A stretch of DNA of 64,000 bases from positions 322,321 to 386,320 of the forward strand of contig JAHQXD010000002.1 in assembly GCA_019449655.1 (NCBI GenBank). The letters run 5' to 3'. The stretch comes from Ferrigenium straubiae (lineage in GTDB: Bacteria > Pseudomonadota > Gammaproteobacteria > Burkholderiales > Gallionellaceae). The notes below the pieces were generated by a model, which was given only the letters and a program-made list of their open reading frames with translations, made no database searches and was not told the origin of the DNA. A program made the position numbers and the translations under genes. Below, in pieces: positions 1-64,000 of the stretch. Position 1 is the first letter of the stretch. Each line of letters begins with the position of its first letter.

Positions 1-457
1 AAACTTCGCCTTCCGCGCCACCTTCGCTCTTTGCGTAGCACTCGGGGTGGGCCTTCGCGTGCTCGGTGGCTTGCTTTTTCATCCACGCGATGTCCTTGTC
101 GGCGGTGCCCGCATTCACCACGATGCGGAACCATTGCTCTTCCATGAAGTACACGATCAGGTCGTCGATCACCCCGCCGTTTTCCAGCAGCATGCAGGAA
201 TACAGTGCCTTGCCGGGCGTGGTGAGCTTGTCCACGTTGTTTGCCAGCAGGTAGCGCAGGAAGTCGCGCACCCCCTTGCCCTTGATATCCACCACGCGCA
301 TATGCGACACGTCGAACATGCCGCAGTCGTTGCGCACCTGGTGATGTTCGTCGATCTGCGAGCCGTAGTTCACCGGCATGTCCCAGCCGCCGAAATCGAC
401 CATCTTCGCGCCCATCGCGCGGTGTGCTTCATTCAATGGAGTCTGTTTTAGTGTCAT
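1..457 (-). CDS. gcvT: Aminomethyltransferase of the glycine cleavage system (T-protein), 5' part only
   Basis: The first ~152 codons of the T-protein, which takes the aminomethyl group from the H-protein, releases ammonia and forms methylene-tetrahydrofolate. The product starts [20 protein letters not shown] and shows the typical GcvT N-terminal features [27 protein letters not shown] and [12 protein letters not shown]. The gene continues past the left edge of the window. The ATG at 457 is the only start matching the family N-terminus. Control by glycine is expected because a tandem glycine riboswitch and a terminator-like hairpin lie directly upstream. The segment around codons 138-152 ([11 protein letters not shown]) is not typical of the family as I know it, and I could not judge it from a fragment. 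Confidence 0.95.
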
Positions 458-475
458 GTTCGCTTTCTGCAAATG

Positions 476-504
476 AAAAAGGCGCAGCGCAGTTGCGCTA
501 CGCC
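476..504 (-). terminator. Intrinsic terminator in the gcvT leader (riboswitch expression platform)
   Basis: On the minus strand an 11-bp stem (504-494 pairing with 491-481, one G-U pair, very tight loop) is followed at once by five Ts (480-476). It sits between the second glycine aptamer and the gcvT start. This fits a transcription-attenuation platform: glycine binding would be expected to favour read-through, as in most glycine ON switches. The switching mechanism is inference. Confidence 0.65.
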
Positions 505-700
505 CCATCTGTCCTTGGTACCTGAGAGATTGCAGCTCACGCTGCGTGCCCCTTCGGTGATTGGTTAATCCAACACTCTCCAGATTTGCCTGTCCCCATG
601 GTTCCTTGTACCTGAGCGGTTGCGGGTGTTGCGCCTTCGGCGGTGTCGCAGTCCGTGAAACGGAGCCGGGCGACACGCTCTCCCATGGGCCTGAACGGCA
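505..700 (-). ncRNA. Tandem glycine riboswitch upstream of gcvT
   Basis: Two glycine aptamers in series on the minus strand. Each shows the conserved core in reverse complement: CCTGAGAGATT with GCCCCTTCGGTG (about 520-570) and CCTGAGCGGTT with CGCCTTCGGCGGTG (about 612-648). Each is bounded by CTCTCC/GTCC-type closing segments. The two-aptamer arrangement in front of gcvT is the classic glycine riboswitch and drives the glycine cleavage operon in response to excess glycine. Exact ends are estimates. Confidence 0.9.
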
Positions 701-755
701 GAGTGAATTATGCCGCAAAGGGAAAGGACTGACAAATGAAGACACTGAAAAGTCC

Positions 756-782
756 GTTCGCCCTGAGCTTATCGAAGGGCGG
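756..782. repeat. Dispersed palindromic repeat, TTCGCCCTGAG...TCGAAGGGC type
   Basis: A short imperfect palindrome (GTTCGCCCTGAGCTTATCGA followed by AGGGC) directly 3' of prmC. Related copies occur inside prmC (about 1158-1200) and upstream of uppP (18973-19000). It resembles a REP-like intergenic repeat common in proteobacterial genomes. Confidence 0.7.
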
Positions 783-785
783 AAG

Positions 786-1772
786 CTATCGGGGGATCGC
801 CCCGCCGCTTACCCGCTCGATGTCCGCGAGGTCGCGCGCCGAAAACACCCCGGCGTACTCCGCCGCATCGAGCAGTTCGCGCACCCGTGTGGCCTGGTCG
901 TAGCCGTGTTCGAACAGCAGCCAGCCGCCGGGGTTGAGATGATCTTTCGCCTGCGCGACGATGCGGCGAATGTCGTCCAGCCCGTCTGCGCCGGAAGCCA
1001 GCGCACCGTGCGGCTCGAAGCGCAGGTCGCCCTGCGCGAGATGCGCGTCGCCCTCGGCGATGTAGGGCGGGTTGGAGACGATCAGGTCGAAGCGTTCGCC
1101 GGCCAATGCCGAGAACCAGTCGCTGCACAGCAGGCGCACGTTGGCGATCAAAATATCCGTTCGCACTGACCCTTCGACTTCGCTCAGGACTAAAGGCTTT
1201 GTCGAAATGTGAGCGGGTTCATGTTGAACCAACAGCCGCAGCGCATTTTCCCGCGCCACCTCCAGCGCCTCGGGCGAAGCATCCACCGCCGTGACCTCGA
1301 CATCCGGCCGCGCACGGGCGATGGCAAGCGCGATCGCGCCGCTGCCGGTGCCGAGGTCGAGCACACGGAACGCCCCTCTCCCTCCGCTACGCTCTTCCCT
1401 CTCCCGTTCACGGGAGAGGGGCAGGGGAGAGGGAATACGCTCGAGCGCCAGCTCCACCAGCAACTCGGTCTCGGGGCGCGGGATCAGCGTCGCGGGCGTG
1501 ACTTTGAAGTTCAGCCCGAAAAATTCGCGCTCGCCGAGGATATAGGCCAGCGGCTCACCCTTGAGGCGGCGCTGCAGCAGCGCGCGGTAACTCGCTTCCT
1601 GCGCGTCATCGAGCACCTGCTCGGGATGCGCCAGCAGATGCGCGCGCGACACGCCCAGCACCTGCTGCAACAGCATCTGTACCTCGATACGCGCAGTGTT
1701 AGAGTTCAGCGCCAGCGCGGATTCGAGCACGGCTTTATTTTGCGTCTGGAAGGACTGGATAGCGTACGGCAT
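786..1772 (-). CDS. prmC: Peptide chain release factor glutamine methyltransferase, with two in-frame repeat insertions
   Basis: PrmC (HemK) methylates the glutamine of the GGQ motif in release factors using S-adenosylmethionine. The N-terminal helical domain (residues ~1-110) contains the family motif [13 protein letters not shown]. The Rossmann methyltransferase domain has the SAM motif [16 protein letters not shown] (~137-152) and the catalytic NPPY (235-238). At 328 aa the protein is about 48 residues longer than the usual ~280. The excess is explained by two inserts: residues ~114-135 (Arg/Glu-rich) and ~183-209 ([17 protein letters not shown]). Both are encoded by dispersed palindromic repeats that keep the frame open, and both fall at domain-surface positions outside the catalytic motifs. 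The gene normally sits next to prfA; here an HAD gene separates them. Confidence 0.93.
1146..1226. repeat. Dispersed repeat inserted in frame in prmC (copy 2)
   Basis: The stretch contains GTTCGCACTGACCCTTCGAC, a relative of the palindromes at 756-782 and 18973-19000, plus flanking sequence. It translates into an extra ~27 residues between the SAM-binding motif and NPPY of PrmC, where normal family members run directly from helix to strand. Limits are estimated from where the family alignment should resume. Confidence 0.65.
1368..1433. repeat. Dispersed CTCTCCC/GGGAGAG repeat inserted in frame in prmC (copy 1)
   Basis: A GA/CT-rich palindrome containing CTCTCCCGTTCACGGGAGAG. It encodes about 22 extra residues ([18 protein letters not shown]) between the two PrmC domains. 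A related palindrome is at 12668-12691 and a weaker one in the 3' end of moeB (39877-39895). This repeat type is widespread between genes of beta- and gammaproteobacteria. Confidence 0.65.
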
Positions 1773-1839
1773 AGACTAATTAGATATGGGAGTGCAGCTA
1801 TCAAAATGTTAAATGCCCTTAATTCCTTAAGTTGAGGCG

Positions 1840-2682
1840 CTAAATACGGAACGCGGCTTTAGTGACTGCAATTCGCTCAGCTAAGTTTCTGACAGCCATT
1901 GTTAGAAAATTCGATAAGTCGGAGCCTTCACTGTAGTTCGTTGAATAGAGCGTAGAGACACGTCGGTCTGCGACAAACTGATAAGCATTAGACCATTTCT
2001 TGACGTGGTTCTTGTCATACACCGCTACAGCCATACCTTTTTCCTTGGTGAGCAACGAAAAACAGGGTACGTCCGTAAGTCCATCTCCAACAAAAATCAT
2101 ATTTGTGAATGGAATACGGATTTGGTCATATTCAAATTTCTTATTTACCTCAAGAGGCTTCCCACGAGATGGCTTTCCGATTAAGCCCTTTTGTATATGA
2201 AACAAATAACGAGTTTTGTCGGTAAAACTAATAATCTTTTTTGGGAATGTTGCATTCCCTTCGTGGTCGAAATGAAATTCGGATGCCCAAATATCCTTAA
2301 ATTCGCTGGCGATCTTTGTGCTTCGGATGACCTCACCAATGCCGCTGCTGATCACATAGAATTCAATTGCGACAGTAGGATTTGTTTCTTCGACGGTACG
2401 TTTTAATCGTGCGAAAATCGAATCAGTTCCTGCGTGCAGCGGCGCATTCTTGCCCCATTCCGAAAGAGTCTGCTTGTTTAGCGGAATTTGTTTTGCGTTT
2501 GCGGCAGCGAGCATCTTATGAAGATACGCTGGAACAGGGTCCCAGTCTTCACCATACAAAGGATTGACTTCGTTTATCCAAAAATTCTGCGCATCAACCC
2601 CATGGTGTTGTAGGTAGCCCGATGTTGTGTCTGGGGCGAGCGTGTCGTCAAAATCAAAAACAACAGCAATTGTTTCTTGCAT
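1840..2682 (-). CDS. HAD-superfamily phosphatase/hydrolase
   Basis: A 280-aa HAD hydrolase. Motif I is FDFDDTLAPDT near the N-terminus (nucleophile Asp and general acid Asp), motif II is the Ser of YVISSG (~110), and motif IV is FVGDGLTDVPCF (~199), which binds magnesium. The long segment between motifs I and II is a C1-type cap. The substrate cannot be told from sequence. The gene is clearly A+T-richer than its neighbours, with many AAA, AAT and TTT codons, and it sits between prfA and prmC, which are usually adjacent. Horizontal acquisition is therefore likely. No mobile-element remnant was seen at its borders. Confidence 0.8.
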   Translation of the reverse strand: MQETIAVVFDFDDTLAPDTTSGYLQHHGVDAQNFWINEVNPLYGEDWDPVPAYLHKMLAAANAKQIPLNKQTLSEWGKNAPLHAGTDSIFARLKRTVEETNPTVAIEFYVISSGIGEVIRSTKIASEFKDIWASEFHFDHEGNATFPKKIISFTDKTRYLFHIQKGLIGKPSRGKPLEVNKKFEYDQIRIPFTNMIFVGDGLTDVPCFSLLTKEKGMAVAVYDKNHVKKWSNAYQFVADRRVSTLYSTNYSEGSDLSNFLTMAVRNLAERIAVTKAAFRI

Positions 2683-2770
2683 GACATTTACCCTTTACGA
2701 ATAAGAGGAGAGGTATTCGCCTTGATTAAACACTATTGTTTCCTACAGCAGGGCCAATAGACCGGAATAT

Positions 2771-3856
<1,086 letters not shown>

Positions 3857-3896
3857 TCTAAATTCGGCAGCTGGGCGAGAGGTGGTAAGCAAAGGC

Positions 3897-3954
3897 TGTA
3901 GGAGCGGCTTTAGCCGCGAATAGCCGATTGTTCGCGGCTAAAGCCGCTCCTACA
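3897..3954. repeat. Perfect 24-bp inverted repeat between hemA and prfA
   Basis: Left arm 3897-3920 begins TGTAGGAGCGGCTTTAGCCG. The right arm 3931-3954 is its exact reverse complement, with a 10-nt spacer. This is the TAGGAGCGGCTTTAGCCGCGA repeat type known as an intergenic palindrome in pseudomonads and other proteobacteria. In RNA it would form a very stable hairpin within the hemA-prfA transcript. Confidence 0.85.
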
Positions 3955-3976
3955 AAAGCTGATCGACAATCCGGAA

Positions 3977-5230
3977 TCATTCGTCGGTGTGCAGGTGGTA
4001 CAGGCGATGGATGATATCGAGGAAGGCCTCGCGGTCGTCGCCGTGCACCTGGTTCAGCGCGTGGGTGGGTGCGTGCAGGAACTTGTTGGTCAAGCCGCTG
4101 CTCATTGCCTCCAGCACCTTCTCCGGGCTCTCGCCCTTGGCCAAGAGGCGCATGGCCTTTTCCATCTCGTGACGGCGGTTGCGTTCGGCCTGGTCGCGCA
4201 GCGCGCGGATGGTCGGCACCACCTCGCGCGATTCCATCCAGTGGATGAAATCGTTCACGCCGGAGTCGATGATGACTTCGGCTTCGCGGACCGCGTTCTG
4301 GCGCGCATCGAGGCCGTCCTTCACCACCTCGGCGAGGTCGTCCACGCTATAGAGGAACACGTCGCTCAGTTCCGCGACTTCCGCCTCCACGTCGCGCGGC
4401 ACGGCGAGGTCGACGATGAACAGCGGCCGGTGCCTGCGCGCCTTGAGCGCGCGCTCCACCATGCCCTTGCCGAGGATCGGCAGCGGGCTTGCGGTGCAGG
4501 TGACGATGATGTCGTGGTGCGCGAGCTGCTCCGGCAGCTCGTTGAGCGTGATCGCGTGGCCGTTGATGCGCCGCGCCAGCACATGCGCGCGCTCCAGCGT
4601 GCGGTTGGCAACGGTGATGTGTTTGGGGGAGCGCGCCGCGAAATGCACCGCGTTGAGCTCGATCATCTCGCCCGCGCCGATGAACAGCACGCGCTGCTCG
4701 GCGATGCTCGGGAAGATGCGCTCGGCCAGCCGCACCGCCGCTGCCGCCATCGACACGAGGTTTGCGCCAATCTCGGTCTGGGTGCGCACGTCCTTGGCGA
4801 CCGAGAAGGTGCGCTGGAACAGCTTGTGCAGCAGGAAACCCAGCGTGCCGGCCTCTTCGGCCTGGCGCACCGCCTGCTTCATCTGGCCGAGGATCTGCGG
4901 CTCGCCGAGCACCATGGAATCCAGCCCGCTGGCGACGCGGAACGAATGCTTCACGGCCTGTTCGCGCGGCAGCATGTAGAGATAGGGGTCGAGGTCCTTG
5001 CGCGGCAGCTGGTGGTACTGCGCCAGCCAGTCGATGGCGTGCTCGGGCTGCGCGGCGTTGCAATACAGCTCGGTGCGGTTGCAGGTGGACAGGATCGCCG
5101 CCTCCTTGGCCGCGCCGTTCTCCACGAGGTTGCGCAGGGCGTCCTCCATCCCGTCGGCGTTGAACGCGACCTGTTCGCGCACGGCGAGCGGCGCGGTTTG
5201 ATGGTTAATGCCGAAGGCGAACAACTGCAT
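3977..5230 (-). CDS. hemA: Glutamyl-tRNA reductase
   Basis: HemA (417 aa) reduces glutamyl-tRNA(Glu) with NADPH to glutamate-1-semialdehyde, the first committed step of C5 haem synthesis. Visible features: FGINHQTAP at the N-terminus, the catalytic Cys in STCNRTELY (~50), [18 protein letters not shown], the NADPH-binding FIGAGEM, and a C-terminal dimerisation helix region. The start [10 protein letters not shown] at 5230 aligns with the family; an ATG four codons upstream is also possible. The order hemA-prfA-(prmC) is the usual proteobacterial arrangement. Confidence 0.97.
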
Positions 5231-5339
5231 GGTATGTGGCAAGGCTAAATAAGTGGCGGATTATAGTCACAACGGCCGGGTAATACCAACCGGGGCGGCG
5301 CGGCCGCATGGCCGGTGGGCGCTGCGGGCTTGCGTAGGA

Positions 5340-5954
5340 CTATTCCCCTTCGGGCAAGTTCAGGCGCTCCAGCACCTGCCAGGCCAGGCTGCGGCAGATG
5401 TTGTTCAGCACCGTCGGCAGCTCGGGCGTTATCCGGTCTTCCAGCAGCAGCTTGCTCGCGCTCACCGAGTACACCGGGTCAAGCAGGCGCGGGCGGTAAT
5501 CCTGCATCATCTCGTCCAGCGTGCGCTCTGCCGCCATCTGCTGCCACGGGTTGGTCGGCCATTGCGACGGGATGCCCAATGCCCTCGGGAAAGCGTCGAG
5601 GTCGTTGCGCACCGTGCGGATGTCCTCGTGCGACTCGCGGAAGGGCAGCAGCACGAGCCCCGACATCTCGTAGAATTTCTTGTCCATCTCCGGGCGGTTG
5701 CCTCCGCCGTCGATCACGCCGAGCCACTTCGGCCGCGATTCCAGTTTGGCGACGATTTCCGCGAGCCGGTCCGGCGAACGGCCGTCGAGCGGGGTGTAGC
5801 GCCGGATGCCGCGCGACAGCGGATCGCGCGCGGCGTCGGTAAGCACGGCGATCGAGCGTCTGCCGAGCAGCCCGAGACCGTGGCACAGCATGTGCGTGAT
5901 GCTGGTCTTGCCGGTGCCGCCCTTGTTGCCGATCACGCAAATCAGCCTTTCCAT
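5340..5954 (-). CDS. ParA/MinD-like P-loop ATPase of unknown role
   Basis: A 204-aa ATPase with a deviant Walker A at the very N-terminus (NKGGTGKTSITHML), so it belongs to the SIMIBI ParA/MinD class. The Walker B-like region is LGVIDGGGNRPEMD. The rest is not diagnostic. No parB-like gene or centromere repeats lie beside it, so chromosome partitioning is unlikely. The gene is transcribed toward hemA across a ~110-bp gap and lies divergent from the thiC leader. A second orphan ATPase of the same class is at 62465-63076. Confidence 0.75.
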   Translation of the reverse strand: MERLICVIGNKGGTGKTSITHMLCHGLGLLGRRSIAVLTDAARDPLSRGIRRYTPLDGRSPDRLAEIVAKLESRPKWLGVIDGGGNRPEMDKKFYEMSGLVLLPFRESHEDIRTVRNDLDAFPRALGIPSQWPTNPWQQMAAERTLDEMMQDYRPRLLDPVYSVSASKLLLEDRITPELPTVLNNICRSLAWQVLERLNLPEGE

Positions 5955-6087
5955 GTCTTTCTCCGCCGGTTCAATTCAGAAGGTGCTGGAGGGGTAGGTT
6001 AGCGAAATTTGGCACGACTGTCAGCAGGGGATTTCCGGCTGTGGCCGAGCTTGCTTTTCGCTCGTCTTTCCAGTACCTTGCGAACCT

Positions 6088-8081
<1,994 letters not shown>

Positions 8082-8440
8082 CCCGCTGCTTCGCTCTTTT
8101 GAAGAGCGGGGGTACGATCATGTATTCCGGAATTACATGGAATCCGGTACATCAGGCCCGCGCCGGGCGGCCAAAATGCGCGGAAACAGGACTTCTTCCT
8201 TTGCCGCACCGTTCGAAGCGGCCGGTTCGAAAATACGCAGTTCACTTTATCGCAAACCGGCACCCTCGCTATTATTCTTGATCCGCCAGTTTCCGATCAA
8301 CCAGTTCGCCCGGATCATCCGAATACGGTACTGAACCGGGCGACAGCGGATCGGTATCTTTCAGCTTGATGCGATGCATGGCGTGACCTGCAGAACCGTC
8401 ATGCCACATGAACCCCGCATGACCATGCGAAAGGCAGAAC
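8082..8440. other. Intergenic region between thiC and zwf
   Basis: 359 bp with no convincing gene. A 7-bp hairpin (CGCTCTT/AAGAGCG, 8090-8107) follows thiC but lacks a T-tract, so it is only a weak terminator candidate. The block 8113-8150 (AATTACATGGAATCCGGTAC) loosely resembles 12610-12640 downstream of the glucoamylase gene. No certain zwf promoter was identified. Confidence 0.4.
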
Positions 8441-9955
8441 ATGAAACCGGCCACTGCTTTGCGCGACAAGTATTTCGTGCTGTTCGGGGCAGGAGGCGAT
8501 CTTGCATCGCGCAAGATCGTGCCGGCGCTTTTCAACCTGCATCTTGCCGGGCGCCTGCCCGAACACTTTCTGCTGCTCGGCGTCGGCCGCGCAAACTACG
8601 ATAACCAGACGCTGGCCAATTATTACCTGCAAGGCGTCATCCGGCATTCGCGCAGCGGCGCACCAGCGGATCAGGCGTGGCAGGAATTTTCCCGCAAGAT
8701 TCGCTTCGTCAAAGCCGACATCAATGATCCGGCCAGCTTCGCCGGGCTGGAAAAGGTGCTGGCGTCCTGCGATCACGAATGGGAATGCAAGGCCGACAAG
8801 GTATTTTACCTGGCCACCCCCTCCTCGCTGTTTGAGGCCATCGCACGCGGCTTGGGTGCGACCGCACTCGCACAGGATCGCGAGCGCGTGCGCATCGTGG
8901 TGGAAAAACCCCTCGGGTACGACCTCGCTTCTTTCCGCGAGATCAACGACGTGTTGCGCAGCTTCTTCAGCGAATCGCAGATCTTCCGCATCGATCATTT
9001 TCTGGGCAAGGAGACCGTGCAGAATATCCTTGCGATGCGCTTCGCAAACCCGATCTTCGAACCTATCTGGAACCGCCGCTATGTAGATCACGTGACCATC
9101 ACGGTGGCGGAAACCCTGGGGGTAGAAAATCGCGGCGGCTACTACGAACAGGCAGGCGCCTTGCGCGACATGGTACAAAACCATCTGCTCCAGTTGTTGT
9201 GCCTCGTCGCAATGGAGCCGCCCGTGGCATATGACGCGGATGACATCCGCGACCGGAAGGTTGATGTGATGCACGCGCTGCGCCCGATCGCCAGCGAAGA
9301 CGTGCCCTCCTGTGCGGCGCGCGGCCAGTACGGTGCCGGATGGATAGAGGGCGTGCATTTGCCGGGCTATCGCGACGAGCCCGACGTGGCCACGCATTCC
9401 AACACCGAAACCTATGCGGCTCTCAAGCTCTATGTGGACAACTGGCGCTGGCAGGGCGTGCCGTTCTATCTGCGTACCGGAAAACGCATGTTTGCCGATG
9501 TCTCCGAAATTTCGATTCGCTTCCGCGATGTGCCCCACCGCTCTTTCCCGGCATCAGCAGGCATCAACCGGCAGCCGGTGCGGCTGGTCATCCAGATCCA
9601 GCCGGAACAGGGGATCGTCCTCAAGTTCATGGCGAAGGAGCCGGGCTCCGGGTTGCGTCTGCGGCCCGTCGATATGCGGTTCAGCTACCGTGACGCATTC
9701 CGTATTGACACGCCGGAAGCGTACGAAACACTGCTTTGGGATGTCATGGTCGGAGATGCCACGTTGTTCATGCGCGCCGATCAGGTTGAGGCCGCCTGGA
9801 AGCTGTTGATGCCGATCCTGGACGTCTGGGCGGAAAACCCCGCGCCGGATTTCCCGAACTACGTCACCGGTTCGTGGGGTCCGGAGACCGCCGAATCGCT
9901 GATTGCGCGCGACGGCAATAATTGGCTGATTCCGACGCTGACGAAGCCGGACTAG
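8441..9955 (+). CDS. zwf: Glucose-6-phosphate 1-dehydrogenase
   Basis: Zwf (504 aa) oxidises glucose-6-phosphate to 6-phosphogluconolactone with NAD(P)+, entering the oxidative pentose phosphate or Entner-Doudoroff pathway. The N-terminal nucleotide-binding motif is FGAGGDLASRKIVPALFNL. The active-site motif RIDHFLGKETVQN with the catalytic His lies at ~183-195. The C-terminal RPVDMRFSY and WxLL regions fit the family. It heads a same-strand carbon cassette with a glucoamylase, tal and tkt. No intact gnd or pgl is in the window. Confidence 0.96.
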   Translation: MKPATALRDKYFVLFGAGGDLASRKIVPALFNLHLAGRLPEHFLLLGVGRANYDNQTLANYYLQGVIRHSRSGAPADQAWQEFSRKIRFVKADINDPASFAGLEKVLASCDHEWECKADKVFYLATPSSLFEAIARGLGATALAQDRERVRIVVEKPLGYDLASFREINDVLRSFFSESQIFRIDHFLGKETVQNILAMRFANPIFEPIWNRRYVDHVTITVAETLGVENRGGYYEQAGALRDMVQNHLLQLLCLVAMEPPVAYDADDIRDRKVDVMHALRPIASEDVPSCAARGQYGAGWIEGVHLPGYRDEPDVATHSNTETYAALKLYVDNWRWQGVPFYLRTGKRMFADVSEISIRFRDVPHRSFPASAGINRQPVRLVIQIQPEQGIVLKFMAKEPGSGLRLRPVDMRFSYRDAFRIDTPEAYETLLWDVMVGDATLFMRADQVEAAWKLLMPILDVWAENPAPDFPNYVTGSWGPETAESLIARDGNNWLIPTLTKPD

Positions 9956-10011
9956 CAAAGCCCGTCCGGCAAAGGTAGGACCAGCCCTTGTGCCCACTGG
10001 AGAGGCAGCCG

Positions 10012-12342
10012 ATGAAAGCACCACCCGCAGGGTATTCCTGTCCGACCTGGGCGCCCGCCGCCAAGGACATGGTGGGCACGAGCCTCGGTTCATCGCGCGT
10101 GTGGTTCACTCTCGCCGAGGGCATCGTCACCGAAGTCTATTATCCGCGCATCGACATTCCCCAGATCAAGGACATCGGGTTCATCATTGCGGACGACATG
10201 GGTTTCTGGGTCGAGCTGCGGCGGCTTGGCAGTTACGTCCTCAAGCTCCCTTCTCCCGCCGTGCCCGCAGTTGAGGTCGTGCACACCCATCCGCGGTTCA
10301 CGTTCACGCTGCAGGTCTGTCCGTCGCAGCGCCGCGATGTGCTGATGCTGCGCCTGCGGCTCGAAGGCGATGCCAACCTTCGGCTTTATGCGCTGCTCGC
10401 GCCGCGCCTTGGAGCCGATGGCGAGCGCAATGTCGCCTCGGTGGAAAAACACAACGGCCGCACCGTCCTCTGTGCGGAGCAGGGGCCATTCGGATTGGCG
10501 CTCGCTGCGGCAGGCGACGGGGGCGAAGACGTCTGGCAGCGTTGCTCCGCCGGCTCCATCGAGGAAAGCGACGGCTGGCAGGACTTCAACCGGAACGGGC
10601 GCATGACGTGGGAGTACGACAGCGCCGGGCCGGGCGCCGTTGCGCTGACCGGCGAACTCCCGGTCCGCGCGACCCTCGCCCTCGGGCTCGGCACAAGCAA
10701 GGGCTCGGCGGCGACGCTTGCGGTCGCGAACCTGATGGAAGACTTTTCGTCGGTCTGGGACGCGCAATGCCGGGCGTGGCAAACCTGGCTGAGCGGTTGC
10801 CGGTTTCCCCGACTGCCGCCAAATTTGCGCAGCACGCTGGAGCTGTCGGCGATGGTCCTCAAGGTCCACCAGGACCGGACCTATTGCGGCGCGGTTGTCG
10901 CGAGCCTCTCCGTTCCCTGGGGTGAGAATAGTGTGGATCGCAGCGGCTACCATCTCGTGTGGTCGCGCGACCTTGTCGAGACCGCGGGTGCGATGGTCGC
11001 GATGCAATCGTACGATGATGCGCGCGACGTGCTCCGCTATCTTATCGCAACCCAGCAGGAAGACGGACACTGGCTGCAGAACCAGTGGCTCGGCGGCACC
11101 GCGCACTGGCAGGGCATCCAGCTCGACGAAGCGGCATTTCCCGTCATCCTTGTCTCGCTGCTGGATGAACGCAATGCGCTCAATGGCATCCCGGTGAAAG
11201 ACATGGTGCGCAGGGCCCTGCGCTTCATCGCACGGGAGGGCCCGGTTACCGGCCAGGACCGGTGGGAAGAAGACCCCGGCGTCAACACGTTCACGCTCGC
11301 GATCGCAATTGCGGCGCTCGTCGAGGGCAGCGCGTTTCTCGACGAACGGGCGCGCAGATTCGCGCTCCTGCTCGCCGACAACTGGAATGCGCATGTCGAG
11401 CAATGGACCTATGCCGAGGATACCGAGCTTTCGCGCCGGCTCGGCGTTGGCGGCTACTACATCCGCACGGCGCCGGTGGACGCGCTCGTGCACGAAGGAG
11501 CGAAGTCCGAGGAGATACTCATCAAAAACCGGGTGCGCGATCCGTTTCTGCCAGCCAACCAGGAGATCGCGACCGACTTCCTGCAGCTCGTGCGCTACGG
11601 GCTGCGCCGCGCGGACGATCCGCGCATCCTCGAGACGCTGAAAGCCGCCGACCAGCTGCTCAAGACCGACACGCCGAACGGGCCGGTCTGGCACCGCTAC
11701 AACGGCGATGGATACGGCGAGCACGAAGACGGCAGCGCGTTCGACGGAAGCGGCCGCGGTCGCGGCTGGCCCCTCCTGACCGGGGAGCGCGGGCATTATG
11801 CACTTGTGGCCGGCGCAGACCCGATCCCCTACCTTGAGGCGATGGCCGCGATGACTGGAGCAGGCGGGCTTATCCCCGAGCAGGTCTGGGACAGCCCCGC
11901 CATCACGGAGCGGAAACTGGAGCCCGGCAAGCCGAGCGGAGGCGCGATGCCCCTGATTTGGGCGCACAGCGAATTCATCAAGCTGTGCTACAGCCACACG
12001 CTCGGCTATCCCGTCGACAGGCCGGCCGCAACGTGGAATCGTTATATGGGGAAGCCGCTGGAAATTACGCATCACCTCTGGGGGCCGCGCTACCGGCCGC
12101 GGCGCCTGAAGTGCGGCAACCGGTTTACGATCGCGCTCAGGCGGCCTGCACTCGTGCACTGGGGAATCAATGGCTGGAACGACGCGCGGGACAGCGAGAC
12201 GGACGACACCGGGCTCGGAGTATGGGCGGCCGAAATTCCGGTTGCCGGGCTCAGCGTCGGCGACAGCATTCAGTTCACGTTCTACTGGCGCGACGACGCG
12301 ACATGGGAAGGGAGCGACTATGAAGCCGTCGTCTGCGAGTAA
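10012..12342 (+). CDS. Glycoside hydrolase family 15 glucoamylase (glucan 1,4-alpha-glucosidase)
   Basis: A 776-aa GH15 enzyme expected to release glucose from the ends of alpha-1,4-glucans. The N-terminal beta-sandwich (to ~residue 270) starts SCPTWAPAAKDMVGTS. The (alpha/alpha)6 barrel follows, with SGYHLVWSRDLVE and the late LIPEQVWDSPAI and PLIWAHSEFIKL, which carry the usual catalytic glutamates. A C-terminal beta-domain (~670-776, HHLWGPRYRPR) may bind carbohydrate. There is no signal peptide, so it is probably cytoplasmic and acts on stored glycogen. ATG 10012 is chosen because it follows AGAGG; an upstream TTG is possible. Its neighbours zwf, tal and tkt suggest that glucose units are fed into pentose phosphate reactions. 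Confidence 0.88.
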   Translation: MKAPPAGYSCPTWAPAAKDMVGTSLGSSRVWFTLAEGIVTEVYYPRIDIPQIKDIGFIIADDMGFWVELRRLGSYVLKLPSPAVPAVEVVHTHPRFTFTLQVCPSQRRDVLMLRLRLEGDANLRLYALLAPRLGADGERNVASVEKHNGRTVLCAEQGPFGLALAAAGDGGEDVWQRCSAGSIEESDGWQDFNRNGRMTWEYDSAGPGAVALTGELPVRATLALGLGTSKGSAATLAVANLMEDFSSVWDAQCRAWQTWLSGCRFPRLPPNLRSTLELSAMVLKVHQDRTYCGAVVASLSVPWGENSVDRSGYHLVWSRDLVETAGAMVAMQSYDDARDVLRYLIATQQEDGHWLQNQWLGGTAHWQGIQLDEAAFPVILVSLLDERNALNGIPVKDMVRRALRFIAREGPVTGQDRWEEDPGVNTFTLAIAIAALVEGSAFLDERARRFALLLADNWNAHVEQWTYAEDTELSRRLGVGGYYIRTAPVDALVHEGAKSEEILIKNRVRDPFLPANQEIATDFLQLVRYGLRRADDPRILETLKAADQLLKTDTPNGPVWHRYNGDGYGEHEDGSAFDGSGRGRGWPLLTGERGHYALVAGADPIPYLEAMAAMTGAGGLIPEQVWDSPAITERKLEPGKPSGGAMPLIWAHSEFIKLCYSHTLGYPVDRPAATWNRYMGKPLEITHHLWGPRYRPRRLKCGNRFTIALRRPALVHWGINGWNDARDSETDDTGLGVWAAEIPVAGLSVGDSIQFTFYWRDDATWEGSDYEAVVCE

Positions 12343-12485
12343 CCGGATTGGCCTCAAAGTGCCGTCCGCATTTGACGGGCACACCGCGAGCCTCTTTTCC
12401 GGCAACCCCTCGGCCGCGCAGGACGCGCATCTCCAGCCGGTCTTTGCTTCGCTTGCGCCAAGCATCGAGGCGGCGCCGCGAAGTG

Positions 12486-12596
12486 CGGGCCGCACTCTTC
12501 AGCCGCTTCTCGTCGCGCGGCGAAGCGGACTACGCCGACCGGCTGCTGTCCGCGATGCGGTCCGAATTCGGAGGCCATCAGAAAAAGAAACCCTGA
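12486..12596 (+). pseudogene. C-terminal remnant of 6-phosphogluconate dehydrogenase
   Basis: One frame reads RAALFSRFSSRGEADYADRL then LSAMRSEFGGHQKKKP and stops. This looks like the conserved C-terminus of the short NAD-type decarboxylating 6-phosphogluconate dehydrogenase (ALF.RF.SR...A.K.L.A.R.EFGGH). Nothing recognisable as the rest of that ~300-330 aa enzyme lies upstream in any frame, so only about the last 36 codons survive. Its place between zwf/glucoamylase and tal/tkt is where gnd would be expected. The identification is from memory of the family and needs alignment. Confidence 0.6.
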
Positions 12597-12667
12597 CGGC
12601 ACATTTTCGCAATTACATTAAATTGGGTACATGAAATTCCCTTCAGACGGAGTACATTATGGACACC

Positions 12668-12691
12668 CCTCTCCCGCAGGCGGGAGAGAGG
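12668..12691. repeat. Palindromic CTCTCCCGC/GCGGGAGAG repeat
   Basis: CCTCTCCCGCAGGCGGGAGA followed by GAGG is a compact palindrome upstream of tal, related to the copy inserted in prmC (1368-1433). On the plus strand it lies in the 5' leader of tal-tkt. Confidence 0.7.
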
Positions 12692-12740
12692 ATTCTCTCG
12701 ATGTGTGCAAACGCTGCGTGACAATGAGGAGGCCAAAGCG

Positions 12741-13874
12741 ATGAAAGCGAGTCCGCTGACACAGTTGGAAAACCTCGGCCAGTCGGTCTGGCTGGATTAC
12801 ATCCGCCGCGACCTGATCAGGAGCGGCGGGCTCCACCGCCTGATCGAAGACGACGGGCTGCGGGGCATGACCTCGAATCCGTCGATCTTCGAGAAGGCAA
12901 TCCTTGAGAGCCATGACTACGATCCCGACATCGAGAAACTTGCCATGGGCGGGCGGACCCCTGCCGAGATATACGACGCCATGAGCATCAAGGACGTGAA
13001 AGATGCCGCCGACGAATTCCGGGATGTGTACGAGAACTCTTCGGGCGAGTGGGGCTACGTGAGCCTCGAAGTGAACCCCCATCTGGCTCACGACACCAAC
13101 GCGACAATCGAGGAGGCGCGCCGCCTGTGGGACAAGCTCTTCCGGCCCAACGTTTTCATCAAAGTGCCGGCCACCGACGCGGGACTGCCCGCGATCCGCC
13201 AGCTCATCAGCGAGGGGATCAACGTCAACATCACGCTGCTCTTCGGGCTGCCGCGCTATCGGCAGGTGATCGAAGCCTACCTCTCGGGAATCGAAGATCG
13301 CCTGAGCCACGGCGAGCCGGTGGAAAATATCGCATCGGTCGCGAGCTTCTTCGTGAGCCGCATGGACACGCTCGTCGATCCGCTCCTGGAAAAGATCATC
13401 GCGGCGGGCGGCGAGAAAGCGGAGCTTGCGGCGAAGCTCCATGGCCAGGTCGCCGTCGCCAACTCGAAGCTCGCGTATCAGATATGCAAGGAAGCCTTCA
13501 CCGGCGAGCGCTTCCGGAAACTTGCCTCGCGCGGCGTGCGGGTACAAACGCTGCTCTGGGCGAGCACCAGCACCAAGAGGCACGACTACAGCGATGTAAA
13601 ATACGTCGACGAACTCATCGGGCCGAATACGATCAACACGGTTCCGGTCAGCACGCTCGATGCGTACCGCGATCATGGCCATCCCGAGGTTCGCATCGAG
13701 CAGGACGTTGCAGGCGCGCAGTGGGTGCTCGACAAGTTGCCGGAGCTCGGGATCGACATGAAGCAGGTGGCGCAGCAGCTTGAAGATGAAGGCTATCAGA
13801 AGTTCTGCGAACCCTACGATCACCTGATCGAGACGATGGCGAAGCGGCTGCCGCAATATCCGGAGAGCGAATAA
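12741..13874 (+). CDS. tal: Transaldolase
   Basis: Transaldolase (377 aa, the longer bacterial subfamily) moves a dihydroxyacetone unit between sedoheptulose-7-phosphate and glyceraldehyde-3-phosphate. The Schiff-base Lys is K141 in [12 protein letters not shown]. The segments [21 protein letters not shown] and [13 protein letters not shown] are typical. ATG 12741 is preceded by GAGGAGG at 8-nt spacing and matches the family start ([19 protein letters not shown]). The gene is followed after 2 nt by tkt, so the two are co-transcribed and perhaps translationally coupled. Confidence 0.96.
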
Positions 13875-13876
13875 GA

Positions 13877-15913
13877 ATGAATTATCGGACACCGGAAGAA
13901 ACGGCAACCGGGACGGCTCTCGACGCCCTCTGCATCAACACCGTCCGCACCCTCGCGATGGATGCCGTGCAGCAGGCGAACTCCGGCCATCCCGGCACGC
14001 CGATGGCGCTGGCTCCGGCAGGCTACGTGCTGTGGACGCGATTTCTTCGCGCTAATCCCGCCAATCCACACTGGTTCGATCGCGACCGTTTTGTGCTATC
14101 GGCGGGGCACGCTTCGATGCTGCTCTACGCACTGCTGCACCTGTGTGGCTACGACCTGCCGCTCTCCGAGATCAAACGCTTCCGCCAGTGGGGCTCGAAA
14201 ACTCCGGGGCATTCCGAGCATGGCGTGCCGGGCGTCGAGGCAACCGCGGGCCCGCTCGGCCAAGGGCTGATGAACGCCGTCGGCATGGCGATGGCCGAAG
14301 CACACCTTGCCGCGGTTTACAACCGGCCGGGACACGGGATCGTCGATCACCGCACCTTTGTCTTCTGCAGCGACGGCGACCTGATGGAGGGCGCATCGCA
14401 CGAGGCCGCCTCGCTCGCCGGGCATCTCGGGCTCGGCAAGCTGATCGTCCTCTACGACGACAACCATATCACCATCGAGGGCGACACGAAGCTGGCCTGC
14501 TCCGACGACGTGGCGAAACGCTTCGAGGGCTACCACTGGCATGTACAGAACCTCGGCGACGCCGCAAACGATCTCGCCGCTCTTGAGCAGGGTTTTGCGA
14601 ATGCCGTCAACGAAACTGAAAGGCCCTCGCTCATCATCCTGCGCTCGCACATCGGCTACGGGGCACCGCATGCCCAGGACACCGCCAAGGCGCATGGCGC
14701 GCCGCTCGGCGAGGAAGAGGTAAAGGCGGTGAAGGATTTCTACGGCTGGCCGCGCGACGCAAAATTTCTCGTGCCGGAAGAGGCGCTCGCACACATGCGC
14801 AAGATGGTTGCCAGAGGGAGCCGGCTCGAAGCGGAGTGGCAGGAGAAGTTCGCCGCGTACCGCAACGCGCACCCGGAACTCGCCGCGACTTTCGAAGCCG
14901 CGCTGCGGGGGGCGCTCCCTGACGGGTGGGATGCGGACATTCCGGAGTTCTCGCCCAAGGATGGTCCGATGGCGACGCGCTCCGCATCGGGTAAGGTGCT
15001 GAACAGCATTGCAAGCAAATTGCCGTGGCTCATCGGCGGCAGCGCCGATCTCGCGCCTTCCACCGACACGCTGATCAAGGGCTCCGGCGACTTCGGGAAA
15101 GGCAGCTACCAGAACCGCAATATCCACTGGGGCATCCGCGAGCACGCGATGTGCGCCGCGTCTTCCGGGATGGCGCTGCATGGAGGCGTGCGGCCGTATG
15201 CGGGAACCTTCCTGATCTTCACCGACTATGCGCGCCCGGCGATCCGCCTTGCCGCGCTGACGGGGCTGCCGGTCATCTACGTGATGACCCATGATTCCAT
15301 TGGATTGGGCGAGGACGGCTCGACGCACCAGCCGGTTGAGCATCTCGCGGCGCTGCGCGCGATGCCCAACCTCTGCGTGATTCGCCCGGCCGACGCCAAC
15401 GAGACGGCATATGCCTGGCGCGCGGCGATGGCACGAACGAGCGGGCCGACACTGCTCGCGCTATCCCGTCAGGCGCTGCCGGTGTTCGACCGCGCGAAGC
15501 TCGCGAGCGCAGCGGGCGTGCTGCGCGGCGCCTATGTCCTGTCGAAGGAGAAGAAGAAAGAGCCTGACGTCATCCTGATGGCGAGCGGCTCCGAAGTGCA
15601 GCTCATCGTGGAAGCGCAAGGCAAGCTGTGGAGTGAAGGCATCGATGCCAGAGTCGTCAGCATCCCGAGTTTCGAGCTCTTCCGCGCGCAGCCGGAAAGC
15701 TACCGCGCGGAGGTTCTTCCACGGTCAGTGACGGCGCGCCTCGCCGTCGAAGCCGGGTCTTCGTTCGGCTGGTGCGAGTGGGTGAATCACGGCGACGTGC
15801 TCGGCCTCGATCGCTTCGGTGCAAGCGCCCCCGGCGAAGAGAACTTCCGCCAATTCGGGTTTACCGTCGAGCATGTCGTCGAGCGCGTGAGGCTCCTCAT
15901 CGCCCGCCTGTGA
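13877..15913 (+). CDS. tkt: Transketolase
   Basis: Transketolase (678 aa) uses thiamine pyrophosphate to transfer two-carbon units in the non-oxidative pentose phosphate and Calvin cycles. Seen: [13 protein letters not shown] (residues ~34-46), the TPP-binding motif [20 protein letters not shown] ending in [10 protein letters not shown] (~160-195), and the pyrimidine-domain segments [20 protein letters not shown] and FSDYARPA-like [11 protein letters not shown]. All three domains are complete. It lies 2 nt downstream of tal. Its TPP need links it loosely to the nearby thiC. Confidence 0.97.
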
Positions 15914-16190
15914 ACATGCACGAAGATGTCCTGAGAGTCTGCTTCGAGGAAGCGCAGCCCCTCACAGTGGTGGAAGAAGGACGACAGATTCGTCACGGGA
16001 ACATTTCAACCTCGCCCCGGACTACACCGCGACTTTGCAGAGCAGTATGGTGTCTCCGAGCAGGGAGCGCAGGTTACCCAAGGCGTAACCGCATCTAGGC
16101 TGCCATGCTTGGGGTGGCGGTTTGTCGGCCATTGCTGCCATAAAAGGATAGAACGCGTTATGTCTGTTCTGTGCAGCTAAAAGGAGATAC

Positions 16191-16751
16191 TTAACTCGCC
16201 ACAACGCCCAGCAGTAGCAGTGCCCATGCAGACACTACGGCGCCCATCACTGTGTGCGTAATGGCTGCGGCAGCCGTTTCTTCGCGCATGTGACAGAGGG
16301 TATACACTCCGTGATAAATTAAGCTGCATGAAGCCGCCAAGGCCATGAGTACAATGACGGCATTGAACGCAAAACTTGGTACCAGCAATCCTATAGAGGA
16401 AAGCCACAGCGGAGTCGGTGTGATGCCGGCCAGCATGTAGGCATAGTGTGTCGATATCTGCGCCTCTTGAACTGCCACGACTTGGCCGATGAACCAGCCC
16501 ATGCCGAGTATGGTAAGCATCTCGGCGAAGAAGAAAACGATAGCAATCGTTCCCCACGGTTTGCCTCCAAACCCAGCGGCGAATGCATCGCCGTAGTGTG
16601 TCCCCGCATAGTAAAGCAGTAGCGGCGGCAGCGCGGAAAGCGGCAGTACCAGGGACAAGAACAAGCTTGCCAGAGAAGTTGGGGGCTTTTCCAGATGGGG
16701 CCAGCTATTCCTTGGCGTCAGGATCATTTTGGGAATCGACAGAATGTTCAT
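16191..16751 (-). CDS. YIP1-family integral membrane protein
   Basis: A 186-aa protein with about five hydrophobic helices after a short cytoplasmic N-terminus. MILTPRNSWPHLEKPPTS is the typical opening of YIP1/DUF1282 proteins, a widespread family of unknown function in bacteria. It is divergent from a MarR-type regulator gene 138 bp away, with a palindromic operator-like sequence between them, so it is probably that regulator's target. Start ATG 16751 follows AAGGAGG in the leader. Confidence 0.8.
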   Translation of the reverse strand: MNILSIPKMILTPRNSWPHLEKPPTSLASLFLSLVLPLSALPPLLLYYAGTHYGDAFAAGFGGKPWGTIAIVFFFAEMLTILGMGWFIGQVVAVQEAQISTHYAYMLAGITPTPLWLSSIGLLVPSFAFNAVIVLMALAASCSLIYHGVYTLCHMREETAAAAITHTVMGAVVSAWALLLLGVVAS

Positions 16752-16796
16752 GAGAAGCCTCCTTGCATGAAGTTGAAAGCGATTTTGAGTTACGAT

Positions 16797-16829
16797 GTAT
16801 CATATGATGATTATATCATGTTGTGATAC
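16797..16829. promoter_or_regulatory. Candidate MarR operator between the YIP1 and marR genes
   Basis: An A+T-rich imperfect palindrome: GTATCA at 16797-16802 is mirrored by TGATAC at 16824-16829. An inner ATGAT...ATCAT symmetry (ATGATGATTATATCAT) lies between them. It is in the 138-bp gap between two divergent genes, the usual location of a MarR-family operator that controls both. Confidence 0.5.
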
Positions 16830-16889
16830 GTTAGACGATGAAGAGAGTGTTGTCAAGAAAATCTGCCGTCTTTGGGCAAAAACATTACT

Positions 16890-17297
16890 ATGAAAAAAAC
16901 CGATTTCGAAAAGCTGTCGCATTTCCGCTATCGCCTGCGCTGTTTCTTGCGCTTGAGTGAAGATTTGTGTCAGACGCATGGGGTGACGTCATTGCAGTAT
17001 CAATTGCTATTGCACATCAAAGGGTTTCCCGGGCGTGAATGGGCCACCATCGGAGAACTGGCCGAACGGTTGCAGGCCAAACATCACGGTGTTGTAGCCC
17101 TGGTTGATCGTTGTGAGAAGGCTGAACTGGTCAAGCGTGTTGCCAGCAAGGATGATCGCCGCCAGGTTGCAATATATCTCCGGCCAAAAGGTGCGCGACT
17201 TCTTGATTTACTCGCCGCGCTGCATCAACCGGAGCTTCAGTTACTCCGGGAAGAATTCAATTTGCCGAGTTGGGGCAGTGCCGCCAAATCTGATTGA
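16890..17297 (+). CDS. MarR-family transcriptional regulator
   Basis: A 135-aa winged-helix regulator. The DNA-binding part contains ATIGELAERLQAKHHGVVAL (recognition-helix region) and the wing RVASKDDRRQVAIYL, the hallmark DDRR motif of MarR proteins. N- and C-terminal helices would form the dimer interface. ATG 16890 is preferred over an upstream TTG, although its Shine-Dalgarno is weak. It is likely an autoregulator and controller of the divergent YIP1 gene. The signal it senses is unknown. An IS30 element begins ~140 bp downstream. Confidence 0.88.
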   Translation: MKKTDFEKLSHFRYRLRCFLRLSEDLCQTHGVTSLQYQLLLHIKGFPGREWATIGELAERLQAKHHGVVALVDRCEKAELVKRVASKDDRRQVAIYLRPKGARLLDLLAALHQPELQLLREEFNLPSWGSAAKSD

Positions 17298-17435
17298 ATT
17301 TCGCCTTCAGCTTGGGTGAATTGCCGATCAAATCGGTGATCTGTCTCCTTGATAGGCGGCTGTTCACGGTGACGAGAGATAGCTTTGGGTTGCGCGGACT
17401 TAATCGACGGTGCGTGTCACTGGCCGCTATGGCCT

Positions 17436-18662
17436 GCGGATTCAACCCGTCGATGCAACAAGTTGGTTAAATCGTTCAGCCGGTGTTTCGTAGTTTAGCG
17501 TCTTCCTTGGACGTTCATTTAGCTTCCTCGCCACGCCATTTAGCTGTGCTTGCGTGTATCCGGAGATGTCCATCCCTTTTGGGAAGTACTGTCTCAACAA
17601 TCCATTGGTATTTTCATTCGTCCCGCGCTGCCAAGGATTCTGAGGGTCACAGAAATAGACCTTGATGTCGGTCGCCAAGGTAAAGCGCTTGTGGTCCGCC
17701 ATCTCCTTACCTCGATCCCACGTCAGCGATTTGTAAAGTTCCTGCGGCAGCTTGTGAGCATGTTTGATCAATGCATTTATGACGGTCTCGGTATCTTTTC
17801 CTGCCACCTTCACCAACATCACATAGCGTGTCTGGCGCTCAACAAGTGTCGCAATCTGGCTACTTAAAGTCCCACACAGCAGGTCGCCCTCCCAGTGGCC
17901 TGGCACTGCCCGGTCTTCTGCCGTGGCCGGACGCTCGCTAATCGATACCGCATCGGTGATTCGGCCATGATTATCCGTCTTCTGCGTATGATGCCGCGAA
18001 CGGCGCATGACTCGCGTGCGCCGCAGGTGGGCCAGAAGTTCCTTCTTCAATGCGCCTCTGGCCTGGATGTAGAGGCTGCGATAGATGGTCTCGTGTGACA
18101 CCTGATAGTCCTCGTCATCTGGATAGGTGCATTTTAGCCATCCGGCAATCTGCTCCGGTGACCATGCCATTTTCAGTTTGCCTGCCACGATATGTGCCAT
18201 CGCGCGGTTCTTCACCAGTTTACAAGGTTGGGGGCGATGCGCACGCTCCCAGGCAGCCTGGTCGGCCTGGCTTGCGCGATAGCTCTTTCGATCACCGTTA
18301 CGTTCGATCTCTCGACTAATTGTCGAAGCGGCACGGCCAAGCTTCTTGGCGATAGAGCGGATTGAATCCCCTGCAACGACTGATCGAGAGATTTCTTCAC
18401 GTTCAGACAAGGTTAGTGCCAGTCTCGAACGACGTCGAGGAATCGGCCGAATGCCGCCGGCCTCAGACAAAATTCGCTCGATTGATGAATGGTATCGATC
18501 AAACAGCTGCGCGATCTGCTGAAGGGAATCGCCTTTCTGCCAGCGATCCCACATCAGCGCCTTCTGGGATTCAGTGTAATGAATGCGAGGTCTTTGTTTC
18601 ATCTGCAACACTCCTTTCGCTTTCGCAAAGTTTAGTGTGTTGCATCGACGGGTTGAATCCGC
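17436..18662 (-). mobile_element. Complete IS30-family insertion sequence
   Basis: A ~1.23-kb element bounded by perfect 25-bp terminal inverted repeats: GCGGATTCAACCCGTCGATG plus CAACA at 17436-17460, and its exact complement at 18638-18662. It holds one transposase gene. The outermost GC on each side could instead be a 2-bp target duplication, leaving 23-bp repeats. The transposase stop codon lies inside the left repeat. Intact gene and ends suggest recent activity. Confidence 0.92.
17442..18602 (-). CDS. IS30-family transposase
   Basis: A 386-aa DDE transposase. The N-terminal helix-turn-helix domains include LTLSEREEISRSVVAGDSIR and ISREIERNG. The catalytic domain shows HWEGDLLCG (first Asp), LTWDRGKEMADH (second Asp) and NPWQRGTNENTNGLLRQYFP (the Glu motif typical of IS30). 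ATG 18602 is preceded by AAAGGAG at normal spacing; a GTG nine bases further upstream is not needed. The frame is intact. Confidence 0.96.
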   Translation of the reverse strand: MKQRPRIHYTESQKALMWDRWQKGDSLQQIAQLFDRYHSSIERILSEAGGIRPIPRRRSRLALTLSEREEISRSVVAGDSIRSIAKKLGRAASTISREIERNGDRKSYRASQADQAAWERAHRPQPCKLVKNRAMAHIVAGKLKMAWSPEQIAGWLKCTYPDDEDYQVSHETIYRSLYIQARGALKKELLAHLRRTRVMRRSRHHTQKTDNHGRITDAVSISERPATAEDRAVPGHWEGDLLCGTLSSQIATLVERQTRYVMLVKVAGKDTETVINALIKHAHKLPQELYKSLTWDRGKEMADHKRFTLATDIKVYFCDPQNPWQRGTNENTNGLLRQYFPKGMDISGYTQAQLNGVARKLNERPRKTLNYETPAERFNQLVASTG

Positions 18663-18708
18663 ACCGACATTCTGCCATTACCATTTAGACCAAATATAAT
18701 TCATTGAT

Positions 18709-18969
18709 ATGAACTGCCGCCCCCACTGCGCCGCCTGCTGCATCGCGCCTTCGATCAACTCGCCGCTGCCGGGCATGCCGAACGGCAAGCCTGCCGGAGT
18801 GCCGTGCGTGCAGCTCGACGAGGATCTGCGCTGCAAGGTGTTCGGTAGGCCGGAGCGCCCGGCCTTTTGCGCCGGGCTGCAGCCGTCCGTCGAGATGTGC
18901 GGCGAGACGCGCGAGCACGCGATGGGCTGGCTGTCGCGGCTGGAGCGGTCGACGAGCCCGCAGGTATAA
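18709..18969 (+). CDS. YkgJ-family cysteine-cluster protein
   Basis: An 86-aa protein with the CxxHCxxCC-like pattern of the YkgJ/UPF0153 family: [20 protein letters not shown], then [16 protein letters not shown] and RPAFCAGL. The conserved cysteines are thought to bind zinc or an Fe-S cluster; function is unknown. The small size equals the core domain. The IS30 right end is only ~47 bp upstream, so the insertion may have altered this gene's promoter. Confidence 0.85.
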
Positions 18970-18972
18970 TCC

Positions 18973-19000
18973 TGCCCTTCGACAGGCTCAGGGCGAACGG
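18973..19000. repeat. Dispersed palindromic repeat, CCTTCGACAGGCTCAGGGCGAA type
   Basis: CCCTTCGACAGGCTCAGGGC followed by GAACGG, between the ykgJ-like gene and uppP. This is the inverse orientation of the repeat at 756-782 and related to the copy inside prmC. Confidence 0.75.
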
Positions 19001-19014
19001 CCTTTTTATAACAA

Positions 19015-19041
19015 CTGGATTCCGGCCTGCGCCGGAATGAC
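19015..19041. repeat. Palindromic GGATTCCGGCCTGCGCCGGAATGAC repeat
   Basis: ATTCCGGC CTG CGCCGGAAT-type hairpin sequence, 9 bp before the uppP start. This intergenic repeat type is frequent in proteobacteria. Here it lies next to the repeat at 18973-19000. Confidence 0.7.
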
Positions 19042-19049
19042 GAGACTTC

Positions 19050-19874
19050 ATGGACATTGCACTGCTCACCAAGGCCGCCATCCTCGGCATCGTCGAGGGC
19101 CTCACCGAATTCCTACCGGTCTCTTCGACCGGCCATCTCATCATCCTCGGCGATCTGCTCGGCTACAACGACGAGACCAGCAAGGTGTTCAAGATCGTGA
19201 TCCAGCTCGGGGCGATCCTCGCGGTGTGCTGGGACTACCGAGAGCGGCTGGCGAAGATGGTGGCGGGGCTGCCGAGCGACAAGCCTTCGCAGCGCTTTGC
19301 CGCGATGCTGTTCATCGGCTTCCTGCCGGCGGCGGTGCTGGGGCTGATGTTCCATTCGACGATCAAAGCGCTGCTGTTCAACCCGATCACCGTCGCGACC
19401 GCGCTAGTCGTGGGCGGCTTCATCATTCTTTATGTGGAGAAGCGCACCTACCATCCGCGCATCAATTCGGTGGACGAGATGCGCTGGCCGGACGCACTCA
19501 AGGTGGGCTTCGCGCAGGCCGTGGCGATGATCCCCGGTACCTCGCGTTCCGGGGCGACGATCATGGGCGGGCTGATCTTCGGCCTTTCGCGCAAGACGGC
19601 GGCGGAGTTTTCTTTTTTCCTCGCGATTCCGACGATGTTTGCCGCGACCGCCTACGACCTCTACAAGAACTGGGCGCTGCTGCACGCCTCCGACCTTCCG
19701 GTGTTCGCGGTGGGTTTCATCTGTTCGTTCGTCGCCGCGATGTGGGCGGTGAAGGGTTTCATCCGCTTCATCTCGAACCACACCTTCGTGGTGTTCGCGT
19801 GGTACCGCATCGTGTTCGGATTGATTGTATTGCTGACTGCCTACACCGGCGCGGTGAGCTGGTCGGCCTCATAG
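19050..19874 (+). CDS. uppP: Undecaprenyl-diphosphate phosphatase
   Basis: UppP/BacA (274 aa) is an integral membrane enzyme that dephosphorylates undecaprenyl pyrophosphate so the lipid carrier can be reused in peptidoglycan and O-antigen synthesis. The two signature regions are [20 protein letters not shown] (~13-32) and [16 protein letters not shown] (~162-177), which hold the active-site Glu, Ser and Arg. About eight membrane helices are visible. Length is normal for the family. Confidence 0.97.
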
Positions 19875-20130
19875 AAAATACGGGTAAAAAAAACCAGCCA
19901 TAAGGGGGTGGCTGGTTAATGTCTTAACGGGATTAAGACACACGCTCAGGAGGGGAGCCGTGTGGATGCATGATGCAAGACTGACCCTGGAAAAAATATC
20001 GGCCAATGCTTAAATTTTCATAGGGAAACCTATAAAACGCCTAGGAATTTTCCTACGGGGAGCACCTATTACACTGTACAAAAAAAGCCGCCGGATCGTC
20101 CGGCGGCTTTTTCATTTCAACCGTACAGGC
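19875..20130. other. Structured intergenic region between uppP and the copper receptor gene
   Basis: No gene seen. It contains a stem ACCAGCCA/TGGCTGGT (19894-19917) flanked by an A-run on the left, which makes it a minus-strand terminator shape. It also holds the hairpin GTCTTAA/TTAAGAC (19921-19939), the palindrome TAGGAATTTTCCTA (20042-20055) and the main terminator at 20083-20118. The middle segment could be a small RNA, but nothing proves it. Confidence 0.4.
20083..20118 (-). terminator. Bidirectional intrinsic terminator
   Basis: The stem GCCGCCGGA/TCCGGCGGC with a 3-nt loop, with A-run to the left and T-run to the right (AAAAAAAGCCGCCGGATCGT). It sits 13 bp beyond the stop codon of the minus-strand TonB receptor gene and would also stop transcription arriving from uppP. 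Confidence 0.9.
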
Positions 20131-22212
20131 TCAATCAAACTTGAGGTTTGCCTTCAGCCACAGGTTGCGCCCCATTTCGTTGACGCGCGTGGTTTGTGTG
20201 AAGCCCGTCACCATCGCGCCCGCCCGGCTGATATGCTCGGCGTATACGCGGTCTGCCAGATTGTCCACGCCGGCACTGACCAGTACGCTCTTGCTGGCGC
20301 GCCAGCTGGCGTTCAGCGACAACACACCAAAGCCTGCAGTGCGGCCAATATCCTGTCCGGCGATATTGCCCTGATTGGCCACGAAGCGATCCTGTGCGGC
20401 AACCATGCGCAACAGGCCGCCGATATTACACGTACCGTTGTCATAGGCTGCGCCCAGACGTCCTTCCAGCGGTGAAATTTGCGCAAGAGCAGTGCCGTCG
20501 GTGTCGTTGCTGCCACGCACATAAGCCAGCGAGCCGTCCACCTTCCATTGCGGTGCAAATTGCCATGCCGCGCTGGCTTCGCCACCCCAAGTGGTGGCAG
20601 AAATATTGCGTGTCATCGAGACGGCATATTGGCCCATACCGCAGGAACTTGCCAATCCAACCAGCGCGTTTGCCGCAGTTGTTTTGCATGCCGACTCGAT
20701 CAGGTTGAAGTCGGTGATCTTGCTGTAGAAACCCGACAGTGAGCCGGAGATGTCGCCCTGTTTATATGTCATGCCGACATCCAGCTGGGTAGTTTTTTCC
20801 GGGCGCACTGTATTGAAGGCGCTCAACGTGGTCGCGGTGTGCTTGTAAAGCAATTCCCAGTAATCAGGAGATCTTTCCGTGTGACCCAGTCCCGCATAAA
20901 AAGTGCCGGCATTACCCAGCACATCCCGTTCATAACGGGCGAAGCCGCTCGTTAGTGTGTCGCTGCGCGCAAGGTTTGCGGTGGGATTGGCCGCTGCCGC
21001 CGCCATGCCTCTGGATACCGTGGCGCGCTTATCCTGCGCCTTCCACCAGTCGGCGCGCAGGCCGCCGACGATGCGTGCATCGTTGCCGAGTTGATGCGTA
21101 ACCTCACCGAATAAGCCATGATTCTGGAAGTTGGCATCCTCAATGCGCGCTTGCAACGTGTAATCTCCCATGTAGCCAGGGGCTGCACCCGTGCGGCCGG
21201 TATGCACATTGGATTGTGCGTCCAGGCCCAGCTTGAGTTGTGTTGCATCAGAGAAATTCAGCGTACCGGCAATCCTCCCGCCCGTAGTGGTGCGATCCGG
21301 ATTCATCGCGGCCATCATGCTGGCCGGATTGCCGCCTGCGCGCAGGCTGTAGCTATCCATGACATGGTCAATGTAGTTGCGGAAAAATTGTGCTTCCACC
21401 TTGCCCAGCAAGCCGTGATCCGGGTTCTTCCAGTCAGCCTTCAGGCCAACGTTGTCGCGTGCGAACTTTGAACCGTCCACCGTACGATCGGCATATGCCG
21501 CATGGCCATCGCTCCTGGCCATCGATAATTCGATGCGTGTGCCGTCGCTTGGGGTCAAGCCAATGGCAGCATTGGCACTCCAGCGCGAGTAGGCGGAATG
21601 AACGCTGACGCCATTGCCATCCTTGTAATCGCCAGCACGCGAATTGGTCGCTATAGCCCGTGCGTACCAGTCCGGCGAACCGCCCTGCACGTCGCCCATC
21701 AGGTCGGTGCGGCCAGAGCTGCCCGTCGTTGCGCTGCCGTCAAAACCGGCACCGGTATCGCTGCGGCGCGTAATGTTGCGTTCAAATAATACGGTGCCTG
21801 CGGAGCTGCCGGGGCCGTAAATCACCGTCTGCGGGCCTTTCAGCACCGTGATCTTGTCGTAGGAAGACGGGAATATGTAGGCAGTGGGCGGATCCATGCG
21901 CCCGCTGCAGCCGCCCAGAATCTGTTCGCCATCCAGCAGGATGTTCAGGCGCGAACCCGCCATGCCGCGAAATACTGGGTCGCCGTCTGTGCCGCCTTTG
22001 CGGATCACCGAAAAGCCGGGAATGGTCTTCAGGTAGTCCGCCCCGTCATGCGCCGGGATCGGCTGGCGCGGCTTGCGCGGGTCGGTTGTTACCACCAGCG
22101 GCTGTTCCATTGCAGGCGCAGTAACTACCACTTCCGGCAAGGTTGATTCGGCTGCAAATGCACCGGGCGTAAACGCCAGCGCGATACAGAATGTGATTTT
22201 CTTCAATTGCAT
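20131..22212 (-). CDS. TonB-dependent copper receptor (OprC/NosA type)
   Basis: A 693-aa outer-membrane receptor. A signal peptide (MQLKKITFCIALAFTPGAFA) is followed by a plug domain with the GCSGRMDPPTAYIFPSSYDK and VLKGPQTVIYGPGSSAGTVL segments, typical of TonB-dependent copper receptors. The long beta-barrel ends in LWLKANLKFD with the terminal aromatic-rich strand. The start at 22212 has AGGGAGAAG in front. It should import or bind copper (OprC/NosA are linked to copper supply for nitrous-oxide reductase), but no nos gene is nearby. The specificity is inferred from the plug motif. Confidence 0.85.
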   Translation of the reverse strand: MQLKKITFCIALAFTPGAFAAESTLPEVVVTAPAMEQPLVVTTDPRKPRQPIPAHDGADYLKTIPGFSVIRKGGTDGDPVFRGMAGSRLNILLDGEQILGGCSGRMDPPTAYIFPSSYDKITVLKGPQTVIYGPGSSAGTVLFERNITRRSDTGAGFDGSATTGSSGRTDLMGDVQGGSPDWYARAIATNSRAGDYKDGNGVSVHSAYSRWSANAAIGLTPSDGTRIELSMARSDGHAAYADRTVDGSKFARDNVGLKADWKNPDHGLLGKVEAQFFRNYIDHVMDSYSLRAGGNPASMMAAMNPDRTTTGGRIAGTLNFSDATQLKLGLDAQSNVHTGRTGAAPGYMGDYTLQARIEDANFQNHGLFGEVTHQLGNDARIVGGLRADWWKAQDKRATVSRGMAAAAANPTANLARSDTLTSGFARYERDVLGNAGTFYAGLGHTERSPDYWELLYKHTATTLSAFNTVRPEKTTQLDVGMTYKQGDISGSLSGFYSKITDFNLIESACKTTAANALVGLASSCGMGQYAVSMTRNISATTWGGEASAAWQFAPQWKVDGSLAYVRGSNDTDGTALAQISPLEGRLGAAYDNGTCNIGGLLRMVAAQDRFVANQGNIAGQDIGRTAGFGVLSLNASWRASKSVLVSAGVDNLADRVYAEHISRAGAMVTGFTQTTRVNEMGRNLWLKANLKFD

Positions 22213-22403
22213 GGTTCTTCTCCCTGAATTTTTATAGAGCCCCGCAATTTTCGGCCAAGAATTTTCTTCTGGGAATGTGGCATATTGCCGCGCGTCAAAA
22301 TGCCGCACTCCTCATGTTTGCTTGTTTTCAGCTTGGTGCGCGCAAAAAATCCGTCCCGGTGTCATAATTGCGGGAGTCAATCACTCGCATGGAGATAGAA
22401 CAA

Positions 22404-22676
22404 ATGGCAAGAATGGTGCATTGCGTGAAACTGGGCCGCGAAGCGGAGGGGCTGGATCGTCCGACTTACCCCGGCCCGCTGGGTCAGCGGATTTTCGAGA
22501 ATGTTTCCAAGGAGGCTTGGCAGGGCTGGATCAAGTTCCAGACCATGCTGGTGAACGAGAACCGTCTCAACCTTGCCGATGCGCAGGCGCGCAAGTTTCT
22601 TGCCGCGCAGATGGAGAACTACTTCTTCGGCGAAGGCACACAGATGCCGCAAGGGTACGTACCGCCCAAGAGCTGA
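22404..22676 (+). CDS. Probable Fe(2+)-trafficking / oxidative damage protection protein YggX
   Basis: A 90-aa YggX-family protein: [40 protein letters not shown] and [20 protein letters not shown] match the family over its whole length. In enterics YggX protects Fe-S clusters and is linked to labile iron. ATG 22404 follows a GGAGAT Shine-Dalgarno. The stop codon is in frame with, and 12 nt before, the ppk1 start. Confidence 0.93.
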
Positions 22677-22688
22677 TCATCCCCTGCC

Positions 22689-24779
22689 TTGGCCAAGAAA
22701 TTCGCCCCGCAGCAATTCCTTAACCGCGAGCTCGGCCAGCTTGAGTTCAACCGGCGCGTGCTGGCGCAGGCCGAAGACGCGTCCGTTCCGCTGCTGGAGC
22801 GGTTGAAGTACCTGTGCATCGTCAGCAGCAATCTCGACGAATTCTTCGAGATCCGCGTGGCGGGGCTGAAGGAGCAGATCAAGCTCGGCGGCATCGCCGT
22901 CGGAGCGGACGGCATGACCGCCAAACAGACGCTCAAGCTGGTGTGCGAACAGGCGCACCAGCTCATCGAGCGGCAATACCGGCTGTTCGATACGGACATC
23001 GTCCCCGCGCTCGCCGCGCAGGGCATCCGCTTCATGCGCCGCACCCAGTGGAACGAGGTGCAGCAGGCCTGGGTCAAGGATTTTTTCATGCGCGAGGTGA
23101 TGCCGGTGTTGACCCCGATCGGGCTCGATCCGGCGCATCCCTTCCCGCGCGTGCTCAACAAGAGCCTGAACTTCGCCGTGGAGCTGCAGGGCAAGGATGC
23201 CTTCGGCCGCAACTCGGCGCGCGCCATCGTGCAGGCGCCGCGCGTGCTGCCGCGCACCATCCTGATGCCGCCGGAGATCAGCGGCTGCGCACACGGCTTC
23301 GTGTTCCTCTCCTCGATCCTGCATGCGCATGTCGGCGAACTGTTTGCCGGCATGGAGGCGCTCGGCTGCTACCAGTTCCGCGTCACGCGCAACAGCAACC
23401 TGTTCGTGGACGAGGAGGAAATGAAGAACCTGCGCCTCAGCCTGCAGGGTGAGCTGCCACAGCGCCACTTCGGCGACGCGGTGCGCCTCGAAATCGCCGA
23501 CACTTGTTCGCCGCAGATCGCCGAATTGCTGCTCAAGGAATTCAATCTCGCGCCGGAGGACCTGTACCGCGTGCACGGGCCGGTGAACCTGGTGCGGCTC
23601 ATGGAAATCCCCAATCTGGTGGCGCGCGACGACCTGAAGTTTTCCGCATTCGCACCCGGCGTGCCGCCGGTGATCCAGAAAAAGGGTGCGGACATGTTCA
23701 AGGCGATCCGCAAAGGCGACATCCTGCTGCACCACCCCTTCCAGTCGTTCAAGCCGGTGATCGATTTCATCCAGCAGGCCGCCAGCGATCCGGGCGTGGT
23801 CGCGATCAAGCAGACCGTGTACCGCACCGGCGCGGACTCCGCACTGATGGAGGCGCTGATCGGCGCGGCGCGGCGCGGCAAGGAAGTGACGGTGGTGGTG
23901 GAGTTGATGGCGCGCTTCGACGAGGAGGCCAACATCAACTGGGCAACCCGCTTGGAAGAAGTGGGTGCGCATGTAGTGTACGGCGTGGTCGGTCACAAGA
24001 CTCATGCCAAGATGCTGATGGTGGTGCGTCGCGAGGACGGCAGGCTGCGCCGCTACGTGCATCTCGGCACCGGCAATTACCATCCGCGCACCGCGCGGCT
24101 CTATACCGACTTCGGCCTGTTCACCTGCAACGAGGAAGTTTGCGAAGACGTGAACGAGGTGTTCAGTCAGCTCACCAGCCTCGGCAAGGCGCGCAAGCTG
24201 CACCACCTGTGGCAGTCGCCGTTCTCGTTGCACAGTGAGGTGCTGCGCGCCATCCAGAACGAGACCCGCCTCGCTAGGGCGGGCAAGCGCGCCCATATCA
24301 TCGCCAAGATGAACGCACTGCTCGAACCGGAAACCATAGTCGCACTATATGAGGCCTCGCAGGCGGGCGTGAAGGTAGACCTGATCGTGCGCGGCGTGTG
24401 TGCCTTGCGCCCCGGTGTGAAAGGACTGTCGGAAAATATCCGCGTGCGTTCGCTGGTCGGGCGTTTCCTGGAGCACACGCGCATCTTCTATTTCTGCAAC
24501 GACCTGAAACACGACGTGTACCTCGCAAGCGCGGACTGGATGGACCGGAATTTTTTCCGCCGCATCGAGGTGTGCTTCCCGGTGCTCGACAAGAAGCTCA
24601 AGAAGCGCGTGATCGACGAGGGGCTGAAGGTTTACCTGCAGGATAACTGCCAGTCGTGGGACATGGATGGCGAGGGGCATTACCGGCGCAAGAAACCGCG
24701 CCGCGCGGCGCTAAAGTGCGCACAGGACAGATTGCTGGCGCAGCTCGCCAGCCCACAGGTCAAAGCGGTCCAGAATTAG
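22689..24779 (+). CDS. ppk1: Polyphosphate kinase 1
   Basis: PPK1 (696 aa) reversibly polymerises ATP gamma-phosphate into inorganic polyphosphate. Seen: FLNRELGQLEFNRRVLAQAE at the N-terminus, the phosphorylated-His region RRYVHLGTGNYHPRTARLYT (~455-475) and the second conserved His of HDVYLASADWMDRNFFRR. The start must be TTG 22689, because the yggX stop codon lies in the same frame just upstream and no ATG precedes the conserved N-terminus. No clear Shine-Dalgarno is visible, so translation may be coupled to yggX. The stop codon overlaps the stop of the convergent gene at 24776. Confidence 0.96.
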   Translation: MAKKFAPQQFLNRELGQLEFNRRVLAQAEDASVPLLERLKYLCIVSSNLDEFFEIRVAGLKEQIKLGGIAVGADGMTAKQTLKLVCEQAHQLIERQYRLFDTDIVPALAAQGIRFMRRTQWNEVQQAWVKDFFMREVMPVLTPIGLDPAHPFPRVLNKSLNFAVELQGKDAFGRNSARAIVQAPRVLPRTILMPPEISGCAHGFVFLSSILHAHVGELFAGMEALGCYQFRVTRNSNLFVDEEEMKNLRLSLQGELPQRHFGDAVRLEIADTCSPQIAELLLKEFNLAPEDLYRVHGPVNLVRLMEIPNLVARDDLKFSAFAPGVPPVIQKKGADMFKAIRKGDILLHHPFQSFKPVIDFIQQAASDPGVVAIKQTVYRTGADSALMEALIGAARRGKEVTVVVELMARFDEEANINWATRLEEVGAHVVYGVVGHKTHAKMLMVVRREDGRLRRYVHLGTGNYHPRTARLYTDFGLFTCNEEVCEDVNEVFSQLTSLGKARKLHHLWQSPFSLHSEVLRAIQNETRLARAGKRAHIIAKMNALLEPETIVALYEASQAGVKVDLIVRGVCALRPGVKGLSENIRVRSLVGRFLEHTRIFYFCNDLKHDVYLASADWMDRNFFRRIEVCFPVLDKKLKKRVIDEGLKVYLQDNCQSWDMDGEGHYRRKKPRRAALKCAQDRLLAQLASPQVKAVQN

Positions 24780-25117
24780 CCTTTGTGTTTTTTCGGGCGG
24801 CCGGTCCTGATCTTTTCCAGCCCGATCAGGGTGCGCTTCAACTGCGCCGCATTCATGGCACATAGCGCCTTCAGGCCGGCGCGCAACACTTCGCTTTTCT
24901 TCACGTGCAGCCCGGCCTTCAGGCAGGCCTCCTTGATCTCGGCGATCTTGCGGTACTCGCCCTGCGGCATGGTGAAGCTATCGCGCACCACCTTCTCCTT
25001 GTGCTCTTTCCTGGGTTTCTTCTCCGCCTCTTTTGCCGGTGCCTTCTTCAACGGTGCCTTTGTTGCAGCGGGTTTTGCCGTAGCCGTTGTGGCCTTTTTG
25101 GTTGTCCTGGTTGTCAT
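24776..25117 (-). CDS. Small basic protein with a histone H1-like N-terminus and a putative ribbon-helix-helix C-terminus
   Basis: A 113-aa protein. Residues 1-45 are a Lys/Ala/Thr/Pro-rich tail (KKATTATAKPAATKAPLKK) like bacterial histone H1 tails. Residues ~46-113 (VVRDSFTMPQGEYRKIAEIK, VKKSEVLRAGLKAL, KIRTGRPKK) look like a compact domain resembling ribbon-helix-helix DNA-binding proteins. I know similar uncharacterised proteins in Betaproteobacteria. It is convergent with ppk1 and divergent from the sixA-like gene, so it lies inside the polyphosphate cluster. DNA or polyphosphate binding through its lysines is plausible but not shown. Confidence 0.7.
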   Translation of the reverse strand: MTTRTTKKATTATAKPAATKAPLKKAPAKEAEKKPRKEHKEKVVRDSFTMPQGEYRKIAEIKEACLKAGLHVKKSEVLRAGLKALCAMNAAQLKRTLIGLEKIRTGRPKKHKG

Positions 25118-25197
25118 GTCATTCCCTTAGGGTTAAAGTGACGATAACAGTGTATACGGTATATGCTGACAACGAAAAATAATATTCGTCGGAGGCC

Positions 25198-25653
25198 ATG
25201 GTGGACCTGATTCTGTGGCGGCATGCGGAAGCGGCGGATGGCACACCCGATGACACCCGCGAACTCACCGCGAAGGGCGTCAAGCAGGCCGAGAAGGTCG
25301 CGGCCTTTTTGCATGGCCATTTACCCGAACATGCGCGCATCCTGGTCAGCCCGGCGGCCCGCGCGCAGCAGACTGCCGCGGCGCTCACCAAACGCTACAC
25401 CCTCGCGCCCACCATTGCGCCCGGCGCTTCCGCGCAGGATGTCCTGCAGGCGGCGCACTGGCCGGATGCGGGTGGCACGGTACTGGTGGTCGGGCATCAG
25501 CCGACGCTGGGCGAAGTCGCGGCGCAACTGCTGGGTTGCAACGGCTATTCGCTGAACATCAAGAAGGGCGCGCTGTGGTGGTTCAACCGGCGCGAACGCG
25601 AGGGAGCGGCGCAGACCACGTTGCGCCTGGTTATCGGGCCGGATTTATTATGA
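25198..25653 (+). CDS. SixA-like histidine phosphatase family protein
   Basis: A 151-aa phosphohistidine phosphatase-like protein. The catalytic motif is LILWRHAEAADG (RHG variant RHA) at the N-terminus, with the second His in VLVVGHQPTLGEVA (~100). SixA removes phosphate from phosphohistidine in signalling proteins. The position between ppk1 and the polyphosphate:AMP phosphotransferase gene, and 28 nt upstream of the latter, suggests a role in phosphate metabolism. ATG 25198 follows CGGAGG. Confidence 0.88.
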   Translation: MVDLILWRHAEAADGTPDDTRELTAKGVKQAEKVAAFLHGHLPEHARILVSPAARAQQTAAALTKRYTLAPTIAPGASAQDVLQAAHWPDAGGTVLVVGHQPTLGEVAAQLLGCNGYSLNIKKGALWWFNRREREGAAQTTLRLVIGPDLL

Positions 25654-25681
25654 GAATTTTTTCTGAACTTGGGAGGGCACC

Positions 25682-27178
25682 ATGTTTGAATCAGCCGAAC
25701 TCGGCCACAAGATAGACAAGGAGACCTACGACAAGGAGGTGCCGCAGCTGCGCGAGGCATTGCTCGAAGCGCAGATCGATCTGGCGAAGCTAGCGAAATT
25801 CCCGGTCATCATCCTGGTCGGCGGCGTGGATGGCGCGGGGCGCGGCGAGACCGTCAACCTGCTCAACGAATGGATGGACCCGCGCTTCATCCAGACCCAC
25901 GGTATGGGCGAGCCGTCCGACGAGGAACTCGATCGCCCGATGATGTGGCGCTTCTGGCGCGAGCTGCCGCCCAAGGGCAGGATAGGCGTGTTCCTCGGTT
26001 CCTGGTACACCTGGCCGATCCTCAACCGGGTGGCCGGGCGCACCAAGACTGCCGACCTCGACCAGAGCCTGGAGCGCGCCAGGCGTCTGGAAACGATGCT
26101 GGTGGAAGAGGGCGCGCTGATCCTTAAGTTCTGGATGCATTTGTCCAAGGAGAAGCAGGAGAAGCGCCTGAAGCTCCTCGAAAAAGACCCGAAGACCCGC
26201 TGGCGCGTCACCGAGCGTGACTGGGAACATTACAAGATGTACGAAAAGTTTCGCGTCGTGAGCGAAAGCGTGATGCGCCACACCAGCACGGCCGAAGCGC
26301 CGTGGACTATCGTCGAGGGTTACGATCCGCGCTACCGCAGCCTGACCATGGGCAAGATCATCCTGGACGCCATCCGCAAGCGCCTGGATGAGGCTGGCAA
26401 AAAGGTGACGGAGATTTCCGCGCCGCCGCCGCTCCCTTCGATCGACAAGCTGCATATCCTGAAGACGCTGGATCTCGACCAGAAGATCGACAAGAAGAAA
26501 TTTGAAACCGAGCTGGAAAAATATCAGGGCAAGCTCGCGCTGCTCACGCGCAGCGCGAAGTTCAAGGATATCACCGTTCTCGCCATGTTCGAGGGCAACG
26601 ACGCGGCCGGAAAAGGCGGCGCGATCCGCCGCATCACCGGCGCGCTGGATGCGCGCCAGTACAACATCGTCCCGATCGCTGCACCCACTGAAGAAGAGCG
26701 CGCGCAGCCCTATTTGTGGCGCTTCTGGCGGCACGTCCCGCGGCGCGGGCGGGTGACGATCTTCGACCGCTCGTGGTATGGCCGCGTGCTCGTCGAGCGC
26801 GTCGAGGGCTTCTGCTCGAAGACCGACTGGATGCGCGCCTACAGCGAGATCAACGACTTCGAGGCGCAACTGGTGCGCCACAATATCGTGGTGGTCAAGT
26901 TCTGGCTTACCATCAGCAAGGCGGAGCAGCTAAGACGCTTCAAGGAGCGCGAAAAGATCGGCTTCAAGCGCTTCAAGATCACCGAGGAGGACTGGCGCAA
27001 CCGCAAGAAATGGGAAGAATACGAGCATGCCGTGTGCGATATGGTGGACCGCACCAGCACCGAAATCGCGCCGTGGACGCTGGTCGAGGCCAACGACAAG
27101 AATTTCGCGCGCATCAAAATCCTGAAGACCATGTGCCGCCAGATCGAGGCGGCGATGAAAAAGAAAAAGGAAAAATAG
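25682..27178 (+). CDS. pap: Polyphosphate:AMP phosphotransferase (two-domain PPK2)
   Basis: A 498-aa protein with two tandem PPK2 domains. It transfers phosphate from polyphosphate to AMP (class II PPK2). The N-terminal domain (~1-230) has a degenerate Walker A (VGGVDGAGRGETVN, Lys replaced by Arg/Gly), so it is probably non-catalytic. The C-terminal domain (~265-498) has the intact FEGNDAAGKGGAIRR plus FDRSWYGRVLVERVEGFC. This fits the known two-domain enzymes. A GGGAGG-type Shine-Dalgarno precedes ATG 25682. With ppk1 it gives a make-and-use pair for polyphosphate. Confidence 0.93.
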   Translation: MFESAELGHKIDKETYDKEVPQLREALLEAQIDLAKLAKFPVIILVGGVDGAGRGETVNLLNEWMDPRFIQTHGMGEPSDEELDRPMMWRFWRELPPKGRIGVFLGSWYTWPILNRVAGRTKTADLDQSLERARRLETMLVEEGALILKFWMHLSKEKQEKRLKLLEKDPKTRWRVTERDWEHYKMYEKFRVVSESVMRHTSTAEAPWTIVEGYDPRYRSLTMGKIILDAIRKRLDEAGKKVTEISAPPPLPSIDKLHILKTLDLDQKIDKKKFETELEKYQGKLALLTRSAKFKDITVLAMFEGNDAAGKGGAIRRITGALDARQYNIVPIAAPTEEERAQPYLWRFWRHVPRRGRVTIFDRSWYGRVLVERVEGFCSKTDWMRAYSEINDFEAQLVRHNIVVVKFWLTISKAEQLRRFKEREKIGFKRFKITEEDWRNRKKWEEYEHAVCDMVDRTSTEIAPWTLVEANDKNFARIKILKTMCRQIEAAMKKKKEK

Positions 27179-27182
27179 GTTC

Positions 27183-27500
27183 CTAGTGTAGTAGGCCCAC
27201 CGGCTGTACCAGCACCCACGGTTTAACCACTACGGCCCAAACCAGCGCATCGGCCTCAAACCATTCGCGCGCCTGCTCATCGGGCACGCGCACCAGCTTT
27301 CCCGCCATGGCCCATTGCTGGATCTGTTCCACGTTGTCCTCGGACATCTGGTATGCGACTTCGACCAGGTCCAGATCGGCGGAGGCCACCAGCGCCTTGC
27401 CGCCGGCGAAGAAACGCTGCAGCTCCTTCCACGCAATCTTCGAGGTTTCCAGATTGATCTTGATGCGGGATATCTCGCCGGGATTATCCGTCGCGGTCAT
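27183..27500 (-). CDS. DUF2288 family protein
   Basis: A 105-aa protein of the uncharacterised DUF2288 family: INLETSKIAWKELQRFFAGG, VEVAYQMSEDN and the C-terminal WFEADALVWAVVVKPWVLVQ. No catalytic motif is evident. Its ATG (27500) is one base from the pyrC stop (TGAcATG on the minus strand), so it is co-transcribed and translationally coupled with pyrC. Function is unknown. Confidence 0.85.
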   Translation of the reverse strand: MTATDNPGEISRIKINLETSKIAWKELQRFFAGGKALVASADLDLVEVAYQMSEDNVEQIQQWAMAGKLVRVPDEQAREWFEADALVWAVVVKPWVLVQPVGLLH

Positions 27501-27501
27501 G

Positions 27502-28536
27502 TCAGTCGCCCAGCTTCCAGGTGATCGCTTCTCCGGCGCGTAGCGGCACGAGGCGGTGTTCGCCGAACGCAAGGCTGTCCGGCGCCTGCCAGCTTTCCTT
27601 GCGTAGCGTGATTTTGCCGGTATTGCGCGGCAGGCGGTAAAAATCTGCGCCGTAAAAGCTCGCGAAGCCTTCCAGCCGGTCCAGCGCGTTCCATTGTTCG
27701 AACGCCTCGGCGTACAGTTCGATGGCGGCATGCGCGGTATAGCAGCCGGCACAGCCGCAGGCCGTTTCCTTGGTGTGCTGTGCGTGCGGCGCGCTGTCGG
27801 TACCGAGGAAGAATTTCGGGTTGCCGCTCGTGGCTGCCTTGCCCAATGCCTCGCGATGAGTTTCGCGCTTCAGCACCGGCAGGCAGTAGTAGTGCGGGCG
27901 GATGCCGCCGGCCAGCAGCGCGTTGCGGTTGTACAGCAGGTGATGTGCGGTGATGGTCGCCGCGATGTTGCCGGGCGCATCCGTCACGAACTGCACCGCG
28001 TCCTTCGTGGTGATGTGCTCAAACACCACGCGCAGTTGCGGCAGGTCGTGCAGCAACGGTTGCATCACGCGCTCAATGAAGACCGCCTCGCGGTCGAAGA
28101 TATCCACCGCCGGGTCGGTGACTTCGCCATGCACCAGCAGCGGCATGCCGAGCCGCTGCATCTCCTCCAGCGCCGGATAAGCCTTGCGGATGTCCGTCAC
28201 GCCCGCGTCGGAGTTGGTGGTCGCTCCCGCCGGATACAGCTTGACCGCGTGCACCACGCCGCTCGACTTGGCGCGCTGGATTTCCTGTGCCGTGGTGTTG
28301 TCGGTGAGATACAGCGTCATCAGGGGCCGGAATCTCGAGCTTGGCGACAGCACGGCGAGGATGCGCGTGCGGTAAGCCTGCGCCTGCGAGGTCGTGGTGA
28401 CCGGCGGCCTGAGATTGGGCATCACGATGGCGCGGCCGAATTGCCGCATAGTATCCGGCAGTACCGACTGCATCAAGGAGTCATCGCGCAGATGCAGGTG
28501 CCAGTCGTCGGGGCGGGTGAGGGTGATCTGTTGCAT
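27502..28536 (-). CDS. pyrC: Dihydroorotase
   Basis: PyrC (344 aa) closes carbamoyl aspartate to dihydroorotate in pyrimidine synthesis. The metal-binding motif [10 protein letters not shown] is at residues ~10-19. The bridging-Lys region [10 protein letters not shown], the His ligands in LVHGEVTD and [10 protein letters not shown], and the late [11 protein letters not shown] with the catalytic Asp are all present. Length equals the class II E. coli-type enzyme. The start [19 protein letters not shown] at 28536 is preceded by CCTCAT-side purines; longer forms are not family-like. rnpB is divergent upstream. Confidence 0.97.
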
Positions 28537-28610
28537 GAGGGTATTCCGTTTGGTCGAGTGGCGGGATTGTAATTCAAAGTCCGGGTTGACGGACTCGCCC
28601 GATGTTCCCG

Positions 28611-28619
28611 TGATAGACT
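28611..28619 (+). promoter_or_regulatory. Extended -10 promoter of rnpB
   Basis: TGATAGACT (TGN plus TAGACT) ends 7 nt before the first base of the mature RNase P RNA. A TTGACG at 28586-28591 is too far away (22 bp) to be an ideal -35, so the extended -10 probably matters. Confidence 0.5.
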
Positions 28620-28626
28620 CCGCCTC

Positions 28627-28975
28627 GAAGCTGGCCAGACAGTCGCTGCGCACCTTGTGTGCGGAGAGGAAAGTCCGGGCTCCACAGAGCGGGATGCCGG
28701 TTAACGGCCGGACGCCGTGAGGCGATGGAAAGTGCCACAGAAAATATACCGCCGATGGCTGCGCGAGCAGATCAGGCAAGGTTGAAATGGCGAGGTAAGA
28801 GCTCACCGCGCCGGTGGCAACACTGGCGGCAGGGTAAACCCCATCCGGAGCAAGACCAAATAGGCAGGCCATGACGTTGCTCGCGTCGCCTGCGGGTAGG
28901 TTGCTCGAGCGTCAGGTAACGAAACGCCTAGAGGAATGACTGTCCACGACAGAACCCGGCTTACCGGCCAGCTTC
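28627..28975 (+). ncRNA. rnpB: RNase P RNA, class A
   Basis: The catalytic RNA of RNase P, which matures tRNA 5' ends. The closing helix P1 pairs GAAGCTGGCC (28627-28636) with GGCCAGCTTC (28966-28975). Core signatures are present: GAGGAAAGTCCGGGCTCC, GGGTAAACCCCATCCGGAGC with AAGACCAAATAGG, and the 3' ACAGAACCCGGCTTA. Length (~349 nt) is normal for a bacterial A-type RNA. Confidence 0.97.
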
Positions 28976-29009
28976 ACCTTTTTGGATGATTATTTTTGGA
29001 TCAATCACG

Positions 29010-29972
29010 ATGAACCACGATGTTTTCAACGGCGATGCCGACGGCATCTGCGCGCTGCACCAGTTGCGGCTCGCCTTCCCGGCAGCCAATAATCTCGTCA
29101 CCGGCACCAAGCGCGACATCGACCTGCTGCGGCGCGTGGAAGCCGGTGCCGGCGACGAGGTGACGGTGCTCGATCTGTCCATGGACAAGAACCGCGCTGC
29201 GCTGCTTGCGCTGCTCGGCAAGGGGGCGAAGGTCAGCTATTTCGACCACCATGTCGCGCAGGATATTCCAGAGCATCCCAATCTGGCCGCGACGATCGAC
29301 ACCAGCCCGGATGTCTGCACCAGCCTGCTGGTGAACTGTCATCTGGGCGGCAAGTATCTGGTCTGGGCGGTTATCGGCGCGTTCGGCGATAATCTCCACG
29401 AAGCCGCATATGAGGCCGCCAAGCCGCTCGGCCTCGACCCCAAACGGCTTGCCACGCTGCGCGAACTGGGCGAGTGCCTCAACTACAACAGCTATGGCGA
29501 GTCCGTGGATGACCTGCATTTCCACCCCGCGGAACTGTACCGCATCCTGCACCAGCAGAAAAACCCGTTCATCTTCGCTCGCGAAGATGGTGTCTTTGAA
29601 ATACTGAAGCAGGGCTACGCCGAGGACATGGCGCTCGCCCGCACCATCAGGCCGGAGCGTGAAACTCCGAACGGTGCGGTCTACATTCTTCCCGCCAAAC
29701 CCTGGAGCCGCCGCGTGAACGGCGCTTTCGGCAACTCTCTTGCCAGCGCATCCCCCGACCGCGCGCATGCCGTGCTGACGCAGCGCGGCGACGGTGCCTT
29801 CGTGGTCAGCGTGCGCGCTCCGCAGTCCACCAGTAGCGGCGCCGACATTCTCTGTTCCCGCTTCGATACCGGCGGCGGCAGGAAGGGTGCAGCGGGCATC
29901 AACCGGCTGCCGGAAAACGAACTGCCGCGATTCATGCAGGCATTCGACGAGGTATTTTCCGCGGCATCGTAA
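29010..29972 (+). CDS. DHH-family phosphoesterase
   Basis: A 320-aa DHH superfamily protein. Motif I is FNGDADGICALHQL (residues 5-18), motif II includes VTVLDLSMDKN, and the DHH motif is YFDHHVA (D79-H81). The C-terminal part (SRFDTGGGRKGAAGINRLP) resembles a DHHA-type substrate domain with its GGG.. loop. Such enzymes act on pAp, nano-RNA or cyclic dinucleotides; the exact substrate is not clear. ATG 29010 matches the DHH N-terminus. The gene follows rnpB by 34 bp. Confidence 0.85.
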   Translation: MNHDVFNGDADGICALHQLRLAFPAANNLVTGTKRDIDLLRRVEAGAGDEVTVLDLSMDKNRAALLALLGKGAKVSYFDHHVAQDIPEHPNLAATIDTSPDVCTSLLVNCHLGGKYLVWAVIGAFGDNLHEAAYEAAKPLGLDPKRLATLRELGECLNYNSYGESVDDLHFHPAELYRILHQQKNPFIFAREDGVFEILKQGYAEDMALARTIRPERETPNGAVYILPAKPWSRRVNGAFGNSLASASPDRAHAVLTQRGDGAFVVSVRAPQSTSSGADILCSRFDTGGGRKGAAGINRLPENELPRFMQAFDEVFSAAS

Positions 29973-29986
29973 CTACGGTGCTGCTC

Positions 29987-31633
29987 TCACGATTTCCCGA
30001 TCCGCCGGTATAGCCGGTAGTGCTCGTTTTTGTCGCCCTTGCGGCTGCCTTCCCAGATTTTTTCCCAGCGGGTTTCGTCGAGTAGCGGCCTGGATAACCG
30101 GTCTCCCTGGACGAGGCGCAGGTCGCAGCGGCCGCCTCGGTCTGGCTGCGTGACGATGCCGCCAAAGTAATGCAGCATGGCGCGCTGTCCGTCGCCGAGG
30201 TAATCGCGCCCGACGCATTGATATTGCTGCGGCATGGCGCGCTTCAGCGAGGCGACCATGCTGCGGTAGCTCTTGCCGCTGTCCAGCCACGGCAGCCACA
30301 GCGTCATCGCGAGCACCCAGACCAGCGTGATGCCGGTCGCCCAGTTGGTCACCGCGCGGCGCATCGAGCGGCCGACGCGCCACACCAGCACCAGCCACAG
30401 CAAGGTGGCGATAATCGCGATGGCGAATGGTGCGGCGTGAAATTCCGGCTCAAAGCCCGGCTGGTAGTCTTTCAGCCACAGCGTGATCTTGGCGTGGTTG
30501 TCGAGCAGCAGCCCCGCCCAGCCCCACCACATCGCGATGGCGAACAGCGCGAAGGTCATCAGGCCGAACCAGTCCAGCGCGTTGGCCGCGCCGCGTTTCA
30601 GCGACGACAGCGAGGCGGTGGCGAGCAGGGTGATCGGCAGCAGCATCGGCAGCGCGAACACTTCCTTGATGTCCGGCACGAGGCTGAGCGTGACGAACAT
30701 CACGACCAGGGTGACCAGCGGCAGGTGCAGATCGTCGCGCTGCGCGAGGCGCTTGCGCGATTGCCAGATCGTCCATGCCGCGAGGGGCAGGGCGGGCCAC
30801 GCCAGCCACGGCAGGTTTTTCAGGTAGTAGAGCGATTCCCTCGTAGGACCGCCCTTTGCGTGATCCAGCCAGTGGCCGATGTTGTGTGTCCATGCCCAGT
30901 CGGCGAACAACTGCGGCGAATGCTGGTAGAGCAGCAGCGGCCAGATCGTGAGCCAGGGCAGGGCGCACAGAACGGCGATGCCCAGGCTGGAAAGATAGTT
31001 GCGTGAGCGCCAGTTCCGGAACAGCGCGGGCAGCAGCGCGGCGATCAAAACGAACAGCACCGGTGCGATGAAGCCCTTGGACATGAAACCGATGCCTACG
31101 CCGGTGCCGATCAGCACACCGGCGCGCAGCGCGCGTTCTTGGCTGTATATGAAGCCGTAGAGTAGCATCGCGCATCCGGCGAGCAGCGCGAGGTCGGTGA
31201 TCATCTGGTGTGCGCGCACCAGCATGCCGACGCAGCCGAGCAGGATGATCGCTGCCGCCCAGCCGCGGTTCTCGCCGTACAGTTTGCGTCCGGCGAGGCC
31301 GGTGCACAGCAGGGTCAGCGCGATATAAAAACCGCTGACGAGGCGTGCGCCATCGTGTAGCGGCAGCAGCGGGGAAAATAATTTGGCGGACAGTGCGGCG
31401 GTCCAGTAGTACAGCGGCGGCTTGTCCATGTACGGCTCGCCCGCCAGGGTCGGAACCAGCCAGTCGCCGCTTTGCAGCATCGAGTAGATCAGCCCGAAGG
31501 CGGTCGCCTCATCCGGCTTCCACGGGTCGTGTCCGATCAGCCCCGTACCCAGCCAGGTCAGGCACAGCAGGCCGAGCATCACCGCCTTGGCGGGGGTGAT
31601 CGGGTGCGGGTCGGTGGGCTTTATGAAATACAT
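29987..31633 (-). CDS. ArnT/PMT-like membrane glycosyltransferase
   Basis: A 548-aa polytopic membrane protein with about 11-12 hydrophobic helices. The family's catalytic acidic motif is in the first periplasmic loop (HDPWKPDEATAF, residues ~35-46), followed by GEPYMDKPPLYYWTAAL. This is the ArnT-like (GT83) family, which moves sugars from undecaprenyl phosphate to lipid A or other acceptors. The donor and acceptor here are unknown; there is no arn cluster nearby. It is convergent with the DHH gene (14-bp gap). Confidence 0.85.
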   Translation of the reverse strand: MYFIKPTDPHPITPAKAVMLGLLCLTWLGTGLIGHDPWKPDEATAFGLIYSMLQSGDWLVPTLAGEPYMDKPPLYYWTAALSAKLFSPLLPLHDGARLVSGFYIALTLLCTGLAGRKLYGENRGWAAAIILLGCVGMLVRAHQMITDLALLAGCAMLLYGFIYSQERALRAGVLIGTGVGIGFMSKGFIAPVLFVLIAALLPALFRNWRSRNYLSSLGIAVLCALPWLTIWPLLLYQHSPQLFADWAWTHNIGHWLDHAKGGPTRESLYYLKNLPWLAWPALPLAAWTIWQSRKRLAQRDDLHLPLVTLVVMFVTLSLVPDIKEVFALPMLLPITLLATASLSSLKRGAANALDWFGLMTFALFAIAMWWGWAGLLLDNHAKITLWLKDYQPGFEPEFHAAPFAIAIIATLLWLVLVWRVGRSMRRAVTNWATGITLVWVLAMTLWLPWLDSGKSYRSMVASLKRAMPQQYQCVGRDYLGDGQRAMLHYFGGIVTQPDRGGRCDLRLVQGDRLSRPLLDETRWEKIWEGSRKGDKNEHYRLYRRIGKS

Positions 31634-31659
31634 TTATTCTTGAAATTATGATTAAACCA

Positions 31660-31732
31660 ACCACGAAGGGCACGAAGAACGCGAAGGTGCAATTCCGCGG
31701 GAATCCTTCGTGATCTTCGCGTTCTTCGTGGT
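31660..31732. repeat. CACGAAG-type inverted repeat, copy 1
   Basis: Left arm 31660-31687 (ACCACGAAGGGCACGAAGAA...) pairs with right arm 31705-31732 (...CTTCGCGTTCTTCGTGGT) around a 17-nt spacer. Arms are built from CACGAAG units. Related copies are at 43473-43563 and 49115-49226. It lies between the M48 peptidase and glycosyltransferase genes. Confidence 0.8.
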
Positions 31733-31739
31733 GATGTCC

Positions 31740-33161
31740 TTATTCCACAATCTTGATGCGTTGCCCCGCCCGCGGTTCGCCATCCGGATATTGCGCGTTG
31801 ATCAGGCGCAGGTAACTTTCCGCCGATTTGCCGAGCGGCGAGTCCTGCGCGAGCCTTGCATAGGTGTCGCCCTGTCGCGCGGTGATGACATGGATGCTGA
31901 GCGGCCTGACCAGTTTGCGTTCCTCGGCGGTGAGTGCGTGGAAGCTGTGCACCGTGTCGAGGATCTCGGAGCGGTGCGCAGCCAGGCTCTGGTTGGTCTT
32001 GCCCTGGCCCTGCACGATGAATGCCTTCTGGTCGAAATAAATCACGCCGCCGACTGCATTCGGCAATTCGAAAGTGGCGGCAGGCAAACCGTTTAGGTCG
32101 AGCGAGCGCACTTGCGCGCTATAGCCCGCCAGGCGGCGTGCGTAGTCTGCCGGAGTGCCGCGTGGTTTCTGATCCATATTCATTTGCAACCGGGCTTCGC
32201 CCTGCGGGCTGACGGCGACCAGCGCATCCGGCAGGTTATGTACCTGCCAGGCTTCCGGGAACTGCAGCGCGATGCCCAGCTCGCCGTGGTAGAAGCGGTT
32301 ATTGCGGACCACGCCCTGCTCGGTGTTGTCGTTGAACACCAGTCCGTCGGTGGCGGCAAGGTACTCGGCGCGGCCCTCGAAGGGGGTGGCGGGAGCCAGC
32401 TTGTCGGCTTCGCCGACCACCTGTTTCAGGCGCGTGTCGTTGTCCGGGTGCGTGGCGAACAGGCCGGAATAGCGGCGCGGCTCGCGGCCTTCCTGCTTGG
32501 CCAACTCGGCATCCTTCAGCTCCTGGTTCTTCAGCGTGCGCAGGACGCTGATGATGGCCTGCGGATCGTAGTCGGAGCGCGCGAGGTATTGCGCACCCAG
32601 GCGGTCGGCCTCGAGCTCGTGCTCGCGCCCGTAGCCGGACAGCAGCGCGCCGCCGACCAGATTGGTGAGGTTCTGCCCGCCCATCGAATTGATTTCCGGC
32701 ACGAAGATGGAGGCGATGGTCAGCCCGAGGTTGGCGGCCTGAGCGGCGCTCTGCTGGCGCACGCCGTGGCGTGCCGTGACGTGGCCGATTTCGTGGCCCA
32801 CCACGGCGGCCAGCTCCGCCTCGCTGTTGAGGTAGGCCATGATGCCGCGCGTGATGTACACATAGCCGCCGGGCAGCGCGAAGGCGTTGACTTCCGGCGT
32901 GTCCAGCACGGTGAAGTGATAGCCCAGATTGGGGCGGTGGCTGTTCTTTGCGAGTTTCTGACCGATGCGGTTGACGTAATCCTGCAACGGCTTCGATTCG
33001 TAGACCTGGTACTGCTTCTGGATCACCTGTTCGTTGTACTGGCGGCCGAGGGCGATTTCCTGTGCTTCCGACATCATCACGAAATCGTTCTGCCCGGTGA
33101 CCGGATTCTGGGCGCAGCCGGCCAGCAGCGAAAGAGCGAGGCCGATAATCAGTAGACGCAT
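31740..33161 (-). CDS. M48-family zinc metalloprotease, lipoprotein
   Basis: A 473-aa periplasmic protease. The lipoprotein signal ends in LLAGC (lipid on Cys16). The zinc motif is HEIGH (H123, E124, H127) in AAVVGHEIGHVTARHGV, with the third ligand region ELEADRLGAQYLA. The catalytic part ends near residue 260. The C-terminal region (~285-473) ends with a LysM-like module (IHVITARQGDTYARLAQDSP ... INAQYPDGEPRAGQRIKIVE) that may bind peptidoglycan. It resembles BepA/LoiP-type outer-membrane quality-control proteases, but without the TPR domain. Confidence 0.9.
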   Translation of the reverse strand: MRLLIIGLALSLLAGCAQNPVTGQNDFVMMSEAQEIALGRQYNEQVIQKQYQVYESKPLQDYVNRIGQKLAKNSHRPNLGYHFTVLDTPEVNAFALPGGYVYITRGIMAYLNSEAELAAVVGHEIGHVTARHGVRQQSAAQAANLGLTIASIFVPEINSMGGQNLTNLVGGALLSGYGREHELEADRLGAQYLARSDYDPQAIISVLRTLKNQELKDAELAKQEGREPRRYSGLFATHPDNDTRLKQVVGEADKLAPATPFEGRAEYLAATDGLVFNDNTEQGVVRNNRFYHGELGIALQFPEAWQVHNLPDALVAVSPQGEARLQMNMDQKPRGTPADYARRLAGYSAQVRSLDLNGLPAATFELPNAVGGVIYFDQKAFIVQGQGKTNQSLAAHRSEILDTVHSFHALTAEERKLVRPLSIHVITARQGDTYARLAQDSPLGKSAESYLRLINAQYPDGEPRAGQRIKIVE

Positions 33162-33209
33162 GGCAGTTCCTGATGGGTGTTAAAAATTAGGTGTGATTGT
33201 CGCCGCAAA

Positions 33210-33238
33210 TAAAAAAGGCAGCAAACGCTGCCTTTTGA
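33210..33238 (-). terminator. Intrinsic terminator after rpmE
   Basis: On the minus strand AAGGCAGC GTTT GCTGCCTT is followed by a T-run (TTTTTT). It lies ~85 bp after the rpmE stop and upstream of the M48 gene. Confidence 0.85.
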
Positions 33239-33321
33239 TAAGACTGTGGGGCGAAGTTCCCTGATTAAACTTCTAGCCATTCGACCGGGCTATCAAAATA
33301 CGACAGCCAAGTCGCTGGTTA

Positions 33322-33534
33322 TTATGCCGCAGCCTTGCCGTATTTCTGGCGGAATTTGTCGATGCGGCCGGCGGTATCGACGATCTTCTGCGTGCCGGTA
33401 TAGAACGGGTGGCATTCGGAGCAGACTTCGACGTTCAGCGCGGGCTTGCCCATGACGGACTTGGTCTTGAAGCTGTTGCCGCAACTGCAAGTCACGGTGA
33501 TTTCCTGGTAGTTCGGGTGAATATCGGCTTTCAT
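33322..33534 (-). CDS. rpmE: 50S ribosomal protein L31, zinc-binding type
   Basis: L31 (70 aa) starting [20 protein letters not shown]. The four Cys zinc ligands are present (C16, C18, C38 and C41), so this is the C+ form rather than the zinc-independent paralogue. ATG 33534 is preceded by AAGGAAAG. It has its own downstream terminator. Confidence 0.97.
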
Positions 33535-33621
33535 TTTCTTTCCTTGCGGTAATTTGGTGCGGCGGGTGTACGCACTCACGGGGCGCGCATTATCCATAAA
33601 AATAGGGGGTTGCGCAAATTT

Positions 33622-33813
33622 TTAGCAGCAGCGTTTGATCCCCGACCACTTTTGCTGCTGCTGAAGCGCAAACCAGGCGCGGCGCGGCAGCGCCGGGGTG
33701 CCCGGATGGGCGGCGGCATGATGCGCCAGGTAACGCTCGTAGCCGTCGTCGCCGCTGAGCCGGCGGGCGGCTCGCCACAGGGTGCGCAGCAGATCATTCA
33801 GTCGCGTTGCCAT
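33622..33813 (-). CDS. YbdD/YjiX-family small protein, CstA partner
   Basis: A 63-aa protein: MATRLNDLLRTLWRAARRLS and GDDGYERYLAHHAAAHPG match the YbdD/YjiX (DUF466) family, which is almost always encoded directly after cstA/btsT. Its start overlaps the 3' end of cstA by 16 nt, so the two are translationally coupled. It probably assists the pyruvate/peptide transporter. Confidence 0.92.
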   Translation of the reverse strand: MATRLNDLLRTLWRAARRLSGDDGYERYLAHHAAAHPGTPALPRRAWFALQQQQKWSGIKRCC

Positions 33814-35870
33814 GCTTCCTCCAGGCGGGTCGGGTAATGCGGCGCCTCGGACAGCGGCGGCACGCGCTTGCCGCCCAGGTGGCGCGCGCAGACGCGCAAC
33901 ATGTCGATGACGATCAGCCACAGCAGGCCGGCGAAGAACAGCGCGAGCACGGCATCGAGTTGCTGGTTGAAGATCAGTTGCGGTGCGACTGCAGCCTTGT
34001 CCGGCGGCAAGGCGCCGGCGGCAAGCTTGTCCGACAGGCTGTTGGCGGCGGCGAGGAAGCCGATGCGCGGATCGTCGCTGGTCAGTTTTTGCCAAGTCGC
34101 GGTGCTGGTGATGACGACCAGCCAGGCCAGCGGCAGCGCGGTTATCCACGCGTACTTCAGTTTGCCGGATTTCACCAGGATGCCGGTCGCCACGCACAGC
34201 GCAATCGCCGCGAGGATCTGGTTTGCGATGCCGAACAGCGGCCAGAGGATGTTCACTCCGCCGTTCGGATCTATCACGCCGATATACAGGAAGTAGCCCC
34301 AGGCCGCGACGACCACCGCGCTGCTGAGCAGCACCGAGGGATACCACGAGGTGCGCCCCATCGGCTTCCACAGGTTGCCTAGCAAATCCTGCAGCATGAA
34401 GCGTCCGACGCGTGTGCCGGCGTCCAGCGTGGTGAGGATGAAGAGCGCCTCGAACATGATCGCAAAGTGGTACCACAGCGCGAGCAGGTGCTCGCCGAAT
34501 GCGCTGCCGAAGATGCTCGCCATGCCGACCGCCAGCGACGGCGCGCCACCGGTGCGCGCGAACAGCGTGGCCTCACCCATCTGTTTGGACAGTGTATTCA
34601 TCTGCTCGACGCTGACCGGGAAGCCCCAGGCGGAGATCGTCGCGACCGCTTCAGCCGCCGTCTTGCCGACCATGCCGGCCGGCGAGTTGATCGCGAAATA
34701 CACGCCGGGGTCGAGCACCGTCGCGGCGATCATCGCCATGATGGCGACCAGCGACTCGAGCACCATGCCGCCGTAGCCAATCATGCGGATGTCGTGCTCG
34801 TTGGACAATAATTTAGGAGTCGTGCCGGAGGCGATCAGCGAGTGAAAACCGGAGATCGCGCCGCAGGCGATGGTGATGAACACGAAGGGGAACAGCTTGC
34901 CGCCGAAGATCGGCCCGGTGCCGTCTACGAACTGGGTCAGCGCGGGCATTTTGATTTCGGGCCGCAACCACACGATCGCCAGCGCGAGCAGGATTACCGT
35001 GCCGAGCTTCATGAAGGTGGACAGATAGTCGCGCGGTGCGAGCAGCAGCCATACCGGCAGGATCGCGGCGGCAAAACCGTAACCGATGATGGCGAAGGCC
35101 AGCGGCAGACCGGGGTGGTCGAACAGTTCGCGCAGCTCGGTCTGCTGGTCGATCCAGCCGCCGCCCGCGACCGACAGCAGCAGCAGGATTACGCCGAGCG
35201 CCGAGCCTTCCAGCACGCGCCCCGGGCGCAGCTTGTACATGTACAGCCCGACCAGCATCGCGATGGGAATCGTCGCGGCGACCGTGGAGGTCGCCCATGG
35301 GCTGTGCTTCATCGCGTTGACCACCACTAGGCCGAGCACCGCGATCAGGATGATCATGATGAGGAAGGTGGCGATCAGCGCGGCGATGCCGCCGATGCTG
35401 CCCAGCTCGTCGCGCGCCATCTGGCCGAGGCTGCGGCCGTCACGGCGCGTGGAGAAGAACAGCGTCACCATGTCCTGCACGCAGCCGCCCAGCACCGCGC
35501 CGATCAATATCCACAGGGTGCCGGGCAGGTAGCCGAACTGCGCGGCCAGCGTCGGGCCGATCAGCGGGCCGGGGCCGGCGATGGCGGCGAAATGGTGGCC
35601 GAACACAACCCAGCGATTCGTCGGCATGAAGTCGCGACCGTTGTTGAGCCGCTCGGCCGGCGTGGCGCGTGTCTCATCGATGCACAGCACGGTTGCGGCA
35701 ATCCATGCCGCGTAGAAGCGGTAGGCGATGGCGTACACGCACAGCGCGGCGGTGACGAACCACAGTGCGTTGATCGATTCGCCGCGGTTCAGCGCGATGC
35801 CGCCGACTGCCGCTGCGCCCAGCAGCGCGACGCCCAGCCATATCAAGACGGAGGAAAGGTTTGTTTTCAT
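33798..35870 (-). CDS. cstA: Carbon starvation protein A / BtsT-type transporter
   Basis: A 690-aa polytopic membrane protein with ~16-18 hydrophobic helices. Characteristic segments: FGHHFAAIAGPGPLIGPTLA, GAVLGGCVQDMVTLFFSTRRDGRSLGQ (split here), ISGFHSLIASGTTPK and LTTLDAGTRVGRFMLQDLLG. The family imports pyruvate (BtsT) or peptides (CstA). Start: ATG 35870 (MKTNLSSVLIWLG) or 35879; neither has a good Shine-Dalgarno. It forms a pair with the YbdD-like gene. Confidence 0.93.
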   Translation of the reverse strand: MKTNLSSVLIWLGVALLGAAAVGGIALNRGESINALWFVTAALCVYAIAYRFYAAWIAATVLCIDETRATPAERLNNGRDFMPTNRWVVFGHHFAAIAGPGPLIGPTLAAQFGYLPGTLWILIGAVLGGCVQDMVTLFFSTRRDGRSLGQMARDELGSIGGIAALIATFLIMIILIAVLGLVVVNAMKHSPWATSTVAATIPIAMLVGLYMYKLRPGRVLEGSALGVILLLLSVAGGGWIDQQTELRELFDHPGLPLAFAIIGYGFAAAILPVWLLLAPRDYLSTFMKLGTVILLALAIVWLRPEIKMPALTQFVDGTGPIFGGKLFPFVFITIACGAISGFHSLIASGTTPKLLSNEHDIRMIGYGGMVLESLVAIMAMIAATVLDPGVYFAINSPAGMVGKTAAEAVATISAWGFPVSVEQMNTLSKQMGEATLFARTGGAPSLAVGMASIFGSAFGEHLLALWYHFAIMFEALFILTTLDAGTRVGRFMLQDLLGNLWKPMGRTSWYPSVLLSSAVVVAAWGYFLYIGVIDPNGGVNILWPLFGIANQILAAIALCVATGILVKSGKLKYAWITALPLAWLVVITSTATWQKLTSDDPRIGFLAAANSLSDKLAAGALPPDKAAVAPQLIFNQQLDAVLALFFAGLLWLIVIDMLRVCARHLGGKRVPPLSEAPHYPTRLEEAWQRD

Positions 35871-35994
35871 GGAGGGCATACGAGGAACGGAAATTTTATG
35901 CGACAATGGTATATTAGAATAAAAAATTGAGGCGTGTTAATCCGCCCTTTCAGCCGCACAGCACGGCGACACAATAAATCAGGGAAGAAAGTTT

Positions 35995-36957
35995 TTGGAA
36001 AACCTCAGGCAATTGATCGCCGCGGACATGGCGGCCGTGGACCAGGTGATACGCACCCGGCTGCACTCGGAAGTGATGCTGATCAATCAGGTCGGCGAAT
36101 ACATCATCAACAGCGGCGGCAAGCGGCTGCGCCCGGCGCTGGTAGTGTTGTCCGCCGAGGCTTTCAACTACAAGGGTAAATACCATTACGATCTGGCGGC
36201 GGTGGTGGAGTTCATCCATACCGCCACGCTGCTGCACGACGATGTGGTGGATGAATCCTCGTTGCGCCGCGGGCGCGAGACGGCCAATGCGCTGTTCGGC
36301 AATTCCGCCAGTGTGCTGGTCGGCGATTTCCTGTATTCGCGAGCCTTCCAGATGATGGTCGCGGTGGGCGAGATGCGCGTGATGCAGACGCTGGCCGACG
36401 CCACCAACACCATCGCCGAGGGCGAGGTGCTGCAACTGCTCAATTGCCACGATGCGGATGTCGATGCCGCCAACTACATGCGCGTGATCCACTGCAAGAC
36501 CGCCAAGCTGTTCGAGGCGGCGATGCGCCTCGGCGCGATTCTCGGCAAGGCCTCGGCGGCTGATGAAGAGGCTGCGGCAAAATACGGCATGCATCTCGGC
36601 ACCGCGTTCCAGCTCGTCGATGACGTGCTCGACTATTCCGCCGACGAGGCGCAGACCGGCAAGCATCTCGGCGACGACCTCGCCGAAGGCAAGCCCACCC
36701 TGCCGCTGATCTACGCCATGCAGCACGGCACGCCGGAACAGGCCGCCGTGGTGCGCGGTGCGATCGAGCAGGGCGATGTGGAGAAGTTCGACGAAGTGCT
36801 GCGGATTATCCATGTCACCGGCGCACTGGATTTCACGCGCCAGCAGGCGATGCGTGAAGTGGAAGCGGCCTGCGCGGCTATCGCCGCACTTGCCGATTCA
36901 AAATACAAACAATGTCTGTTAGAATTAGCGCACTTTGCCGCCACGCGGCAATTTTAG
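35995..36957 (+). CDS. ispB: Polyprenyl (octaprenyl) diphosphate synthase
   Basis: A 320-aa trans-prenyl transferase making the ubiquinone side chain. The two Asp-rich motifs are LLHDDVVDES (~78-87) and QLVDDVLDYSAD (~204-215). GGKRLRPALVVLSAE and KTAKLFEAA are also typical. The reading frame begins with TTG 35995 shortly after GGGAAG; no in-frame ATG precedes the conserved QLIAADMAAVDQVIR. It is immediately upstream of tRNA-Pro, as in many Betaproteobacteria. Confidence 0.95.
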   Translation: MENLRQLIAADMAAVDQVIRTRLHSEVMLINQVGEYIINSGGKRLRPALVVLSAEAFNYKGKYHYDLAAVVEFIHTATLLHDDVVDESSLRRGRETANALFGNSASVLVGDFLYSRAFQMMVAVGEMRVMQTLADATNTIAEGEVLQLLNCHDADVDAANYMRVIHCKTAKLFEAAMRLGAILGKASAADEEAAAKYGMHLGTAFQLVDDVLDYSADEAQTGKHLGDDLAEGKPTLPLIYAMQHGTPEQAAVVRGAIEQGDVEKFDEVLRIIHVTGALDFTRQQAMREVEAACAAIAALADSKYKQCLLELAHFAATRQF

Positions 36958-36990
36958 TTTCCGGTCAGGCTGGTTTTTGGCCTTTCGCAA

Positions 36991-37067
<77 letters not shown>

Positions 37068-37417
37068 ATCAAAGTTGGTCTTCTGAATTTCCCGTCAATT
37101 CCCTTCTTCCGCCGCCATGGATTTTTCCTGGCGGAGCCGAGCATTTGGATTTTGTGGTCATTTTGCTGCTGCGAACCGATTGCAATTCCTCTTCGAGCCT
37201 TCTTTGTCATTAAGCCGAATGGACTAGTTATTTTGGTCTATATCGGCGAAGTGGCCGGTATGGTCTAATCCCCATCCGAATTACTCTCTGTCGAAGCTGT
37301 TAACGCATGCGGCGGCAGAAAACAGGCTGGATTGAAATTGAATCAATCGGTTATCAGAAAGCGCGATTCTCTGTTTTTAATAATACCGGCCACCAGTCCG
37401 GTGCATGGGAGAGTTGC
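37068..37417. other. Intergenic region between tRNA-Pro and the molybdenum island
   Basis: 350 bp without a supported gene. A hairpin CCGCCA/TGGCGG (about 37110-37135) might end the tRNA transcript but has no T-run. AT-rich DNA with TAATAAT (37379-37386) and the stem ACCGG/CCGGT lies just before the first gene of the island and may hold its promoter. I saw no ModE box and no Moco-riboswitch pattern here. Confidence 0.4.
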
Positions 37418-37948
37418 ATGAAGATATTCCGCATTTGCGGTTACGGCGGCGGGCGCGGCGAGCTGGTAGCCAGGCTTGCCGAGGAGTTCAGCTTCCGGCA
37501 AGTCGGGATCGCGGCGGTGAAATATGCGCACAAGCCATTCGACATGGACAAGCCGGGATCGGAAACCAGCAACCTGCGCCAAGGCGGCTGCCGGCAGACG
37601 CTGATTGCCAACCGCGACCGCTGGGGGCTGCTGTGCGAAACCCCCGATCAGACCGATCCCGATCCTGTCCTGCTGGCCGGACATCTCGCCGAATGCGACC
37701 TGGTCCTGGCGATCGGCTTCGACAATGCGCCCTTGCCCGGCCTCGAGGTGATGCGCGCCGACAATCCCGGTGAGCCGCTATGCCGGCGCGACCCGCATAT
37801 CCAGGCCGTAGTCATCGATGGCGTTCCGCCGCCGGGCGTGCCTTACAGCTTTGCGCACACCGACATCGAGAATATCGCCACGCATATCCTGGAGCGGGCG
37901 GTTCTGCTTCCCCCGCGGACAGATGACAGACGGACTGCTGCGCATTAA
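37418..37948 (+). CDS. MobB-like protein with a destroyed P-loop
   Basis: A 176-aa paralogue of MobB, which assists MobA in guanylating molybdopterin. The body aligns with Mob[46 protein letters not shown] and [11 protein letters not shown]. The Walker A, however, reads GYGGGRGEL (residues 8-16) where GxxxxGK[ST] is expected, so the Gly, Lys and Thr are replaced by Arg, Gly and Glu. It cannot bind GTP in the usual way. An intact MobB (41139-41627) is in the same cluster. It precedes moaA by 8 nt, so it is part of the operon and under some selection. A regulatory or scaffold role is possible. GAGAG before ATG 37418 supports the start. Confidence 0.75.
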
Positions 37949-37956
37949 CATGCATC

Positions 37957-39066
37957 ATGGCTGAGATATCCAGAATCATTCCGATTGCATCCGCTGTCAC
38001 ACAGGAGACTGGGGCCGTACTGGATGATACCTTGCGGGGATATGGGCAATTCGTTGCCGACTCCCTGCAGCGGCCGCTGCGCGACCTGCGCATCTCGGTC
38101 ACCGATCGCTGCAACCTGCGCTGCACCTACTGCATGCCGCGCGAAGCCTTCGATGAGCATTCCTTCCTGCCGCGCGCCGAGCTGCTCAACTTCGAGGAGA
38201 TCGAGCGGCTGGCCAGATCGTTTATCCAGCTCGGGGTGCAGAAAATCCGCCTGACCGGCGGCGAGCCGCTGCTGCGCCGCGGTGTCGAACGTCTGATCGA
38301 GTCGCTCGCCAGGCTGCACACTAGGGAAGGCAAGCCGGTCGAAGTCGCGCTGACCACCAATGCCGTGCTGCTGGCCAAGAAGGCGCAGGCGCTCAAGGAT
38401 GCCGGCCTGGCGCGCATCACCGCCAGCCTCGACGGACTGACCGACGAGACCTTCCGGCACATGAGCGACTCGGATGTTTCCGTTAGGACCGTGCTGGACG
38501 GCATCGCTGCCGCGCAGCGCGTCGGGCTTGCGCCGGTCAAGGTCAATATGGTGGTCAGGCGCGGCGTAAACGATCACGAAATCATCCCGATGGCGGGGCA
38601 TTTCCGCAACAGCGGCGTCGTGCTGCGCTTCATCGAATTCATGGACGTAGGCTGCACCAACGGCTGGTGCATGGACGACGTGGTTCCGGCGCGGGAAATC
38701 CTGGAAAAGATCAACAGCCGCTACCCTGTCCTGCAGGCCGACCCCAATTACACCGGCGAAGTCGCGGAGCGCTGGCGCTATGCGGACGGCGGCGGCGAGG
38801 TCGGGGTGATCGCATCGGTCACCCAGGCGTTCTGCCACGAATGCACCCGCGCGAGGCTTTCCACCGACGGCAAGCTCTATACCTGTCTGTTCGCCAGCAA
38901 TGGCGCGGACTTGCGCGGCCCGCTGCGCACGGGTGCGACGGATCAAATGCTGACCAACCTGATTGCCGGCAAGTGGGAGCAGCGCTTCGACCGCTACTCG
39001 CAACTGCGCCACGCCGCGACGGAAAGACCCAGAGAAAAAATAGAAATGTCCTATATCGGCGGGTGA
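37957..39066 (+). CDS. moaA: GTP 3',8-cyclase (molybdenum cofactor biosynthesis protein A)
   Basis: MoaA (369 aa) is the radical SAM enzyme that converts GTP to the 3',8-cyclised intermediate of molybdopterin synthesis. The N-terminal cluster motif is [12 protein letters not shown] (C52, C56, C59), and the C-terminal cluster is [18 protein letters not shown] (C293, C296, C310). The C-terminal GG pair needed for activity is present (SYIGG). An N-terminal extension of ~40 residues precedes the core. It starts 8 nt after the MobB-like gene. Confidence 0.97.
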
Positions 39067-39110
39067 TGATTTTTTCGCGCGTAATTCATTTTCAACTGTA
39101 GACTGCCTGC

Positions 39111-39950
39111 ATGGACGACCAACAACTGCTGCGCTATAGCCGGCATATCCTGCTGCCGGAGATCGGCATCGAGGGGCAGCAGCGCCTGCTCGACGCTACG
39201 GCGCTCATCATCGGCCTCGGCGGGCTAGGCTCGCCCGCCGCGCTGTACCTCGCCGCCAGCGGCGTCGGCAAACTGATCCTGTGCGACCACGACGAGGTGG
39301 ACTTCAGCAATCTGCAGCGCCAGATCATCCACCGCACTTCGACGGTCGGGCTGCCCAAGGTCGACTCCGCGCAGGCCGCGCTGCACGAGATCAACCCCGA
39401 AGTCGAATGCGTTGCCGTACCGGTGCGCGCCGATGCGGCGCAGTTGCGCGAGCTGGCTGCGCAGGCTGACGTGGTGCTGGATTGCAGCGACAACTTTGCC
39501 ACGCGCTACGCCGTCAACCGCGTCTGCCTGGAACTGCGCAAGCCGCTGGTTTCGGGCGCGGCGATCCAGTTCGACGGGCAGGTCTCGGTATTCGACTTCC
39601 GCCGTGAAGAGGAACCCGAACAAACGAAAGCACCCTGCTACAACTGTCTGTTCCCCGAGGACAGCGTAGCGGCCGAGCTGCGCTGTGCGACCACCGGCGT
39701 ATTCGCGCCGCTGGTCGGCATCGTCGGCGCGCTGCAGGCGGCGGAGGCGCTCAAGGTGTTGATGGGAGTGGAGCGCGGCCTGAGCGGCAGGCTGCTCACG
39801 ATCAACGCGCTCGACATGCAGGTCATGCGCAGCGCGCTGAGCAAGGACCCCGCCTGCCGCGCCTGTGGCGGTACGGCCTCTCCCTTGCGGGAGGAAGATG
39901 TTGTGATGGAAAGTTGCACTTCAAAGGCGAATGGCACATGGACGAATTGA
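39111..39950 (+). CDS. moeB: Molybdopterin-synthase adenylyltransferase (MoeB/ThiF-like E1)
   Basis: A 279-aa E1-like enzyme that adenylates the C-terminal glycine of MoaD. Seen: [20 protein letters not shown], the nucleotide motif [20 protein letters not shown] (~33-52), the zinc cysteines in [10 protein letters not shown] and ACRACGG, and [11 protein letters not shown]. It is ~30 residues longer than E. coli MoeB. The extra C-terminus ([10 protein letters not shown]...) is encoded across a CTCTCCC/GGGAGGA palindrome. Its 3' end overlaps moaC by 13 nt. Since moaD is in the same operon, MoeB is preferred over ThiF. Confidence 0.92.
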
Positions 39951-40456
39951 CCCATTTTTCCGACGCGGGCCGCGCGCGCATGGTGGATGTCTCGGCAAAA
40001 TCCGACACCCAGCGCGTCGCGATTGCCAGCGGCGTGCTGCGCATGCAGCCCGCGACGCTGGAGCGCATCCGCGCGGGCAGGATCGCCAAGGGCGACGTGC
40101 TGACGGTGGCCGATGTCGGCGCGGTCATGGCGGCGAAGCGCACCTCCGACATGATCCCGATGTGCCATCCCATTGCGCTGACCGGCGTGGAGGTCGAGTT
40201 CAGCGAGATCACCGAGCCGGATGCGAGCGGCTGCGTGGGCATCAAGGTCGTCACCACGGCGGGCTGCACCGGCCAGACCGGGGTCGAGATGGAGGCCTTG
40301 TGCGCCGCCAATGTGGCGCTGCTGACCATTTACGACATGTGCAAGGCGATCGACCGCGGCATGCGCATCGAGTTCGTGCAGCTGGAGGAGAAGCGCGGCG
40401 GCAAGAGCGGCGTCTGGCTTCGGGAAGACTTGGGGAAGCGCGGAGAAATGAAATGA
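39938..40456 (+). CDS. moaC: Cyclic pyranopterin monophosphate synthase
   Basis: MoaC (172 aa) turns the MoaA product into cyclic pyranopterin monophosphate. Conserved: [38 protein letters not shown], the DMCKAIDR helix, and the catalytic Lys in [14 protein letters not shown] 39938 ([19 protein letters not shown]) matches the family; it lies inside the end of moeB. The stop overlaps the moaD ATG (ATGA). Confidence 0.97.
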
Positions 40457-40692
40457 TCAGGGTGTTGTTCTTCGGCCCGATCGCGGCCGCGACGGGCGAG
40501 CGGGAGGTCTCGGTGGCGCATGCGCCGGGGCTGACGCTGGGCAGCCTCAAGGAAACGCTTGCGGCGCGTTACCCGGAAGCCATGCACCTCGCGACGATGA
40601 TGGCGGTCAACGGCGAACACGCCCGCGACCTTGCGCTGCCGCTTGCGGACAACAGCGAAGTGGCCTTCATGGCCAAGTTTTCAGGCGGGTAA
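40453..40692 (+). CDS. moaD: Molybdopterin synthase small subunit
   Basis: MoaD (79 aa), a ubiquitin-like sulfur carrier: [20 protein letters not shown] to the C-terminal FMAKFSGG. The final GG is adenylated by MoeB, then thiocarboxylated, and donates sulfur to precursor Z within MoaD-MoaE. Its start overlaps moaC by 4 nt; moaE follows after 11 nt. Confidence 0.96.
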
Positions 40693-40703
40693 AGGGTGAT
40701 CCA

Positions 40704-41129
40704 ATGAAAGACGCAGTTCGCATCCAGGCCGAAGACTTCTCCCAGGACGAGGAGATTGCGGCGCTCAAGGGCAGCTCGAAACGCATGGGCGGCATCGCCA
40801 CCTTTCTCGGCTGCGCGCGTGATTTTTCGGAAGGGCGCGAGGTCTCGGAGATCAGCTTCGATGCCTACGGCAGCATGGCGCTGTCGGAACTGAACAAGCT
40901 GCGCAGCGATGCGATCGAGAAATACGCCCTGCTGGATGCGCGCATCGTGCATCGCATCGGCACGGTCAGCGGCGGCGACAACATCGTGTTCATCGCGGCA
41001 GGCGCGGAGCATCGCGTCGCCGCACTGGAAGCCTGCCGCTGGATGATCGACGAGCTGAAGCAGCGCGTGCCGATCTGGAAGAAAGAAGTCACGCCGCAGG
41101 GAGAGTCTTGGGTGACTCCCCATCCATAG
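40704..41129 (+). CDS. moaE: Molybdopterin synthase large subunit
   Basis: MoaE (141 aa), catalytic subunit of molybdopterin synthase. Conserved features: GGIATFLGCARDFSEGREVS, FDAYGSMALSELNKLR, HRIGTVSGGDNIVFIA and the active-site Lys region VPIWKKEVTPQGESWV. Complete and of normal length; directly follows moaD. Confidence 0.97.
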   Translation: MKDAVRIQAEDFSQDEEIAALKGSSKRMGGIATFLGCARDFSEGREVSEISFDAYGSMALSELNKLRSDAIEKYALLDARIVHRIGTVSGGDNIVFIAAGAEHRVAALEACRWMIDELKQRVPIWKKEVTPQGESWVTPHP

Positions 41130-41138
41130 GTTTAATTC

Positions 41139-41627
41139 ATGCCGAACGTATTTACCGTCGTCGGGCATTCCGGTTCCGGCAAGACCACGCTGGTCGAAAA
41201 GCTGCTGCATGAGCTGAGCGGCCGGGGGCTGCGCGTCGCGACCATCAAGCACGCGCATCACAAGGTGGTGCTGGACACTCCCGGCAAGGACAGCTTCCGC
41301 TACAAACAGGCCGGCGCGGTGATGAGCATGCTGGTCACGTCCAACGAGCTGCAACTGGTCGCCGACGCGGTCGACCGGCGCGAGCCGGAGCAACTGGCGG
41401 GGCGCTTCCTCGGCGAGGCCGACCTGGTGCTCGCGGAAGGCTTTTCCCACTGCGCCGGAGCGAAGATCGAGGTGCTGCGCCGCGAATGCGCCAAGCCGCC
41501 GCGCTGCACGATCGAGGACGGGCTGATCGCCATCGTCACCGACATGGACGAGGTCTATCCGCAGTTGCCGCATTTCGGGCTGGAGGACGTCGCCGCGATT
41601 GCGCAGTTCCTGCTCGACCGGAAATGA
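41139..41627 (+). CDS. mobB: Molybdopterin-guanine dinucleotide biosynthesis adapter protein, intact MobB
   Basis: MobB (162 aa) with an intact P-loop VVGHSGSGKTTLVEKLLHEL and the family segment TIKHAHHKVVLDTPGKDSFR. It binds GTP and helps MobA attach GMP to molybdopterin. It lies 9 nt after moaE and overlaps mobA by 4 nt (ATGA). Compare the degenerate paralogue at 37418-37948. Confidence 0.95.
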   Translation: MPNVFTVVGHSGSGKTTLVEKLLHELSGRGLRVATIKHAHHKVVLDTPGKDSFRYKQAGAVMSMLVTSNELQLVADAVDRREPEQLAGRFLGEADLVLAEGFSHCAGAKIEVLRRECAKPPRCTIEDGLIAIVTDMDEVYPQLPHFGLEDVAAIAQFLLDRK

Positions 41628-42208
41628 TTACGGACTGCACCGCGATTGTCATGGCGGGCGGCGACTCAAGCCGCATGGGAACGGACAAGGCGAACGTGAC
41701 GCTGGGCGGCAAGACACTGCTGCAGACGGTTACCGCAACCATGCAGCAGCTGTTCCCGCAGGTGATCGTCAGCGTGCGCCAGCCGCGCGCCGGGATCGAC
41801 CTGCCGCAGGTCTGCGACGAAGTACCCGACGGCGGCCCGCTGGCCGGGCTGGCTGCCTCCCTCGGCAAGATCACCACGCCGTGGGCGTTCATGGTGGCCT
41901 GCGACATGCCTTTCGTCGTGCCGGAAGTGGTCGAGTTGCTCGCAAAATACCGTTTGCAGCATCAGGCGGTCGTGCCCGTCGTGCATGGGCATCCGCAGCC
42001 GCTCGCGGCCTTCTATGCGGCCAGTTGCCTCGCGCCGCTGTGCGCGAGCCTCGCTGCGCAGCAAAAGGGTTTGCGCGGCGTGTTGCAACAGCTGGACGTG
42101 CGCTATGTGGACGAGGCAGAGATGCTCAAGGCCGATCCGCAGCTGCGCAGTTTTTTCGATCTGGACACGCCGCAGGATGTTGCGGCGGCAATGAATGGAG
42201 TGAGGTGA
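41624..42208 (+). CDS. mobA: Molybdenum cofactor guanylyltransferase
   Basis: MobA (194 aa) couples GTP and Mo-molybdopterin to form Mo-MGD, the cofactor of DMSO-reductase-family enzymes such as nitrate reductase and formate dehydrogenase. Seen: the nucleotidyltransferase motif AIVMAGGDSSRMGTDKANVT, DEVPDGGPLAGLAA, FMVACDMPFV and the C-terminal FFDLDTPQDV. Its ATG overlaps the mobB stop, and its stop (TGATG) overlaps the moeA start. Confidence 0.97.
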   Translation: MITDCTAIVMAGGDSSRMGTDKANVTLGGKTLLQTVTATMQQLFPQVIVSVRQPRAGIDLPQVCDEVPDGGPLAGLAASLGKITTPWAFMVACDMPFVVPEVVELLAKYRLQHQAVVPVVHGHPQPLAAFYAASCLAPLCASLAAQQKGLRGVLQQLDVRYVDEAEMLKADPQLRSFFDLDTPQDVAAAMNGVR

Positions 42209-43446
42209 TGGAACATTTGCAAGTAAGCGAGGCGCAGCGCGTTGTGCTTGATTCGGTCGCGGCGTCGGGCGCGGAGCAGGTGAAACTCGAACAATCGCTG
42301 GGCCGCGTGCTGGCCGAGGAAGTGCGCGCCAACCGCGACCAGCCGCCCTACGACATCTCGGCGATGGACGGCTACGCGCTACGCAGCGCCGATATGGGCA
42401 CTGTTCCCGCGACGCTGGAAATCATCGAAGACATCAAGGCCGGAGACATGCCGACCAAGACGCTGGCGCCCGGCCAGTGCGCGCGCATTATGACCGGCGC
42501 GCCGATGCCGCAGGGCGCCGATGCGGTGATCCGGGTCGAGGACACCGAGGCAAAACCGGACAGCCGCGTGCAGATCAATCTGTCGGTCAAGCCGGGCAAC
42601 GACATCCGCCGCCTCGGCGAAAATATGCGCAACGGTGAGGTGGTGCTGACGCCTGGCACCGAAATTACACCCGGCGTGATCGGCGTGCTGGCGACGGTGA
42701 AGCGTGCGCAGGTGCAGGTATACCGGCGGCCGCGCGTGGCAATCCTGTCCACCGGCAACGAGCTGGAAGGCCTCGACGAGCCCGTCGATCCGAACAAGAT
42801 TCCCAATTCCAACAGCTATGCGCTGATGGGTCAGGTGCAGGCGCTGGGCATCGAGCCAGTGCTGCTCGGCATCGCGCGCGACGATCCCGACGAACTGGCG
42901 CGCTACCTGAAGCGTGGGCTGGAATATGACGTGCTGCTGGTTTCCGGCGGCACCTCGGTCGGCGTGCACGACTACGTCCGCCCGACCATCGAGGCGCTGG
43001 GTGCGAAGATGCTGTTCTGGCGCGTGGCGATGAAGCCGGGGCATCCGGTCGCGTTCGGCAAGGTCGGTGAGAAAATAATTTTTGGTTTACCGGGAAATCC
43101 CGTTTCGAGCATGGTCTGCTTCGAGCAATTCGTCGTGCCGGCGCTACGCCGCATGATGGGGCACGCACGCACCCACCGCCGCACCGTCTCAGCGCGTCTC
43201 ACGCACAACGTGAAGCACCAGCCCGGGCGCACCGAGTTCATCCGCGTGATGCTCGCGCAGGAAGAGGGCGGCTACGCGGCCACCTCCACCGGTGCGCAGG
43301 GTAGTGGCATGCTGCTGTCCATGGCGCGGGCGGACGGCCTGGCAGTTTTGCCGGCGGAGTGCAACGGTTTTGCGGCGGGCAGCATGGTGGCGGTGCAGTT
43401 GCTCGACGGCACGGCTTTCCAGGATGGCATGTGCTTCAAGGAGTAA
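42208..43446 (+). CDS. moeA: Molybdopterin molybdenumtransferase
   Basis: MoeA (412 aa) inserts molybdate into adenylated molybdopterin. Characteristic: PYDISAMDGYALRSADM, ARIMTGAPMPQGADAVIRVE, the nucleotide-binding loop LLVSGGTSVGVHDYVRPTIE and GLPGNPVSSMVCFEQFV. The C-terminal domain IV is complete. Its start shares one base with the mobA stop. A repeat element separates it from mog. Confidence 0.97.
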   Translation: MEHLQVSEAQRVVLDSVAASGAEQVKLEQSLGRVLAEEVRANRDQPPYDISAMDGYALRSADMGTVPATLEIIEDIKAGDMPTKTLAPGQCARIMTGAPMPQGADAVIRVEDTEAKPDSRVQINLSVKPGNDIRRLGENMRNGEVVLTPGTEITPGVIGVLATVKRAQVQVYRRPRVAILSTGNELEGLDEPVDPNKIPNSNSYALMGQVQALGIEPVLLGIARDDPDELARYLKRGLEYDVLLVSGGTSVGVHDYVRPTIEALGAKMLFWRVAMKPGHPVAFGKVGEKIIFGLPGNPVSSMVCFEQFVVPALRRMMGHARTHRRTVSARLTHNVKHQPGRTEFIRVMLAQEEGGYAATSTGAQGSGMLLSMARADGLAVLPAECNGFAAGSMVAVQLLDGTAFQDGMCFKE

Positions 43447-43472
43447 GTAATGAATCCGGAAAAGACTATTCG

Positions 43473-43563
43473 CCACGAAGAGCACGAAGCACACGAAGAG
43501 TTTTCAATAGGTTGCAGCCGGCAATCGTTTGGTTTTTCTTCGTGTTCTTCGTGTGCTTCGTGG
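43473..43563. repeat. CACGAAG-type inverted repeat, copy 2
   Basis: Left arm 43473-43498 (CCACGAAGAGCACGAAGCAC...) and right arm 43538-43563 (...TTCGTGTGCTTCGTGG) with a 39-nt centre. It is located between moeA and mog inside the molybdenum operon. Arms are imperfectly complementary and share the CACGAAG unit with copies at 31660 and 49115. Confidence 0.8.
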
Positions 43564-43576
43564 TAAAGGGGGTTAA

Positions 43577-44119
43577 ATGAGCATTGCACGCATCGGTATT
43601 CTGACCATTTCCGACCGCGCGAGCCGCGGCGAATACGAGGACAAGGGCGGTCCGGCGATACATGCCTGGTTTACGCGCGTGCTGACCTCGCCGTGGGAAC
43701 AGGTGGTGCGGGTGATTCCCGACGAACAGCCGCTGATCGAGGCGACGCTGATCGAGCTGAGTGACCGGGAGAACTGCTCCCTGATCGTTACCACCGGCGG
43801 CACCGGCCCGGCGCTGCGCGATGTCACGCCGGAAGCCACCGAGGCGGTGTGCGAGAAGATGATGCCGGGCTTCGGCGAGCTGATGCGCGCCGCATCCCTG
43901 AAGTTCGTGCCCACCGCTATTCTCTCGCGCCAGACCGCCGGTATCCGCGGCAAGAGCCTGATCGTCAACCTGCCCGGCAAGCCTTCCGCGATCGACGACT
44001 GCCTGAACGCGGTGTTCCCCGCGATCCCGTACTGCATCGACCTGATCGAGGGTGCGTACCTGGAATCCGATCCGGAGCAATGCAAGGCGTTTCGTCCGGC
44101 GCACGCCAAACGTATGTAA
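43577..44119 (+). CDS. mog: Molybdopterin adenylyltransferase
   Basis: Mog (180 aa) adenylates molybdopterin before metal insertion by MoeA. Seen: ARIGILTISDRASRGEYEDK, LIVTTGGTGPALRDVTPEAT and NLPGKPSAIDDCL. The serine-rich TISDRAS start and TTGGTG loop are diagnostic of the MogA/MoaB fold, and LKFVPTAILSRQTAGIRGKS places it with Mog. It ends the cofactor-synthesis block; a 595-bp gap follows. Confidence 0.95.
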   Translation: MSIARIGILTISDRASRGEYEDKGGPAIHAWFTRVLTSPWEQVVRVIPDEQPLIEATLIELSDRENCSLIVTTGGTGPALRDVTPEATEAVCEKMMPGFGELMRAASLKFVPTAILSRQTAGIRGKSLIVNLPGKPSAIDDCLNAVFPAIPYCIDLIEGAYLESDPEQCKAFRPAHAKRM

Positions 44120-44345
44120 CTTCACTTGAAAAATTGGGAGGGGACCGCAAAAAAGCGAGATTCCTAATGCCCGGCGGGCATGTCACGATAGTCTGACGGT
44201 TGTTCATTCTGGTGTTCCCTTTTCAACTATGCTCTGATTTCCACAACCTTGCAGGTCTCGCTTGCCCGGGTGGCATGGCAAGAGGCGGTTCCCCCATTTA
44301 TTCTGGCATGGTAGGATTCTTAGTCGTGTTTCAGGCTCGGATTTG

Positions 44346-44369
44346 CGTTATATACCACCTACCCTAACG
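44346..44369. promoter_or_regulatory. ModE-box-like palindrome 1
   Basis: A 24-bp site starting CGTTATAT and ending CCTAACG. The outer CGTTA/TAACG arms are perfect and the interior CACCTAC resembles the E. coli modA operator as I recall it. A modE gene is 2.3 kb downstream. Confidence 0.6.
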
Positions 44370-44400
44370 AACTAGTTCTTTTTTTGGTTGTTTCGCCATG

Positions 44401-44424
44401 CGTTATATCGTATCGTGTATCACG
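44401..44424. promoter_or_regulatory. ModE-box-like palindrome 2 (weaker)
   Basis: A 24-bp site starting CGTTATAT and ending GTATCACG; the right half matches ATATAACG in 6 of 8 positions. It starts 55 bp, about five helical turns, after box 1. Confidence 0.45.
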
Positions 44425-44444
44425 CTATCAGGGAGGAAACAATT

Positions 44445-44471
44445 GTGCGAAAAGTTAATTTAACAGTTTAA
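44445..44471 (+). other. Possible leader mini-ORF in the porin leader
   Basis: GTG CGA AAA ... TAA encodes eight residues (MRKVNLTV). It is preceded by GGGAGG (44431-44436) with 8-nt spacing, which is a better ribosome site than many real genes have. It lies upstream of the hairpins and the terminator-like structure, as attenuation leaders do. It may also be chance. Confidence 0.25.
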
Positions 44472-44546
44472 CAAACAAAAGCTGCCTTGCTTGCAGGCTG
44501 GAATTTCAAGCGTCATTGCCGCATTTCGAATGCGGTGGGGGCTTGA

Positions 44547-44575
44547 AGGCGTTGTCGTTTACCGCCTCTTTTTTT
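44547..44575 (+). terminator. Terminator-like hairpin in the porin leader
   Basis: A short stem AGGCG/CGCCT (44547-44551 with 44563-44567) followed by C and seven Ts. It either ends transcripts from upstream (mog) or attenuates the porin. ModE-like box 3 begins 7 bp further on. Confidence 0.5.
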
Positions 44576-44581
44576 GAATGC

Positions 44582-44605
44582 CGTTATATGCAGCAAGATA
44601 TAACG
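44582..44605. promoter_or_regulatory. ModE-box-like palindrome 3 (perfect arms)
   Basis: CGTTATAT - GCAGCAAG - ATATAACG: perfect 8-bp arms around an 8-bp spacer, the typical form of a ModE operator. It lies 110 bp before the porin start codon and is the best of the three sites. Confidence 0.7.
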
Positions 44606-44714
44606 TGCATGGGTGGTAATACGACAAGCAACCAGCTCATCCCGAAAAGCGGGAAAGAGGGAATAAGGAAGAAGTGACTCAGAAGCACACCAACTAATCA
44701 AAAGGAGTTTATTC

Positions 44715-45830
44715 ATGCAAAAAAGAATCATCGCCACTGCCATCCTGGCTGCCGTTTCTGCGCCGGCTCTTGCCGATACCGGCAATGTCACCGTCTATGG
44801 CGTGTTGCATGCGGATGTCGAGTCCGTGAAAAATAACAAGGCCACCCTTGCAACCAACGCGGCCAGCCTGAACCGTGTGAGTTCCAACGCGACTCGCCTG
44901 GGGTTCAAGGGCAAGGAATATCTGGGTGACGATCTCACCGCAATCTGGCAACTGGAGGCGGAGTTCGACCTGACCAACAGCAACGGCGCGCCATTTGCGA
45001 AAACGCGTAACAGCAACGTGGGGCTGCAAGGCAATTTCGGCACCGCGTTTTTCGGCAACTGGGACACGCCCTACAAGGAGGCGCGCAGCCGGGTCGAGTT
45101 GTTCGGCAACACCCACATCGCCTCGGCGATCAACGTCATGGGACGTGCCGGGCTTAACACCAACAGCGTCACCGCTGCTTCGAGCACCGTTAACTTCAAT
45201 ACCCGGCAGAAAAACGTGCTCCAGTACTGGACGCCGGATTTCAACGGTTTCCAGGCCAGGCTGGCTTACGCGCCGGACAATGCCAAGAAAGGGACTCTCG
45301 CTGCGGGCGGCGACAAATCTATCTGGTCGTTTTCGGCTGCCTACGACAAGGATGCGTTCTATGCCGCCTACGCCTACGAGGCCCACAAGGATACGCTATC
45401 TACGGCAACCAGCCTGACCGACACGGCGAGCCGACTGGTCGGCACATACAAGATCGGGAACGGACTGATCGGCCTGACCTGCGAACGCCTGTCCGTGGCG
45501 ACGCTGACAACCAGCACCGCCACATCCTCGCGCAACGGCTGGGAACTGACCGGAAAATACAAGTTCGGCGCAAGCAACATCGGCGCGTTTTACGCACGCG
45601 CAGGCGATCTGGGCGGCGTGGCTAATACCGGCGCGAACCAATACTCCCTGCGCTATGGCTACAACCTCTCGAAGCGCACCGAACTGTATGGCTTCTACAC
45701 CCGCTTGAATAACGACGCGGCGGCCAGTTACAACTTCCATGCCGGCAACACCATAACCAGCACGGCGGGTGCGGCGGGTCTCGGTGCGACGCTCTCGGGG
45801 GGCGGGCTGGGGCTTCTGCATTCCTTCTAG
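44715..45830 (+). CDS. Gram-negative general porin, probably molybdate-regulated
   Basis: A 371-aa outer-membrane porin. The signal peptide is MQKRIIATAILAAVSAPALA, cleaved before DTGNVTVYGVLH. The opening GNVTVYGVLHADVES, LGFKGKEYLGDDLTAIWQLE and NVGLQGNFGTAFFGNWDTPY are typical of the betaproteobacterial 16-strand trimeric porin family. The chain ends in LLHSF with the terminal Phe used for BAM-dependent assembly. The position between the moa/mob genes and nifQ-modE-modABC, plus three ModE-like boxes upstream, suggests a channel for molybdate entry. That function is inference. AAAAGGAG precedes the ATG. Confidence 0.85.
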   Translation: MQKRIIATAILAAVSAPALADTGNVTVYGVLHADVESVKNNKATLATNAASLNRVSSNATRLGFKGKEYLGDDLTAIWQLEAEFDLTNSNGAPFAKTRNSNVGLQGNFGTAFFGNWDTPYKEARSRVELFGNTHIASAINVMGRAGLNTNSVTAASSTVNFNTRQKNVLQYWTPDFNGFQARLAYAPDNAKKGTLAAGGDKSIWSFSAAYDKDAFYAAYAYEAHKDTLSTATSLTDTASRLVGTYKIGNGLIGLTCERLSVATLTTSTATSSRNGWELTGKYKFGASNIGAFYARAGDLGGVANTGANQYSLRYGYNLSKRTELYGFYTRLNNDAAASYNFHAGNTITSTAGAAGLGATLSGGGLGLLHSF

Positions 45831-45896
45831 CCAGGAGCGCATCACAGCAATACAAGTAATACGCATAAATATAACGCCACAGGGGAAGGGAAAGTC

Positions 45897-46001
45897 ATGA
45901 TTCATGCTGTTCGTAACTGTCTATTTATCGCTGCTATCCGCACCAACCCGCGCCACGTAAATTGGTTACAGGCGATTGAGGTGCGGAAGATCTCCGACTG
46001 A
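45897..46001 (+). CDS. Possible small protein gene between porin and nifQ-like gene
   Basis: A 34-codon frame (MIHAVRNCLFIAAIRTNPRH ... EVRKISD) with a strong Shine-Dalgarno (GGGAAGGGAAAG, then TC, then ATG). No family is recognised. It is in the same direction as the porin and nifQ-like genes. It could be real, a leader peptide or chance. Confidence 0.3.
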   Translation: MIHAVRNCLFIAAIRTNPRHVNWLQAIEVRKISD

Positions 46002-46064
46002 GGCAAGGCGAGCGCCGGAACCATGATTGGGTCATCGCATTGTGCCAGCAGCGCGGGGGAGTTC

Positions 46065-46655
46065 ATGCCGCCAATAGCCGCATACCCTCCGACGCAGCCG
46101 GTCTTGGATGACAGTCATGAGATTGCAGCATCTGTAATCACAAATGTCATGTGCACCGCAGACAATGGCGACTTGCCGCTGTTCGCAGCCACACTTGGCA
46201 TACCTTCCAAAGAATTCGCCATGCTCCTTGACGGGCAATCGCAGCCCCTATTTCAGTTCAATTCGCTGCACGCCAAGTTGCTGGCCGACTGGCTGCCCGG
46301 ACTGTTTCTGCCGCTGGTCGAGCTGCTTTGGGATTACCAATGCCGCCAAGACCGGCTTGGCTGGCTGGTTTCCCATGCTGTTGCCTGCGCCTGTTTCGGG
46401 CACCGGCATCTTTGGCAGGACTTGGGGCTGAATGAAAGGGAAGATGTTACGCGCCTGCTCCTCCGGCATTGCCCCGGGCTTGCCGCCCGCAATACGCAAA
46501 ACATGAAGTGGAAACACTTCCTGTTCAGTGAGCTGGGCAAGCGCCTTGGGCAATCCGATCTCGAGCCTCCGGGGTGCGGCGGATGCGATCAGGTGCGTGC
46601 CTGTTTCCCGGGCAGAAAAGAATCGGGAATTGCCTTCATGCGGAGGGTGAGATAA
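46065..46655 (+). CDS. NifQ-like molybdenum-handling protein
   Basis: A 196-aa protein of the NifQ family. Diagnostic C-terminal region: HLWQDLGLNEREDVTRLLLR, LAARNTQNMKWKHFLF and the Cys motif CGGCDQVRAC (C171, C174, C180). NifQ normally has C-x4-C-x2-C-x5-C; here the first Cys position is Leu166, so only three of four remain. NifQ carries a Mo-Fe-S cluster and donates Mo to FeMo-co synthesis. No nif gene is in the window; the neighbours are modE and modABC. ATG 46065 has GGGGGAG at good spacing; an ATG 42 nt upstream is an alternative. Confidence 0.8.
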   Translation: MPPIAAYPPTQPVLDDSHEIAASVITNVMCTADNGDLPLFAATLGIPSKEFAMLLDGQSQPLFQFNSLHAKLLADWLPGLFLPLVELLWDYQCRQDRLGWLVSHAVACACFGHRHLWQDLGLNEREDVTRLLLRHCPGLAARNTQNMKWKHFLFSELGKRLGQSDLEPPGCGGCDQVRACFPGRKESGIAFMRRVR

Positions 46656-46691
46656 TGCCGCTCTTGTTTTTCGGGGTGAAGGAGGCAAACG

Positions 46692-48319
<1,628 letters not shown>

Positions 48320-48412
48320 TCTTATTTGCTGCGCGCTTCATCATGAGCAGCAAGGCGCGCGCGATTACTGATTGCTATGGCTTAGTTTCGCCGGGTGAAG
48401 CAAAATAGCGCG

Positions 48413-49096
48413 ATGGAATCCGCTTTCTCCTCCGCCGACCTTTCCGCGATCTGGCTCACTCTCAAACTGGCCTCGGTTACGACCCTCATCCTGTTGCTGC
48501 TCGGCACGCCGGTTGCGTGGTGGCTGGCGCGCACCCGTTCCTTCTGGAAGGGTCCGGTCGGCGCGGTGGTGGCGCTGCCCATCGTGCTGCCGCCGACGGT
48601 GATCGGTTTCTATCTGCTGGTGGCGATGGGGCCGTCCGGGCCGCTTGGCGCGTTCACGCAGGCGCTGGGGATCGGCCTGTTGCCCTTCACCTTCGCCGGG
48701 CTGGTGGTCGCCTCGGTGTTCTATTCCATGCCGTTCGTGGTGCAGCCGCTGCAGAACGCCTTCGAGGCCATTCCCGAACGCGCGCTGGAAGCCGCCGCGA
48801 CGCTGCGCGCATCGACCCTGGATGCTTTCTTCAGCGTGGCGCTGCCGCTCGCGAAACCTGGCTTCCTCACTGCGACGGTGCTCGGCTTCGCGCACACCGT
48901 CGGCGAATTCGGCGTGATCCTGATGATCGGCGGCAACATCCCGGACAAGACGCGCGTGGTGTCGGTGCAGATATACGACCATGTCGAGGCGATGGAATAT
49001 GCCTCGGCGCACTGGCTGTCGGCGGGGATGGTGGTGTTCGCTTTCGTGGTGCTGCTGGCGCTGTATACGCTCAACCCGACGGGGCGGCGCAGATGA
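48413..49096 (+). CDS. modB: Molybdate ABC transporter permease
   Basis: ModB (227 aa), inner-membrane permease with five to six helices. The family starts [20 protein letters not shown], continues [20 protein letters not shown], and has the EAA loop [20 protein letters not shown] that contacts Mod[21 protein letters not shown] is also diagnostic. ATG 48413 is chosen; an upstream GTG adds six residues. Neither has a good Shine-Dalgarno. Confidence 0.95.
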
Positions 49097-49114
49097 CTAT
49101 CAAAAAAACATTTC

Positions 49115-49226
49115 ACCACGAAGAACACGAAGGTTTGTTATGCCGTTGCATGATATTGAGCGACGACCTGAAAAGTGAATCTTTCCGGAAAAATAGTTTC
49201 AGGATTTTCTTCGTGCCCTTCGTGGT
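49115..49226. repeat. CACGAAG-type inverted repeat, copy 3
   Basis: Left arm 49115-49133 (ACCACGAAGAACACGAAGG) and right arm 49209-49226 (CTTCGTGCCCTTCGTGGT) with a 75-nt centre. It fills most of the 148-bp gap between modB and modC, which normally overlap or nearly touch. Confidence 0.8.
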
Positions 49227-49244
49227 TGGCTTGGGATTTTCAGG

Positions 49245-50315
49245 ATGATCCACGCACGCTTCGATCTCGTCTATCCCGGTTTCGTGTTGCACGCGGATCT
49301 GAATGTATTCGCGCATGGCGTCATCGCGCTGTTCGGCCCGTCCGGTTCGGGCAAGACCACCTTGCTGCGCTGCATCGCGGGGCTGGAACGCACCGCCAAC
49401 GGGGCGCTGCAGGTGAAGGACGAGGTGTGGCAGAGCGGCGACAAATTTATGCCGGTGCACCGGCGCCCGCTGGGTTACGTGTTCCAGGAAGCCAGCCTGT
49501 TCCCGCATCTGTCGGTGAAGGAAAACCTGGAATACGGCCTGAAACGCATTCCGCCGGAGCAGCGCAGGGTGCAGCTGGAGCAGGTGGTGGAGTGGCTCGG
49601 CCTGAACAAGCTGATCGGGCGCGACAGCCCTGCCGGGCTGTCCGGCGGCGAGCGGCAGCGCGTTGCCATCGGCCGCGCACTGCTTGCCAGCCCGCGCCTG
49701 CTGCTGATGGACGAGCCTCTTTCGGCGCTGGATGCGGCGAGCAAGCGCGACATCCTGCCGTATCTGGAGCGGCTGCACGAGGAGCTGGACATCCCGGTGA
49801 TCTATGTCAGCCATGCGCTGGACGAGGTGGCGCGGCTCGCCGACCAGCTGGTGCTGATGGAGCAGGGGCGCGTCATCGCCAGCGGCGCGCTCAACGAAAT
49901 CCTCGGGCGGCTGGATCTGCCGACCGCGTACCTGGACGACGCGGGTGCGGTGATCGAGGCCGGCGTGGCCGAACACGACGAGGAGTATCACCTGAGCCGG
50001 CTGGATTTCCCCGGCGGCAGCCTGTGGGTGAACAGGGTGGAACACGCCGTCGGCAGCAGGGTGCGCGCCCGCGTGCTGGCGCGCGACGTGAGCATCGCCA
50101 CCGCCGCGCCGCAGGACTCAAGCATCAGCAACATCCTGGAGGCGCGCATCGAAGAGATTCGCGACGAGGGATCGGGCCGCGTGAATCTGCGCATGTCCGT
50201 TGGCAGCGGGCAGTTGCTGCTGTCGCGCATCACGCGCCGCTCATGCGACCAGCTCGGTCTTGCGCCGGGCATGGAAGTGTTCGCGCAGGTCAAGAGCGTG
50301 GCGCTGATTGCGTAG
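49245..50315 (+). CDS. modC: Molybdate ABC transporter ATP-binding protein
   Basis: ModC (356 aa). ABC domain: Walker A GPSGSGKTTLLRCIAGLER (~32-50), Q-loop FQEASLFPHLSV, signature LSGGERQRVAIGRALLASPR, Walker B LLLMDEPLSALD and the H-loop SHALDE. A C-terminal Mop/TOBE domain (~292-356, SSISNILEARIEEIRDEGSG) can bind molybdate and give feedback inhibition. Complete and normal in length. Confidence 0.97.
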   Translation: MIHARFDLVYPGFVLHADLNVFAHGVIALFGPSGSGKTTLLRCIAGLERTANGALQVKDEVWQSGDKFMPVHRRPLGYVFQEASLFPHLSVKENLEYGLKRIPPEQRRVQLEQVVEWLGLNKLIGRDSPAGLSGGERQRVAIGRALLASPRLLLMDEPLSALDAASKRDILPYLERLHEELDIPVIYVSHALDEVARLADQLVLMEQGRVIASGALNEILGRLDLPTAYLDDAGAVIEAGVAEHDEEYHLSRLDFPGGSLWVNRVEHAVGSRVRARVLARDVSIATAAPQDSSISNILEARIEEIRDEGSGRVNLRMSVGSGQLLLSRITRRSCDQLGLAPGMEVFAQVKSVALIA

Positions 50316-50351
50316 TACAATTCCTGCCCCTGCCCTGCCTGTGGAGTTCAT

Positions 50352-50564
50352 GTGAGCCGTCTGTTATTGATCATCGCCATCGTGGCCGTGGTGTATCTGT
50401 TGATCAGGTCTTACCGCAAAAAAATGCCGCAGCAGGATGTGGCAACGGCCGAGGACATGGTGCGCTGCGCGTATTGCGGCGTGCACCTGCCCAAGGGTGA
50501 GAGCGTCCAGGCCGAAGGGCGTTTTTTCTGCAGCGTAGAACATCGTGATGCCTATCGTAAATAG
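50352..50564 (+). CDS. Small membrane-anchored zinc-ribbon protein (PP0621 family)
   Basis: A 70-aa protein with one N-terminal membrane helix (LLLIIAIVAVVYLLI), a basic stop-transfer region (RSYRKK) and a zinc-ribbon-like tail (VRCAYCGVHLPKGESV ... FFCSVEHRDAYRK; Cys and His ligands). GTG 50352 is the start, with TGGAG in front. The family is typically encoded just upstream of pilS in Betaproteobacteria, as here; function is unknown. Confidence 0.8.
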   Translation: MSRLLLIIAIVAVVYLLIRSYRKKMPQQDVATAEDMVRCAYCGVHLPKGESVQAEGRFFCSVEHRDAYRK

Positions 50565-50597
50565 ACAACCTGGCGCAAACAACCTGCGCCGGATGCA

Positions 50598-52220
50598 ATG
50601 ACCGACAAGCTTATTGCAGAGTTCCACCCAGTCGATTTATGGCGCTCCCTGCGCTATTTCAATCTGTACCGGCTGGCGCTAACCAGCCTTTTCGTGTTTC
50701 TCGCCGGGGCATTAGGGCATTCGCTGCCGCTTGGTGCGCGCAACTGGTCGATATTCTTCACTGTCAGCCTGATCTATGTGGTCGTGGTGATCCTTTCCTT
50801 CATTCCGCTCAAATTGCGCTGGCCGCATTTTTCCTGGCAACTGGCCGGACAGGTCGGCAGCGACATTGTCGGCTTGTCGGTGCTTTCTTATGCCAGCGGC
50901 GGGATACAGAGCAATATCGGGCTCCTGCTGCTGGTTTCGCTGGCGGCGGCCGGCTTGATCAGCCGCGGCAAAATCACCCTGTTCTTCGCCGCGCTGGCAA
51001 GCATTGCCGCCTTGCTGGAGCATTCATATGCGGTGCTGTATGCAGATGCCGAAGTAGCCCAATATGTCCAGGTTGGCTTGCTGTGCATCTCCTATTTTGC
51101 AGTGGCTTGGCTGGCGCATATGATGGCGAAGTATGCCGTGGACAGCCAGCAACTGGCTCAACGCCGCGGCCACGATCTGGCCAGCCTGTCCGAGGCGAAC
51201 CGCCTGGTGATGCGCGACATGCAGGACGGCGTGCTGGTGGTGGATGAGCACGGCGTAATCATGCAGATGAATCCGAGTGCGGCGCGCCTGCTGCGTCACA
51301 GCTCAATATCCGGGGGTTCGCTGGCGGAAAATTTTCCGTTGCTGTTCGGACAGTATGCGCTGTGGAAGAGAACCGGTGCGGTCAGCCGCGACACCCTGCA
51401 GCTGGATGTCGGGGTGCAGGCAAGGTTGCGTTTCGTCGCGGTCGAGCGGAATACGGCGCATGGCGCGGTGATCTTCCTGGAAGACATGCAGCGCGTCCGG
51501 GCGGAGGCGCAGCAGATCAAGCTGGCCGCACTGGGCCGCCTGACTGCCAGTATCGCGCATGAGGTGCGCAATCCCTTGTCGGCGATCAGCTACGCTGCTG
51601 AACTGATGCAGGAGGAGCAGGGTGATGCCAAGCAGCAGCGGTTGCTGCAGATCGTGCTGGACAACACGCAGCGCATCAACCGCATCGTGCAGGATGTGAT
51701 GCAGCTGAATCGGCGCGACCGTGCGCAGCTCGAAGTGTTCGAGCTGAATGCGATGCTGCGCACTTTCGTGGAAGAGTTCAGCCTCGCGGAGCGGCTTGAG
51801 CCGGGAGTGATGGTGTTGGCGGGGATCCCGGGGGACACAATTTCCTTCGATCGCGGCCACCTGCGCCAGGTGCTGTGGAATCTGTGCCGCAACGCGCTGC
51901 GCTATGGCCGCAAGATGCCCGGCAGCCTGATGCTGGTAATGGGGTCGGCGGGTAAAAGGGTGATGCTGGATGTGCAGGACGACGGGCCGGGCATTTCCGC
52001 CGAATACCGTCGCAGGCTGTTCGAGCCGTTCTTTACCACCGCAGCCGACGGCACCGGCCTGGGCCTGTATATTGCCAAGGAATTGTGCGAGGCAAACGGC
52101 GCGCAGCTGGAATATCATGGCCGGGATGGGCAAGCCGGGAAGGAGCAGGCGGGCGCCTGCTTCCGTATAACATTCGGGGAGTTGCATGAAGATGGTGGGG
52201 GGCATGAGCATGGCGGGTAA
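50598..52220 (+). CDS. pilS: Type IV pilus sensor histidine kinase PilS
   Basis: A 540-aa sensor kinase. Six membrane helices lie in residues ~25-180, followed by a PAS-like domain (~200-310, MRDMQDGVLVVDEHGVIMQM). The H box is ASIAHEVRNPLSAISYAAEL (~317-336), the N box is LWNLCRNALRYG, and G boxes are DDGPGIS and GTGLGLYIAKELCEANGA. It phosphorylates PilR, whose gene overlaps it by 35 nt. In other bacteria the pair controls pilA through sigma-54; no pilA is in the window. Confidence 0.93.
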   Translation: MTDKLIAEFHPVDLWRSLRYFNLYRLALTSLFVFLAGALGHSLPLGARNWSIFFTVSLIYVVVVILSFIPLKLRWPHFSWQLAGQVGSDIVGLSVLSYASGGIQSNIGLLLLVSLAAAGLISRGKITLFFAALASIAALLEHSYAVLYADAEVAQYVQVGLLCISYFAVAWLAHMMAKYAVDSQQLAQRRGHDLASLSEANRLVMRDMQDGVLVVDEHGVIMQMNPSAARLLRHSSISGGSLAENFPLLFGQYALWKRTGAVSRDTLQLDVGVQARLRFVAVERNTAHGAVIFLEDMQRVRAEAQQIKLAALGRLTASIAHEVRNPLSAISYAAELMQEEQGDAKQQRLLQIVLDNTQRINRIVQDVMQLNRRDRAQLEVFELNAMLRTFVEEFSLAERLEPGVMVLAGIPGDTISFDRGHLRQVLWNLCRNALRYGRKMPGSLMLVMGSAGKRVMLDVQDDGPGISAEYRRRLFEPFFTTAADGTGLGLYIAKELCEANGAQLEYHGRDGQAGKEQAGACFRITFGELHEDGGGHEHGG

Positions 52221-53571
52221 CCATCGGTCGAAAAGTCCCACGGTGCTGCTGGTGGACGATGAGCCGGACATTCTGGAGTTGCTGGAACTGGCGCTGCACA
52301 AGATGGGGCTGGAGGCGGATCGGGCGGGTAATGTGCGCGAGGCGCAGGCGAAACTGGCGTCGCGTCGCTATGACCTGTGCCTGACCGATATGCGCATGCC
52401 AGATGGCGACGGGTTGCAGGTCGTGCAGCACATCATGCAGAAAAACCTTGATGTGCCGGTGGCGGTGATCACCGCACACGGCAACATGGAAAATGCGGTG
52501 GCCGCGCTCAAGGCCGGAGCATTCGATTATCTGGCCAAGCCGGTGTCGCTGGACCAGTTGCGCGCCCTGGTCAAATCCGCGCTGAAGCTGCCGCAGGCGG
52601 CTGCATCGGATGACAAGGCGCTGCTCGGCCATTCGCCCGCGATGCAGAAAGTGCGTGACCTGATCGGGCGCGTGGCGCGCAGCCAGGCGCCGGTGCATAT
52701 CAGCGGCGAATCGGGCAGCGGCAAGGAACTGGCCGCACGCCTCATCGTGCAAAGCGGCGCGCGGCACGACCAGCCGTTTGTCGCGGTGAACTGCGGGGCG
52801 ATCCCGGCCAACCTGATGGAAAGCGAATTTTTCGGCTGCAAGAAAGGCGCATTCACCGGCGCGGACAGGGACAGGGACGGGTTTTTCCAGGCTGCGCACG
52901 GCGGAACCCTGTTTCTCGATGAGGTGGCCGATCTGCCGCTGGATATGCAAGTCAAGCTGTTGCGCGCGATCCAGGAGAAATGCGTGCGCAGAATCGGCGG
53001 TGCCGGCGAAGAGGCGGTGGATGTGCGCATCATCAGCGCGACGCACCGCGATCTGGCCGAATGCGTGCGGCAGGGCAGGTTCCGCCAGGATCTGTACTAC
53101 CGCCTGAGTGTGATCCCGATCCAGATGCCCGCCCTGCGCGAGATGCGCGAGGATATACCGGAGATTGCACAGCGCATTCTGGAGCGTTTGCGCGGCAGTG
53201 CGCAGGTGCGGTTTTCCGAAGAAGCCCTGCGAGCGCTGCAAGGCTACAGCTTTCCGGGTAACGTGCGCGAACTGGAAAATATCATCGAGAGGGCGTTGGC
53301 GCTGTGCATGGGAGGGTTGATCGAGGAGCTGGATCTATTGCTGGTTCCCGTGGTGCACGACCACGCTGACAATGTGTCCCTCGGCAGCAAATACCCGCTG
53401 CCGGAATATCTGGACCGCATCGAGAAGCAGGCCTTGCTGGAAGCGCTGGAGCAGACCGGTTTCAATCGTACGGCAGCCGCCAAGTTGCTGGGGCTGACGT
53501 TCCGTACCATGCGCTACCGGATGGAGCGTCTGGGCATCAAAGGCCCGAACGGCGCAGACGATGCGGATTGA
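52186..53571 (+). CDS. pilR: Sigma-54-dependent response regulator PilR
   Basis: A 461-aa NtrC-family regulator. Receiver domain (~18-135): VLLVDDEPDILELLELALHK and the phosphoacceptor Asp in LCLTDMRMPDGDG. AAA+ domain (~150-385): Walker A SGESGSGKELAARLI, the sigma-54 contact loop KKGAFTGAD and Walker B GGTLFLDEVADLP. Fis-type helix-turn-helix at the C-terminus (EQTGFNRTAAAKLLGLTFRT). Start ATG 52186 follows GGGGAG; ATG 52204 or 52210 would also fit. Confidence 0.94.
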   Translation: MKMVGGMSMAGNHRSKSPTVLLVDDEPDILELLELALHKMGLEADRAGNVREAQAKLASRRYDLCLTDMRMPDGDGLQVVQHIMQKNLDVPVAVITAHGNMENAVAALKAGAFDYLAKPVSLDQLRALVKSALKLPQAAASDDKALLGHSPAMQKVRDLIGRVARSQAPVHISGESGSGKELAARLIVQSGARHDQPFVAVNCGAIPANLMESEFFGCKKGAFTGADRDRDGFFQAAHGGTLFLDEVADLPLDMQVKLLRAIQEKCVRRIGGAGEEAVDVRIISATHRDLAECVRQGRFRQDLYYRLSVIPIQMPALREMREDIPEIAQRILERLRGSAQVRFSEEALRALQGYSFPGNVRELENIIERALALCMGGLIEELDLLLVPVVHDHADNVSLGSKYPLPEYLDRIEKQALLEALEQTGFNRTAAAKLLGLTFRTMRYRMERLGIKGPNGADDAD

Positions 53572-54097
53572 CGCGCAGGGTTTGCTGGTTGGCGGTATAT
53601 ATATCCCGTCTCCGAACTGCGACGATCGCCCCGCAGGCCCAATCGAGTTGCTGGTGATCCATAACATCAGCCTGCCGCCGGGCGAATTCGGCGGGAACGA
53701 TGTGGAACGGCTGTTCACCAATACCCTGGACGCGCATGCCCATCCTTATTATCAAACCATTGCGGGGCTGAGAGTGTCCGCGCACTTTTTTGTGCGCCGC
53801 GATGGAAAAATTATTCAGTTCGTTTCCTGCCTGAAGCGCGCCTGGCATGCGGGCGAATCCTGCTGGCAGGGGAGGATGCGCTGCAATGATTTTTCGCTCG
53901 GCATCGAACTGGAAGGCGGCGATACGGTTCCTTTTGCCGATGCGCAATACGATGCACTCCATCGTTTGACCATGGCGCTGCGCAAAACCTATCCAATACG
54001 CGGCATTGCGGGGCATAGCGATGTCGCGCCGCAGCGCAAGACTGATCCTGGGTCGTGCTTTGATTGGGTGCGTTATCTCGCAGGATTGCCCGGATAA
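53561..54097 (+). CDS. ampD: 1,6-anhydro-N-acetylmuramyl-L-alanine amidase AmpD
   Basis: AmpD (178 aa), cytoplasmic zinc amidase of cell-wall recycling. Seen: IELLVIHNISLPPGEFGG (zinc-ligand His), ISAHF-like VSAHFFVRRDGKIIQFV, RAWHAGES, FSLGIELEGGDTVPF and the late IRGIAGHSDVAPQRKTDPGS with the second His ligand and catalytic Asp region. It overlaps pilR by 11 nt. Confidence 0.96.
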   Translation: MRIDAQGLLVGGIYIPSPNCDDRPAGPIELLVIHNISLPPGEFGGNDVERLFTNTLDAHAHPYYQTIAGLRVSAHFFVRRDGKIIQFVSCLKRAWHAGESCWQGRMRCNDFSLGIELEGGDTVPFADAQYDALHRLTMALRKTYPIRGIAGHSDVAPQRKTDPGSCFDWVRYLAGLPG

Positions 54098-54534
54098 ACC
54101 CATGTTTTCAGCCCTTTGTCAGTGTGTAAAAGGGTAAATTGGATGAGATATGCACTTCTTTTCTCTGCTTACGATGTTGATGTCAACTACTACAATTAGC
54201 GTCATGGATGGAAAAAATAGCTAAATGTAGTGTTTTTGAGTTTGGCAAAATTTTCAGGGAGTGCGTGCATGACGCATATTGCTACCGATGGTGTTTCAGG
54301 CGATTCAGTGCTTGCCGGCGATATTTCCTGTTCTATTCCGTTTTTTTTAATCAATTCGATCGATGCAAGGCAATCTGCCGTAGTTGTATGTGCGGTGCGA
54401 ATGTTGTTGCCCGGGGTTGGTGCGGTGCGGCGAATTGACAGGCTTTAGCTTGTGCTTGAACCAGAGCGCGGGCTGGGGGTGTAGTAGCAGCATGTGTTGT
54501 TTTCGTTAACTTTCATTATCACAAGGAGGTTGAA
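54098..54534. other. Intergenic region between ampD and the H1-like gene
   Basis: 437 bp, visibly A+T-richer than its surroundings. A 59-codon frame (54269-54448, MTHIATDGVSGDSVLAGDIS) has GGGAG at fair spacing but no recognisable family and unconvincing composition. TTGACA occurs at 54435-54440 without a good -10 partner at 17 bp. Otherwise nothing seen; probably the promoter region of the H1-like gene. Confidence 0.35.
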
Positions 54535-55233
54535 ATGGCAGAAGCAAAGAAGGCTAAACCAGCAGCAAAGAAACCGGCAGCCAAGAAAGCGGTGGCAGCC
54601 AAGAAACCGGTAGCCAAGAAAGTGGCAGCCAAGAAACCGGTAGCCAAGAAACCGGTAGCCAAGAAAGTGGTAGCCAAGAAAGTGGTAGCCAAGAAACCGG
54701 CGGCTAAGAAAGCAGTAGCAGCCAAGAAGCCAGCCGCCAAGAAAGTGGCAGCCAAGAAGCCAGCAGCTAAAAAGGTAGCAGCGAAGAAGCCAGCCGCCAA
54801 GAAAGTGGTAGCCAAGAAGCCAGCAGCTAAAAAGGTAGCAGCCAAGAAGCCAGCCGCCAAGAAAGTAGTAGTCAAGAAGCCAGCGGCTAAAAAGGTAGCA
54901 GCTAAGAAGCCAGCCGCCAAAAAAGTGGCAGCCAAGAAGCCAGCAGCTAAAAAGGTAGCAGCCAAGAAGCCAGCCGCCAAAAAAGTGGCAGCCAAGAAGC
55001 CAGTAGCTAAAAAGGTAGCAGCGAAGAAACCGGCAGCAGCTAAACCGGCAGCGGCTAAACCGGCAGCGGCTAAACCGGCAGCGGCTAAACCGGCAGCGGC
55101 TAAACCGGCAGCGGCTAAACCGGCAGCCCCGGTGGCAGCCAAGCCGGCAGCCCCGGCTCCTTCTGCGCCAGCGCCTGTGCGTCCGGCTGCAACATGGCCT
55201 TTCCCAACACCGGGAATCGGCAAGCCGAACTGA
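54535..55233 (+). CDS. Histone H1-like Lys/Ala/Pro-repeat DNA-binding protein
   Basis: A 232-aa extremely basic, low-complexity protein. Residues ~1-165 repeat the 10-residue unit KKPAAKKVAA. Residues ~165-195 repeat AAAKP about six times, followed by a Pro/Ala tail ending TWPFPTPGIGKPN. It resembles AlgP/HctB-type bacterial H1 homologues that bind DNA through lysines and may compact the nucleoid. No folded domain exists. AAGGAGG precedes the ATG. Repeat number probably varies between strains. Confidence 0.85.
   Translation: MAEAKKAKPAAKKPAAKKAVAAKKPVAKKVAAKKPVAKKPVAKKVVAKKVVAKKPAAKKAVAAKKPAAKKVAAKKPAAKKVAAKKPAAKKVVAKKPAAKKVAAKKPAAKKVVVKKPAAKKVAAKKPAAKKVAAKKPAAKKVAAKKPAAKKVAAKKPVAKKVAAKKPAAAKPAAAKPAAAKPAAAKPAAAKPAAAKPAAPVAAKPAAPAPSAPAPVRPAATWPFPTPGIGKPN
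54721..55020. repeat. Five tandem 60-bp repeats inside the H1-like gene
   Basis: Five consecutive near-identical 60-bp units, each starting GCCAAGAAGCCAGCCGCCAA or a one-base variant and ending AAAAAGGTAGCA. They are in frame (20 codons each) with only a few substitutions between copies. Nucleotide-level identity, including synonymous sites, points to recent expansion or gene conversion. Confidence 0.92.
55030..55125. repeat. 15-bp tandem repeats inside the H1-like gene
   Basis: About six copies of GCAGCGGCTAAACCG, each encoding AAAKP and nearly invariant in DNA sequence. In-frame expansion or contraction would not disrupt the gene. Confidence 0.9.
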
Positions 55234-55592
55234 TCTGGGGTGTGCCTGTTGTGGCAGTTGCCACGACACGGTGAGGCGCACTTCTGGTGCGGGGGTGGCG
55301 GCGGTTGCCGTTCCCGCAATCGGCTGGTTTCACCGGTACGGAAGAGCCGCTGTATGGCAGCGGGGAATCGGACTCCTCCTTATGCGGGAGGGGTGTGTTG
55401 GCCACCCCCTGATGCTTCGGCAGTAAGGGGTTTTCCCTGGCGTGATTGGTTTTTGGCGCGCTAATTGGCGCGTGCGCCTCTTTATTTTGCCAAGTCAGGA
55501 TTGGCTGTTTCGTTGTCGCTGTTGCAAACCTGATGGTTTGCGACTGTCTTTGTGTCCCCTGAAATTTGCCGCTGCATCCTGCAGGTTGCGGC
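55234..55592. other. Intergenic region between the H1-like gene and ychF
   Basis: 359 bp between convergent genes, without a supported gene. Hairpins: GTGGCA/TGCCAC (55249-55262), a possible H1 terminator, a GC-rich palindrome GGCGCGCTAATTGGCGCGTG (55456-55475) followed by CGCC and TCTTTATTTT, and GCCGC/GCGGC just after ychF. The second is the likeliest terminator for the plus-strand gene. Confidence 0.4.
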
Positions 55593-56684
55593 TTAGACGT
55601 TGAACAGGAAATTCATGACGTCGCCATCCTGTACGACGTAATCCTTTCCCTCGACGCGCATCTTGCCTTTTTCCTTCGCGCCCGCCTCGCCGCCGCAGGC
55701 AATGAAATCGCCATAAGAAATCGTTTGCGCGCGAATGAATCCCTTCTCGAAGTCGGTGTGGATCACACCCGCCGCCTGCGGTGCAGTGTCGCCCTTGTGG
55801 ATGGTCCAGGCGCGCACCTCCTTCACACCCGCAGTGAAGTAGGTCTGCAGGCCGAGCAGGTCGTAGCCGGTGCGGATCAGCCTGTTCAAGCCGGGTTCAT
55901 CCAGGCCGAGGTCGGCGAGAAATTCCTTTTTGTCGGCATCGTCGAGGTCGGCCAGCTCCGCTTCGATCTTGGCGCATAGAGCGACGACAGGCGCACCCTC
56001 TTTCGCCGCATGTTCGCGCAGACGGTCAAGATGAGGGTTGTTCTCGAAGCCGTTTTCCAGCACATTGCCGACGTACATCGCGGGTTTGATGGTGAGCAGG
56101 CACAACGGCTTGATGAGATGCTTCTCTTCATCGCTTAAACCAGATGTGCGCGCCGGCTTACCTTCATTCAGATGCGGCAGCAGCTTTTCCAGCACGGCAA
56201 CCAGCTTCTGCGCATCCTTGTCGCCGGACTTGGCCTTCTTGCTGTCGCGCTGGAGCGTGCGCTCCACCACGGCAAGGTCGGCCAGCGCCAGCTCGGTAAG
56301 GATGACTTCGATATCGGATATAGGATCAACGCGCCCGGCCACATGCACCACATTCGGGTCGTCGAAACAGCGCACCACGTTGACGATGGCATCGGTCTCG
56401 CGAATGTTGGCAAGGAACTGGTTGCCCAGCCCTTCGCCTTTTGATGCGCCCGCGACCAGGCCGGCAATATCGACGAACTCGACGATGGCAGGCTGCATGC
56501 GCTGCGGCTTGACGATTTTCGCCAGCTCGGCCATGCGCGGGTCGGGAACTTCGACGATACCGACGTTCGGCTCGATAGTGCAGAACGGATAGTTTTCCGC
56601 CGCAATGCCCGCCTTGGTCAGCGCATTGAACAGGGTGGACTTGCCGACATTGGGCAGACCGACGATTCCGCATTTGAGACTCAT
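55593..56684 (-). CDS. ychF: Redox-regulated ribosome-binding ATPase YchF
   Basis: YchF (363 aa), an Obg-like P-loop protein that prefers ATP. Seen: G1 [20 protein letters not shown] (~6-25), [16 protein letters not shown]3 VDIAGLV, a coiled-coil hairpin (~130-200), and a C-terminal TGS domain ([20 protein letters not shown] ... FLFNV). The G4 position differs from classic GTPases, as in the family. It is followed upstream by pth, a common pairing. Confidence 0.97.
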
Positions 56685-56698
56685 GGTTGTTTCCTTGG

Positions 56699-57274
56699 TT
56701 AGTTGCTGTGCAGCTTCAACATCGCTGCTTCGGTTTTTCCTTCAACGACCAGGTGCGCGACGTCCAGCGCGCGCTGCATCGCCGTATCGATCAGCTCGCG
56801 CTCTTCGCGGCGCGGGTCATGCAACACGAAGTTTGACACCTCGCTGCGTTCGCCCGGATGGCCGATGCCGAGGCGCAGCCGCCAGAAGTCCTTCGTGCCG
56901 AGATGGGCAATGATGTCCTTCAGGCCGTTATGCCCGCCGTGTCCGCCGCCGAGCTTCAGGCGCGCCACACCCGGCGGCAAATCCAGTTCGTCGTGTACCA
57001 CCAGGATTTCCGCCGGGGCGATCTTGTAGAACTGCGCCAGCGCGCCGACCGATCGCCCGCTCACATTCATGAATGTCTGCGGTTTGAGCAGCAGCATCTC
57101 GTGATCGTGCAACTGGCCGCGCGCCATCAGGCCGTGAAACTTGGGTTCGTTCTTGAAATTCAGATTTTTCAGGCGCGCAAGTTCGTCCACCCACCAGTAA
57201 CCTGCGTTATGCCGGGTAGTTTCATATTCGCGCCCGGGATTGCCCAGGCCGACGATCAGGCGTATCGATGGCAT
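56699..57274 (-). CDS. pth: Peptidyl-tRNA hydrolase
   Basis: Pth (191 aa) releases peptides from prematurely dropped peptidyl-tRNA. Conserved: [20 protein letters not shown] with catalytic His22, [40 protein letters not shown] and [13 protein letters not shown]. Complete. ychF follows after 14 bp; rplY is upstream with a terminator in between. Confidence 0.97.
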
Positions 57275-57283
57275 AGTGATGAA

Positions 57284-57322
57284 AACGAAAAACCCGCCAT
57301 GCCGTAATCAGCAATGGCGGGT
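57284..57322 (-). terminator. Intrinsic terminator after rplY
   Basis: On the minus strand, ACCCGCCAT (57322-57314) pairs with ATGGCGGGT (57300-57292) and is followed by a T-rich run. It lies 21 bp beyond the rplY stop, between rplY and pth. Confidence 0.85.
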
Positions 57323-57342
57323 TGCATGACGATGTTCCCGTC

Positions 57343-58005
57343 TTACTTCTTGGTTTCTTTGGCTGCTGCCGGAGCAGCGGCCGGAGCAGTGGCTGCTGCG
57401 GGTGCAGCTTCGGCAGCCACTTCCGCCTCAACTGCGCCGCGCGGAACTTGCACGGTTGCTACCACCGCTTCCGAGGTATGTGTGCCGTGTGCTGCCGCTT
57501 CCACGCCCTTGGGCAGCTTCAGGTCGGCTACGTGCACGGAATGTCCCAGTTCCAGCTTGCCCAGATCGACTTCGATGAAGGCCGGCAGATCCTTGGGCAG
57601 GCAGACGATATCCAGTTCGTTCAATACATGGCTGATCTTGCCGCCGCCAACCTTCACGCCGGGGGCGATGGCTTCGTTGATGAAGTGCAGCGGCACCTTG
57701 ATGTGCATCTTCTTCGTTGCGTCCACGCGCTGGAAGTCGATGTGTTGCACTTGCTGGCGGAACGGGTGCATCACGAAGTCGCGCAGCAGCACGGATTCCT
57801 TCTTGCCTTCCAGGTTCAGCGTCAGCACGGAGGCGTGGAAGGCCTCCGAGCGCAGTTTGTGATAAAGATCGTTGTGATCCAGGTCGATCATCACGACGTT
57901 TCCGGAGCCATAGACAATTCCTGGCACGCGGCCGGAATTACGCAGACGGCGGCTCGCACCCGTACCTTGCGCCTTGCGGGTTGTTGCATTGATTTCGATA
58001 GTCAT
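57343..58005 (-). CDS. rplY: 50S ribosomal protein L25, general stress (Ctc) long form
   Basis: A 220-aa L25/TL5/CTC protein that binds 5S rRNA. The N-terminal L25 domain starts [20 protein letters not shown] and contains GRVPGIVYG. The C-terminal beta domain carries the Ctc extension ([36 protein letters not shown]). The Ala/Pro/Glu-rich tail (~185-220) is typical of this form. ATG 58005 follows GGAGAAGTAAA. It lies directly after prs, as usual. Confidence 0.96.
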
Positions 58006-58083
58006 TTTACTTCTCCAATAAACAGGCTTGCCCGCGACCAGGCAAACCCTACTTTGCAACAGCCCCCATGGCTGCCGCTAATC

Positions 58084-59034
58084 CTATTCGGTGAACAGCG
58101 AGCTCACCGATTCTTCGTTGTTGATGCGGCGTATCGTTTCAGCGAGCAATTCCGCCGTGCTCAGCTGGCGAATGCGCTTGCAGTTGCGCGCCGCTTCGCT
58201 CAGCGGGATGGTGTCGGTGACCACCAGTTCATCGATCGCTGAATTTTCGATGCGATCGATTGCAGGACCGGACAGCACCGGATGGGTACAGTAGGCCAGC
58301 ACGCGCGCCGCACCCTTTTCCTTCAGCGCATTGGCCGCCTCACACAGCGTGTTGGCGGTATCCACCATGTCGTCCATGATCAAACAGGTGCGCCCCACCA
58401 CGTCGCCGATGATGTTCATCACCTTCGCCACGTTCGGCTTGGGGCGGCGCTTGTCGATGATCGCCAGGTCCGCTTCCAGTTCCTTGGCCAGCGCCCGGGC
58501 GCGTACCACGCCGCCTACGTCCGGTGATACTACGATCAGGTTCGGATAATTGCTCTTCCACACGTCGGACAGCAGGATCGGGCTGGCATAGATGTTGTCC
58601 ACCGGGATATCGAAAAAGCCCTGGATCTGGTCGGAGTGCAAATCCATGGTCAGCAACCGGTCTATCCCGGCGCCGGTGAGCATGTCGGCCACCACCTTGG
58701 CGGTGATCGCGACGCGCGCCGAGCGCGGGCGGCGGTCCTGGCGCGCGTAGCCGAAATACGGCATCGCCGCGGTGATCCGCCCGGCGGAGGCGCGCTTCAG
58801 CGCGTCCACCATCACCATCACTTCCATCAGGTTGTCGTTGGTCGGTGCGCAGGTGGATTGCAGGACGAATACGTCCTTGCCGCGCACGTTCTCGAGGAGC
58901 TCCACCATCACTTCACCGTCGGAAAAACGTCCCACGTTGGCGCGTCCGAGATGGATGTGCAGGTGCTGCGCGACTGCTGCGGCAAGCTTCGGATTGGCAT
59001 TGCCGGTGAACACCATCAAGCGGTCGTAGGACAC
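58084..59034 (-). CDS. prs: Ribose-phosphate pyrophosphokinase
   Basis: Prs (316 aa) makes PRPP from ribose-5-phosphate and ATP. Seen: [59 protein letters not shown], the metal-binding [18 protein letters not shown] and the PRPP loop [13 protein letters not shown]. The start is GTG 59034, with GAGGGG at good spacing. This gives the standard [12 protein letters not shown]-terminus and the normal 316-aa length. Confidence 0.97.
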
Positions 59035-59155
59035 GTGCAACCCCTCAAAGAATCGAAAAACAACGGGGCAAATGCCCCGAATCTGGCTTCGGCCGCCCGC
59101 TTCGCGAGCTTAACGTTCGTTTCACTCACATTAGCCTGCGCCGAAACTTACGTTT

Positions 59156-59230
59156 TGGCTGGGGAGGTAGGGATCGAACCTACGAATGCCGGAATCAAAA
59201 TCCGGTGCCTTACCACTTGGCGACTCCCCA
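59156..59230 (-). tRNA. tRNA-Gln, anticodon TTG
   Basis: A 75-nt cloverleaf including CCA on the minus strand. It starts TGGGGAGTCGCCAAGTGGTA. The anticodon loop is TTTTGAT (anticodon TTG) and the T arm is GTAGG TTCGATC CCTAC. It sits between ispE and prs, the conserved betaproteobacterial position. Confidence 0.97.
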
Positions 59231-59235
59231 ATAAC

Positions 59236-60081
59236 TCAATCGAGCACCCAATCATGCAGCGGATGCTGTGCTAAACCTCGCGCCACCACGCCGCGCATGT
59301 CGTGCGGCAGCCGTTTCAACACCGCTTCGGCCTGGCTTTGATCAGCGAACTCGGCGAACACGCATGCTCCCGATCCGGTCATCATCGCCTTGCCGAAATT
59401 GCCTAGCCAGGCTATATGGCGCTCCACTTCCGGATAGAGCTTGCAGGCCACTGATTGCAAATCGTTGTGCAGATCCACGTGCCGCTCCGAAAGGGCGCGC
59501 ATTGTGATGGAAACCGTATCGCGTGTCAATTCCGGATGCCCAAAAATCTGCGCGGTCGGCACCTGCACCGGGGGAAACAGCACCACATACCACGCCTCCG
59601 GCAGGGGACAGGCCTGCAACTCTTCGCCCACACCCTCGGCAAAGGCGTTTTCGCCGAACACGAACACCGGCACATCCGCGCCCAGGCGCAGGCCGAGCTG
59701 CATCAGGCGCTGGCGCGACAACCCCAGCGACCACAGGCGGTTCAGCGCGACCAGCGTGGTTGCCGCATCCGAGCTGCCGCCGCCCAGACCACCGCCCATC
59801 GGAATATGTTTTTCGATTGCGATATCTGCGCCCAGCGCGCAACCGGTCTCGTCTTGCAGCAGGCGTGCGGCGCGCACACATAAATCCTGCTCCTCGGGCA
59901 CGCCCTCGGTGGTGCTGGTGCGCCGCACCAAGCCATCCTTGCGCAACGTGAAATGCAGTGTGTCGTGCAGGTCGATGAAGCGGAACAGGGTTTGCAGCAG
60001 GTGGTAGCCGTCCGGCCTGCGTCCGGTGACATGCAGGAACAGGTTGAGCTTGGCCGGCGCTGGGCAGGTGAGCGTTTGCAT
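59236..60081 (-). CDS. ispE: 4-diphosphocytidyl-2-C-methyl-D-erythritol kinase
   Basis: IspE (281 aa), a GHMP kinase of the MEP isoprenoid pathway. Seen: [20 protein letters not shown], the ATP loop [20 protein letters not shown] (~92-111) and the late [13 protein letters not shown]. The ATG (60081) shares one base with the lolB stop (TGATG), so translation is coupled. Confidence 0.97.
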
Positions 60082-60644
60082 CACGGCAGTTCCCACTCGT
60101 CGATCAGCAGTTGCACCTGCAATCCCTCGCGGCTCAATTGCAAACGCGTCGGCAGGCTGTCCGGCCTGTCGTCGGGGTAGCGCTGGTAATGCACCTCCCA
60201 GCTGCCCTGGCGCAGTACGGCGATCTGGCCGTTGCCGTTGCGTTCGATTTGCGCGGGGCTCCCCGCTTCAGGCAGGCCCAGCACCCAGTGGTGCAGGCCG
60301 CTCAGCGGCAAATACCAGCCCAGCACCTGCTGCATCAGAGCTTCCGTATTGACGGCTTGATAGTGTTTGTCGCCATCGTCCAGCGTAGCGCTTTGCGCGT
60401 CGCGGTAGACGCGCGCGGCAGTCTGTCCGAGCGGTGCGAGCAGCAGGATCTCGTCGGATTGCGCCGTATGTGTCCAGCGCAAGCCGGCAGAGTGGCGCGA
60501 GCCGTTGTATTTGACCGCAATGCGTCCGTTCAGTGCGAACGGCGCGGCTTCCGGCTGCGCGGGGCGCATGGCTGGTACGGGTGTGGACGGCAGCAGTGCG
60601 CAGCCGCCCAGCATGCCTGCCAGCAAAACACCCAGCCAGCGCAT
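60081..60644 (-). CDS. lolB: Outer-membrane lipoprotein receptor LolB
   Basis: LolB (187 aa) accepts lipoproteins from LolA and inserts them in the outer membrane. Lipobox LGGC with Cys15. The body ([57 protein letters not shown]) fits the family. Start and stop each overlap the neighbouring gene by one base. Confidence 0.94.
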
Positions 60645-62356
60645 CAGGGAATAAATTTCTTGATGACGGCCTGCAGCAGCGTATTGCCGGGGTTGGCCTT
60701 GAGGCTGTCCTGCCAGACCTTCTTCGCCTCATCCTTGTCGCCGTGCACCCACAACACCTCGCCGAGATGTGCGGCGACCTCCGGGTCGGGGTTGCCGGCA
60801 AAGGCGCGCCGCAGCAGCTTCAGGCTCTCTTCCAGCCGGCCGCTGCGGTAGTAGCCCCAGCCCACGCTGTCCATGATCGCGGCATCGTCGGGGGCGAGCT
60901 GCAGGGCTTTTTCCACCAGTTCCACTGCCTCGGGAATGCGCTCGTTGCGCTCCAGCAGGCTGTAGCCCAGCGCATTGTAGGCATGCGCGTGGTCGGGCTT
61001 GAGCTGGATCAGCTTGCGGATCAATTGCTCGAACACGTCCGGTTTGCCGATCCGGTCCGCCAGCATCGCGGTTTCGTAAAGCAGGTCGGGGTGGTTGGGC
61101 AGCTTCGCCAGACCCTGCTGCAGCACCTGGTAGGCATCCTCCAGCCGCTTCGCCTCGCGCAGCAGCTGCGCCTCGATCAGCAGCAGTTGCACGCGCTGCT
61201 GGTTGTTGGCGGCCTGGGTCTGCTGCAGATATTCCCTTGCCTCGTCCAGTTTGCCGCGCTTGTTCAGCAGATAGGCCACGCGCAATCGCGCCGCGAACTG
61301 GTGTTCGCCGCTTCTGACTTCGCGGTAATGCGCTATCGCCTCGTCTTCGTTTTCCCTGGCCTCACCCAGTTGCCCGAGGTAAAACTGCACCGTATCCTGG
61401 TCCTTCTTGCCTTTTTCAAGCGCGCGCTTGAGCTGTACCTCCGCATCCTGCAACTCGTTCATCTGCAGGGAAATCAGCGCGATCGCAAAGGCGAGGTCCG
61501 GGTTGTCGGGACTGCTTTCCGCGAGGCGCTGGAATTCGGCGCGCGACGGCCGGTACTGCTTCTGCTCGAGCAGCAGGCGCGCATACTGCAGGCGGATTTC
61601 GCGTGCCTCCGGATAATCGGACAGGTAGCCGCGCAACACTTCCAGCGCCTGCTTGGGCGCGTTTTTCTGCAGCAGCTGCGCCTCCAGCATGGCCGCCATG
61701 TCCCATTCCGGGCGCAGGCTGCGCGCCTGCCGCACCTCGTTTAGCGCAAGCTGGTTGTCACCTGCCTGTTGCGCCAGTTGTGCCACCGACCAGTGCGCCT
61801 CGGCAGCCTGCGGATAGGGCTGGGCGAGTTCGCGCATCAGCTTTAGGGCCGCAGGCTTGTCGGGGTAAGGGGCAAGCAACTGGAAAACCTGCATGAAGGC
61901 GAGGCCGGGATTCGCTTTCTCCGCTTCCAGCATCCCGGCCAGTTCCGGCTGCGCTTCGCCCAGCCTGCTGCCGCGCACCAGGATCGAAGCCAGCATGCGT
62001 CCCGCCAGAGGCGCAGTCGGTTCGACTTCCTGCCATTGCCGGAATGCCTCGATCGACTTGTTCATGTCGCCGGACTCGAACGCCAGCTGCGCAGCGCGTC
62101 TCGCCAGGCGTGGATCGCGGGTTTTTCTGGCGAGGTCCGTGCTGCCTTCCACGGCCAATGCCTTGTGCCCGCGCTGGTTGGCGATCTCGGTCAGGAGGAA
62201 TTCGTAGAGCAGTTCGTCGCTCAACTCGACATTGGGCAGCACCGGCGCGGCTTCCGCCTGTGGCGCGAGGGCAGGTGCAGGCTCGGTGCGCTGCGGGGCT
62301 TGCGCGCAGGCGGTGAGCAGCAGGCTGCCGGCGATGAGGTAAATGAACGGGTTCAT
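60644..62356 (-). CDS. Tetratricopeptide-repeat lipoprotein
   Basis: A 570-aa periplasmic TPR protein. The signal ends in LLLTAC (Cys17 lipidated), followed by a Pro/Ala/Glu linker and a helical array of about 12-14 TPR units (for example AHAYNALGYSLLERNERIPE and DAAIMDSVGWGYYRSGRLEE). This protein family lies upstream of lolB in many Betaproteobacteria. It probably acts in envelope biogenesis; no precise role is known to me. Confidence 0.88.
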   Translation of the reverse strand: MNPFIYLIAGSLLLTACAQAPQRTEPAPALAPQAEAAPVLPNVELSDELLYEFLLTEIANQRGHKALAVEGSTDLARKTRDPRLARRAAQLAFESGDMNKSIEAFRQWQEVEPTAPLAGRMLASILVRGSRLGEAQPELAGMLEAEKANPGLAFMQVFQLLAPYPDKPAALKLMRELAQPYPQAAEAHWSVAQLAQQAGDNQLALNEVRQARSLRPEWDMAAMLEAQLLQKNAPKQALEVLRGYLSDYPEAREIRLQYARLLLEQKQYRPSRAEFQRLAESSPDNPDLAFAIALISLQMNELQDAEVQLKRALEKGKKDQDTVQFYLGQLGEARENEDEAIAHYREVRSGEHQFAARLRVAYLLNKRGKLDEAREYLQQTQAANNQQRVQLLLIEAQLLREAKRLEDAYQVLQQGLAKLPNHPDLLYETAMLADRIGKPDVFEQLIRKLIQLKPDHAHAYNALGYSLLERNERIPEAVELVEKALQLAPDDAAIMDSVGWGYYRSGRLEESLKLLRRAFAGNPDPEVAAHLGEVLWVHGDKDEAKKVWQDSLKANPGNTLLQAVIKKFIP

Positions 62357-62464
62357 AAAATGCGGCGGTTGAGGTGGATGCGCATATTAGCAAAATCCGG
62401 CCATCGGCAGGATGGCGGTGTAGGTGTTTCCCCTGAGTAGAGGGCCCTGTTTTAAAGTGGTTTC

Positions 62465-63076
62465 CTATTTCTCCAGCCAGTCCAGCAGGAGTGCCCATTG
62501 CTCGAGCTCGCGCTCGGCGAGGTAGGGCGGCAGGTCGAACAGGGATTTCCCCTCGAAGGCGGCATTCACATACACCTGGGTTTCGCGCAGATAGGCCAGC
62601 ACCGGGAGGTCGAGGGTGGAGAGGAAATGCTCCAGCGCCCAGGCGGCCTTGGTGCGCATCTCCATGCGCATGCCGACCACGCCGATCTGGCACTTGTTCT
62701 TGCGCACCGATTTTTCTTCGGCCAGGGCTTTCAGGAAATCGAGGCTGGCCTGCAGGTCGAACAGCGAAGGGGCGACCGGCACGACGATTTTGTGCGCCAG
62801 CCTGACGGCGTGGTCGAGGTTTTTGCCGTGCAGGCCGGCGGGCGAATCGATCACCAGCCAGTCGTTTGGCCGGTCGTCTTCCTTCCTGGAATCGAGCAGG
62901 CGGATGCGTGGCAGGGTGTCGGGGCGCGTGGCGAGCCACAGGGCGGAGGATTGCTGCCGGTCGAGGTCGAGCATCGCGACCTGCTGGCCGCGGCTCGCGA
63001 GGTAGCCGGCGATGTTGACCGACAGCGTGGACTTGCCGCTGCCGCCTTTCGGGTTTGCAACCAGAATCGTCTTCAT
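62465..63076 (-). CDS. Orphan ParA-family ATPase
   Basis: A 203-aa ATPase with deviant Walker A ANPKGGSGKSTLSVNIAGYL and Walker B DWLVIDSPAGLHG; AMLDLDRQQSSALWL is the switch I region. No parB is adjacent. It resembles small ParA proteins (VirC1/MipZ/ParC-like) that position cellular machines rather than segregate the chromosome. It lies 32 bp downstream of the HerA-like gene and may share its transcript. Confidence 0.85.
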   Translation of the reverse strand: MKTILVANPKGGSGKSTLSVNIAGYLASRGQQVAMLDLDRQQSSALWLATRPDTLPRIRLLDSRKEDDRPNDWLVIDSPAGLHGKNLDHAVRLAHKIVVPVAPSLFDLQASLDFLKALAEEKSVRKNKCQIGVVGMRMEMRTKAAWALEHFLSTLDLPVLAYLRETQVYVNAAFEGKSLFDLPPYLAERELEQWALLLDWLEK

Positions 63077-63108
63077 TTCACTCCCCCTTTTTTTGAATTA
63101 TGGTGGTG

Positions 63109-64000
63109 CTACCTGCGTCTCCCGAGCAATGAACCCAGCACGCCGCGGATGATCTGCCGCCCGACTTCCGAGCCGATGGCGCGCGCGGCGCTCTTGGCCA
63201 GCGCCTCGGCGGCGCCCTCACGGCGGCTTCCGCCGCCCCCCAGCACGCTGCCCAGCATTCCGCCTAATCCTCCACTTGACTGTCCGCTGCTCTCGGCTGG
63301 CGTGGGCGGTGCGGCAGTGGTTTTTTCGGCGGTGCGTCCCTTGAGGATTTCGTAGGCCGACTCGCGGTCCACGGCTTTTTCGTAGTGCCCCGCGAGCAGC
63401 GATTCCTGCATGACGGCCTTGCGTTCGGCATCCGTGATCGGGCCGATCTGCGCCTGCGGCGGGACGATCAGCGCGCGCTCCACGATGCCCGGGCGGCCGT
63501 GTTCGTCCAGGCAGGAGACCAGCGCCTCGCCGACGCCGAGTTCGGTGATGACGGAGGCTTCATCCAGTTCCGGGTTGTCGCGCATGGTCTCGGCGGCGGC
63601 CTTCACCGCCTTCTGGTCGCGCGGGCTGAAGGCGCGCAACGCGTGCTGGATGCGGTTGCCGAGCTGCCCGAGCACCTTGTCCGGCACGTCGGCGGGGTTC
63701 TGCGTGACGAAGTACACGCCCACGCCTTTCGAGCGGATCAGGCGCACCACCTGCTCGATCTTGTCGAGCAGCGCGGCGGGCGCGTCGTTGAACAGCAGGT
63801 GCGCCTCGTCGAAGAAGAATACCATCTTCGGTTTGGCGAGGTCGCCCGCCTCGGGCAAGTTCTCGAACAGCTCCGCGAGCAGCCACAGCAGCATCGTCGA
63901 ATAGACCTTGGGCGAGGTCATCAGCTTGTCGGCGGCGAGGATGTTGATCATGCCGCAGCCGTCGCTTCCCGTCTGCATCAGGTCGTTGATGTCGAGCATC
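63109..64000 (-). CDS. HerA-like / DUF853 (YjgR) P-loop ATPase, C-terminal part
   Basis: About 296 codons of a larger ATPase; the N-terminal part with Walker A lies beyond the right edge. Visible: Walker [61 protein letters not shown] with the sensor/arginine region, and a C-terminal Gly/Ser-rich linker plus a basic tail (SLLGRRR). This is the DUF853/YjgR family related to HerA helicases; its role is unknown. Confidence 0.88.

Follow-up and report, generated by a model that had tools for sequence, protein, structure and literature searches.

The question raised by this locus is whether a porin gene preceded by three ModE-like boxes is controlled by ModE, and whether molybdate is the solute that the porin lets in. 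Passage of molybdate through the outer membrane is commonly ascribed to general porins. The locus lies in the window, the whole stretch of 64,000 nucleotides that was analysed (contig C5:322321-386320), which belongs to a 2.66-Mb genome in 5 contigs that is 99.99% complete. Three ModE-box-like sites at 44346, 44401 and 44582 upstream of the porin had been proposed by the first-pass annotation, and a pattern scan and a matrix scan both confirmed them. The features of the region are the following:

44346..44369, + strand: ModE-like box 1, CGTTATATACCACCTACCCTAACG, 3 mismatches; a counterpart lies before the porin of the nearest relative (G021)
44370..44400, + strand: spacer of boxes 1 and 2; by sequence comparison the element GAxCTAGTTCTTTTT is common to G021
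44401..44424, + strand: ModE-like box 2, CGTTATATCGTATCGTGTATCACG, 2 mismatches; counterpart in G021
44425..44581, + strand: 157-bp segment between boxes 2 and 3 with hairpins; by eye, a GC stem and then a T run near 44545-44576
44582..44605, + strand: ModE-like box 3, CGTTATATGCAGCAAGATATAACG, 0 mismatches, perfect 8-bp arms; the porin ATG is at 44715
44715..45830, + strand: Porin_4 outer-membrane porin, 371 aa (Pfam; best fold match Omp32, 1e54)
46023..46655, + strand: nifQ (NifQ family, Pfam)
46692..47501, + strand: modE, full length, HTH_1 and two TOBE domains (Pfam); the sole match of this ModE in the genome
47507..48319, + strand: modA (SBP_bac_11, Pfam)
48395..49096, + strand: modB (BPD_transp_1, Pfam)
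49245..50315, + strand: modC (ABC_tran and TOBE, Pfam)

The Pfam-supported gene order is MobB-like, moaA, moeB, moaD, moaE, mobB, moeA, mogA, the boxes, porin, nifQ, modE, modA, modB and modC, in which the moaD call is a ThiS match. This upholds the earlier placement of the porin between the cofactor-synthesis genes and nifQ-modE-modABC. Residues 13-266 of the 269 residues of the window ModE align with E. coli ModE (1b9m, E 2.8e-42). The genome has no nifH match at E 1e-80, so that nifQ may be a remnant or have a different molybdenum-related role. The cofactor cluster contains two genes with MobB matches (window 37307-37948 and 41139-41627), and an inverted CACGAAG-rich repeat was seen by eye between moeA and mogA (43466-43572), together with a sub-threshold Rfam MIR831 match. 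The Rfam MIR831 and CRISPR-DR57 matches in the window lie below the gathering scores and were taken as chance. A Histone H1-like HC2 family protein is encoded at 54535-55233.

The boxes were searched as CGTTATAT-N8-ATATAACG, with the reversed pattern as control. The site at 44582, whose perfect arms had been noticed earlier, is the only perfect match in the window (0 in 100 shuffles) and the sole one in the 2.66-Mb genome. The genome-wide scan that had been suggested as a check returns three places at two mismatches or fewer, two of which are these boxes (reversed control 0), and eight at three mismatches or fewer, three of which are these boxes (reversed control 4). The third place at two mismatches or fewer, C5:108391, is located within an ORF that matches DUF6575. 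Box 1 is weak by itself, as one of five genome places at exactly 3 mismatches. A symmetric matrix was built from 52 distinct sites (at most 3 mismatches) of 34 ModE loci of relatives and none from the window genome. This keeps it independent of the window, though not of the motif, since the training sites were picked by closeness to the same consensus. The three boxes score 24.4, 21.8 and 16.5 and take ranks 1, 2 and 3 in the window, with the next best site at 10.5. Across 200 Markov-1 windows the mean maximum was 9.6 and the largest score 20.4; sites of at least 16.4 numbered 7 in total, and no such window held three of them. Before modE, before modA and in the porin-nifQ gap ahead of nifQ the best scores are -1.8, -6.0 and 3.0, so no comparable box stands at these three places, and the earlier remark that modE and modA lack such a site holds. 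A half-site at 45869 is not significant.

The E. coli ModE consensus is ATCGCTATATA-N6-TATATAACGAT (PMC2700814, in excerpt), and the boxes of the window resemble the E. coli boxes in arm sequence and spacing (PMC2700814 and PMC545781, both in excerpt). The regulators are likewise similar, each with HTH_1 and two TOBE domains (1b9m match). Unlike in E. coli, the main sites of the window precede a porin and not modA or modE. ModE control of the porin is a likely prediction that is well supported by sequence, because the sites are the top ones of the genome, the arm spacing is that of E. coli, a full-length ModE is encoded 2 kb from the boxes, and boxes and channel genes are linked in relatives. 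This link has survived inversion, exchange and new recruitment of genes in the relatives.

The porin belongs to Porin_4 with 171.6 bits against a Pfam cut-off of 27. Its model (pLDDT 80.3) was read as a 16-strand barrel; it has 17 strand segments, two of which were taken as parts of one strand. The first PDB matches of the model are Omp32 (1e54, 2fgq) and then Neisseria PorB, and phmmer agrees on Omp32 (phmmer E 1.2e-14; Foldseek E 1.8e-23, TM 0.78/0.86). Omp32 of Comamonas/Delftia acidovorans (1e54, 2fgq, 2fgr) is anion-selective and is the best match in both sequence and fold, although its identity to the window porin in the fold alignment is 25%. We know of no molybdenum control of Omp32. 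At the positions of R38 and R133, which with R75 we take to be the basic constriction residues of Omp32, the window porin has an arginine, and at the position of R75 it has a threonine with an arginine adjoining (alignment by eye). The modelled Omp32-like fold would permit passage of molybdate without indicating a preference for it. Net charge does not differ between boxed and other porins (10 versus 36, p = 0.57); it is not distinctive, and a charge signature of molybdate porins was thus ruled out. Four Porin_4 genes of the window genome are among the matches listed. The paralog closest to the porin (C5:90031-91113) shares 75% identity with it and is boxless; no matrix score in its 15-kb region exceeds -0.4. 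The named matches of the porin besides G021 belong to Gallionella, and the family is accordingly taken to be Gallionellaceae.

We consider it fairly probable that ModE-molybdate represses an outer-membrane channel that is used for the uptake of molybdate or a molybdenum complex. When molybdate is sufficient inside the cell, ModE-molybdate would bind the boxes and block porin transcription. When molybdate is low, ModE would leave and the porin would be made. Molybdate could subsequently cross the outer membrane faster and feed ModABC and the adjoining cofactor-synthesis genes. The first-pass annotation had proposed that ModE controls a dedicated porin. The control stands as a sequence-based prediction; molybdate as the solute is plausible, and the porin family is a generic one. 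General porins already pass small anions, so that a dedicated molybdate porin may not be needed.

The nearest relative, Candidatus Ferrigenium altingense AG11 (G021), has a porin about 78% identical to that of the window. Together with boxes 1 and 2 it is inverted relative to mogA and modE, and modE lies divergently on its other side with two boxes between. In the direction of the porin, the elements are arranged as in the window (box 1, GAxCTAGTTCTTTTT, box 2), and the starts of boxes 1 and 2 are 55 bp apart in the window and 56 bp apart in G021. Past box 2 and still ahead of the porin there is a further box, which scores 23.7. Since box order, the 55/56-bp spacing and the intervening element were kept, boxes 1 and 2 stayed with the porin through the inversion. 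The ModE proteins of the window and G021 are only 54% identical, but the window ModE is 70-72% identical to those of genus g35, which suggests that modE has probably been exchanged and that porin and boxes were retained. G021 has the only close porin ortholog found beside mod genes, and boxes 1 and 2 are conserved there. Loss of the boxes in relatives that keep the synteny had been named as evidence against ModE control; G021 keeps the boxes and the porin beside modE. No nifH match was found in G021.

The family set comprises 158 genomes, 57 of which have a ModE match at E 1e-20. Apart from the window, 60 ModE loci were analysed, a few of which have an incomplete modE or two copies of it. The upstream neighbour of modE was recorded, and G116 was added from its gene order. 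An outer-membrane barrel neighbours modE in 19 of the 60 loci. Nine of these barrels are Porin_4 porins (G021, G023, G116, G145, G142, G140, G138, G115, G179), eight are TonB receptors (G103, G137, G178, G171, G163, G172, G175, G173), one is an OprD (G004) and one a Porin_O_P protein (G017); in G023, a 119-aa ORF between modE and the porin was disregarded. Pfam was used to check six of the eight TonB receptors, the OprD, the Porin_O_P and the porins of G023 and G145. The porins of G021, G116 and G138 are among the matches listed in a PF13609 search, and the remaining barrels rest on similarity. All 19 loci have a ModE-like box at the start of the barrel gene with a score of at least 18.8. Training sites came from 15 of them, and the 19 leave-one-locus-out scores are still 18.8 to 34.2, which rules out matrix circularity as the cause. 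The other 41 loci have no barrel beside modE on the upstream side (two are at a contig end); in several of them modE itself is preceded by boxes, and a number of loci, chiefly those of second ModE copies in g35, are boxless.

Genus g35 contributes 7 of the 60 loci with an Alginate_exp-type barrel near modE (G132, G131, G118, G126, G119, G134, G133). These barrels score at least 19.4 at their starts, with all seven loci in the training set. G127 has such a barrel in another locus, and two of the Alginate_exp-type proteins were checked by Pfam. Mod clusters of g35 with a boxed Alginate_exp-type barrel are found in loci L158, L161, L163, L164, L190, L194, L201 and L146. Perfect boxes also stand about 56-61 bp before divergent ORFs cut by the locus end (L119, L121, L122, L126, L127; genomes G118, G121, G126), and the two ORFs that were checked, those of L119 and L126, match the TonB Plug domain. 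Two ORFs of another locus, L101:12101-13747 (548 aa) and L101:7820-9118 (432 aa), have boxes with 0-1 mismatch at or near their starts. The 548-aa ORF is followed by a modA-like gene, and neither has a convincing Pfam match.

Among 46 distinct porins, 10 score at least 18.4 and 36 at most 8.7, with none between; the 10/46 split is not an unbiased sample, because the loci were partly fetched for boxes. This set drops porins below 300 aa (the one of G023, 257 aa) or touching a locus end, and a few of the 36 unboxed porins come from other families of the order. On the porin tree the boxed porins fall into several lineages and need 7 changes in all, at least 5 of which are forced by starred branches, so that one dedicated porin lineage was rejected. 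The shuffled mean is 9.2 changes and only 20 of 500 shuffles are as low as 7, and some clustering of boxed porins therefore remains. The porins of the window and G021 are sisters, and their neighbour on the tree is the boxless paralog of the window genome. In G171, G172 and G173 a TonB receptor lies beside modE and a boxless porin of the boxed lineage about 5 kb off, which looks like replacement in one slot. Boxless Porin_4-type genes were also observed beside moaA and/or moeB in L029, L036, L028 and L116 (G007, G012, G031 and Gallionella sp. STF1_75), so that a porin in a cofactor cluster is a recurrent arrangement also where no ModE box is present.

The gene orders of these loci bear on a simpler explanation, in which a porin-nifQ-modE-modABC operon regulates itself through these boxes in the ordinary way, with the porin merely as its first gene, under incidental molybdenum control. 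We regard this as unlikely, if the best of the alternatives. It would fit a row of genes that all lie on the + strand, with no further box before nifQ, modE or modA, and it would fit the orders box-box-porin-modE-modA in G145 and modE-box-porin-modA in G116. It is at odds with the divergent loci (6 porin-type, 7 TonB-type), where a strong box lies close to the channel gene and farther from modE. It also does not account for G103, where a two-box porin lies about 5 kb from modE, or for G010, where an OprD gene with a 1-mismatch box is on a different contig from modE. In the window itself, porin and nifQ are separated by a gap of 192 bp.

The box is part of a larger cassette in many relatives. 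The consensus sequences are TGGCACG-N4-TTGCW for sigma54 and TGT-N10-ACA for NifA (PMC4999443, in excerpt). Alignment of 6 porin-type and 7 TonB-type intergenic regions reveals one architecture, with TGGCA and TTGC invariant in 13/13, followed by the box and then, in most, by a ribosome-binding site and the ATG. Measured by called starts, the ATG follows the end of the box at a distance of 26-28 in 10/13 of these cassettes and of 36 in G137, versus 110 for box 3 of the window. The called starts of G178 and G140 lie upstream of the box and are probably wrong. In 2.11 Mb of fetched loci (both strands), many of which lie close to nif genes, a match to 11 or 12 of the 12 sigma54 positions occurs at 52 places. 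A TGT-N10-ACA element lies 60-140 bp upstream in 39 of the 52, and a box (at most 5 mismatches) lies at an offset of 28-31 from the start of the 16-mer in 18, at exactly 29 in 15. The TGT-N10-ACA element is present in 16 of these 18 sigma54-box cassettes. Seven of them precede a Porin_4 gene (G023, G103, G142, G140, G138, G115, G179), eight a TonB receptor, one an OprD gene (G010), one a porin remnant behind an intact-looking cassette (G153, L149:6300-6530) and one a 313-aa ORF of no assigned family (G178, L152:5086-6027). The 18 cassettes are spread over 16 genomes, 14 of which (all but G010 and G142) belong to the 45 of the 158 family genomes that have a nifH match at E 1e-80. The identical 24-mer GGTTATGTAAATTAGTGCATAACG stands before both the TonB receptor of G103 and the porin of G140. 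In G169, a 300-aa ORF without a Pfam match lies directly behind the box (L150:5269-6171).

As far as sequence can tell, porin and TonB receptor interchange behind one cassette, and the slot is not bound to porins. The earlier focus on a porin is thus kept for the link between box and porin and widened for the linked protein, which may be a TonB receptor, an OprD or a Porin_O_P protein. The relatives carry a ModE-box cassette, often with a sigma54/NifA-type promoter, before an exchangeable channel (Porin_4, TonB receptor, OprD, Porin_O_P). This wider pattern, a conserved ModE cassette with interchangeable outer-membrane channels behind it, is a stronger finding than the single-porin case. No sigma54 site or NifA element was found at 44100-44720 in the window or before the G021 porin, and sigma54/NifA control of the window porin was rejected for lack of a site there. 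This lack, the greater distance between box 3 and the ATG, and the 41 loci with no barrel seen beside modE count against the proposed repression of a molybdate channel. We give even weight for and against a broader reading, in which the cassette has two inputs, NifA-type/sigma54 activation and a ModE operator over the start, and gates an exchangeable channel that opens only in cells that need nitrogenase and are short of molybdenum. Unrelated barrels would have been swapped into it repeatedly, and the window would represent a nitrogenase-less form under ModE alone.

The position of the box in the cassette, roughly at the expected sigma54 transcription start, suits repression. ModE might instead activate the porin when molybdate is plentiful and admit an oxyanion substrate of molybdenum enzymes such as nitrate, so that the channel would serve these enzymes and not molybdenum uptake. 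E. coli ModE has both activating and repressing roles, the distances of about 346 and 291 bp from the ends of boxes 1 and 2 to the porin ATG could suit activation, and Omp32, the closest match in fold, is a general anion-selective porin. We nevertheless hold activation to be improbable, given the relatives' box at the expected start of the sigma54 promoter and the TonB receptors that fill the same slot; TonB receptors take up scarce solutes.

Repression of the porin itself also compares favourably with the idea that boxes 1 and 2 control a small RNA or an attenuated leader ending near 44576, which would leave box 3 alone to the porin. Between boxes 2 and 3 a GC stem with seven T after it was seen by eye, and this would agree with the idea. 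The fold energy of the 157-bp segment is ordinary (z 0.08), it has no Rfam match, the terminator scan calls nothing there, and its only other occurrence in the 158 family genomes is a 38-base partial match in G102. A small RNA or riboswitch in this segment was rejected on these grounds, and in G021 boxes 1 and 2 stand directly before the porin, which makes such a division of the boxes very improbable.

The motif was also counted beyond the ModE loci. At one mismatch or fewer it is matched in 12 of the 158 family genomes, and in the order it is found in 75 of 300 genomes versus 12 of 300 for the reversed control. Inspection covered 47 order-wide loci, 27 returned by the search and 20 chosen among the matches listed. 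In 25 of the 47, a mod gene or a molybdenum-cofactor gene, as judged by similarity, lies no more than 700 bp away. Seven have an outer-membrane barrel, of Alginate_exp type in L243 and L245, of TonB type in L250, L255, L261 (weak) and L262, and of Porin_O_P type in L263, where it adjoins a modA-like gene. At two mismatches or fewer the family shows no excess of the motif over the reversed control, and the case for ModE therefore rests on position and not on number. These family counts would suit a chance origin of the boxes or their use by a different LysR-type regulator, but that explanation is negligible beside a score and clustering far beyond the shuffles, the order-wide excess and the 25 of 47 loci near a mod or cofactor gene.

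In the open-access literature that was searched, no outer-membrane target of ModE and no ModE-controlled porin were found, and a prior prediction elsewhere is possible. The nearest parallels share single elements. The NifA-RpoN regulon of Mesorhizobium loti includes the outer-membrane porins omp2b and msi158 ompW, whose TTGGCACG-type -24/-12 promoters resemble those of the relatives' channel genes (PMC3538637, in excerpt). A NifA/sigma54-controlled porin is therefore not new as such. The excerpted parts of that paper mention no ModE box or mod linkage, and the window porin itself lacks a -24/-12 promoter. In some Alphaproteobacteria NifA sites precede modABC, so that nitrogen-fixation control reaches molybdate uptake, as is proposed for the relatives, but at the inner-membrane transporter and not at the outer-membrane step (PMC4999443, in excerpt). 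In Azoarcus BH72, modA1 and modE rise under N2 fixation (PMC3916325, in excerpt). The ModA-IcmP route of Pseudomonas aeruginosa via type VI secretion ties an outer-membrane protein to molybdate acquisition (PMC8602904, in excerpt). FUR-box porins of Geobacter/Desulfuromonas (psp, an OprB-like gene) are, like the window porin, predicted to be under a metal regulator, with iron and FUR in place of molybdenum and ModE (PMC545781, in excerpt). What the open-access search did not find in print is a ModE operator before such a gene, its linkage to mod genes, or the swapping of barrel families.

If the proposed repression is true, the outer-membrane step of molybdate uptake would itself be regulated, and several barrel families would be interchangeable behind one operator. 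The result gives a short gene list with which regulated molybdate entry may be tested in culturable relatives and in other diazotrophs.
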